This document shows positions 1-37,017 of a stretch of 37,017 nucleotides of DNA, one piece after another. Each line of letters starts with the position of its first letter. Position 1 is the first letter of the stretch. The position numbers were made by a program, and so were the translations under genes. A model generated the notes under the pieces. It did not search any database. It saw only the letters and a program-made list of their open reading frames with translations, and was not told the DNA's origin. This DNA comes from Beijerinckiaceae bacterium (GTDB lineage Bacteria > Pseudomonadota > Alphaproteobacteria > Rhizobiales > Beijerinckiaceae): the NCBI GenBank assembly GCA_947474545.1, contig CANJJI010000028.1, positions 1 through 37,017 of the forward strand, in the 5' to 3' direction.

Positions 1-1
1 G

Positions 2-109
2 GCGTTGAACGTCATGCAAAAAGACGGTGGAAAAGTATCCCTGCGCGGCAAGATCAAAAAAGCAGGGTGGGATGACGCATACCTGTCAAGACTTCTGACC
101 CTGTTTTGA
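2..109 (+). CDS. C-terminal end of an unidentified protein (truncated by window start)
   Basis: An open frame enters from the left edge and ends at the TGA at 107-109, giving about 35 residues. The visible tail is basic and helix-prone (it includes KVSLRGKIKKAGWDD and ends SRLLTLF). I do not recognise the family. The position just upstream of dksA and a FliO-like gene makes a flagellar or cell-cycle gene possible, but that is only context. Coding is supported by the uninterrupted frame and by the stop lying about 90 bases before the next gene. Confidence 0.45.
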   Translation, partial: ALNVMQKDGGKVSLRGKIKKAGWDDAYLSRLLTLF

Positions 110-200
110 AATGCGATTGCCCTGCCAAGTGTGTAAACGGTGATTGCAGGGAATCGCCGCTGCGGCTATACACGCGCAAAATTCAGGGAGATCGTTTCGC

Positions 201-623
201 ATGAGTTCCGCAGAATTGATCGACGAACAATATCGTCCGGCTGAGAACGAAGAGTTCATGAGCGAGCGGCAGCGCGACTATTTTAGGCGCAAGCTGCTGT
301 CTTGGAAGGACGATATTCTGAGCGAGGCCAAACAGACTCTTGCTGCCCTGCAGACAGAAAACGAAAATCACGCCGATATCGCCGACCGGGCGTCGTCAGA
401 AACTGATCGCGCCATCGAATTGCGCGCGCGGGATCGCCAGCGCAAGCTGATTTCCAAGATCGATGCGGCGCTGGAACGCCTCGCTGATGGGACCTACGGC
501 TATTGCGAGGAAACAGGCGAGCCGATTTCCCTCAAACGCCTCGACGCCCGGCCCATCGCGACCCTGTCGCTGGAAGCCCAGGAGCGTCACGAAAAGCGCG
601 AGCGCGTCTATCGCGACGAATAA
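201..623 (+). CDS. dksA: DksA/TraR family RNA polymerase-binding transcription factor
   Basis: This 140-residue protein belongs to the DksA family, which inserts a coiled coil into the RNA polymerase secondary channel and, with ppGpp, retunes transcription in starvation. Residues about 20-95 form the coiled coil, with the tip motif D59-x2-D62-x-A64 that matches the DxxDxA signature. The C-terminal globular part (about 97-135) carries the GYCEETGEPI block. Only one cysteine (C102) remains where classical DksA has four zinc ligands, as is usual in alphaproteobacterial members, so zinc binding is unlikely. I chose the ATG at 201 because CAGGGAG lies 9-17 bases upstream. An in-frame start at 144 would add 19 residues without family character. 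A strong hairpin terminator follows. Confidence 0.93.
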   Translation: MSSAELIDEQYRPAENEEFMSERQRDYFRRKLLSWKDDILSEAKQTLAALQTENENHADIADRASSETDRAIELRARDRQRKLISKIDAALERLADGTYGYCEETGEPISLKRLDARPIATLSLEAQERHEKRERVYRDE

Positions 624-672
624 TCAGCGGTAGCGATAAGGTCAAAACAGCCCACTATATTTCATCGCAGAA

Positions 673-700
673 AAAAACGGCCCTGTTTTGGGCCGTTTTT
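673..700. terminator. Bidirectional rho-independent terminator between dksA and the FliO-like gene
   Basis: An 11-bp perfect stem (673-683 pairs with 690-700) encloses a 6-base loop TGTTTT. The GGCCC/GGGCC core is flanked by an A-run on the left and a T-run on the right, so it can stop transcription from either side. It sits between the dksA stop and the stop of the convergent gene. Confidence 0.9.
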
Positions 701-720
701 CGTTCGTCTGGCTTGCAGAA

Positions 721-1890
721 TTACGGTTTGCGGCCGAGCAGCTTCGCCATTTCTTCCTCGAGCGCATCCAAAGGGTCGGTCGCGGAAGATGCTGCGGCGG
801 GCTTCACCTCCGGCACGGGTTGAGCGGGCGGCGGCGGCGGAGGAGGCGGCGGCGCAGACGGACGTGGAACGACAGGCGGCGGAGGCGGAGCCGCAGTCAC
901 AGATGGAGGCGGCGGCGGAGCGGACGGCCGCTCGGCCGGGGGCGGCGGAGGAGGCGGCGGCGCAGACGGACGCGGGACGATAGGCGGCGGGGGCGGCGGA
1001 GGCGGCGCAGCCGGACGCGGCATAATTGACGGCGGAGCTGCAGGAGGGGCAGGCACAGGCGCTGCGGCGGGCGGCGGCGGAACAGGGCGTGGACCGCCGC
1101 CAACAGGCGGCGGGGGCGGCAGCGGGGGAGCCACCGGACGCGCCACAGGAGCCGGAACTATGGGCGCCGGCGGGGCGACAGGACGCGGAGCAACAGGTGC
1201 GGGCGGAGCCGGCATGGCAGGACGCGGAGCGACCGGCGGCGCAGGAGGCTGGGGAACTGGAGAAGCGGGGGCTGCGCTCGGCGGTGTTGCAACAGGCGGT
1301 GGCGCAGGCGGCGCTTCGGCAACAACAGGAGCAGCAGGCGCGGGACGGAGCGCCGGCTGCACGGCTGGCGCAGGTGCAGGCGGCGGAGCGGGTGCCGGTG
1401 GAGGTGCAGGCGGAGCAACCGGCGCAGGCGCAGGCGCGGGCGGCGGAACAGGCGTGGGCGGCGGTGTTTGAGGCGCCGCCTGAACGGCCGGAACGGGTGC
1501 GGGCGGGGCAACAGCGGCCGGCGCCGCCGGTGCAGACGGCGCGTCGGATGCCGTCACCATATCGCGAACGGGGCGTGATTCAAATCCCGCATTGCGCGAA
1601 ATGACCGGTTCGATCACCACATCGTTGGGGCCACCGATCATGATGAGATGCTCGACATTATCGCGGCGCACGATGACCAGCTGGCGTTGTCTGTCGATAT
1701 CAAAGGCGTCGACCACACCCAGGCGCGGCTGTCTGGTTCGGCCCCGGCTGGCGCCGCGAACCCGGCCACTGAAGATCAGCCGCAGCACGTAGATAATCAA
1801 AAAAACAACAATCAATACGACAAGGGCGCTCACCGCATAGGTCAACAATGCGCCCACGTCGTTACCGAGAAACTTCTTCAGCGAGTCCAT
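721..1890 (-). CDS. FliO-like membrane protein with very long proline-rich tail
   Basis: The ATG at 1890 gives 389 residues. It is preceded on the minus strand by TGAGGA, while the longer in-frame start lacks a ribosome site. A single membrane segment lies at about residues 10-33, followed by a basic cytoplasmic stretch and a compact region (about 45-105, including DRQRQLVIVRRDNVEHLIMI) resembling the FliO domain. In flagellated bacteria FliO helps assemble the FliP core of the flagellar export gate. Residues about 115-365 are almost entirely Pro, Ala and Val, with a recurring unit like PRPSAPPPPPPPP. A conserved-looking acidic end follows (DPLDALEEEMAKLLGR). The assignment to FliO rests on the N-terminal half and on the neighbouring CtrA box and cckA. 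The tail is far longer than in enteric FliO. It converges on dksA across a shared terminator. Confidence 0.7.
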   Translation of the reverse strand: MDSLKKFLGNDVGALLTYAVSALVVLIVVFLIIYVLRLIFSGRVRGASRGRTRQPRLGVVDAFDIDRQRQLVIVRRDNVEHLIMIGGPNDVVIEPVISRNAGFESRPVRDMVTASDAPSAPAAPAAVAPPAPVPAVQAAPQTPPPTPVPPPAPAPAPVAPPAPPPAPAPPPAPAPAVQPALRPAPAAPVVAEAPPAPPPVATPPSAAPASPVPQPPAPPVAPRPAMPAPPAPVAPRPVAPPAPIVPAPVARPVAPPLPPPPPVGGGPRPVPPPPAAAPVPAPPAAPPSIMPRPAAPPPPPPPPIVPRPSAPPPPPPPPAERPSAPPPPPSVTAAPPPPPVVPRPSAPPPPPPPPPAQPVPEVKPAAASSATDPLDALEEEMAKLLGRKP

Positions 1891-2333
1891 ACTTGCTATC
1901 CTCACACACCCGCTTCGCAATAGAATGCGCGCCATTGGCTTGCAATCGATCGCTGAACCGGCACTTCACGCTGCCGCCGCCGGCATGCGTGCCGCCATTG
2001 ATCCTGACCACCTGACAGGGCAGTTGTATCATAGCCTCTGTACACCATAACATGATCCGCGCATGCCCGTGGGGGCGACATTAACAAATGGTTAACCAAT
2101 TCACGCAACATGTTGCGCCGCCCCTGATTTGGCCACATCCTGCGCGCCGCAGGCAGGCCTTGAGCGAGCGGAAAAGGACTGGGACATCAAAGTCCGTTGC
2201 AAACTGACAAAGCCCACATCATTCTGAACCGAATCGTAATAATCTGGGCCGGATCGCAATCCGGCTGGCCGTCCCGCCTCCCGTTCCTGAAGTCCCGGCT
2301 GCCAGAGCGTGCCGGGATCCGCAAAGTGAAATC
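1891..2333. other. Divergent intergenic region between the FliO-like gene and cckA
   Basis: These 443 bases hold the upstream regions of two divergent genes. I see the CtrA-type box at 2081-2096, a GANTC methylation site (GAATC, 2231-2235) and no convincing open frame. Frames on the minus strand here are weak and lack ribosome sites. Confidence 0.6.
2081..2096 (+). promoter_or_regulatory. CtrA binding site (TTAA-N7-TTAAC)
   Basis: TTAA at 2081-2084, a 7-base spacer and TTAAC at 2092-2096 match the full consensus for the cell-cycle master regulator CtrA. It lies 191 bases upstream of the FliO-like start and 238 bases upstream of cckA. Either divergent promoter could be the target. CckA itself controls CtrA phosphorylation, so a feedback loop is possible (inference). 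Confidence 0.75.
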
Positions 2334-4847
2334 ATGACCCAGACGCCAACACCCGTCTCGCTTGATCGTACCGAGAGGACCGGCAGCCCCGGGCTCGTAT
2401 TGCTCCTCGCCGTTATTCTGGTGGGCGCAGTGGCTTCCTATTCCTTTCTGCCGCCCGAACGGGCCGGAAAGCTCACGCTCGGCCTGCTGGCTTTGCTGGC
2501 CATCATCGGCGTTATCGGCCTGTTCGCTTATGCGGTTGGATTTCTGCAGCTTTCCGGACAGGCCGCGCGCAACGACATCACCAAATTGATCGCCGACACC
2601 GGCACTGAGGGCCTGCTCGTCACCGAAGGCGATACGCGCGTTCACTATGCCAACGAAACCTACATGACCATGTCAGGCGCCAACGACCCGGCTGACCTTC
2701 GCACGATCGAGCGCCTGTTTTCCGGCACACCGGAAGTCTCCGAGGCTGTTTACCGGCTGGCCCAGGCGGCACGGGAGGGAAAACGCGCCGCCGAGGAATT
2801 GCGCCTGTCCCCGCCCTTGACGGGCGATGGACCCGTTGGCTGGTACCGCATTCGCGTCCGGCCGCTCGAACGCTTTGCCCAGAAACGCGCAACGCTCTGG
2901 CAGGTGGCCGACGTCACGCGCGAGCGCGCCCGCCATGAAAACGTCTTTCAGGAATTGCAACACGGCATAGATTTTCTTGATCATGCGCCCGCGGGCTTCT
3001 TTTCAGCCGATGCTACAGGGCGCATATCCTACATGAACGCCACCCTCGCCGGCTGGCTCGATTATGATCTGGCGCAGGTCGGCACCGGCGGCCTCGCGTT
3101 GACAGACATTGTTGCAGGCCATGGCGCTTCGTTGCTGCAGGCCATCACGGGCGGGGCCGGCGCGGTCATCACCGAACAGGTCGATGTTGATCTGCGCCGC
3201 CGTGGCGGCCAGAGCCTGCCTGCCCGGCTCATTCATCGCGTCGCATTCGCGCAGGACCGCACCCCCGGCCCCTCCCGCACCCTGGTCATCAATCGCGCGC
3301 CGGGTGAGGAGCCAGCCGAAAATCTTCGCGCCGCCGAAGTGCGCTTTGCCCGTTTCTTCAACCAGACGCCCATGGCCATCGCTACGGTCGACAGACAGGG
3401 CAACGTCGTGCGCGCCAACGCAGCCTTTGCCAGCCTGATCCCCGATGCGCTGAAAGGCCCCGAGGGCCGCAAGCCGCTTCTGTCCGGCTTCACCGCGCGC
3501 GATCACGACGCCATCAAGTCTGCGCTGGCGCTCGCAGCTGACGACCGCAGTGACATCAAACCTGTCGACGCCGGCATCGCCAATGACGAGCGGCGCTCTG
3601 CGCGCCTGTTCGTCTCTCCTGCGGAGAATGCTGGCGACGGCGCCTGCGCCACTGTCTTTGCGCTCGATACAACTGAGCAAAAGACATTGCAGGAAAGCTT
3701 CGCCCAGTCCCAGAAGATGCAGGCCATCGGCCAGCTCGCTGGCGGCGTCGCCCATGACTTCAACAATGTGCTGACCGCCATCATCGGCTTTTCCGATCTG
3801 TTGCTCGCCCGCCATCGCCCGACGGACCCCTCCTTCGGCGACATCATGCAGATCAAGCAGAACGCCAACCGCGCCGCCGGTCTGGTGCGGCAATTGCTGG
3901 CCTTCTCACGCCGGCAGACCCTGCGTCCGCAAATCCTGCAGCTCGGTGACGTGCTGTCCGACCTGCAAATTCTTTTGCGCCGCCTCGTCGGCGAAAAGAT
4001 CGAACTCGATCTCAAACACGGTCGCGATCTCTGGCTGGTGAAGGCCGATATCAACCAGTTCGAAAACGTCATCGTGAATCTCGTCGTCAACGCCCGCGAC
4101 GCTATGCCCGAAGGTGGCAAGATCATGCTGCGCACACGCAACGTGGATGGCGCCGAAAGCGCGGGGATCAAGGAGCCCGGTTTCATCACCGGCGAATATG
4201 TGGTGATCGAGGTCGAGGATTCCGGCCACGGCATTCCCGCTGACGTGAAGGAAAAGATTTTTGAGCCCTTTTTCACCACCAAGGAAGTGGGCAAGGGCAC
4301 CGGCCTTGGCCTGTCCATGGTCTATGGCATCGTCAAGCAGACCGGCGGTTATATCGCTTGCGACAGCACTGTAGGCAAAGGCACGACGTTCAAAATATTC
4401 CTGCCGCGCCACATACCCACTGCCGAGGAAATGCCCAAGCCCGTGGAAGAGGTGAAAGCCTCGGTTGCCGCGGACGCCACCGGGCGCGGCACCATCCTGC
4501 TGGTTGAAGATGAGGAAGCCGTGCGCGCCTTTGGCGCAAGAGCGCTCGCCTCGCGCGGCTATACGGTGATCGAAGCCGGTTCCGGCGTCGAGGCGCTGGA
4601 GGCTGTCGAGGCTGCACAAGGCAAGATTGACCTCATCGTCTCTGACGTTGTCATGCCCGAGATGGACGGACCCACCATGTTCGGCGAATTGCGCAAGCGT
4701 GGCATCAAGGCCAAGGTCATCTTCGTCTCCGGCTATGCTGAGGACGCCTTCGCGAAAAACCTGCCCGAAGGCGAAGAATTCGGCTTCCTGCCCAAACCCT
4801 TCACGTTGAAACAGCTGATCGAGGCCGTGAAGGGCAGCGTGGGGTAG
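2334..4847 (+). CDS. cckA: Cell-cycle hybrid histidine kinase/phosphatase CckA
   Basis: This 837-residue hybrid kinase feeds phosphate through ChpT to CtrA and CpdR in alphaproteobacteria. Two membrane segments lie at about 20-39 and 47-69. PAS-type sensor regions follow (about 80-190, 200-320 and 330-440), then the dimerisation/phosphoacceptor domain with [11 protein letters not shown], where H474 is the phosphorylated histidine. Next come the HATPase domain (N box [13 protein letters not shown]2 box [10 protein letters not shown] near 650) and a C-terminal receiver domain with phosphoacceptor D771 in [10 protein letters not shown]. Order and length fit CckA rather than a generic hybrid kinase. 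Stand-alone ChpT and DivL are not in the window. A small membrane-protein gene follows after about 90 bases. A CtrA-type box is upstream. Confidence 0.95.
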
Positions 4848-4936
4848 GTTTGACGTATCCAGTCAACGCTTTGTTGACCATATCCATTTACGCTGTTCAC
4901 CGTTGCGGGCGTTCCGCATACGAGTGGAGACGAGTT

Positions 4937-5392
4937 GTGGCGACATTGCGTAAGTGGCAACCTGTAAACCGGCGTCCGGTAGCCAAGACCATTTCGCCGG
5001 ACAAAGTTCTGGTCATGTGCGGCGCTGCCGTTTTTGGCATTCTTGTTTTTGCCTTTCTCCAGCCAGAGCAACCCCGCCAGTCCGCCCAGGATACGGCCGC
5101 CAAACCGGCACAATCCCCCGCCGCCCGCGATCGCGCGCTGCAGGAGGCGCAACGCAAGGAAACCGAACAGCGCACCCGGCAGGCCGCCCAAATCAAGGCC
5201 GAACAGACCCGCCAGCAGGCGAACATGTTCAACCAGCGCTATAATACAGACCGTACGCCCGTCGGCACAGTGAATCCCGGCAGCCCGGACGCGCAGCCCA
5301 TGACCCAGGGCTTTGCTGTCGTAAAGCCCGCCCTGCCCCCCGGCCAGACCGGCAGTGGCTTCCGTGAAGTCAAATGGGGCAAACAGCCGTAA
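4937..5392 (+). CDS. Small single-pass membrane protein, unknown function
   Basis: I place the start at the GTG at 4937 because GGAGA lies 7-11 bases before it. An in-frame TTG at 4850 has no ribosome site and would run through what looks like promoter sequence. The 151-residue product has a short basic N-terminus, one hydrophobic segment (about residues 24-41, VLVMCGAAVFGILVFAFL), a Gln/Arg/Glu-rich likely coiled coil (about 60-105) and a proline/glycine-rich end. It is probably anchored in the inner membrane with a periplasmic coiled coil. I do not recognise a family. It follows cckA in the same direction. Confidence 0.6.
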   Translation: MATLRKWQPVNRRPVAKTISPDKVLVMCGAAVFGILVFAFLQPEQPRQSAQDTAAKPAQSPAARDRALQEAQRKETEQRTRQAAQIKAEQTRQQANMFNQRYNTDRTPVGTVNPGSPDAQPMTQGFAVVKPALPPGQTGSGFREVKWGKQP

Positions 5393-5471
5393 AATTGCCG
5401 CTGGCATGATGTTGCGCCAGCCTGCAATATTCCCTCCACAATAGCGTAAAGCAAAAACCGGGGGCAAAGGC

Positions 5472-6227
5472 ATGGCGCAATCTGAATCAATGACCATCAT
5501 CGTGACAGGCGCAGCCAGCGGCATCGGCGCGGCCTGTATGCGGCTCTTGCTGGCGCAGGGCCACAAGGTCTGCGGCGTGGACCGCGATGTCATCAACGCC
5601 GATGGCATAGATCCAGCCGCACTGAAACGCTTTATCGCCGTGCGCGCCGACATCAGCCATCACGCCGATTGCGCCAATGCGGTCAGCGCCTGCGTCAGGG
5701 AATTCGGCCGGCTGGATGGCCTCATCCACATGGCCGCCATCCATTCCACCAAGACCTGGAAAGAGATCGACGCCGATGAAATGAACCGCACATTGGCAGT
5801 GAACGTCACCGGCTCCTTCCTGATGGCCCAGGCGGCAGCCCTTGCGATGGAAAACACCGGCGGTGGCGCGATTGTGCTGGCCTCCTCCGGTTCGGTGAAT
5901 CTGTCAGGTGTTGGCGGTCACGGGCGCGGCGGCACTGCCTATGTGAGTTCCAAAGCCGCCATCATCGGCCTCACCCACGCCCTCGCGCGCTGCTTTGCGC
6001 CCATAAAAATCCGCGTCAATGCCGTCAGCCCCGGCGCAACAGAAACCGCGATGACATCCGAATACAGCAGTGAAGCCAAGGAAGCCGTCGGCAAACGCAC
6101 CCTGGCGGGCCGTATCGGCCAGGCCGGAGAAATCGCTGCCGCAGCAGCATTTCTCGTCTCGCCCGCCGCCAGCTATATCGACGGGCAGATCTTGCCTGTG
6201 AATGGTGGATCGTCGTTCGGGATATAA
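5472..6227 (+). CDS. SDR family NAD(P)-dependent oxidoreductase
   Basis: This 251-residue classical short-chain dehydrogenase/reductase interconverts an alcohol and a carbonyl using NAD(P)H. The nucleotide-binding motif TGAASGIGAA lies at about residues 13-22, with an acidic residue in the VDRD segment at the end of the second strand suggesting NAD preference. The SASSGS-type catalytic serine region and the YVSSK active-site Tyr/Lys are intact, as is the C-terminal ILPVNGGSS typical of the family. GGGGGCAAAG precedes the ATG. The substrate is not predictable. It stands alone on the plus strand and converges on a Bug receptor gene. Confidence 0.9.
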   Translation: MAQSESMTIIVTGAASGIGAACMRLLLAQGHKVCGVDRDVINADGIDPAALKRFIAVRADISHHADCANAVSACVREFGRLDGLIHMAAIHSTKTWKEIDADEMNRTLAVNVTGSFLMAQAAALAMENTGGGAIVLASSGSVNLSGVGGHGRGGTAYVSSKAAIIGLTHALARCFAPIKIRVNAVSPGATETAMTSEYSSEAKEAVGKRTLAGRIGQAGEIAAAAAFLVSPAASYIDGQILPVNGGSSFGI

Positions 6228-6297
6228 TATCAACTTGCCGAAGTCCTGACTTCCACAGGTTGGCAATTGCGAACGCGCTGATGCGCGGGAATAACAA

Positions 6298-6315
6298 TGA
6301 TTGACGCGTCAATCA
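6298..6315. repeat. Perfect 18-bp palindrome between convergent genes
   Basis: TGATTGACGCGTCAATCA is its own reverse complement and sits between the SDR stop and the receptor gene stop. No clear T-run follows on either strand, so it is a weak terminator candidate or a protein-binding site. Confidence 0.6.
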
Positions 6316-6338
6316 CTGCGCCACTTGCTATAGCGCGC

Positions 6339-7397
6339 TTAATAATAGCGGTTCAGCGTGATGTCCTTGACCTCGGCGAGACCTTTCGCATCCAGAGCAG
6401 TCATTACTTTTGCGATCATACCCTGCACGGCTTCGCCCGGCGCATAGCTGACTGAGAGGCCGAGCTTCTTCACTTCCGCCAGCACGGCGGGATCGGCCAG
6501 AATGTCCGCAAATTCGCTGCGCAAGAGGTCAATACGATCCTGAGGCGTTCCTGGCGTCACCAGCAACAGCCGGCCAAGCGAGGCCAGATCTGCTCGCCAG
6601 TCGAGCATATATTCGCTATTTGCATCAAGTTTCACCGCTTCAAAAATCGTCGGCGCATTGGGAAATTGCGCCGAGCGCTTGCGTGCGAGAATCGCCATCA
6701 CCCGCATGCCGCTGGATGGGCCGACCAGCGCCGCCGATTCGTCCGAAACGACGCGCCCGTCGACCTCGCCATTCTCCATCGCCAGCAACATGCCGCCCGT
6801 ACCCTTGTAGCCGATGACAAGCCGCGTCTTCATGCCCGTCGCTGCCGCCAGCAGGGCGGAAAAATCTGTATTGCCATCGGTCTTGCCGGAACCCGCCCAG
6901 ATGATGGGCCGTTCGGACTTGATCATGTCCGCCAAGGTCGCGTAGGGCGATTTGGGACCGATCAGCACGACCTTGCTTTCCGCGCTGACGCGCGCCAGCC
7001 ACACTTGCTTCGTCACATCAAAATTGACGCCGGGCTCGCCGAACAATTGCGCCGCAGCCACGGCCTCTCCGCCCATCAGCGCAATCGATAACCCATCGGG
7101 CGGCGCAATCTGCGCCCGGCTCATGGCGATCAGCCCGCCCGCCCCGGATTCGTTGATGGGAATCAGTTTGGCCCCGAGCCGCCGTGCAAGATGCCCTCCC
7201 AAGGTTCGCATATAGGCGTCATAACCGCCGCCGGGCGTGCCCATGGTGGTGAAGCGGATCTGCTTGCCCTGATAGAATTGACGCGCTGATTCCTGGGCGC
7301 ACGCTGCACCCGCCCACAGCATTCCCGATGCAACCAGCACCCACAGCCGCCGCAACGCTGAAGCATCGCACGAAAAAATGGTCCCGGTTTTTCGCAA
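6339..7397 (-). CDS. Bug/TctC-family tripartite tricarboxylate transporter substrate-binding protein
   Basis: A periplasmic solute receptor of the Bug family, which binds carboxylates such as small or aromatic acids. The export signal is evident (RRLWVLVASGMLWAGAACAQ). The mature protein starts with the receptor hallmark YQGKQIRF, followed by the GGGYD loop, GAGGLIA and late TPGTPQDRI segments. The full frame is 352 residues. The start is uncertain: the frame opens with TTG at 7397 inside a dispersed palindrome (7363-7406), and another TTG at 7355 would begin exactly at a compact signal peptide. No TctA/TctB membrane genes are adjacent, as is common for solo Bug receptors. It lies 72 bases downstream of the VOC gene on the same strand and may share its transcript. 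Confidence 0.88.
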   Translation of the reverse strand: MRKTGTIFSCDASALRRLWVLVASGMLWAGAACAQESARQFYQGKQIRFTTMGTPGGGYDAYMRTLGGHLARRLGAKLIPINESGAGGLIAMSRAQIAPPDGLSIALMGGEAVAAAQLFGEPGVNFDVTKQVWLARVSAESKVVLIGPKSPYATLADMIKSERPIIWAGSGKTDGNTDFSALLAAATGMKTRLVIGYKGTGGMLLAMENGEVDGRVVSDESAALVGPSSGMRVMAILARKRSAQFPNAPTIFEAVKLDANSEYMLDWRADLASLGRLLLVTPGTPQDRIDLLRSEFADILADPAVLAEVKKLGLSVSYAPGEAVQGMIAKVMTALDAKGLAEVKDITLNRYY

Positions 7398-7406
7398 AAG
7401 CGATGC
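7363..7406. repeat. Dispersed palindromic repeat overlapping the 5' end of a receptor gene
   Basis: Outer arms GCATCGC (7363-7369) and GCGATGC (7400-7406) are perfectly complementary. Inner arms CGAAAAA (7371-7377) and TTTTTCG (7388-7394) also pair. From memory this resembles a short palindromic repeat frequent in Hyphomicrobiales intergenic DNA. It overlaps the proposed N-terminus of the Bug receptor. Confidence 0.6.
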
Positions 7407-7469
7407 TCCACTTACATTGAATAGATCAACTTTCGTGCTGTAACCGATGCCGGCTTAGAGAACGCTGGC

Positions 7470-8279
7470 CTAGTGATCTCCAGCGACGTCAATCAGCGTT
7501 CCGTCAGGGTCGGCCAGCTGGAACTCGCCATGCGGGCATTTGGCGAACAGCGCCAGCCGCGCCGCGCCTTCCTCGTCATAGTCGATGGTTCTGGGTGTCA
7601 GTTGATGGTTCTGTTTCGTCACCGCAGCCAGATGCTTCTTGAAGGCCTCCACATCGGGCACGCGAAATCCGAAATGGTCCATGCCCGGCTGTTCGATGCC
7701 CGCGCCATTGAACGACGAAATCTTCCAGGGCAGGATCATCATCGTCACACGACCATCGGTGAACTGATAACCGCCTTCCTCCATGGGATCGTTGCGCGGC
7801 TCGAGCTCAAATACGTCGTGATAAAACTCCGCAACGCGCTCAGCGTCACGTACGCGCATCGCGAAATGGCTGATCGTATTGTCCTGTTTCCAGCCATCCA
7901 TGGCGTAGACTTCTGATCGGTTCTTGTCGCGTGGCTGCCCAAGGTCAAAATAATTGCCTGCAGGATCGTGGATGCCGAAGCTTGTGAAGGGCCTGTTGCC
8001 CGGGCGCTTCACGATTTCAATGCTGGGATATTTCTTCGCTACGCGATCACAGACCAGATCGAGATCCTGCACCTGAATGCCGAAGTGATCGAGCCCCGCC
8101 TTACGTCCCGCGCGGCGCGGAATGACCGTCATGCCCGTATAGCCATCGCCCACCGAGATCGCCGACATCTCGCGTTCTGTCACGCCAGATGTCTTCATGC
8201 CGAAGACAGCGCGATAAAACATGCCCACCGTGGCGTAATGGTCAGTGGTGATGGCAAGGTGATTGAGCTTGGCGAACAT
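7470..8279 (-). CDS. Two-domain VOC (glyoxalase/extradiol dioxygenase-like) protein
   Basis: The ATG at 8279, preceded by GGGAG on the minus strand, gives 269 residues; longer in-frame starts would run into the cupin gene. Two vicinal-oxygen-chelate modules are visible. The first (about 3-115) begins KLNHLAITT and contains DHFGIQV. The second (about 135-265) begins NTISHFAMRV and contains MDHFGFRV. The repeated histidines fit a metal site as in type I extradiol dioxygenases and glyoxalases. With the upstream cupin and downstream receptor it may act on a catechol-like or keto-acid intermediate (inference). It follows the cupin gene by 34 bases in a likely operon. Confidence 0.85.
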   Translation of the reverse strand: MFAKLNHLAITTDHYATVGMFYRAVFGMKTSGVTEREMSAISVGDGYTGMTVIPRRAGRKAGLDHFGIQVQDLDLVCDRVAKKYPSIEIVKRPGNRPFTSFGIHDPAGNYFDLGQPRDKNRSEVYAMDGWKQDNTISHFAMRVRDAERVAEFYHDVFELEPRNDPMEEGGYQFTDGRVTMMILPWKISSFNGAGIEQPGMDHFGFRVPDVEAFKKHLAAVTKQNHQLTPRTIDYDEEGAARLALFAKCPHGEFQLADPDGTLIDVAGDH

Positions 8280-8313
8280 GATGACTCCCGGCGCTTCTGG
8301 TGATTGATTTTTC

Positions 8314-8736
8314 TTATTCGCCTGCAGCAGGCGCCGCATCGTATTTATTGCGGATGACGGGCTGACCGCCGTTTTCGCGGATATCCTTGCGCGTCACATA
8401 ATCGATGATCTTGACATTGTCCTGCGAGCCCGAACGATGGCCCATCATGATCATCGGCCCCTTGCCGGTATTTTCAAGCTTGTAGAACGAGCCGCCTGTG
8501 ATCAGCGCCGCCATGCCCGGATCAAGCACCGCCGCACCGCCATCGGGAAAGGTCATCGTGCACTGGCCCTCGAACACGGTAAAAACCTGATCCTCGTTAT
8601 GGCAATGCATTTCATCATGATCCCCCGGGGTAGGATAATAATGCACCCAGGCATGCAGCTTGCGAGTGTTCATGACGACTGTGCGCTTCTTCTCCCGCGC
8701 CGCCACGTCAAGCGGATTGATGATCTGGATCGCCAT
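8314..8736 (-). CDS. Small cupin-domain protein
   Basis: The ATG at 8736 has a strong AGGAGG seven bases upstream on the minus strand, giving 140 residues. The central cupin motif 1 is intact (GDHDEMHCHNEDQVFTVFEG), with metal-binding histidines and glutamate. The second motif is weaker (ALITGGSFYKLENTGKGPMIMM). Such single-domain cupins can be dioxygenases, isomerases or sensors of small carboxylates. It is the first gene of a probable minus-strand set with the VOC protein and the Bug receptor, divergent from recA. Confidence 0.85.
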   Translation of the reverse strand: MAIQIINPLDVAAREKKRTVVMNTRKLHAWVHYYPTPGDHDEMHCHNEDQVFTVFEGQCTMTFPDGGAAVLDPGMAALITGGSFYKLENTGKGPMIMMGHRSGSQDNVKIIDYVTRKDIRENGGQPVIRNKYDAAPAAGE

Positions 8737-8912
8737 AAGTCCTCCTGCCCGGACATTGCCGGATGTGTCGAAGCGTATTATCTTGCCTGACGGCTTGATC
8801 ATAATCCCGGCAAGGGGAATGTCCAGTTGCGGTAGCAATGCAAATTGTCGCCAATTCCCGCTGGCTGCCGCCTACTCCCCCATTAACCATCAATCCCCAC
8901 AAAATTTAAAAA

Positions 8913-8927
8913 GAACAAAAAAAGAAC
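8913..8927 (+). promoter_or_regulatory. LexA (SOS) box of recA, GAAC-N7-GAAC
   Basis: GAAC at 8913-8916 and GAAC at 8924-8927 are separated by exactly seven bases, all A. This is the direct-repeat operator recognised by alphaproteobacterial LexA. It abuts the -35 element of the recA promoter. Confidence 0.9.
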
Positions 8928-8955
8928 TTGCACATGAGAACAAATCACGTACATT
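8928..8955 (+). promoter_or_regulatory. Probable recA promoter
   Basis: TTGCAC (8928-8933) and TACATT (8950-8955) are spaced by 16 bases, directly downstream of the LexA box. This leaves a leader of about 50 bases before the recA ATG. Confidence 0.6.
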
Positions 8956-9012
8956 AAGTCATCAACAGGGCGTTACGCATTTTCGTGACGCCAAAGCCGA
9001 AGGATCGATATT

Positions 9013-10089
9013 ATGGCGCAAGCGAATCTCCGCCTCGTGGAAGGAACGTCCGTGGACAAGACCAAGGCGCTCGACGCCGCCCTCTCGCAGATTGAACGGG
9101 CCTTTGGCAAAGGCTCGATCATGCGGCTGGGCAAGAACCAGCAAGCTGTTGAAATTGAAACGATTCCTACTGGATCACTTGGCCTCGACATTGCCCTTGG
9201 CGTCGGCGGTCTGCCCAAGGGGCGCGTGATCGAGATTTACGGCCCGGAATCCTCGGGCAAGACTACTTTGACCCTGCATGTGATTGCCGAGGCGCAAAAG
9301 CGCGGCGGTGTGTGTGCCTTTATCGATGCCGAACATGCGCTGGACCCTGTTTATGCCCGCAAGCTCGGCGTGAACCTTGAAGATTTGCTGATCTCCCAGC
9401 CCGATACCGGCGAACAGGCGCTGGAAATCTGCGATACGCTTGTACGCTCAGGCGCCATTGACGTTCTGGTCGTTGATTCCGTCGCTGCTTTGACCCCCCG
9501 CGCCGAAATCGAGGGCGAAATGGGCGATGTGCAGCCGGGTCTTCAGGCCCGGTTGATGAGCCAAGCCCTGCGCAAGCTCACCGCCTCTATTTCCAAATCC
9601 AAGACCATGGTCATTTTCATCAACCAGATCCGCATGAAGATCGGTGTGATGTATGGCAGCCCGGAGACGACGACAGGCGGCAACGCGCTGAAATTCTATG
9701 CATCCGTGCGTCTGGATATCCGCCGCATCGGCGCCATCAAGGACCGCGAGGAGGTCACCGGCAACCAGACCCGCGTCAAGGTGGTCAAGAACAAGGTCGC
9801 CCCGCCCTTCAAACAGGTGGAATTCGACATCATGTACGGCGAAGGCATTTCCAAGGTCGGCGAACTCGTTGATCTCGGCGTGAAAGCCGGTGTGGTGGAA
9901 AAGTCCGGCGCCTGGTTCTCCTATGACAGCCAGCGTCTTGGTCAGGGCCGGGAAAACGCCAAAACCTTCCTGCGCGAACATCCTGAAGTCGCCAACAAGA
10001 TCGAACAGGCGATCCGCGGCAACGCCGGCGTCATCGCCGAACGTATTCTCGATCAGATCGATCCCGCCGAGGCTGATGCCGACGACTAG
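9013..10089 (+). CDS. recA: Recombinase RecA
   Basis: The 358-residue RecA forms ATP-dependent filaments on single-stranded DNA, catalyses strand exchange and triggers LexA self-cleavage in the SOS response. The N-terminal helix ([20 protein letters not shown]), Walker A GPESSGKT (77-84), Walker B region ([11 protein letters not shown]), loop L1 (GVQ-type [14 protein letters not shown]) and loop L2 ([19 protein letters not shown]) are all present. An acidic C-terminus ends the protein. Length is typical. GAAGGA precedes the ATG at 9013. The SOS box and promoter upstream fit autoregulation through LexA. A strong terminator lies about 200 bases past the stop. Confidence 0.98.
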
Positions 10090-10291
10090 CAGAAGTGGGC
10101 TCCGGCAATCATCATAAGAGCCGATGAAATAATCGCGAGCCGCTTCCAAAATCTCAAGTTCCAAGACATTCGCGTGAACTCCCATTGGGAGCGCCCCGGC
10201 TGGACAGCGGACGTGCCGCCGCCCTCTGTCCCTATGATGGTTTTGCTAGAAAGGTCCCCTCTACAGGCCTCAAGCCGGATGCGTTCTCCCT

Positions 10292-10336
10292 GATGGGGTG
10301 GATGGCTGGACACCCAGTCATCCGCCCCGTCTTTTT
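10292..10336 (+). terminator. Long hairpin terminator between recA and alaS
   Basis: A stem starting GATGGGGTGGATG pairs with CATCCGCCCCGTC (one G-T pair inside the core), and an inner CTGG/CCAG with loop ACAC extends it. Five T residues follow at 10332-10336. It lies in a 373-base gap with no convincing gene. It starts about 200 bases after the recA stop and ends about 125 bases before alaS, so it could be the recA terminator or an alaS attenuator. Confidence 0.75.
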
Positions 10337-10462
10337 GCCGGGCCCTTTATTTGCCCCTGCACTTAAACGCCAAGACAGATTTCACTTTCCGCTCACTTGC
10401 TCTAGAACACGTTCCGGACAGGCCATCGGGCCATCATCGGGACACACGAAAAGCTGGGCGAA

Positions 10463-13132
10463 ATGAGCGGCGTAAACGAGATCAGATCGGTATTTCTGGA
10501 TTATTTTACCAAGAACGGCCACGAACCCGTTGCTTCCTCGCCGCTGGTGCCGCGCAACGACCCCACCCTGATGTTCACCAATGCGGGCATGGTTCAATTC
10601 AAGAACGTCTTTACCGGCGTTGAAAAGCGCCCCTATTCGCGCGCCACCACCGCCCAGAAATGCGTGCGCGCCGGGGGAAAGCACAACGATCTCGACAATG
10701 TCGGCTACACGGCCCGCCATCACACCTTTTTCGAAATGCTCGGCAATTTTTCCTTCGGCGATTATTTCAAGGAAGGCGCGATCGAACACGCCTGGAACCT
10801 GATCTCCAAAGAATATGCCTTGCCGAAGGACAAGCTCCTCGTCACCGTCTATCACGACGATGATGAAGCTTTTGGTCTGTGGAAAAAGATCGCCGGGTTC
10901 CATGATGATCGCATCATCCGCATCGCCTCGTCCGATAATTTCTGGGCCATGGGCGACACCGGCCCCTGCGGCCCGTGTTCAGAGATATTCTATGACCAGG
11001 GGCCCGAACTCGCAGGCGGCCCGCCCGGTTCTCCCGATGAAGACGGCGACAGGTTCCTCGAATTCTGGAACCTCGTATTCATGCAATATGACCAGATAGG
11101 TCCCGGCAATCGCCCGCCGCTCCCCCGACCCTCCATCGACACCGGCATGGGCCTTGAGCGTATGGCCGCTATCCTCCAGGGCGCAAAATCCAATTATGAC
11201 ACCGATCTCTTCCGTGCGTTGATTCGCGCTTCCGAAGAAGCCACCGGCGTACCAGCTCAGGGCGAACAGCGCGCCAGCCACCGCGTCATCGCCGATCACC
11301 TGCGCGCCTCCTCGTTTCTGGTCGCTGACGGCGTGCTTCCTTCAAATGAAGGCCGAGGCTACGTTTTGCGCCGGATCATGCGCCGCGCTATGCGCCATGC
11401 CCAGTTGCTGGGGGCCAAAGATCCGCTGATGTGGCGGCTTGTTCCCGCCCTTACCCGCGAGATGGGCCGCGCCTATCCCGAACTTTTGCGCGCCGAATCT
11501 CTCATCACAGAGACCTTTCAACTCGAAGAAAAGCGGTTCCGCATCACGCTCGCGCGCGGCCTCACTATGCTGGACGACGAAACCCGCGGCCTCACCGCAG
11601 GCGCCAATCTCAACGGCGAAACCGCGTTCCGGCTCTATGATACCTTTGGTTTTCCGCTTGATCTGACCCAGGACGCCCTGCGCGCGCGCGGAATCGGCGT
11701 CGATCTCGAAGCCTTTAATGCAGCTATGGAGCGCCAGCGCGCGGAGGCGCGCAAAGCCTGGGCCGGTTCCGGGGAAGCAGCGACAGAAACGGTCTGGTTC
11801 GCTCTGCGCGAGAGGACCGGGGCGACGGAATTTCTTGGCTACGACACCGAAAAGGCCGAAGGCATCGTCAGCGCCCTCGTGCATGAAGGTAGCGAAGTGG
11901 CAAGCCTCAAAGCCGGGCAGAAGGGCATCGTCATCCTCAACCAGACGCCCTTCTACGCAGAATCAGGCGGCCAGATTGGCGATTCCGGCACTCTGCGCGC
12001 CGCCGGGGTTGAAGCCGAAATCACCAACACTCAGAAAAAGCTCGGCGATGTCTTCGCCCATGAAATAACAGTGAAATCGGGTGAATTAAAAATCGGACTG
12101 CCCTGCGAACTGATCGTCGATCACGCCCGCCGCTCCTCCATCAGAGCCAATCATTCGGCCACCCATTTGTTGCACGAAGCCTTACGCCAGGTGCTGGGCG
12201 ATCATATCGCGCAAAAGGGCTCGCTGGTGGCGGATGAGCGCCTGCGCTTCGATTTCTCCCATCCCAAGCCCATTTCTGACGGCGAGCTGGCAGAGGTCGA
12301 GGCCATCGCCAACCGCTATATCCTGCAGAATGAGCCGGTTACAACACGGTTGATGGCGGTGGATGATGCGGTCACGACAGGCGCACGTGCTCTGTTCGGT
12401 GAAAAATACGGCGATGAAGTGCGCGTTGTCTCGATGGGCACAATCGGCGCTGAACACGGCGGGCGCAATTTCTCCATCGAATTGTGCGGCGGCACCCATG
12501 TCAATCGCACTGGCGATATAGGCCTTGTGACCATCGTGGGGGAATCGGCTGTCGCTTCAGGTGTGCGCCGCATTGAGGCCAAAACGGCCGATTCAGCGCG
12601 CACCCATCTCAACGAGGAAGCGCGTCAATTGCGCGAACTGGCCCGCCTGCTCAAGACATCCGCAGCCGATGCCGGCGAGCGCGTTGCTGCACTGATCGAA
12701 GATCGCCGCAAGCTTGAGCGGGAAGTTGGTGAAGCACGCCGCAAACTTGCCATGGGCGGCGGCGAGTCCAAAGGTGCGGACGATACGGTCCGCGAGATCA
12801 ATGGCGTCAAATATTTCGCCCGCGCCGTCAGCGGCGTCGAAATGAAAGACCTGAAATCCCTGGCCGATGAAGCCAAGCAGACCATCGGCTCAGGTATCGC
12901 CGCCATCGTCGGAATTGCCCCCGATGGCAAGGCCGGCATCGTCATCGGCGTAACAGCAGATTTGACCGCGCGTTTCAACGCGGTCGATTTTGTCCGCGCG
13001 GGCGCGGAAAAGCTTGGCGGCAAGGGCGGCGGCGGACGGCCCGATATGGCTCAGGCGGGAGGCCCCGACGGCGCAAAGGCTCAAGAGGCGCTTGACGCCA
13101 TCGCGGCGCTGATCGGCGGGAGCGCGGCGTGA
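10463..13132 (+). CDS. alaS: Alanyl-tRNA synthetase
   Basis: The 889-residue enzyme charges tRNA-Ala with alanine in the cytoplasm. The class II aminoacylation core occupies about 1-260 ([30 protein letters not shown], then motif 2 around [18 protein letters not shown], and motif 3 GMGLERMA). The tRNA-recognition region follows. The editing domain carries its four zinc-type ligands: H564 and H568 in HSATH, and C675 and H679 in CGGTH. The C-terminal C-Ala domain ends with [13 protein letters not shown]. Length and motifs are normal. The stop overlaps the next gene's GTG by four bases. Confidence 0.98.
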
Positions 13133-14343
13133 TTTCAACGCCGCAGCGCGATGGCCTCGCGCGCTTGCGGCAGCGCATCCATTTTGCGCTGGACTATTCC
13201 ACACCCAATGACCGGCTTTCTGTCGCTGTTCACCGCGTGCTGGTATTATTGGTTATCCTGAGCGTAACCGCCATCGTTGTTGAATCGGTTCCTGAAATAT
13301 CGCACGGTCGCGAAAAACTGTTCCTGTTCATCGAACTTGCAGCTATTTTTATTTTCACAATCGAATTTCTGCTCCGCATCTGGAGCGCGCCCGAACATAC
13401 GCCCTATTCCGAAATGCACCCGTGGCTTGCACGCTGGCATTTCGTTCGCACGCCGCTGGCGCTTGTCGATCTGCTCTCGACGTTACCGCTTTATCTCGTG
13501 CTTTTTGTGGATGCAGACTTGCGCGTCCTGCTTATTTTCCGGCTGCTACGCTTCTTCAAGCTTGCCAGATACTCCCCGGGCATGCGCTCGTTGGCAGCGG
13601 CCATCCAGTCTGAACGCAACGCATTGCTGGCGTCCGGCGTTTTGTTGATTGGCGCAATGCTGCTGTCCTCATCATTGATTCATCTTGCGGAAGGCAACGC
13701 TCAACCCGACAAGTTCGGGACCATTCCAAGTTCAATGTGGTGGGCGATCGTTACACTAACCACCGTTGGCTATGGCGACGTTGTGCCGGTCACAATGGCC
13801 GGCCGCATTATTGCTGGCTTCACGATGGTAACTGGCATGTTGATGCTTGCTCTACCTATTGGCATTGTAGCCACAGCATTTTCCGAGGAAATTCATCGCC
13901 GCGAATTCGTGGTGACATGGGGCATGCTGGCCCGGGTGCCTTTATTCTCAAGTCTCAATGCTTCGGAGATTGCCGAGCTCATGCAATATCTGCGCGCGCA
14001 GACAGTGCCTGCAGATACGCTCATCGTGCGCAGAGGAGATCCTGCCCGCTGCATGTATTTTATCGCGAGCGGCGCTGTCGAAATTGAAGAACCCACTAAC
14101 CCTATCAGGCTTGACGAAGGACATTTCTTCGGTGAGATCTCGCTTTTGCGCAACACACAACGCAGCGCAAATGTGCGAACTCTGCAGGCCACAAAGCTTC
14201 TCATGCTCGATGCCGCTGACGTGCGCGCCCTCATGGAACGCAATCCGGAAATTCGAGAATCGATAGAAACTCTTGCAGCGCAGCGGCATTCGGAACGTGG
14301 CGGCGCTCCCGGCGCCGGTGATTTTTCGCGTCCGCGCTTTTAA
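13129..14343 (+). CDS. Cyclic-nucleotide-gated type potassium channel (6-TM plus CNBD)
   Basis: The 404-residue protein has the layout of MloK1-like channels. Six membrane segments lie at about 33-52, 63-84, 105-127, 130-146, 165-186 and 221-245, and S4 carries regularly spaced Arg/Lys ([10 protein letters not shown]). A pore helix leads to the K+ selectivity filter TVGYGD (212-217). The cytoplasmic C-terminal part (about 260-380) is a cyclic-nucleotide-binding domain, with the phosphate-binding cassette [20 protein letters not shown] retaining Glu and Arg that contact cyclic nucleotide phosphate. The GTG start overlaps the alaS TGA (GTGA), suggesting translational coupling. The physiological link with alaS is not obvious. 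A Gly/Ser/Arg-rich tail ends the protein. Confidence 0.92.
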
Positions 14344-14555
14344 TCGCCCGGTTACGCTTACATCCAGCAAGCAACAAGCGTGCGCCATCGCACAGGATGC
14401 GATCGCTGGGGCGGCTTTTCGCCAAATTCTGTCACCACGGGAACAGCATGTGCGTGGAGGCACCGCAGCGGGCTGTGAAATCAACGATAACGGCTCATCG
14501 AAAGATTGAACGCGACGGGGAATTCCTGAAGCGCACCGGAACAAGGATCGAAGCC

Positions 14556-15878
14556 ATGTTGACAACTGCAACACTCTCAAGCGTGCGCCTCCCTTCAAAG
14601 CGTATCGCTTTTATCGCCCTCCTCGCTCTCGGCACATCGCTGAGCACGATCTCTTCCTCCAGCGCCCAGTTGGGTGCTGGCGGCCAACCCCCGGCCCCCG
14701 GCCAGTCCCAACAAGGCCAGAACCCGCAGGATCAGAATGAAAATGAAGTTCAGCAGATCCTGGCGAAATATGGCCAGTTCAGCCGTCACGAAAAATACGG
14801 CGACGTCTGGAAACCGACACAGGTTGCCCAGGGCTGGCGTCCCTATGAGCCCTGCCACTGGGTCTACAACCAGGAAATGAAGAGCTGGTATTTCGACGAC
14901 AAGACCGAATGGGGCAATATCGTGCACCATTACGGCCGCTGGACACTCGATCAGCAGGAAGGTTGGTTGTGGGTTCCCGGCAGCGATTTCGGCCCTGGCT
15001 GGGTAGCGTGGGAAATGCGCGGAAATGAAGTGGGTTGGGCGCCCCTGCCTCCCGAACAGGATGCGGCGATGGTTGAAACCGCCGCCTTCAAGAGCGACCC
15101 GAACCTCTGGATCTTTGTCGCCTTCAACTCGCTCGGCAAAGGCTGCGGCGCCGGCGCGCCTCCCCCGCCCCAGCAACGGGCCATGATGCCGGCAATGCCT
15201 GCGCCCATGCCGGTCGCTGCGCCTATGCCTTCAGGTGGTGGCGGATATGTTGGTGGCGGTTATGTCGGCGGTGGAGGAGGCGTTTACATTCCTCCACGTA
15301 TCGTGATCGTCCATGGCTGTCACAGCAATCCCCGGTGGTGCCATTGGCATCCCCATTGGGATCACCGCAAAGACCACCCCCGGCCTGGCGATCAAGCCGG
15401 ATGCAAGGCAGCCTGGTGCATGCCGGGACACCCGAACGGACCAAAACCAGGCGGGAACAACAACAACCATCCGGACCAGAAATGCGGCATCTTCGGGCAG
15501 TTCTGCAAACCCGGACAACAGGCAGGCAACAACGGTGGGCCTAAGCCAGGGATGGGCCACCTTCCGACATGCCGCGCCATGAGCGCTGCCTGCCGCCCTG
15601 ATCTGTTTGGTCAACGTAACCGCTTCCCGAACAGGATTGTTCATCACACGCCGCACTTCCCGAATCGCTTCGTGAATAACGGCCCGCGCTTCAACCAGCG
15701 CTTTGTGATGCACCAGCCCCGGTTCAACCCGCGTCCGATGCACATGCAGCATCGTTCGTTCGCTCCGAGCCGCAGCTTTGCACCCCGCATGGGTGGCGGC
15801 ATGAGAATGGGTGGTGGAATGCGTATGGGTGGCGGAGGCGGAATGCGCTTCGCCGGTGGTGGCGGACGCCGCCGCTAA
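14556..15878 (+). CDS. Secreted Trp-rich protein with His/Gly/Pro-rich tail (DUF6600-like)
   Basis: I chose the ATG at 14556 because AAGGA lies upstream and a signal peptide begins there (KRIAFIALLALGTSLSTI, cleavage near SSAQ). The longer frame from 14397 has no such feature. The 440-residue product has a Gln/Asn/Pro-rich linker, then a tryptophan-rich block (about residues 80-170: DVWKPTQVAQGWRPYEPCHW, YGRWTLDQQEGWLWVPGSDF, GWVAWEMRGNEVGWAPLPP) typical of DUF6600 proteins. After that come a glycine loop, a region with paired Cys and clustered His, FPNR/FNxR repeats and a terminal GGGMRMGGG repeat. It is probably exported and surface or periplasmic. Metal or polyanion binding is only a guess. 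A clean terminator follows. Confidence 0.8.
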   Translation: MLTTATLSSVRLPSKRIAFIALLALGTSLSTISSSSAQLGAGGQPPAPGQSQQGQNPQDQNENEVQQILAKYGQFSRHEKYGDVWKPTQVAQGWRPYEPCHWVYNQEMKSWYFDDKTEWGNIVHHYGRWTLDQQEGWLWVPGSDFGPGWVAWEMRGNEVGWAPLPPEQDAAMVETAAFKSDPNLWIFVAFNSLGKGCGAGAPPPPQQRAMMPAMPAPMPVAAPMPSGGGGYVGGGYVGGGGGVYIPPRIVIVHGCHSNPRWCHWHPHWDHRKDHPRPGDQAGCKAAWCMPGHPNGPKPGGNNNNHPDQKCGIFGQFCKPGQQAGNNGGPKPGMGHLPTCRAMSAACRPDLFGQRNRFPNRIVHHTPHFPNRFVNNGPRFNQRFVMHQPRFNPRPMHMQHRSFAPSRSFAPRMGGGMRMGGGMRMGGGGGMRFAGGGGRRR

Positions 15879-15898
15879 GAGGCAAATCCCGATATGGA

Positions 15899-15924
15899 AA
15901 CCGGCGGCTCACACCGCCGGTTTT
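15899..15924 (+). terminator. Rho-independent terminator after the secreted Trp/Gly-rich protein
   Basis: AACCGGCGG (15899-15907) pairs perfectly with CCGCCGGTT around a six-base loop, followed by a short T-run. It lies 20 bases past the stop. Confidence 0.88.
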
Positions 15925-15944
15925 CATTTGCGCGCCGGATTAAA

Positions 15945-15998
15945 TACATTATAATTATGTAATATAGATATAAAAACATTGTATATTGTGAATATGTT
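15945..15998. promoter_or_regulatory. AT-rich tandem dyads upstream of the YeeE/YedE gene
   Basis: TACATTATAATTATGTA (15945-15961) is a 17-base palindrome with one mismatched pair. A second looser dyad (AACAT at 15975-15979 with ATGTT at 15994-15998) follows. The stretch is strikingly AT-rich against its GC-rich surroundings. Sulfur-responsive ArsR-type repressors such as BigR/SqrR bind AT-rich dyads and control YeeE/YedE-type genes, so an operator and promoter here is likely (inference). Confidence 0.5.
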
Positions 15999-16040
15999 GT
16001 TATATAGCGTCCTTGTTTTCGCTGCCGGGTGGAGTCTGCC

Positions 16041-17117
16041 GTGTCCCAAGTCTTCTCGTCCCTGTTTTCAGATCCCCGCCTGGCCGTCGCTGCTGCCGCT
16101 GCTGTGATCGGTCTGTTCTTCGGAATCCTGTCTGAAAGCTCGCAATTGTGCCTGTTCGGTGGATTGCGTGAAGCGCGCGACGGAAAGCCAAGCCGCCTCG
16201 CCGCCTATTTCATCGCCGTTCTGGCCTCCCTGGCGGCGACGCAGGCGCTCATCGCGTATGCCGACATCGATCTCTCTGCCTCCGTCTATCTGGCCGTAGC
16301 CTCCGCCATTCCCGGTATTGTCACGGGCGGTCTGATCTTCGGATTCGGCGCCGCCTTGACGCGGGGTTGCGCCGGGCGCCTGACTGTTCTGGCCGCATCC
16401 GGAAATTTGAGGGCGCTGACGGTAATTATCGTCCTCGGCCTTGCGGCCTATGCCACAATGCGCGGCATTCTCGCCCCTTTGCGTCTTCCGATTGAAGCGA
16501 TAGCCAAGCCTGCAACAGCAGCACAGGATATCGTGACAGCTGCCGGCCTCAACGCGAGCGCGCGCATCGTCCTGGCCGCTGGCGCATTGGCGCTGGCATT
16601 AGCTCTTTTCCGGTTTGCCGGCGCTTTCCGCACATTTGCTTCGCTGGCCGTTGGCGGGCTTGTGGCTGCAGGCTGGGGAGCCTCTGCCATTCTTGGTGAT
16701 GACGGGCTCGAAAAACTACAACCGTGGACAGCGACATTCGTCGCCCCGCTCGCCAATGGCCTGCAATATCTGATGACCTTTACAGGCGCGAAGATCGATT
16801 TCGGCATCGCCTTTGTTGGCGGCGTGATGATCGGCGCACTCGTGTCGTCTATCGCTGGGGGACGCTTCCGCCTGCATAGTTTTGAAAGCCCCCGCCAGAC
16901 CCTGCGCTATCTGCTCGGCGCAGTGATGATGGGTTTTGGCGGTGTGCTGGCGTTGGGCTGCACGACCGGCCAGGGCTTTGCCGGCGTTTCGGTTCTCGCT
17001 CCGGCGTCTTTTGCGGCCATTGCTTCAATTGCCGCCGGCATGTGGGCGGGCCTGCTTTATGACGCGCGCAAAACGGCTGGCGCCATCACGCCCGCTGGCG
17101 CGGCGCTCAAAGCATAA
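16041..17117 (+). CDS. YeeE/YedE family (TsuA-like) sulfur-compound transporter
   Basis: An integral membrane protein of 358 residues with about nine to ten hydrophobic segments. It belongs to the YeeE/YedE family, whose studied member TsuA carries thiosulfate across the inner membrane using cysteines in hydrophobic motifs. Three matching cysteines are visible: C37 (SQLCLFGG), C110 (LTRGCAGR) and C307 (LALGCTTGQG). I place the start at the GTG at 16041, which has GGTGGAG seven bases upstream; a GTG at 16029 would add four residues. No TusA-like or sulfurtransferase gene is adjacent. AT-rich dyads precede it. It converges with the VWA gene with only three bases between stops. Confidence 0.88.
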   Translation: MSQVFSSLFSDPRLAVAAAAAVIGLFFGILSESSQLCLFGGLREARDGKPSRLAAYFIAVLASLAATQALIAYADIDLSASVYLAVASAIPGIVTGGLIFGFGAALTRGCAGRLTVLAASGNLRALTVIIVLGLAAYATMRGILAPLRLPIEAIAKPATAAQDIVTAAGLNASARIVLAAGALALALALFRFAGAFRTFASLAVGGLVAAGWGASAILGDDGLEKLQPWTATFVAPLANGLQYLMTFTGAKIDFGIAFVGGVMIGALVSSIAGGRFRLHSFESPRQTLRYLLGAVMMGFGGVLALGCTTGQGFAGVSVLAPASFAAIASIAAGMWAGLLYDARKTAGAITPAGAALKA

Positions 17118-17120
17118 TCG

Positions 17121-18296
17121 CTACCGCACCAGCTCCCGCATCGCCCCGTCAAGCCCCGGCAGAGTGAGCGGAAACATGCGTCCGCTCATCAATCGCTCGA
17201 TAATGCTCACCGATTCGGTGTAACGCCATTGATTGCGCGGCAGCGGATTGAGCCACACCGCATGCGGCCAGGTACGCAAGGCGCGGTCCATCCAGACGGC
17301 GCCAGCCTCCTCATTGGTATGCTCGACTGACGCGCCCGGCGTCGTGATTTCCCACGGCGACATCGAGGCATCGCCAACAAAGATCACCTTGTAGTCATTG
17401 CCATAGGTGTGCAGCACGTCCCATGTCGCCGTGCGCTCGGTGTGACGGCGCTGATTTGATTTCCACAACCGCTCATAAAGGCAATTGTGGAAATAGAAAT
17501 AATGCATGTGCTTGAACTCGGCCCGCGCAGCGGAAAACAATTCCTCCACCTGCTTGATATGCCAGTCCATGGACCCGCCGATATCAAAGAACAGCAAGAC
17601 CTTCACCGCATTGCGCCGCTCCGGCCGCATTTGCACATCAAGCCAGCCCTTGTGCGCGGTTTCGCGAATGGTGCTGTCGAGATCAAATTCATCCGGCGCG
17701 CCGGTGCGGGCGAACTTGCGCAAACGGCGCAACGCCACCTTGATATTGCGCGTCCCGATTTCGACGTCGTCATCAAGGTCTTTATAAACCCGCTTGTCCC
17801 AGACCTTTACGGCCCGCCGGTTCTTGCCCTCTTCCTGCCCGATGCGGATACCCTCGGGATTATAACCATGCGCGCCAAACGGCGACGTGCCGCCCGTGCC
17901 GATCCATTTATTGCCACCCTGATGACGCTTCTTCTGTTCTTCGAGACGCTTTTTCAAGGTCTCCATGAGCTTGTCCCAGCCCATGGCTTCAAGCTGCGCC
18001 TTCTCCTCATCACTGAGATATTTTTCCGCCAGCTTTTTCAGCCAGTCAGCCGGGATTTCCTTGCTGTCCAGCCCGTCGAGCAGCGATTCCAAGCCTTTGA
18101 ATACAGTGCCAAACACCCGGTCGAACTTGTCGAGATTGCGCTCGTCCTTCACCAGCACCGTGCGCGAAAGATAATAGAAATCCTCAACGGATTTATCCGC
18201 CAGATCATGATCCAGCGCCTCCATGAGCATGAGATATTCACGCAGGGTGACAGGCACCTGCGCATCGCGGAGGGAAGTGAAGAAGTTGAGGAACAT
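17121..18296 (-). CDS. CoxE-like VWA domain protein (MoxR partner)
   Basis: This 391-residue protein has a helical N-terminal region (about 1-130), a Gly-rich linker (GGTSPFGAHG) and a C-terminal von Willebrand A domain. The metal-ion-dependent adhesion site starts at D238-G240-S242 in FFDIGGSMD. Family members (CoxE/YehP-like) work with MoxR AAA+ ATPases as chaperones that insert cofactors or remodel enzyme complexes, as in CO dehydrogenase maturation. The likely partner ATPase is at 22540-23382, about 4 kb away and on the other strand, whereas the two are usually adjacent. The ATG at 18296 lacks a clear ribosome site, so its 5' end is not firm. Confidence 0.88.
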   Translation of the reverse strand: MFLNFFTSLRDAQVPVTLREYLMLMEALDHDLADKSVEDFYYLSRTVLVKDERNLDKFDRVFGTVFKGLESLLDGLDSKEIPADWLKKLAEKYLSDEEKAQLEAMGWDKLMETLKKRLEEQKKRHQGGNKWIGTGGTSPFGAHGYNPEGIRIGQEEGKNRRAVKVWDKRVYKDLDDDVEIGTRNIKVALRRLRKFARTGAPDEFDLDSTIRETAHKGWLDVQMRPERRNAVKVLLFFDIGGSMDWHIKQVEELFSAARAEFKHMHYFYFHNCLYERLWKSNQRRHTERTATWDVLHTYGNDYKVIFVGDASMSPWEITTPGASVEHTNEEAGAVWMDRALRTWPHAVWLNPLPRNQWRYTESVSIIERLMSGRMFPLTLPGLDGAMRELVR

Positions 18297-18413
18297 GGAG
18301 GGAAGGTAGCGCGGAGACGAGGGGTTGTCATCCTCTCGAATAATCGGAAAATGGCATCCTGGAAAATGCGGAGCAGATTACCCGGAATCCTTTTGCCGTG
18401 AACAAAAAGAGCC

Positions 18414-18665
18414 ATGCGCAAGATCGACGAAAGCGAAGCACAGAGAACTCTTGACGATCTTCTCGATCAGCTCGAGCGGGGGGCTCAGATTGTCATCACC
18501 CGTGACGGATGGCCCGTCGCACGACTCATTACGGAACCTGGCAGACACGACCGCCTTCTCGCCCGCAAAGCCGCAGCCGGCATCAGGGAACTTGCGAATT
18601 CGATTAATCTCGGCGCTTACGATTGGCAGGAATGGAAGAATTTTCGTGACCAAGGCAGGCGATGA
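18414..18665 (+). CDS. Phd/YefM family type II antitoxin (orphan)
   Basis: The 83-residue protein begins with the Phd fold signature: a short helix-strand segment, then LDDLLDQLERGAQIVITRDGWPVARLI, close to the antitoxin consensus. The C-terminal half (LARKAAAGIRELANSINLG and a Trp/Phe-rich end) would be the toxin-binding tail. Such antitoxins bind their own operator and neutralise a PIN-domain or RelE-type toxin. No toxin frame follows: only 45 bases separate its stop from the end of the aldolase gene, and the ATG five bases downstream meets a stop after three codons. An AAAGAGCC element precedes the ATG. It is divergent from the VWA gene. Confidence 0.82.
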   Translation: MRKIDESEAQRTLDDLLDQLERGAQIVITRDGWPVARLITEPGRHDRLLARKAAAGIRELANSINLGAYDWQEWKNFRDQGRR

Positions 18666-18710
18666 AATGATCCCGTAGCTCTGGTTCGCTGCGGTCAGTG
18701 TGACAGAATT

Positions 18711-19487
18711 TCACTCCTGATAATCCCCATACAACCTATCGGCCCGAGCCATCATCGCCGGCCAGTCGCGCGTGCCAAACACCCTGTCGCCATTGCCCCA
18801 ATATTGCCGCGCTGCTTTCTCGCACATTTCCGGCGATGGCAGGGAATAGGTCTGGTTCGAGGCCAGCACCTGCATCTGCGTTTCGCAGGTCTTTTCCAGA
18901 TGATACATCAGATTGAACGCTTCGCCCGTATCAACACCGGCCGTCAGCAGGCCATGATTACGCAGCACCATCACCTTGTGATTGCCCAGATCAGCCACGA
19001 GACGTTCACGTTCGCCAAGCTCCACGGCGATCCCTTCAAATTCATGGAACGCCGTGTGATTGTAAAAGCGCATCGCACCCTGATTGAGCGGCAGGATTCC
19101 GCAATCCAGCGCGGACACCGACTGCCCCGCCACCGTATGCGTGTGCATCACACAATGCAGATCAGGCCGCGCCATATGAATCGCCGAATGAATAATAAAT
19201 CCGGCGCGATTGATTTCGAACGGCGTATCCTCAAGCACCTTGCCATCACAATCGATCTTCACCAGCGACGAAGCTGTGATGTCTTCATAAAGCAAACCCC
19301 AGGGATTCAGCAAAAACTGATCCTCGGTGCCTGGGACACGCAGCGAGATGTGATTGTTGATTAGATGTGTCCAGCCAAAATGCGCCGTCAGCCGATAGGC
19401 CGCAGCCAGCTCAAGCCGCGCTTCCCACTCCTCTTCGCTCACTTTGCCTTTTTTAGACGTAATAGGTGGAAGCTTCCTGATCGCCAT
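18711..19487 (-). CDS. Class II aldolase/adducin family protein
   Basis: This 258-residue member of the zinc-dependent class II aldolase fold has an N-terminal segment LAAAYRLTAHFGWTHLINNH, the zinc motif HTHTVAG in the middle and the late histidine in LRNHGLL. A catalytic glutamate candidate lies in the strand region after FHEFEG. Family members cleave sugar phosphates or act as decarboxylases/aldolases on hydroxy-keto acids; this subgroup often sits in aromatic or dicarboxylate gene sets. It lies 17 bases downstream of the amidohydrolase on the same strand, so the two probably form one operon. The substrate is unknown. Confidence 0.9.
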   Translation of the reverse strand: MAIRKLPPITSKKGKVSEEEWEARLELAAAYRLTAHFGWTHLINNHISLRVPGTEDQFLLNPWGLLYEDITASSLVKIDCDGKVLEDTPFEINRAGFIIHSAIHMARPDLHCVMHTHTVAGQSVSALDCGILPLNQGAMRFYNHTAFHEFEGIAVELGERERLVADLGNHKVMVLRNHGLLTAGVDTGEAFNLMYHLEKTCETQMQVLASNQTYSLPSPEMCEKAARQYWGNGDRVFGTRDWPAMMARADRLYGDYQE

Positions 19488-19504
19488 GCCGCACTCCGTT
19501 ATCC

Positions 19505-20452
19505 CTACCCCTTCGCCAGTCTCGGAAACAATCGCTTGGCGTTGCCGTTATCAACCTTCGCCCGCGTGGCCGCATCCAGTCCCTTATATCCCTCATAGCC
19601 GCGCGTTTCCTGAATGGCGGCATCGGCGGCGATATAGGGATAATCTGTGCCGAACAATACGCGTGAGGGATCGGCAAACGCCATCAGCGCATCCAGCGGC
19701 GCCTTGTCGCCGCAGAGCGCGGTATCGTACCAGAATTTCGAGATATAATGCAGCGCACCCTTGGGGTAATTGCCCTGCTGTTTGGTCTTTTTATCAAACA
19801 GTGAAATGCGGTGCGCCAGCATCGGCAATGTGCCGCCCGCGTGGGACAGGATGAAATCGATATCCGGCAGCTTTTCCATGATGCCGTTGAAGATCAGATT
19901 CACCGCCACCCGCGTTGTCTCGAACGGATAATCGATCAGCATGCGCGGAATATCCCAGCCTTTCGCCTCGACACCCGGCGGGTAACAGGGATGGATAAAC
20001 GCCACCATCTTGCGCTTGTGCAATTCTTCATACACCGGCCAGAAATCGGGATGGCCGATATAGCGATCATCGACACTGGTCAGCAGGCAAACGCCATCAA
20101 GTTTCAGCTCATCCTGAATGCGTCCGATTTCCTTCACCGACGCTTCCACATCCGGCAATGGCAGAAAGCCAAAGGCGCCAAAACGCGCCGGATTTTGCGC
20201 CACGAGTTCCGCCAGCCAGTCATTAAATTGTGTCGCAAGGCCCCGCGTCTGGACAATATCGCCAAACCAGATGCCCGGCGACGTGAACGAAAAGATCGTC
20301 GTGGCGATATCAAGTTCGTCCATCAGCTTGAGGGACTTGTCCGCGCTCCAGTCCGGGAACGCCGTATAGGCCGAGCCGGTAATGCCCGCCGCGCGCTGCA
20401 CGTCCTTGTAAAACTCCGGCAGGACATGGTGATGAACGTCGATCTTCGGCAT
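19505..20452 (-). CDS. Amidohydrolase family 2 (ACMSD-like) hydrolase/decarboxylase
   Basis: The 315-residue protein has the TIM-barrel metal motifs of the amidohydrolase-2 family. They are an HHH cluster at residues 7-9 (KIDVHHHVLPEF), the mid-barrel histidine (VAFIHPCYPPG), the second histidine (ILSHAGGTLP) and the catalytic aspartate (VLFGTDYPY). Relatives include aminocarboxymuconate-semialdehyde decarboxylase and hydroxybenzoate decarboxylases, so a C-C bond cleaving decarboxylase is as likely as a hydrolase. GGAGGAACCC directly precedes the ATG. It heads a two-gene unit with the class II aldolase and diverges from cytochrome c. Confidence 0.92.
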   Translation of the reverse strand: MPKIDVHHHVLPEFYKDVQRAAGITGSAYTAFPDWSADKSLKLMDELDIATTIFSFTSPGIWFGDIVQTRGLATQFNDWLAELVAQNPARFGAFGFLPLPDVEASVKEIGRIQDELKLDGVCLLTSVDDRYIGHPDFWPVYEELHKRKMVAFIHPCYPPGVEAKGWDIPRMLIDYPFETTRVAVNLIFNGIMEKLPDIDFILSHAGGTLPMLAHRISLFDKKTKQQGNYPKGALHYISKFWYDTALCGDKAPLDALMAFADPSRVLFGTDYPYIAADAAIQETRGYEGYKGLDAATRAKVDNGNAKRLFPRLAKG

Positions 20453-20558
20453 GGGTTCCTCCCGGTCCGGATGTCTGCCCTCTGGCAGAGCTCTTTGGTT
20501 GAAGCTGCCTTGTTCTGGATCATGGCGCGGCTGGCTGCAAGACAGATATCAAGAAGTC

Positions 20559-20897
20559 ATGATGAAAAATATGCTTTGCGTTGCGATAGCAGCCGTCCTT
20601 CTCTCAAGTCTCCAAGCTCAGCCGGCTCAGGCCTCAGCAGCCCGTGGCCGTGTGATCGTGCAGGACAATTGCTCCCGCTGCCATGCCGTCGGCCGCACAG
20701 GCAAAAGCCCGCTCGCCAAGGCCCCGCCGCTACGCATTGTTGCGAAAAAATATCCGCTGGAAAATTTGGAGGAAGCTTTTGCCGAAGGCATAGTCGTCAG
20801 CCACAATTCGCCGGAAATGCCACCCTTCGAAATGGAGCCGGAGGCCATCGCCGATCTCCTGGATTATCTCAGGAGCCTGATTCCGAAGAAACGCTGA
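20559..20897 (+). CDS. Small periplasmic class I cytochrome c
   Basis: I start at the first of two adjacent ATGs (20559 and 20562), where a signal peptide begins (KNMLCVAIAAVLLSSLQAQP, cleavage near AQA). The longer frame from 20451 overlaps the divergent amidohydrolase start. The 112-residue precursor has one heme site CSRCH (C38-H42) and methionine axial-ligand candidates M87 and M92 in PEMPPFEM. It should carry electrons in the periplasm. The stop codon is immediately followed by the convergent stop of the APH-like gene, with no space for a terminator. Small cytochromes c often sit near MoxR/VWA genes in related bacteria (from memory). Confidence 0.88.
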   Translation: MMKNMLCVAIAAVLLSSLQAQPAQASAARGRVIVQDNCSRCHAVGRTGKSPLAKAPPLRIVAKKYPLENLEEAFAEGIVVSHNSPEMPPFEMEPEAIADLLDYLRSLIPKKR

Positions 20898-22391
20898 TCA
20901 GGCCAGCGCCTGCAGCACCTTTTCTATGCACTCATCGAGCGAACCGGACGCATCCACCTGATGCCAATGGAGCGCGCCCGGGCTCTGCACCAGCTGCATG
21001 TTGAGCACTTCAACCGTGGCGTCCGACGGATCGTTCACGCGCGCGGCGACTCGAGCCGCCAGCACCTCGCGCGGCGCATCAAGCCAGAGCCCGGCGAAAC
21101 GCACATGTGCGGTTGAAGCCACCGCCTCAATCGCCTCGCGTTCCTCCGGTTTGAGAAACACCCCATCCGCTATGACACTCCAGCCGCCGCCCAGAACACG
21201 CGCGGCCTGGGCCCGCTGCTCGGCGTAAACGCGCGCTGACGACAATTGCGTATAGGCTTCGGCCGGCAGCTTCTCTTCAGCGCCTATGCCTGCCAGCTTC
21301 TTGCGAATACGATCGGTCGAAAGAATGCGCGCACCCGGCGCCAGATCGACACGGGCGGCAATCTGCGCCGCGACGCTCGACTTTCCAGATCCGCTCAAGC
21401 CACTGACGGCGAGTAGACGCGGCTGATGTGGTCCCAGCAATTCCAGCGCGAGATCGAGATAGTCACGCGCCTCCGCAGCCTTGGCTTCATCATCCCCCGC
21501 AGATGCCGCGCCCACATGCGCCCGCACGGCGGCGCGTATCGCCATAAAGAACGGCATCAACGCCAGCGTTTCGTCATCGCCGGTTTCGTCAATGTAGCGA
21601 TTGAAAACGAGATTGGCTTCATAGCGAAGGCCCCGGTGCACAAGGTCCATCAACAGAAAGGCCACATCGTAAAGAACATCCGTTGTGCCAAGATCCTCGC
21701 TGAATTCAAGGCAGTCGAACAGAACCGGTTCCCCCTTGAACAGGCAGATATTACGCAAATGCAGATCGCCATGCACGCGTCGCACTTTTCCCGCCGTGCC
21801 GCGAGCGTCGAGACTACGATGAAACAATTCAAGCCGGGCGCGGCAAAGATTGAACAGACGCGCCACTTTCAGAGGATCGAAAATCCGCGCTTCACCAAAT
21901 CCGCCTTCATTCGCCTCCAGTGCCGCCTCAACCGCGTGAGAGCCTGATCGCGAAAAATCCTGCGCAGCCTGTGCGTGAAAATCGGCAATGACCCGCGCCA
22001 GCCGCGTCAGCAACGCGCCCGTCAGCCGCCCCTCCCGCGCCATCGTATCGAACAGATCTCGCTGCGCGAATGGCAACATTTCCACCACGGCATCGGCGAG
22101 TTCACCCGCGCCATCGAACGCCAGCTGGCCGTCTGCCTGCCGGGTGATATGCCGCACACCGAGATAGAGCACTGGCGCAGTTCGCCGGTTCAGGGAATAT
22201 TCGGTTTCGCAAGCCGCAAGCCTCAGTTGGGGCGTAGAAAAATCAAGATAGGGCAGCTTCACAGCGCGCTTGAGCTTGTAGACAATGTTCTCAAACAGGA
22301 TGACCGTCGAAATATGCGTGTCAATGCGCTGCGGATCCTTGCCCGCATTCGCCAGAAACGCAATCGTCGCAGCCTGATCATCACTCTGCAT
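20898..22391 (-). CDS. Bifunctional aminoglycoside-phosphotransferase-like/P-loop kinase fusion
   Basis: This 497-residue two-domain protein joins an APH-type kinase half (about 1-310) to a C-terminal P-loop NTPase half (about 325-497). The kinase half keeps the Brenner motif HGDLHLRN (207-214) and the metal-binding aspartate in LFDCLEFSED. The second half has Walker A GLSGSGKS (331-338) and resembles zeta-toxin/adenylate-kinase-like AAA_33 domains. The family is widespread in proteobacteria and its substrate is unknown. Aminoglycoside resistance should not be inferred from the name. It is divergent from the MoxR ATPase gene, with about 150 bases between them. Confidence 0.9.
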   Translation of the reverse strand: MQSDDQAATIAFLANAGKDPQRIDTHISTVILFENIVYKLKRAVKLPYLDFSTPQLRLAACETEYSLNRRTAPVLYLGVRHITRQADGQLAFDGAGELADAVVEMLPFAQRDLFDTMAREGRLTGALLTRLARVIADFHAQAAQDFSRSGSHAVEAALEANEGGFGEARIFDPLKVARLFNLCRARLELFHRSLDARGTAGKVRRVHGDLHLRNICLFKGEPVLFDCLEFSEDLGTTDVLYDVAFLLMDLVHRGLRYEANLVFNRYIDETGDDETLALMPFFMAIRAAVRAHVGAASAGDDEAKAAEARDYLDLALELLGPHQPRLLAVSGLSGSGKSSVAAQIAARVDLAPGARILSTDRIRKKLAGIGAEEKLPAEAYTQLSSARVYAEQRAQAARVLGGGWSVIADGVFLKPEEREAIEAVASTAHVRFAGLWLDAPREVLAARVAARVNDPSDATVEVLNMQLVQSPGALHWHQVDASGSLDECIEKVLQALA

Positions 22392-22471
22392 TTCAAGCTC
22401 CGCAACTCATACGCAATATCGTTGAGTTTTCCAACGGATGCCTTGATATGGCGCAGACCAGCCAAATACCA

Positions 22472-22485
22472 GGCTTCCGGAAGCC
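22472..22485. promoter_or_regulatory. Perfect 14-bp palindrome upstream of the MoxR gene
   Basis: GGCTTCCGGAAGCC is a perfect inverted repeat in the 148-base divergent region between the APH-like and MoxR genes, 55 bases before the MoxR ATG. It may be an operator, or chance in GC-rich DNA. Confidence 0.35.
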
Positions 22486-22539
22486 ATCTTGCTCCTTGCG
22501 CCCTCAAATGCCAATTTGGGCACAACGAAGGATCTCACC

Positions 22540-23382
22540 ATGCGCTTCAACGGAACCGACAATTACATCGCCACAGACGACCTCAAGGTCGCGGTCAACG
22601 CCTCGATCGTTCTGGAACGCCCCTTGCTCATCAAGGGCGAACCGGGAACGGGTAAAACGGTCCTTGCCGAAGAAGTAGCGCGGGCGATCAACGCGCCGCT
22701 CATCACCTGGCACATCAAATCCACCACCAAGGCGCAGCAGGGGCTTTATGAATACGACGCCGTTTCGCGCCTGCGTGATTCCCAGCTCGGTGATCCCCGG
22801 GTCAGCGACATTCACAATTACATCAAGCGCGGCAAGCTCTGGGATGCCTTTTCCCATGATGCGCGCCCCGTTCTGCTGATCGACGAAATCGACAAGGCGG
22901 ATATCGAATTTCCCAACGATCTCCTGCAGGAACTCGATCGCATGGAGTTCTTTGTTTACGAAACAGGCGAAACCATCAAGGCCGCGCAACGGCCCGTGGT
23001 GATGATCACATCGAACAATGAAAAGGAACTGCCGGACGCATTCCTGCGCCGCTGCTTTTTTCACTACATCAAGTTTCCCGATCATGAGACGATGCAGGCC
23101 ATCGTCGATGTGCACTTTCCCGGCGTGAAGAAGCGCCTGATTGAAGAAGCCCTGCGCATTTTCTTTGAAGTGCGCGAAGTGCCCGGCCTGAAGAAAAAGC
23201 CCTCCACATCAGAACTTCTCGACTGGCTGAAGTTGCTGCTCAACGAGGATATCAGCGTCGAAACCTTGCGCGAACGCGACCCCAAAAAAATCATCCCGCC
23301 CATGCATGGCGCACTGCTGAAGAACGAACAGGACGTGCATTTGTTTGAGCGGCTGGCGTTTCTGACACGCCGGGAGCGGTAG
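22540..23382 (+). CDS. MoxR-family AAA+ ATPase
   Basis: I chose the ATG at 22540 because AAGGA lies nine bases upstream; the longer frame adds 17 residues without family character. The 280-residue protein has Walker A GEPGTGKT (33-40), Walker B VLLIDEIDKAD (111-121), sensor 1 VVMITSNNEKELP, and the arginine-finger region FLRRCFFHYIKFPD. MoxR ATPases act with VWA proteins as chaperones for metalloenzyme or complex assembly. The matching CoxE-like VWA gene is at 17121-18296 on the opposite strand, so the usual adjacency is broken. It ends just before a palindromic repeat. Confidence 0.93.
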   Translation: MRFNGTDNYIATDDLKVAVNASIVLERPLLIKGEPGTGKTVLAEEVARAINAPLITWHIKSTTKAQQGLYEYDAVSRLRDSQLGDPRVSDIHNYIKRGKLWDAFSHDARPVLLIDEIDKADIEFPNDLLQELDRMEFFVYETGETIKAAQRPVVMITSNNEKELPDAFLRRCFFHYIKFPDHETMQAIVDVHFPGVKKRLIEEALRIFFEVREVPGLKKKPSTSELLDWLKLLLNEDISVETLRERDPKKIIPPMHGALLKNEQDVHLFERLAFLTRRER

Positions 23383-23411
23383 CGGTCTGCATCGCTCAAA
23401 ATCACCAGGTT

Positions 23412-23445
23412 GTCATACCGGATCACCTGCGGCGTCCGGGATGAC
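23412..23445. repeat. Palindromic dispersed repeat between convergent genes
   Basis: GTCATACCGGA and TCCGGGATGAC pair over 11 bp with one mismatch around a 12-base loop. The GTCATCCCGGA-type arm is familiar from intergenic repeats of alphaproteobacteria. It sits between the MoxR and receptor gene ends and might also end transcription. Confidence 0.6.
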
Positions 23446-23464
23446 CACTTAACGCAAGCACCCC

Positions 23465-24487
23465 TCACATATTATCCATCGCCGCTTTCGCTTTCTCGAT
23501 AATGTCCTTTGGCGCATCCACGGTATCGCGGACGATGCGCGCGATATCCTCTGCGCTCACCGGATCAATATCGGTCTGGATGCGCTTCATTTCATCAAGG
23601 CAGGCCGGATCGCGCAGCGCAGCCTGAAAGGCATTGCGCAGAATGGCGACCCTCTCCTCGGGTACGCCCGGCGGCGTCAGATAAGGACGCCCGAGCGCAA
23701 TGGGTGAAGAAACCAGTTTCAGGATCTGCCGCTGCTCTTCATTTTCTGCAAGCTCGGTCAGCAGCGGCACATGCTCAAGGCCAATCTCGCGCTTGCCGCC
23801 GATTTGCGCCAGCAGCACAACTTTCTTCTCAGGCATCCAGTCGGGATGATCGGCCATCAGCGCGGAATAAGAGCCCGTGCGTGCGGCCACTTCTCCGCGT
23901 TCCATCGCAATATCGATCTGCATCGTCGATTGATATCCAAGAATGATCTTGAACTTCGTATTCAGAAGTTTGTTCATCACCATGGGATAGATGACGATGC
24001 TGGAGCCAACGCCCGTGCCGCCCAGCGTTATTTCTTTCTGCTTGAGATCGGCAATCGTTTTCACACCCGCATCATGCCAGACATAGGCGACCGAATTATA
24101 GGTCCCCGGCGAGCCAAGCCAGTTGAATTTCGATGCATCATAGCGAACGCCCTTGCCATCGAGAACTTGATGCAACGGAATGGAATTGTTGATGGTGGCG
24201 ATATGCGTGCCATCTTTCGGCGCAACATTATACATGAAATTCGTCGCCAGCACGTTGCCGCCGCCCGGCATGCTTTTCACCACCATGCCCGGATTGCCGG
24301 GAATGAATTTGGGCATATGCCGCGTCAGCACCTGTGCAATGTTGAAATAGCTGCCGCCATTGCCCGTGCTGTTGATGATGGTGATGATTTTATCCTTGAA
24401 GAATTCGTCGGCATGCGCAGTGGAGGCGAGGGACAGTGTGCACAGGGCAATGATGGATTGGCTGCGATAATTGGTCATGCCGAACAT
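23465..24487 (-). CDS. Bug/TctC-family substrate-binding protein
   Basis: A 340-residue periplasmic receptor with an export signal at the N-terminus (SIIALCTLSLASTAHA), then FFKDKIITIINSTGNGGSYF, the MPGGGNVLATNF loop and the late LTPPGVPEERV segment, all typical of the family. It differs from the receptor at 6339-7397 in sequence and probably binds a different carboxylate. No membrane components are adjacent. It is the last gene of a minus-strand set with the ThDP enzyme and the Rieske oxygenase, separated from the former by a pair of palindromic repeats. One repeat ends nine bases before the ATG and supplies the only ribosome-site-like AAGGA. Confidence 0.9.
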   Translation of the reverse strand: MFGMTNYRSQSIIALCTLSLASTAHADEFFKDKIITIINSTGNGGSYFNIAQVLTRHMPKFIPGNPGMVVKSMPGGGNVLATNFMYNVAPKDGTHIATINNSIPLHQVLDGKGVRYDASKFNWLGSPGTYNSVAYVWHDAGVKTIADLKQKEITLGGTGVGSSIVIYPMVMNKLLNTKFKIILGYQSTMQIDIAMERGEVAARTGSYSALMADHPDWMPEKKVVLLAQIGGKREIGLEHVPLLTELAENEEQRQILKLVSSPIALGRPYLTPPGVPEERVAILRNAFQAALRDPACLDEMKRIQTDIDPVSAEDIARIVRDTVDAPKDIIEKAKAAMDNM

Positions 24488-24493
24488 AGCATT

Positions 24494-24540
24494 GGTCCTT
24501 CGATATGCCCTGCATACGCAGGGCTACTCAGGATGAGGGA
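24494..24540. repeat. REP-like palindromic repeat, copy A
   Basis: The unit carries TCCTTCGATA, a perfect 7-bp hairpin (GCCCTGC-ATAC-GCAGGGC) and ACTCAGGATGAGGG. It is inverted relative to copy B at 24557-24606. The flanks match copy B while the hairpin stem differs. Similar units are common between genes in Hyphomicrobiales (from memory). Confidence 0.75.
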
Positions 24541-24556
24541 ATTTGCCACCGCTGAA

Positions 24557-24606
24557 GCCCTCATCCTGAGTAGCGTTGCGCAGCAACGCGTATCGAAGGA
24601 CGAGGG
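24557..24606. repeat. REP-like palindromic repeat, copy B
   Basis: The unit reads CCCTCATCCTGAGTAGC, then a perfect 7-bp hairpin (GCGTTGC-GCA-GCAACGC) and GTATCGAAGGA. With copy A it forms a long inverted repeat in the 138-base gap between the ThDP and receptor genes. Confidence 0.75.
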
Positions 24607-24625
24607 CGCCAGCTCAATAAACGCC

Positions 24626-26254
24626 TCACGTAAAATCATACCCTTCCTTCACCACGAATTCGAGCAGGAAGGGCGCGCCTTTTTCTGTCTCCGCCACTGC
24701 TGTCTTGATGCCCGGAATGATATCAGCAACCTTGTCCACGCGCAGCGACGCGACGTTCAGCGACTCGGCGAACTTTGCGTAATTGCCGCCGATGTCGATG
24801 GCGTTATATTTCTCGATGGATTTCTCCATCACATGCCGCTCCGCCGCCATCACTCCATTGTTGAATACGATGGTGAGCGTCGCAATCTTGTTGCGTGCAG
24901 CCGTTTCGATATCCATGCCGGTCATGCCGATCGCTGCATCGCCCATCAGATTGATACAGAGCTTTTCAGGCGCAGCGAGCTTGGCGCCCATGCTGATGCC
25001 AAGGCCATAACCAAGCTGAGTGGACTTGCCCCAGCCCATGTAAGAGCCCGGCGTTTTGGTCTGCCAGAACGGCAGGATCTGCTTGCGCGGGCTACCCGAG
25101 TCGTGGGTCATGATCGTGTTGGCGACATCCACTGTATGCATGAGATCGCGGATGACGCGATATTGATTGAGCGGCGTCTCTTCGGAATCAAGATGCTTGG
25201 CCCAATCGTCGCGCCAAGATTTCTTGATGGCGGCAATGTCGTCTTTCATCGCCTGCAGCGCCTGTGCATCACGCGAGGGACGAAGTCGGTTGATCTCGGC
25301 AATCAATGCCTCGATCACAAGTGCTGAATCGCCAGGCACGGCGAGATCACAGGCAATGTCCTTGTTGATATCGCTCATCTCGTTCGTTGAATGAATGAGC
25401 GTCTTGCCGACCGGCAGCGCCGGACCAAAGGACGTTGATGTCAGGCTGGAGCCAATCGCGATCACGAGATCAGCCTGTTTCATATAATGCGTAAACATTT
25501 TTGGCTGATTTCGTGTGGACGCGCCCAGCGAGAGCGGATGCACATCGGCCATCGCGCTCTTGCCCGGATTGGTGCAGGCGACGGGCGCAGGAATGAGTTC
25601 GGCCAGGGCGGCAAGCTGATCGAACGCCTGCGCATAATGAATGCCCTGTCCGGCCCATATCACCGGATGCTTGGCAGCTACCAGCATTTTGGCCGCTGCC
25701 TTGATCGCATCTGGATCAGGCGCCATGCGCACAAACGGCATTGGCTTGTAATTCAGATTGCCCTGGAATTCGGCTTCAAAAACTTCGTTGGGAATTTCCA
25801 CGAGCACCGGCCCGCCCTTGCCGCTGCGCATGGCGTGATAAGCACGCCGCATCAGATCGGGGATTTCCTGCACGTCATGGGCCATAGCCGACCATTTTGT
25901 GACAGGCGCAAACACATCCGCCGCACGAAAAGTCGGCTTGTTATATTGGCGCTTCATCGGCAATCCGGCGGGGATCACCAGAAGCGGTACGTTTTCCGTA
26001 AAGGCCTGCGCCACGCCCGCAAATGCATTCTCGATGCCGGGCCCCTGCTGCGCAGCAAAGACGCCATTCTTGCGACCGCGCTTGATCCGCGAATAGCCAT
26101 CCGCAATGCCAACGCCCACACGTTCCTGCCTGCAGAGCAGCGTATGAATATCGACGGCCGCGCAAGCATCGATCAGCGGATTGCGCGGATAGCAGGATAT
26201 GAAATCCGTGCCTTCACGCTTGAGAATTTCGGCGACAACATCTGCACCATTCAT
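24626..26254 (-). CDS. Thiamine diphosphate-dependent enzyme (acetolactate synthase/benzoylformate decarboxylase superfamily)
   Basis: The 542-residue protein has the three-domain order of the superfamily. The N-terminal pyrimidine-binding domain has catalytic Glu44 in CRQERVGVGIADGY. A central nucleotide-like domain (about 190-330) follows. The C-terminal pyrophosphate-binding domain carries the metal motif beginning MGDAAIGM and ending IVFNNGV. Ala replaces the usual Gly of GDG, which is tolerated in the family. Such enzymes decarboxylate or ligate 2-keto acids. AGGA precedes the ATG at 26254. It lies 34 bases downstream of the Rieske oxygenase gene, so a shared catabolic pathway is likely, for example cleavage of a keto acid derived from an aromatic compound (inference). 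Confidence 0.9.
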   Translation of the reverse strand: MNGADVVAEILKREGTDFISCYPRNPLIDACAAVDIHTLLCRQERVGVGIADGYSRIKRGRKNGVFAAQQGPGIENAFAGVAQAFTENVPLLVIPAGLPMKRQYNKPTFRAADVFAPVTKWSAMAHDVQEIPDLMRRAYHAMRSGKGGPVLVEIPNEVFEAEFQGNLNYKPMPFVRMAPDPDAIKAAAKMLVAAKHPVIWAGQGIHYAQAFDQLAALAELIPAPVACTNPGKSAMADVHPLSLGASTRNQPKMFTHYMKQADLVIAIGSSLTSTSFGPALPVGKTLIHSTNEMSDINKDIACDLAVPGDSALVIEALIAEINRLRPSRDAQALQAMKDDIAAIKKSWRDDWAKHLDSEETPLNQYRVIRDLMHTVDVANTIMTHDSGSPRKQILPFWQTKTPGSYMGWGKSTQLGYGLGISMGAKLAAPEKLCINLMGDAAIGMTGMDIETAARNKIATLTIVFNNGVMAAERHVMEKSIEKYNAIDIGGNYAKFAESLNVASLRVDKVADIIPGIKTAVAETEKGAPFLLEFVVKEGYDFT

Positions 26255-26288
26255 TGTATTTCCTGCCCTGTTTGTGTTTCTTGAAGTT

Positions 26289-27539
26289 TTAACCGGCGAT
26301 CAGTGTGCCCGAGCGCAAATGTTGTTCCACGGTTTGCGCGAAGGGAATGTCTTTGGATTGCGTATAACGCGCCGAACGCACACGATAGCCTTTGGGATCC
26401 ATGCCCCGCAGGGGCTTGCCAGCCTGATGTTCGCGCAGTGATTGCAGCAACAACCGCCTTATCTTCACAATCGCCGCATCACAAGGCAGAAGGTTTTCTT
26501 TCGTGCGGTCGGCAATCGGTCCCATGCTTTCCTGCATGACGCAATCCTGCACACCCAGCCCCTTGATGCCTGTGTAGGAGCGCCCGCTTTTCTGCAAGGC
26601 GCGGTCGATCAGATATTCATTGTCCTTGTTCGCGATGGCGTAATCGCTGCCCGGCAGGTTTTCGGTATGGATGCCGCGCCACGCCAGTTCCCGTTCAAGC
26701 GTTTCCTCGGTCAGCGGTTTATGTTCATCGAAATTGATGCTGTAGAGCATGGTGTTTTCATCATCGATCGGCGCCCAGACATGCGCGCCTTTCGGCACTG
26801 AGGGAATGATCTTGTGGAACGGCAGCAACATGACATCCACATGCCACGCGATGGCGCCATCTTCGATTTCACGCCCCCCCGCGCAGGCAAAGCCGAAATC
26901 CAGCGGCTCCACTTCGTAATGAGTAGGAATGATCCGCCGGTGCGCGTCCGTGCGGCCCTTGCGCATATCAACCTGACCACTGTGCAGGAACGACAGGTGG
27001 CTCGCATCAAAGCCGCCATCCAGCCCCTGCAGCCAGTTGCATTCCTGCACGTGGCGCGAAACATAGCGATGACTGGCGGGTAGCATCGTCCATTCGAGCT
27101 CAGGAAATTCCGGCTTGAACTCGGGCGGCCCCATATAGGCCCAGACAAGATCGCCCCGTTCGATCACCGGATAGGATTTAACCTTCAAGCGCTGCAGCAC
27201 ATTGCTGTCGCCGGGCACGCAGGGCGCATCGGTACACTTGCCATCCACATCAAACTTCAAGCCATGATAAACACAGCGCAGTCCGCTTTCCTCGTTGCGG
27301 CCGTAATAGAGCGAAGCCGTGCGATGCGGACACGCTTCTTCCAGCAGGCCAAGCCGCCCCTGCGTGTCGCGAAAAAGCACCAGATTTTCACACAGCAATT
27401 TCACCCGCACGGGCGTGCCATCATTGTCCTCAACTTGCTGACTGAAAGCCGCCGGTATCCAGTAACGACGCATGAACTCGCCCATGGCCGTCCCCGGCCC
27501 CACCCGGCAGAGCAGTTCATTGTCTTCGCGTGAGAGCAT
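26289..27539 (-). CDS. Rieske aromatic-ring-hydroxylating/demethylating oxygenase, alpha subunit
   Basis: The ATG at 27539 has GGGAGG upstream and starts with LSREDNELLCRVGPGTAMG, as in phthalate-dioxygenase-type oxygenases; the longer frame adds 13 residues. The 416-residue protein binds a [2Fe-2S] cluster through C70-x-H72 and C89-x2-H92 and mononuclear iron through H181 and H186, in the D-x2-H-x4-H motif after the conserved Asn/Asp bridge region. Family members hydroxylate or O-demethylate aromatic acids using a separate reductase, which I do not see nearby. It heads the minus-strand set of oxygenase, ThDP enzyme and Bug receptor. Confidence 0.93.
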   Translation of the reverse strand: MLSREDNELLCRVGPGTAMGEFMRRYWIPAAFSQQVEDNDGTPVRVKLLCENLVLFRDTQGRLGLLEEACPHRTASLYYGRNEESGLRCVYHGLKFDVDGKCTDAPCVPGDSNVLQRLKVKSYPVIERGDLVWAYMGPPEFKPEFPELEWTMLPASHRYVSRHVQECNWLQGLDGGFDASHLSFLHSGQVDMRKGRTDAHRRIIPTHYEVEPLDFGFACAGGREIEDGAIAWHVDVMLLPFHKIIPSVPKGAHVWAPIDDENTMLYSINFDEHKPLTEETLERELAWRGIHTENLPGSDYAIANKDNEYLIDRALQKSGRSYTGIKGLGVQDCVMQESMGPIADRTKENLLPCDAAIVKIRRLLLQSLREHQAGKPLRGMDPKGYRVRSARYTQSKDIPFAQTVEQHLRSGTLIAG

Positions 27540-27688
27540 ATTGGCCTCCCGGTGCGGCGCATTATTTGCGCGCTGCAAATTATTATCCCGCCCAATTTGC
27601 TGGAAAATCAGACTTTGGCAAGCGTTTGCCGCAACCGCCGTCGTTGATCACGCTGGCGTCACGATTTCATGCAGATTATGAAAGCGCC

Positions 27689-28252
27689 ATGCGCCAGTTA
27701 TTGATCCTCCGCCACGCCAAAACCGAACGCACCAATCCCCACGGCGATCACGCGCGCAGGCTGATAGATCGCGGGCGCGAAGACGCTGTTCGCATGGGCC
27801 AATTCCTCCAGCGCGAAATTCTTGTCCCAAACCATGCACTTGTGTCGGACGCTACGCGGGCGATGGAGACATTTGAAAGCCTGGTTCAAGGCATTGGCGT
27901 ACGCCCGGCGGCAGATATCGTTCCTGCACTTTACCTTGCCCAACCCCCGGACATTCTGGATATCATGCGCGATGCGCCCGATAGCGCAGAAACCGTGCTT
28001 GTCATCGGCCACAATCCCGGCCTGCACCAATTGGCGTTTGATCTGGGCCAGCGCGGCCCGCGCAAGCTGACAAACGCGCTGGCGGCGGGCTTTCCCACCT
28101 GTTGTCTCGCTGTTATAAATTGCGAGACAGCTTCATGGCGCGATGTTCACCCATCAACATGCCGCCTCGACCGCTATATGACCGCCAAAGCTTTGAGAGA
28201 GATTCATTCCGCACCTGATGGCCTTCTGACGGAAGTGCAAGATGATTGCTGA
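27689..28252 (+). CDS. SixA-like phosphohistidine phosphatase (histidine phosphatase superfamily)
   Basis: I take the ATG at 27689, where the domain starts (MRQLLILRHAKTE). The longer frame runs back over the divergent oxygenase start. The 187-residue protein has the catalytic histidine in RHAK (H9) and a second active-site histidine in GHNPGLHQL. SixA removes phosphate from histidine of HPt-type domains or the nitrogen phosphotransfer protein NPr. The tail overlaps the next gene by 11 bases, suggesting an operon with it and with ycjX. Confidence 0.88.
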   Translation: MRQLLILRHAKTERTNPHGDHARRLIDRGREDAVRMGQFLQREILVPNHALVSDATRAMETFESLVQGIGVRPAADIVPALYLAQPPDILDIMRDAPDSAETVLVIGHNPGLHQLAFDLGQRGPRKLTNALAAGFPTCCLAVINCETASWRDVHPSTCRLDRYMTAKALREIHSAPDGLLTEVQDDC

Positions 28253-29261
28253 AATTGCTTCAATATTGATGGTGACAGGCATTTCCGCTGGCCCGCTTTA
28301 TTCTGCGGCCTTTGGCCCGGCGCTCTATCGTCCGGTCGACAAGGCCGTCACCAACTGGCGTCTGGAATCCATGCGTTTTCTCGATCTTTCGCAGGAACAC
28401 GCTGCCGCTATCCTCTCCGGCAAGGAGCCGGCCCGCCTGCCCCGCTGTGTCAAGCTGAATAATTACTGGTGCATCAAGAGCGCGCGCTGGAGTGGCGAAA
28501 TCGCGACAGATAACGAGGGGCACGTGGCGTTCTCTTCAGCTGTTGAGGGCGCAACGGTCGCCGCGGCCCTGCTCCGCCGGTACTATCTCGAATTCGACCG
28601 CAAGTCGGCCCTTTCTATCGTCACGCGCTGGGCCCCGGCTCAATGCGGATACATCGCAGCGCGGCCTGCGGGCGGCAAAAAGGGCGCGAAAGGCAAATCA
28701 TCTGCGCCCTCAAGAGCGGATTCGTTGACCACCAAAGGCATTGGCAGCACGTTGCGCGCGCGCTTTCTGGCAAGCCGGGGACGCGGCGGCGCTGTGAGAG
28801 GGGGACGGCGGCCGGTCATCCGCTCCGTCGTGCCCGATCGTGTCGCGCCGATGTTGCGCGCGCCCTCCATAGCATCCGGCATGGGTGAGCGTGAGATGAA
28901 GCTGGGATCGCTGTCCCTGGCTTCGCTGGGATCCATCGGCGGCAGCGGCGGCGCACTTCCCGGCGGAGCCGCTTCCGGACCTCGCCTGTCCTGCGCTGGT
29001 GAGAACCAACGTATTCAAAATTATGCCAACAGCATCGCCCAGGGCCTTGTGAAAACAGTCAACGACGATCTGAAATTGTTCGAATCCAATGGCGCACCCA
29101 CGCCAAATCTCGCCCGCGCCATGGCCAATATGGCGGCTGTGGAAATCGGTCCTTTCCGTGCGAGCCAGCCGCTGATTGACCGCGTGATTGCAACGGCAAT
29201 TCGCACGGTGGAAGAAAAGCGTTTAAAAGCGGTAGCGGATGTAGAGGCTGCGGCGAGATAA
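28242..29261 (+). CDS. Secreted protein of unknown function with phage P5-like segment
   Basis: The 339-residue protein starts with a hydrophobic export-type segment (IASILMVTGISAGPLY). Residues about 70-135 (KLNNYWCIKSARWSGEI, then AALLRRYYLEFDRKSALSIV and TRWAPAQCGYIA) resemble the phage structural P5-like segment that ends in RWAP. The middle (about 140-250) is basic and low complexity, rich in Ser, Gly, Arg and Ala. A helical C-terminal domain follows, with one Cys and NYANSIAQGLVKTVNDDLKL. The ATG overlaps the sixA end by 11 bases. Function is unknown; cell-wall association is a guess based on the export signal. Confidence 0.75.
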   Translation: MIAEIASILMVTGISAGPLYSAAFGPALYRPVDKAVTNWRLESMRFLDLSQEHAAAILSGKEPARLPRCVKLNNYWCIKSARWSGEIATDNEGHVAFSSAVEGATVAAALLRRYYLEFDRKSALSIVTRWAPAQCGYIAARPAGGKKGAKGKSSAPSRADSLTTKGIGSTLRARFLASRGRGGAVRGGRRPVIRSVVPDRVAPMLRAPSIASGMGEREMKLGSLSLASLGSIGGSGGALPGGAASGPRLSCAGENQRIQNYANSIAQGLVKTVNDDLKLFESNGAPTPNLARAMANMAAVEIGPFRASQPLIDRVIATAIRTVEEKRLKAVADVEAAAR

Positions 29262-29341
29262 CTGGCCAAGTCCCGTGCTTGCACGATGAAGATGCGAACA
29301 CGATATACTGGCGGCGTCATAGCAGCGCTCAAGGAATTATT

Positions 29342-30841
29342 TTGTCCCTCCTCAACAGCATTCTCAACGAAACCGCTCTCGCCGCCCGCTCTCTGGCTGA
29401 TTACGTCAGCGGCACAGGCTTGCGCCTTGGCGTGACCGGACTCTCCCGCTCGGGCAAGACTGTGTTTCTCACCGCGCTGGTGCATCATCTGACGCGCCTG
29501 TCTAAATCCTCCGCCGCCGATCCGCGCCGCACCTTTCCGGTCTTTCGTGTGCATGCGGAGAACCGCTTCACCCGCGCCATCCTTGAGCCACAGCCTGACG
29601 ACGCCGTGCCGCGCTTTGCCTACGAGCAGCATCTGGCGGCATTGACCGGCGGGGCCGAGGGGCCCGGCCATCGCCACTGGCCTGAGTCCACCAATCGCAT
29701 TTCGGAATTGCGCCTGACCATCGAATTTGAGCGCAGCGAAGGCTGGCGCAAGGGGCCGTCATCTCTCACCCTCGATATCGTCGATTATCCCGGCGAATGG
29801 CTGCTCGATCTGCCCTTGCTGAGCAAGGATTATGCGCAATTCTCCCGCGAAACCATCGAAAGTTCGACGAGCGCCACCCGTGCGCCCCTCGCTGCAGATT
29901 GGCGCGCGATGCTGGCGTCGCTCGACGCCAGCGCGCCTGCAGACGAGGAACAGGCGCGCAAGGCGGCGGAAGTTTTCACCGCCTATCTGCGCGCCTGCAA
30001 GAACGACCGTTATGCGCTCTCCACTCTGCCGCCCGGCCGCTTCCTGATGCCCGGCGATCTCGAAGGCTCGCCTGCTCTCACTTTTGCGCCCCTGCAACTG
30101 GAAGAAGGCGCGCCCATCCCATCGGGCTCCCTTGCCGCCATGATGGAGCGCCGATACGAGGCCTATAAATCCCACGTTGTCAGGCCGTTTTTCAGCAATC
30201 TCTTCTCCCGTCTCGACCGGCAGATCGTGCTGATTGACGCGCTGGCGAGCCTGAATTCCGGGCCCTCAGCCGTGCGCGATCTGGAAACCGCGATGGGCGA
30301 TGTGCTCAGCGCCTTTCGCACGGGCCGCTCCTCGATTCTGGCGACGCTGTTTCGCCCACGCATCGACCGCATATTGTTTGCCGCAACAAAGGCCGATCAC
30401 CTCCATCACACCAGCCACGACAGGCTGGAAGCCATTCTGCGCCTGCTCGTGGATCGCGCCATCAATCGCGCCGAAACATTGGGCGCATCGATCGACGTCA
30501 TTGCGCTCGCCGCCGTGCGCGCCACTCGCGAAGCCAAGGTCCGCCACTCCGGCGAAATGCTCGACGCCATCACCGGCACGCCGCTGAAAGGCGAGAGCCT
30601 GCATGGCGATGTCTTCGATGGCATGGCCGAAGCCGCCATCTTTCCCGGCGAATTGCCCGATGACCCCAAACGCGTCTTCCGCGGCGACGGCCTCGCTTTG
30701 CCCGACGAAGACGCCGACTACCGCTTTCTGCGGTTTCGCCCGCCCGTGCTGGAAACTTCCGCAGATGGCCGCGTGACGCCACTCCCGCATATCAGGCTTG
30801 ATCGAGCGCTGGAATTTTTAGTGGGGGACAGGCTGGTGTGA
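29342..30841 (+). CDS. ycjX: YcjX-like P-loop GTPase family protein
   Basis: I prefer the TTG at 29342, which has AAGGA seven bases upstream and starts at the conserved LLNSILNETALAARSLADYV. The frame from 29279 adds 21 residues without character. The 499-residue protein has Walker A GLSRSGKT (33-40), the LDIVDYPGEWLLDLPLL segment as a switch II/Walker B-like region and the late ATKADHLHH NKxD-like element. YcjX proteins are stress-linked P-loop proteins of unclear role, usually paired with YcjF. Here ycjF is 2.7 kb downstream, beyond unrelated genes. Confidence 0.93.
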   Translation: MSLLNSILNETALAARSLADYVSGTGLRLGVTGLSRSGKTVFLTALVHHLTRLSKSSAADPRRTFPVFRVHAENRFTRAILEPQPDDAVPRFAYEQHLAALTGGAEGPGHRHWPESTNRISELRLTIEFERSEGWRKGPSSLTLDIVDYPGEWLLDLPLLSKDYAQFSRETIESSTSATRAPLAADWRAMLASLDASAPADEEQARKAAEVFTAYLRACKNDRYALSTLPPGRFLMPGDLEGSPALTFAPLQLEEGAPIPSGSLAAMMERRYEAYKSHVVRPFFSNLFSRLDRQIVLIDALASLNSGPSAVRDLETAMGDVLSAFRTGRSSILATLFRPRIDRILFAATKADHLHHTSHDRLEAILRLLVDRAINRAETLGASIDVIALAAVRATREAKVRHSGEMLDAITGTPLKGESLHGDVFDGMAEAAIFPGELPDDPKRVFRGDGLALPDEDADYRFLRFRPPVLETSADGRVTPLPHIRLDRALEFLVGDRLV

Positions 30842-31032
30842 AGGTGGGGAGGTGGGCTAAAGTTTATTTTGGCGCCACTGCCGCATATACAGATGCCGCA
30901 TGCCCATTTTCTCGCGCCCCAGCAGGGCGCGGGACTGTAACCACGGGTAGAGCGCAGGCGCTGCGCAGCGAGCCGGCGCGCAACCCATGGGTGGGGGTCA
31001 CTCGAGAGATTCGCCATTATAGTGACATCTTA
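30842..31032. other. Intergenic stretch with dense palindromes after ycjX
   Basis: A perfect 7-bp hairpin CGCGCCC/GGGCGCG (30913-30931), a 12-base perfect palindrome CGCTGCGCAGCG (30959-30970) and the 10-base palindrome ACCCATGGGT (30983-30992) follow one another. No convincing gene is present. No T-run follows the first hairpin, so a ycjX terminator is doubtful. The palindromes may be repeat-element debris next to the RAYT remnant. Confidence 0.5.
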
Positions 31033-31337
31033 CTAGGTCCCACAGTTCTTCCCCGTCTTCGGCCCTCTCTTGCGGGGGCGGACTTCGCGGTCTATCAGCG
31101 CTTCTATGTTATCGAGAATATCCGGCCCGCCTGTCAGGGCAGCCTATGGTTTTGGCTGATCGCAGGGCACACATCAGTGCTGGGGCGGGCGCGCGTTCGA
31201 TGAGGTCCGCGAACCGGCCGCCGCAACGCTCCAGCAGCGGCGCTGTTGTGACATAGCAATCCTCCCCGCCCGCAAGATGCGCCCGGACGCTCGCCCAGCG
31301 CCGCCATATCGACCGGCCTTGGCTGAACCCCGAACAG
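31033..31337 (-). pseudogene. Remnant of REP-associated tyrosine transposase (RAYT/TnpREP), 3' part, frameshifted
   Basis: On the minus strand one frame reads RRWASVRAHLAGGEDCYV, then TTAPLLERCGGRFADLIERA and ALRSAKTIGCP. Near 31133-31142 the frame must shift by one base to continue as GGPDILDNIEALIDREVRP and RKRGPKTGKN, ending at a stop (31033-31035). The two pieces together match the C-terminal part of RAYT proteins as I know them (SSxRAHL, APLLER, RTGRPLG, RKPGPKPK). The catalytic N-terminal half with the HUH histidines is absent. RAYTs mobilise palindromic REP elements. The remnant ends next to an unrelated gene at 31345, suggesting disruption. Confidence 0.7.
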
Positions 31338-31344
31338 GCGGGTA

Positions 31345-32235
31345 CTAATCAGATCGCTTTAACTTCACCTCTTCTAAAATTGGTACAGCGTTCTTAAAGT
31401 CCTTTACATCATCGCGCTGTGCAACGATCGGCAACACTTCGACAAGTTTCGGCATCCCGAAAATGCCAAACTCCGCCAAGCGTTCCATTTCGCGCTCATA
31501 ATTCTTGGGTTCTGACCACGGTGTTTTGCGATCATCCCAAAACCAAACGTCATCCTTGTCATCGTGTTCGATCCGCAGCCAAGGGTCGAGCCGCTCTGGA
31601 GTACGCCCGACGCGCAGACGCCACATTGGAAAATAATCCCTAGAGAAAACAACTATTGACCCATCCGGCTCCGTCCATGAGCCATATGGGATATAAAGGC
31701 GCATCGGTATGAACAGCGGTAAAGCGACTCTTGGTGTAACAAATTCAAAATCCGACACGATCGCGTCAGCAGATTTGTGAGTAATGACCCTCGTCGATCT
31801 ACCAAAGCTCCGCAAAATCACGTGCTCGCCGTTCCTGCCAGCGGATTTGAGTTTGCCTATTGCCCCTCGTTCCCTCCGGCCAGCTGGAGGAAGTTCAGCG
31901 GCCTCAAATAACCTGCGGCGGATCTCGAGTGACTGGCGCGGATCGGCTGGCCGGTTTCCCGTGAGCCGACTTGTTGATAGCGCGTATTGAACATCACCTG
32001 CATTCGCGTCAAGCGACTGCACCAACTCCTTCACGAGTGCGATCTCACTTTCGATGATGTTGACGTTTGGAGGTTCATTTGTGGACGAAAATGAAGTTTC
32101 GAGATCGTGCCAGTCTCGATAACCACAAGCCTTGGCAATTGCCTGCTGACAGGCGGCAAGCGACTGTCCTGTTGCAACAGAGACAGCTTTGGCAGCCTTC
32201 TTCGGACGTGTTGAATTCGGGAAATTAATCCGCAT
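31345..32235 (-). CDS. Unrecognised accessory protein
   Basis: The 296-residue protein has a good start: AGGAG lies ten bases upstream of the ATG at 32235. The N-terminal 45 residues (RPKKAAKAVSVATGQSLAAC, then AKACGYRDWHDLE) look like a small helical DNA- or protein-binding module. The rest is Arg/Asp/Trp-rich without motifs I know. Codon use is visibly less GC-biased than in neighbouring genes, and it lies between ycjX and ycjF against the direction of both. Recent acquisition is likely (inference). It abuts the RAYT remnant, whose missing half it may have replaced. Confidence 0.65.
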   Translation of the reverse strand: MRINFPNSTRPKKAAKAVSVATGQSLAACQQAIAKACGYRDWHDLETSFSSTNEPPNVNIIESEIALVKELVQSLDANAGDVQYALSTSRLTGNRPADPRQSLEIRRRLFEAAELPPAGRRERGAIGKLKSAGRNGEHVILRSFGRSTRVITHKSADAIVSDFEFVTPRVALPLFIPMRLYIPYGSWTEPDGSIVVFSRDYFPMWRLRVGRTPERLDPWLRIEHDDKDDVWFWDDRKTPWSEPKNYEREMERLAEFGIFGMPKLVEVLPIVAQRDDVKDFKNAVPILEEVKLKRSD

Positions 32236-32395
32236 GACGTTCTCCTAAGGTGCACGTATCGAAGGCGTGTCCACTAAGCCCGATGGCACCAATAAGAGTG
32301 GTCACCACGGTTGATCTAACACCTTGCCCGTAAGGCTTCGCCATTGTGGACGGCGCGGGAGGTAACTCCGCGTAACTGTATTTTAGTCGATTCGG

Positions 32396-32527
32396 ATGAA
32401 AGCCGAAAGCACCTCCGATCACGAAACTGCGCTCAATCCAGATCCGCATCGCGATGAGGAACGCAAGAAACTGCCGAGTTATGTGCGCGGCGCGCTCGCC
32501 GAGCTTCGGCAATATGGGTTTCGGTGA
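32396..32527 (+). CDS. Possible small ORF, 43 residues
   Basis: An ATG at 32396 opens a short charged frame (HRDEERKKLPSYVRGALAEL, ending RQYGFR) that looks protein-like but has no clear ribosome site. It lies in the 496-base gap between the accessory gene and the SOS-box gene. The opposite strand also has a short frame of similar length, so coding is unproven. The rest of that gap (32236-32395 and 32528-32647) shows no structure I can name. Confidence 0.22.
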   Translation: MKAESTSDHETALNPDPHRDEERKKLPSYVRGALAELRQYGFR

Positions 32528-32647
32528 TGGCGTGGACAACGCCCGCACTGGCATCGATGCGCCATGATGTCTTGCTGTCGAAGAATGCAATCAGAATGAA
32601 TGCCGTATGCAACGTCATGTCATGTGAGACTCACGGTTCCGCGCGAT

Positions 32648-32675
32648 CCCTTCGCCCCGCTTGCGGGGAGAAGGG
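32648..32675. repeat. Palindromic dispersed repeat (CCCTTC...GAAGGG)
   Basis: CCCTTCGCCCCGC pairs with GCGGGGAGAAGGG over 12 of 13 positions around a TT loop. This matches a palindrome frequent between genes in Hyphomicrobiales (from memory). It lies 20 bases upstream of the -35 element of the SOS-box promoter. Confidence 0.65.
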
Positions 32676-32694
32676 ATAATTGTGAAAATAATCC

Positions 32695-32722
32695 TTGACT
32701 AATGTTCCTATTTTGTTCTATT
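32695..32722 (+). promoter_or_regulatory. Promoter of the SOS-box gene
   Basis: TTGACT (32695-32700) and TCTATT (32717-32722) are spaced by 16 bases. The start point would fall near 32729, only a few bases before the ATG at 32732, so the transcript would be leaderless or nearly so. The LexA box occupies the spacer and part of the -10. Confidence 0.55.
32704..32718 (+). promoter_or_regulatory. LexA (SOS) box, GTTC-N7-GTTC
   Basis: GTTC at 32704-32707 and GTTC at 32715-32718 are separated by exactly seven bases (CTATTTT). This is the alphaproteobacterial LexA operator, in the opposite orientation to the box at recA. Its position inside the promoter predicts tight repression. Confidence 0.85.
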
Positions 32723-32731
32723 CACCCCGCC

Positions 32732-33427
32732 ATGGATATTCCCGCAGCCATCGATCTCAATAAAACCCTCCTCGCCCGCATCATTGCGGGGCTTTTCACC
32801 TTGCTGGGTGGGGGGAACGGGCCTGCGCGGATTTCTGCAGAACTGCATCGCAGGATTGTCCGCGTGCTGCGGCCCGCTGAATCCTCTGTACGGCGGTTGA
32901 TTGTCTTGCTGGTCACGATCACGGGAATGAAAGCGCCGCCGCCACGCGCGCAGTCGCGTTCCTCCATTCCATCAGGCCTTGCCCGCACGGGAGATGCAAA
33001 AAAGCGCCAGTCTTTCCCGCTTTTCGATCCCTGGCAGCGGTTCTGGCGTCAGCCTCCTGCGAAAAAAGCCCCCTCTGCGCTGCCGCGCATTCTTTCTCTC
33101 GACTACGACGGACTTCGCAGACTCAAGGAGAGTCTCAACGCCCCATCCACAGCGGACAAAAAGACTGAGGACATCAGCCCCATCAATCTCCTGCGGCGGC
33201 TTGAGGCTGTCATTGGCGCGCTTGAGAATCTGCCGCATCAGGCCAAACGTCTCGTCCGCGCGCTGGCCAGACGCCAGAAATTTCCCCATCTGAAACTCAG
33301 AATGCCCGTCCGGCCCGGCCGTGCGCCGGGCTTCCGCGTCAAACCGCGTCTGGAGATCGATCACGTCCTGCACGAATGCGACTGGCTCGCCCGCAATGCG
33401 CTGCCGCCTGCGACTGATACATCCTGA
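32732..33427 (+). CDS. Uncharacterised protein under a LexA box
   Basis: I choose the ATG at 32732, downstream of the promoter; the frame starting at 32702 would begin inside the LexA box. No ribosome site precedes it, consistent with a leaderless message. The 231-residue basic protein has two short hydrophobic stretches near the N-terminus (about 13-27, LLARIIAGLFTLLGG, and 54-66, RRLIVLLVTITGM). A Pro/Arg-rich linker follows, then a helical region (about 125-185, LRRLEAVIGALENLPHQ and AKRLVRALARRQKF) and a Cys/His-containing end. I recognise no family. It is upstream of ycjF in the same direction by 125 bases. A DNA-damage-induced membrane-associated protein is an inference from the operator and hydrophobic segments. 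Confidence 0.7.
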   Translation: MDIPAAIDLNKTLLARIIAGLFTLLGGGNGPARISAELHRRIVRVLRPAESSVRRLIVLLVTITGMKAPPPRAQSRSSIPSGLARTGDAKKRQSFPLFDPWQRFWRQPPAKKAPSALPRILSLDYDGLRRLKESLNAPSTADKKTEDISPINLLRRLEAVIGALENLPHQAKRLVRALARRQKFPHLKLRMPVRPGRAPGFRVKPRLEIDHVLHECDWLARNALPPATDTS

Positions 33428-33552
33428 CAATCCGGCATTCCTCGCTCTCGTCCCCTCGCGTGCAACGCACGGCGGGGTTATGGGCGCTGGGAATGCGGCG
33501 CTCCTGCCCCGTCCCGCTTGCACCCGCCCGCCTCCACCTCCAAATTAGCGCC

Positions 33553-34599
33553 ATGAGCACATCGACCACCGCCCCCCAGCGCCGCCCGCGCGCTTTTCGC
33601 CTCGACAACGGCGCAACAATCGCGACCCCGGCGGTGGAGCCGGAACCGGATTTCTATGAGCGCGAAGCCGCAGAAGCCGCTGCGCCAACAGGAGAAGCGG
33701 CGGTTGAAGATGCGCAAAGACAGGGCATGGTCCGCCGCACCCTCATCTCCTGGGGCGGGCTGTTCTGGTCGGCTTTCGTCAGCCTGCTGACTCTGGCCCT
33801 CGGCCTCTGGTTCACAAATCTGGTGGAAGATCTGTTCCGCCGCTCTCCGGCGCTTGGCTATGTGGGCCTGGCCCTGCTGGCGCTGGCCGCCCTCGCGTTG
33901 ATCGTGCTCGCCGCGCGCGAAATTTTCGCCATCAGCCGCCAACGCAGGATTGCGACCCTGCATATCGCGCTGGCGCAGGCGCGTGCCGGGGATGACCGGG
34001 ATACCGCCCGCTCTCGTATCAACGAACTCAACGCGCTTTACGAAACGCGGCCCGGGACGGCGCGCGCGCGCGCCCATCTGGCCGAGCTGACAAAGGAAAT
34101 TGTCGACGGGCGCGACCTCATCGACATCGCCGAGCGCACATTGATGGCGCCGCTTGATGCGCAGGTGCAGCTCGAAATTGCCAATGCCGCCAAACGCGTT
34201 TCCGTCGTCACAGCCATCAGCCCGCGCGCGATTGTCGATCTTGCCTTTGTCGCCGCGCAAGTCCTGCGACTCATCCGCCGCATCTCCGTGATTTACGGCG
34301 GCCGGCCCGGCCTGTTCGGATTTTTCAAATTGCTGCGGTCTGTATTCGCGCATCTGGCAGTCACCGGCGGCATGGCCGCAGGCGATTCCATCATTCAGCA
34401 GGTGTTGGGGCACGGCCTCGCTGCCCGGCTGTCAGCACGGCTCGGCGAGGGCGTCTTGAATGGATTGCTCACCACGCGCGTCGGCCTGTCGGCCATGTCC
34501 GTCTGCCGCCCCATGCCCTTTGCAGCGATCGACCCGCCTGGAGTCAGCGATGTCGCGCCGTTTCTGTTTTCATCTGGGAAAAAGAACGAAGTGAAATAA
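33553..34599 (+). CDS. ycjF: YcjF-like inner membrane protein (TIGR01620/DUF697 family)
   Basis: The ATG at 33553 gives 348 residues beginning with a Pro/Arg-rich stretch (STTAPQRRPRAFRLDNGATI) typical of the family. Two membrane segments lie at about 68-90 and 98-118. The cytoplasmic C-terminal domain contains a helical region (RISVIYGGRPGLFGFFKLLR) and the conserved GEGVLNGLLTTRVGLSAM and CRPMPF blocks. YcjF is the usual partner of the YcjX P-loop protein, here separated from it by 2.7 kb. The 3' end overlaps the convergent msrQ-like gene by 56 bases. Confidence 0.9.
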   Translation: MSTSTTAPQRRPRAFRLDNGATIATPAVEPEPDFYEREAAEAAAPTGEAAVEDAQRQGMVRRTLISWGGLFWSAFVSLLTLALGLWFTNLVEDLFRRSPALGYVGLALLALAALALIVLAAREIFAISRQRRIATLHIALAQARAGDDRDTARSRINELNALYETRPGTARARAHLAELTKEIVDGRDLIDIAERTLMAPLDAQVQLEIANAAKRVSVVTAISPRAIVDLAFVAAQVLRLIRRISVIYGGRPGLFGFFKLLRSVFAHLAVTGGMAAGDSIIQQVLGHGLAARLSARLGEGVLNGLLTTRVGLSAMSVCRPMPFAAIDPPGVSDVAPFLFSSGKKNEVK

Positions 34600-35455
34600 G
34601 TTTATCGCTCACCATTTTTAAAACGGGGATCAATGCGAAGGCGAGGCCCGCCGCCAGCACATACCAGGCCGGCCGGATCTCCCATGAATATTCAAGCGCG
34701 CTGAAATCGAGATTGCTTTCCAGCACAACCTTGAACGGCGCGTTCATCGAATAGGTGTAGTAACCAGCTTCAATCAATGCCGCCGCCATCGCGCCAAATA
34801 CAGCGATGAACACCAGCGGCATGAATGCAAGCCCGCCAGTCTTTTTCCGCAACAGGCGATAACCCGCCAGCATGATCAAAAGACCCGCAATCAGCGAGGG
34901 CTCATAGGCTTTCAGGCGCACTTGCATGAAGTAATGAAGGATACTGAGAAAAGCGGCAAAATAAATCAGGCCATGCAATGTGTTCCAGCGCCCGGAGCCT
35001 AGCCGTTTGACCATCGCGTCGCTGGATGTCGCTGCCAGCGCAAAAAAGAGTATCAACGCCACAAAGCCAATCGTGAGATAGAGCCGCCGGATGATTTCCA
35101 TCGCGATGCGCCAGAGCACGAAATTCTGGTCGATGAAATAGAATGAAAAATGCACCAGCAGATAAAAGGCCGCGAACAGGCCGATCATCCGCCGCACAGC
35201 GATCACTCTATTCCAGCGCGCGGCATTCCGCAGTGGCGTGATTGCCAAAACCAATACGATGAATCGCATCGCCCAGTCGCCGGATTCACGCAAAATATCG
35301 GTGAAAGGTTTGGGCGATAGCCAGCCCGCGTTCCATTTCAGCGCCATCCAGACCGCTGGCATCAGCGCCAGCGCGAACACACTCAGCCGCAAGACCGAGA
35401 AACGGCCATTGCGATCATTCCATGGAAGGTAATTTGCAATTTTGGCATTGGACAT
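34544..35455 (-). CDS. MsrQ/YedZ-like heme-binding ferric reductase transmembrane protein
   Basis: The ATG at 35455 gives 303 residues; a TTG at 35482 is an alternative. About eight membrane segments are visible. The conserved core matches MsrQ: ITPLRNAARWNRVIAVRRMI, then GLFAAFYLLVHFSFYFIDQ, a loop with RLYLTIGF, RLGSGRWNTLHGLIYFAAF and LHYFMQVRLK, with histidines for heme in VHF, LHG and LHY. MsrQ feeds electrons from the quinone pool to the periplasmic methionine sulfoxide reductase MsrP. No msrP gene is adjacent within the window. The sequence beyond the MsrQ core (FGAMAAALIEAGYYTYSM and later) extends the protein past the roughly 200 residues usual for MsrQ. Confidence 0.82.
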   Translation of the reverse strand: MSNAKIANYLPWNDRNGRFSVLRLSVFALALMPAVWMALKWNAGWLSPKPFTDILRESGDWAMRFIVLVLAITPLRNAARWNRVIAVRRMIGLFAAFYLLVHFSFYFIDQNFVLWRIAMEIIRRLYLTIGFVALILFFALAATSSDAMVKRLGSGRWNTLHGLIYFAAFLSILHYFMQVRLKAYEPSLIAGLLIMLAGYRLLRKKTGGLAFMPLVFIAVFGAMAAALIEAGYYTYSMNAPFKVVLESNLDFSALEYSWEIRPAWYVLAAGLAFALIPVLKMVSDKLISLRSFSQMKTETARHR

Positions 35456-35557
35456 GCGCGCAACATAGGTCAGTGCGCGCAACCTCGCACCTCATGTTCC
35501 CAAATATTTGTTCACGTTCGCGCCAGTCCGCCGTGAGGAACTTCTCCAGACCAACTA

Positions 35558-36637
35558 TTAATGGGCCCGGAGATAATTACGATGCACCAATCCGCCTGCT
35601 GTGCGGTGTGTATCAAACATCAAAGCGTCGCCACTGCTGCGCGTTTCAAGTTCCACGACGCCAGCAATGGTTTGACGGCTGGACTTGCCACCCTCCGCGC
35701 CATTCAGGAAGGCCTCGACATCAGCGATGGCAGGAGGCGCGCCATTCTCGGCGCCGGGTTTTTCTCCCAGTGCTTCGGTGATGCTGGCGTCCAGCATTTT
35801 CGGCCACATCTTCCGGAACAGGCCGTTGGATTCATAGACATCGCCGCTGTTGATCTTACCATTGATGGCGAACACATAGCCGATGATATCGCCGCTGCTT
35901 TCGCCAGCCTGTTTCAGGACCGCAGCATAAGCCGCGCGGGCCGTTGCAAGCTTTTCGTTTTCAAGCGCCAGTTGCAGGCTTGTTTGGGATTGCGCCGCCG
36001 CGACCGGCGCCCCGACGCTGCGCGTCAGCTGCGCCTGTTTGCGCGAAACTTCCTTCCAGACTTCCGATTGCCGCGAACTTGTCCCGGCCCCAACAACCCG
36101 GCGATCTCCCACGTTGCCAGGCGCGACGGGAGTTGGTTCTGGCGCTTTCATCGCCAGTTTCGCTGCGCGCGAGGGCATCGCTGCCGCCGATGTCTCAAAC
36201 CGGGCGACCTGCTCTTTCCCGCGGGCTGACCAGCGGCCCTGCTCTACGCAAAACGCATCAATCGGAATCCGCCCCGATTTCGGCGGTACAATGAGGCTGA
36301 CGGTCAGCACACGGTCTTGCCTGCCGCCTTTCACAATGTCGCCCGATTGAATGAAGACAGGTTCGCTGCCGTTATTTTCGACCTCGAGTGAATTCACATT
36401 GCCGGTTTCGTGGACGATCATGCTCCCGCGCGTCATGGCTTCCGCCAGCGTCAAGGGTGCGGCGCCGGTCGCCGAGGGGCCGCGTACGAAATAGATCGCG
36501 AGGTTTTCGTGTATAACCGGCGCAGAAACATTGCGCCCGGCAAGCGCCCCGGCATGTGCCAATCCGGGCAGTCCAAGTGGCAGGAAAAGCGCGAGGCCAG
36601 TGGCTAAAAACTTGCGGCGGCACAAACGATTGACCAT
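35558..36637 (-). CDS. Tat-exported ARPP-1 (DUF6569-like) domain protein
   Basis: The ATG at 36637 has AGGAGGAAG just upstream; the longer frame adds 17 residues. The 359-residue precursor starts with a twin-arginine type signal (CRRKFLATGLALFLPLGL, cleavage near AHA). Residues about 30-125 carry the ARPP-1 signature (LTLAEAMTRGSMIVHETGNV, then EPVFIQSGDIVKGGRQDRVL). A glutamine/alanine-rich helical region follows (about 195-250), then a C-terminal domain with SGDIIGYVFAINGKINSGDV. A folded protein exported by Tat is implied. The biochemical role of the domain is unknown. Confidence 0.8.
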   Translation of the reverse strand: MVNRLCRRKFLATGLALFLPLGLPGLAHAGALAGRNVSAPVIHENLAIYFVRGPSATGAAPLTLAEAMTRGSMIVHETGNVNSLEVENNGSEPVFIQSGDIVKGGRQDRVLTVSLIVPPKSGRIPIDAFCVEQGRWSARGKEQVARFETSAAAMPSRAAKLAMKAPEPTPVAPGNVGDRRVVGAGTSSRQSEVWKEVSRKQAQLTRSVGAPVAAAQSQTSLQLALENEKLATARAAYAAVLKQAGESSGDIIGYVFAINGKINSGDVYESNGLFRKMWPKMLDASITEALGEKPGAENGAPPAIADVEAFLNGAEGGKSSRQTIAGVVELETRSSGDALMFDTHRTAGGLVHRNYLRAH

Positions 36638-36812
36638 GGTTCTTCCTCCTGAGGGAAGCTCAAGGTCGCGGGTGAATGCGGCTGCCACATGAAGCGCCGC
36701 GGGCGAGCCGGGGGCGAAATCGTGGCAATTTGCATCGCAATACCGGGGCAGACGTCAGTCAACTCAACTTTGCAACATGCCGCTTCCGTTTTATGGACTT
36801 CTGCTACTTGTC

Positions 36813-36841
36813 TTGACAATGTCAGGCGTCATTTGTATATA
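36813..36841 (+). promoter_or_regulatory. Consensus promoter with overlapping operator dyad for the TacA-type antitoxin
   Basis: TTGACA (36813-36818) and TATATA (36836-36841) are spaced by exactly 17 bases, a near-perfect sigma70 promoter. TGACA-A-TGTCA (36814-36824) is a perfect dyad overlapping the -35, a natural site for autorepression. The start point near 36848 lies only about four bases before the ATG. Confidence 0.7.
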
Positions 36842-36851
36842 TTCCCATACC

Positions 36852-37017
36852 ATGACCATAGCCCGCACAAACCGCACCGAAAAGCTCGACTTGCGCCTGA
36901 CGCTCGGCGCCAAACAGGCACTGCGTCTCGCCGCTGAAGTGAGCCATAAAACCGTCAGTGATTTTGTGATGGAGAGCGCTTTGGCCAAAGCTGATGAAGT
37001 GCTGGCCGATCGCCGCA
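36852..37017 (+). CDS. DUF1778/TacA-type antitoxin (cut by window end)
   Basis: The first 55 residues are visible: TIARTNRTEKLDLRLTLGAK, then QALRLAAEVSHKTVSDFVME and SALAKADEVLADRR. This matches the ribbon-helix-helix N-terminus and central helix of DUF1778 antitoxins, which pair with GNAT-fold TacT toxins that acetylate aminoacyl-tRNA. The toxin would lie beyond the right edge. The start is the only plausible one and has no ribosome site, consistent with the very short leader predicted from the promoter. Confidence 0.85.
   Translation, partial: MTIARTNRTEKLDLRLTLGAKQALRLAAEVSHKTVSDFVMESALAKADEVLADRR

What the first reader, a model, noticed from the sequence alone, without database searches (positions are those of the whole stretch)
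32695..33427. Uncharacterised gene behind a perfect LexA box, probably leaderless
GTTC-N7-GTTC sits inside the promoter spacer of a gene I cannot place in any family. The same operator type, in reverse orientation, controls recA in this window, so the genome uses this LexA system. The predicted start point is a few bases from the ATG. The protein has two short hydrophobic segments and a basic helical body. Known alphaproteobacterial SOS products include small membrane division inhibitors and mutagenesis proteins, and this could be a new class.
Basis: partly seen in the sequence, partly recalled or inferred. Interest (0 to 1): 0.75.

Follow-up and report, generated by a model that had tools for sequence, protein, structure and literature searches.

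The report
SOS-box gene copied across genome
The gene is one of at least two dozen scattered copies of an unknown gene, nearly all carrying the same DNA-damage switch, which have inserted between ordinary genes of one bacterium and belong to a new family of small, highly positively charged proteins.

Summary
GTTC-N7-GTTC lies at 32704-32718 in the promoter of a 231-aa gene (ATG 32732) without a significant match in Pfam, NCBIfam, PHROGs, PADLOC or PDB. The same draft genome holds at least 23 promoter-bearing copies on 23 contigs (median DNA identity 81%), and 14 of the 23 other genomes found in GTDB hold several. Outside a boxless group (0 of 16), LexA-type boxes are exact before 68 of 79 copies, against 0.2 expected from shuffles. 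Seven of seven readable own sites (13 examined) are empty in the closest relative; the window copy lies in a 2.7-kb insert that separates ycjX from the DUF697 gene. Copies keep their reading frame (median dN/dS 0.20), recombine with each other, and share no regular neighbour gene. The protein model is all-helical, pI about 11.5, of no known fold, and probably not membrane-spanning. Best reading: a damage-inducible, dispersing one-gene unit, probably selfish, whose protein binds nucleic acid and aids its own copying or recombination. Amplification, insertion and box conservation are shown; induction and protein activity are inferred. The division-inhibitor idea is not supported.

The parts
32695..32700 (+). 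-35-like hexamer TTGACT
   Evidence: sequence; same place in 5 of 23 own copies with a box
32704..32718 (+). LexA-type operator GTTCCTATTTTGTTC
32717..32722 (+). -10-like TCTATT (16-nt spacer holding most of the operator); start point expected near 32729-32730
   Evidence: sequence; inference
32732..33427 (+). gene of the dispersed family, 231 aa, stop 33425-33427
   Evidence: start fixed by the copies
33452..33477 (+). hairpin CCCCTCGCGTGCAACGCACGGCGGGG behind the gene, like tails behind many copies; possible terminator (inference)
30843..33564 (+). 2.7-kb segment absent at the same site in relative G019, where ycjX and the DUF697 gene touch
32515..32694 (+). upstream stretch shared with a subset of copies (C100, C153, C7)
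30903..31015 (+). arm of another repeat also found upstream of copies C99 and C235
8913..8927 (-). same operator type before recA; the only exact GTTCNNNTTTTGTTC of the genome not before a family copy

Best explanation
The window gene is one copy of a dispersing one-gene unit: promoter, LexA operator, one reading frame, and often a hairpin tail. LexA would hold the copies silent. DNA damage would inactivate LexA and release the two dozen copies at once. They would make a burst of a small, arginine-rich, all-helical protein that most likely binds nucleic acid and helps the unit to copy itself into new intergenic places or to recombine with its sister copies while RecA is active. Shown here by sequence: multicopy state, insertion at sites empty in the nearest relative, conserved operator, purifying selection, recombination between copies. 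Inferred: repression and induction by LexA, nucleic-acid binding. Speculative: that the protein itself drives the copying.
For: Copies: 36-38 protein-level matches in the own genome, fragments included; 34 loci with unit DNA; 23 with a readable box within one mismatch. Two or more loci in 14 of 23 other genomes (80 of 90 loci kept; my sorting by accession). Insertion: of 13 own sites examined, 7 could be read on both flanks in G019 and all 7 lack the unit (own segments 1.0-3.3 kb against 0-84 bp). No regular neighbour: apart from frames overlapping the gene itself, no class of neighbour ORF occurs at more than 12 of 114 loci. Operator: 68 of 79 exact (0.2 expected), 77 of 79 within one mismatch (3.4 expected). 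Half-site letters are 91-100% kept, against 30-83% in the 35 letters before (own) and 30-59% (others) (aligned on the box). Coding: dN/dS median 0.20, range 0.10-0.36, 136 pairs of 17 copies. Recombination: PHI 0.518 against 0.568 permuted, p 0.0005; in L114/L132 the 3' part of the gene and the flank are 88% alike while the 5' part is 75% alike. Recent exchange: some partial copies at contig ends are 97-100% alike over 119-226 bp. Protein: pI 11.5, net charge +23, helical model with pLDDT 84 and pTM 0.77.
Against: No inverted ends of the unit and no target-site duplication were seen (flanks 12-24% divergent, which blurs the junctions). Three of the seven insertions, the window's among them, are larger than the unit (2.2-3.3 kb) and hold other DNA too. 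The protein resembles no transposase or recombinase in sequence or fold. The boxless group is also multicopy in some genomes (Oricola indica, 4 loci), so the LexA box is not needed for multiplication. Some copies sit at the same site in two genomes (L109/L167, L126/L159, L108/L111), so they can persist. Near-full-length own copies differ by about 19%, so a recent burst of whole units is not shown. No expression data; the lexA gene itself was not searched.
Confidence: 0.42

Rival explanations
1. Host SOS effector. The protein serves the cell after DNA damage (for example coating or condensing nucleic acid, or a checkpoint) and extra copies are kept because dosage or variety pays. The units moved by ordinary duplication and recombination.
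For: Purifying selection; operator kept in genomes whose proteins are only 31-55% identical to the window's; some copies persist at the same site in two genomes; boxless relatives persist in named strains such as Ahrensia kielensis and Oryzicola mucosus.
Against: Only 4 of 51 genomes of the genus have it; 7 of 7 readable own sites are empty in G019; match counts run from 3 to 38 among the four carriers of the genus (drafts); no own locus shares both flanks with a locus of the three other carriers of the genus.
Confidence: 0.28
2. Passenger unit. The gene is cargo multiplied by foreign machinery or by recombination through intergenic repeats; the LexA box is the cargo's own regulation.
For: No recognisable mobility gene in the unit; several units are joined to other repeats; a structured RNA element in the same genome uses, in part of its copies, the same promoter type and tail.
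Against: No regular companion gene beside the copies; in four of six locus pairs compared between genomes the homology of the units begins at -67 to -93 and ends shortly behind the stop, as if the unit were defined by itself.
Confidence: 0.22
3. Small membrane division inhibitor or toxin.
For: SOS-type promoter; two N-terminal helices.
Against: 231 aa against 29 aa for SidA (PMC4211646, passage); hydrophobic stretches under the threshold in the window copy and in 36 of 68 members; no regular partner gene.
Confidence: 0.06

Closest known systems
LexA regulon of Alphaproteobacteria (Caulobacter: GTTCN7GTTC; 47 LexA-bound genes in 31 units, PMC12700426, passages)
   Same: Operator sequence and its place at the promoter; recA and uvrA carry it here too.
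   Different: Here many operators of one genome belong to copies of one gene; described regulons list single genes (recalled).
LexA-controlled mobile elements (prophages, ICE SXT, integron integrases; recalled; PMC2958807 seen only as a search listing)
   Same: Mobile DNA placed under host damage control.
   Different: No recombinase, no array, no phage or plasmid record; a single unknown gene.
Insertion sequences (single-gene transposons)
   Same: About 1 kb at the smallest site, one gene, many dispersed copies, empty sites.
   Different: No inverted ends or target duplication seen, no transposase match.
SidA and DidA of Caulobacter (PMC4211646, passages)
   Same: Damage-induced alphaproteobacterial products.
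   Different: Small membrane proteins; this one is larger, basic and probably soluble.

Membership tests
Alphaproteobacterial LexA regulon | GTTC-N7-GTTC at the promoter | tested here: met
   window copy exact; 68 of 79 exact outside the boxless group, 0.2 expected; 0 of 16 in the boxless group
Alphaproteobacterial LexA regulon | same operator before known SOS genes of the genome | tested here: met
   recA, uvrA, Mg-chelatase (comM-type) and RadA-type genes; 4 of the 10 loci looked at had no such gene behind the box
Alphaproteobacterial LexA regulon | induction after DNA damage, dependent on LexA and RecA | not testable with these tools
   needs cells
Insertion sequence / transposon | several copies and sites empty in a close relative | tested here: met
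Insertion sequence / transposon | known transposase or recombinase domain | tested here: not met
Insertion sequence / transposon | terminal inverted repeats and target-site duplication | tested here: inconclusive
   none seen at six junctions aligned with 12-24% divergent flanks
Integron gene cassette | cassettes in an array next to an integrase | tested here: not met
   promoter-bearing own copies lie on 23 different contigs; no regular neighbour
SidA/DidA-type division inhibitor | very small protein with a membrane helix | tested here: not met
   231 aa; weak hydrophobicity
Toxin-antitoxin pair | partner gene | tested here: not met
   no class of neighbour ORF of 100 aa or more at over 12 of 114 loci; smaller partners were not looked for
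Phage or plasmid gene | relatives in phage or plasmid records | tested here: not met
   no match in phages, plasmids, viral contigs

The most novel reading that the evidence does not exclude
The protein is the founding member of a new class of DNA-mobilising proteins. It is made only when LexA is cleaved and copies its own promoter-to-stop unit into intergenic DNA, so that DNA damage directly triggers genome-wide spread of a one-gene element without any known transposase.
Probability: 0.22. Interest if true: 0.92.

Novelty: new variant of a known kind. Interest (0 to 1): 0.7.

Why it matters
Of the 15 exact GTTCNNNTTTTGTTC sites of this genome 14 stand before copies of one unknown gene and one before recA (the T-rich pattern was chosen after seeing the copies). 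A damage response in which one scattered gene takes so many places would be unusual. If the units move when LexA is cleaved, this is a new way in which DNA damage reshapes genomes. If they serve the host, it is a new SOS function of high dosage. Both are testable. Named strains carry the boxless group (Oricola, Ahrensia, Oryzicola); the boxed carriers named are all metagenome bins, but the unnamed four-contig genome G236 has one boxed copy.

Tried and rejected
Rejected: the start at 32702 (it overlaps the operator, and the box-ATG distance varies among copies). A DnaA-box reading of TTATCCAC before boxless copies (6 of the 14 boxless loci shown), dropped because some related copies have TTGTCC-like letters at a similar place, which fits a -35 element (by eye). 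The structured RNA element as an obligate partner: found in 2 of 46 genomes searched, both carriers of the gene, absent from the other 19 carriers and from all 25 non-carriers searched, with strict filters. Operon or two-gene system: no regular neighbour. Phage, plasmid or defence system: no match except one PADLOC line at E 0.018 for a relative, taken as chance. Fold search: three PDB and seven viral matches, all with E above 3. Paper searches: five listed no paper that by title or abstract describes such a family; passages of PMC12700426 and PMC4211646 were read, the rest seen as listings and starts of abstracts.

Limits: the own genome is a 286-contig draft; partial copies at contig ends may be halves of one copy, so 'at least 23' counts only 5' ends with a readable box (24 ends, one of them, L055, without its true 5' end). 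The boxless group was named after looking at the promoters; the rest is not one clade, since the Neomegalonema copies group with the boxless ones in the tree. Loci L178-L188 mostly repeat contigs already in L098-L177 (same lengths) and were left out, and L179 (G236, exact box) with them; 5' ends with under 60 nt upstream were also left out. Searches scored only 9 and 7 candidates per genome, so members may have been missed.

Full report
1. The observation. The operator GTTCCTATTTTGTTC is at 32704-32718. It lies between TTGACT (32695-32700) and a weak -10, TCTATT (32717-32722), and the ATG is at 32732. The operator in reverse precedes recA in the window. By itself the window count is not significant (3 against 0.82 expected, reached by 6 of 100 shuffles), and the bare pattern is hardly enriched in the genome (131 against 121 for the control).

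2. Not one gene. A search of 61 genomes with the protein gave 36 matches in the own genome, 11 in G003, 5 in G019, 3 in G011, and none in the other 57. A profile over 51 genomes of the genus again gave 4 carriers, with 38, 11, 5 and 3 matches, fragments included. Wider samples gave 4 of 297 genomes of the order (own; G278 with 9; G236 with 1; G100 weak) and 3 of 385 of the class (own and two weak); few candidates were scored per genome. A scan of GTDB contigs found 90 loci and kept 80, which I sort by accession into 23 genomes, 14 of them with two or more loci. Named carriers are Hyphomicrobiales bins, Aestuariivirga, Oricola, Ahrensia, Zhengella, Oryzicola, Corticibacterium and Neomegalonema bins, and a short hit in a bin labelled Burkholderiales.

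3. The unit. In the own genome the repeat runs from the promoter to 60-85 bp behind the stop in many copies, where a hairpin stands. In four of six locus pairs compared between genomes (L109/L167, L108/L111, L126/L159, L112/L160) the homology runs from -67 to -93 before the ATG to shortly behind the stop; in L114/L132 and L142/L154 it runs into the flank or the locus is cut. 34 own loci hold unit DNA. Pairs compared over more than 500 bp are 72-93% identical, median 81%. Some partial copies at contig ends are 97-100% identical over 119-226 bp, as expected where recent repeats break an assembly (inference).

4. The operator is conserved. Of 24 own 5' ends, 20 have an exact box, 3 have one mismatch, and one (L055) lacks its true 5' end; shuffles give 0.08 exact. 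Of 55 ends in other genomes outside the boxless group, 48 are exact, 6 have one mismatch (5 of them all the Neomegalonema ends of that set) and 1 has two; shuffles give 0.11 exact. Of 16 ends of the boxless group none is within one mismatch. All this is; the boxless group was defined after seeing the promoters. Aligned on the box, half-site letters are 91-100% kept; the 35 letters before are 30-83% kept in own copies and 30-59% in the others. Exact GTTCNNNTTTTGTTC, a pattern chosen after seeing the copies, occurs 15 times in the own genome: 14 sites precede family copies and one precedes recA. Of 10 further box loci that I looked at, boxes stand before uvrA, an Mg-chelatase (comM-type) gene, a RadA-type gene, a radical-SAM gene and an integrase, one before the RNA element of paragraph 11, and four before nothing of note. 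So the operator type is that of the genome's damage response. The Caulobacter motif is the same (PMC12700426, passage).

5. Two promoter layouts. Of 23 own copies with a box, 15 have the -35 about 20-27 nt before the box, so that the box overlaps the -10 (TTGACA-N17-TATGTT in the typical case), with 17-31 nt from box to ATG. Five (window, C153, C100, C79, C7) have the -35 directly before the box and 12-13 nt from box to ATG. Three fit neither.

6. It inserted. In G019, G003 and G004 the ycjX and DUF697 genes are neighbours; in G019 they touch, and the window has 2722 bp between them, 30843-33564. I took flank pieces of 12 further copies to G019, G003 and G004. Six gave both flanks on one G019 contig, and all six lack the unit: own segments of 1343, 1279, 1233, 1019, 2248 and 3306 bp against 28, 64, 45, 17, 84 and 15 bp (C99, C100, C118, C24, C66, C106). 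The other six could not be read on both sides in G019. With the window this is 7 of 7 readable of 13 examined. In G003, C99 and C100 sites also show both flanks, with other DNA between them and no family match there. No target duplication was visible. The window, C66 and C106 insertions hold more than the unit.

7. It is under selection and recombines. 17 own copies: dS median 0.52, dN/dS median 0.20 (136 pairs). PHI test p 0.0005. Of 34 locus pairs in different genomes that share a neighbour ORF, three share both flanks (L109/L167, L126/L159, L108/L111). Their genes are 71-74% alike in DNA. In the two pairs measured the proteins are 65% and 70% alike and are not each other's best matches. The flanks are about 90% alike on both sides for L108/L111, 90% upstream but 68-76% downstream for L109/L167, and 76-77% for L126/L159. 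In L114/L132 the switch lies inside the gene. So copies at one site appear to be replaced or converted, most clearly in L108/L111 and L114/L132.

8. The protein. No family match (one PADLOC line at E 0.018 for a relative and three single weak Pfam lines are taken as chance). The model is confident and all-helical (helices 3-24, 36-64, 125-136, 151-165, 167-182, 208-223), with no fold relative. pI 11.5 and net charge +23 suggest nucleic-acid binding (inference). Invariant in 68 members: L21, L46, P48, E50, R54, R55, L56, D99, R156, L164, R173, R194, P199, L213.

9. Neighbours. A second large ORF cluster (25 loci) turned out to be frames overlapping the family gene in 24 of 25. Otherwise the commonest neighbour class occurs at 12 of 114 loci and the next at 9.

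10. Tree. The 17 own copies form one clade (100/100); copies of other related genomes interleave with each other. This fits amplification within the own lineage plus exchange elsewhere.

11. A second element. A structured RNA of about 265 nt, unknown to Rfam, is dispersed in the own genome and G003; part of its own-genome copies have the same promoter with a LexA-type box and the same tail.

12. Judgement. A dispersing one-gene unit with a damage-type operator is well supported as anatomy and history. That the protein drives its own spread is my preferred but unproven reading; host effector and passenger remain open.

Noticed in passing
L302:1525-1793, L002:1223-1491(-), L325, L317, L319 (own C26, C2, C12, C146, C63); G003 C22, C53, C56, C39, C75 and others: A dispersed structured RNA element of 261-270 nt, without a Rfam match: fold z -4.8 for one copy, 13 of 56 consensus pairs with changes on both sides. 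Own C26 and C2 copies carry the same promoter type with an exact LexA-type box and C63 one with a mismatch; C12 and C146 none. Model hits in 2 of 46 genomes, 5 and 9 copies. In G003 C22 it sits at the site of own copy C100.
   Followed up: partly
window 31345-32235 (-): 296-aa frame without Pfam or NCBIfam match inside the same 2.7-kb segment that is missing in G019; its DNA is not repeated elsewhere in the genome.
   Followed up: partly
L041 -416..-125 and L053 -393..-122 relative to the ATG; window 30903-30986: A roughly 260-bp repeat with inverted ends of about 42 nt upstream of some copies; one arm is in the window.
   Followed up: partly
L328:1826-2041: A 72-aa frame between a LexA-type box and a radA-type gene in the own genome; no Pfam match.
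   Followed up: no
L327:1737-2978: Radical-SAM gene behind a LexA-type box.
   Followed up: no
L333:1194-2408 (-): Phage-type integrase gene behind a LexA-type box in the own genome.
   Followed up: no
L148:4253 and 4844: Two family frames close together in Oricola nitratireducens, the first matching only its start, both boxless.
   Followed up: no
L141, L148, L151, L158, L174, L177: Boxless copies share TTATCCAC 37-88 nt before the start (6 of 14 boxless loci shown); taken as a -35-like element.
   Followed up: partly
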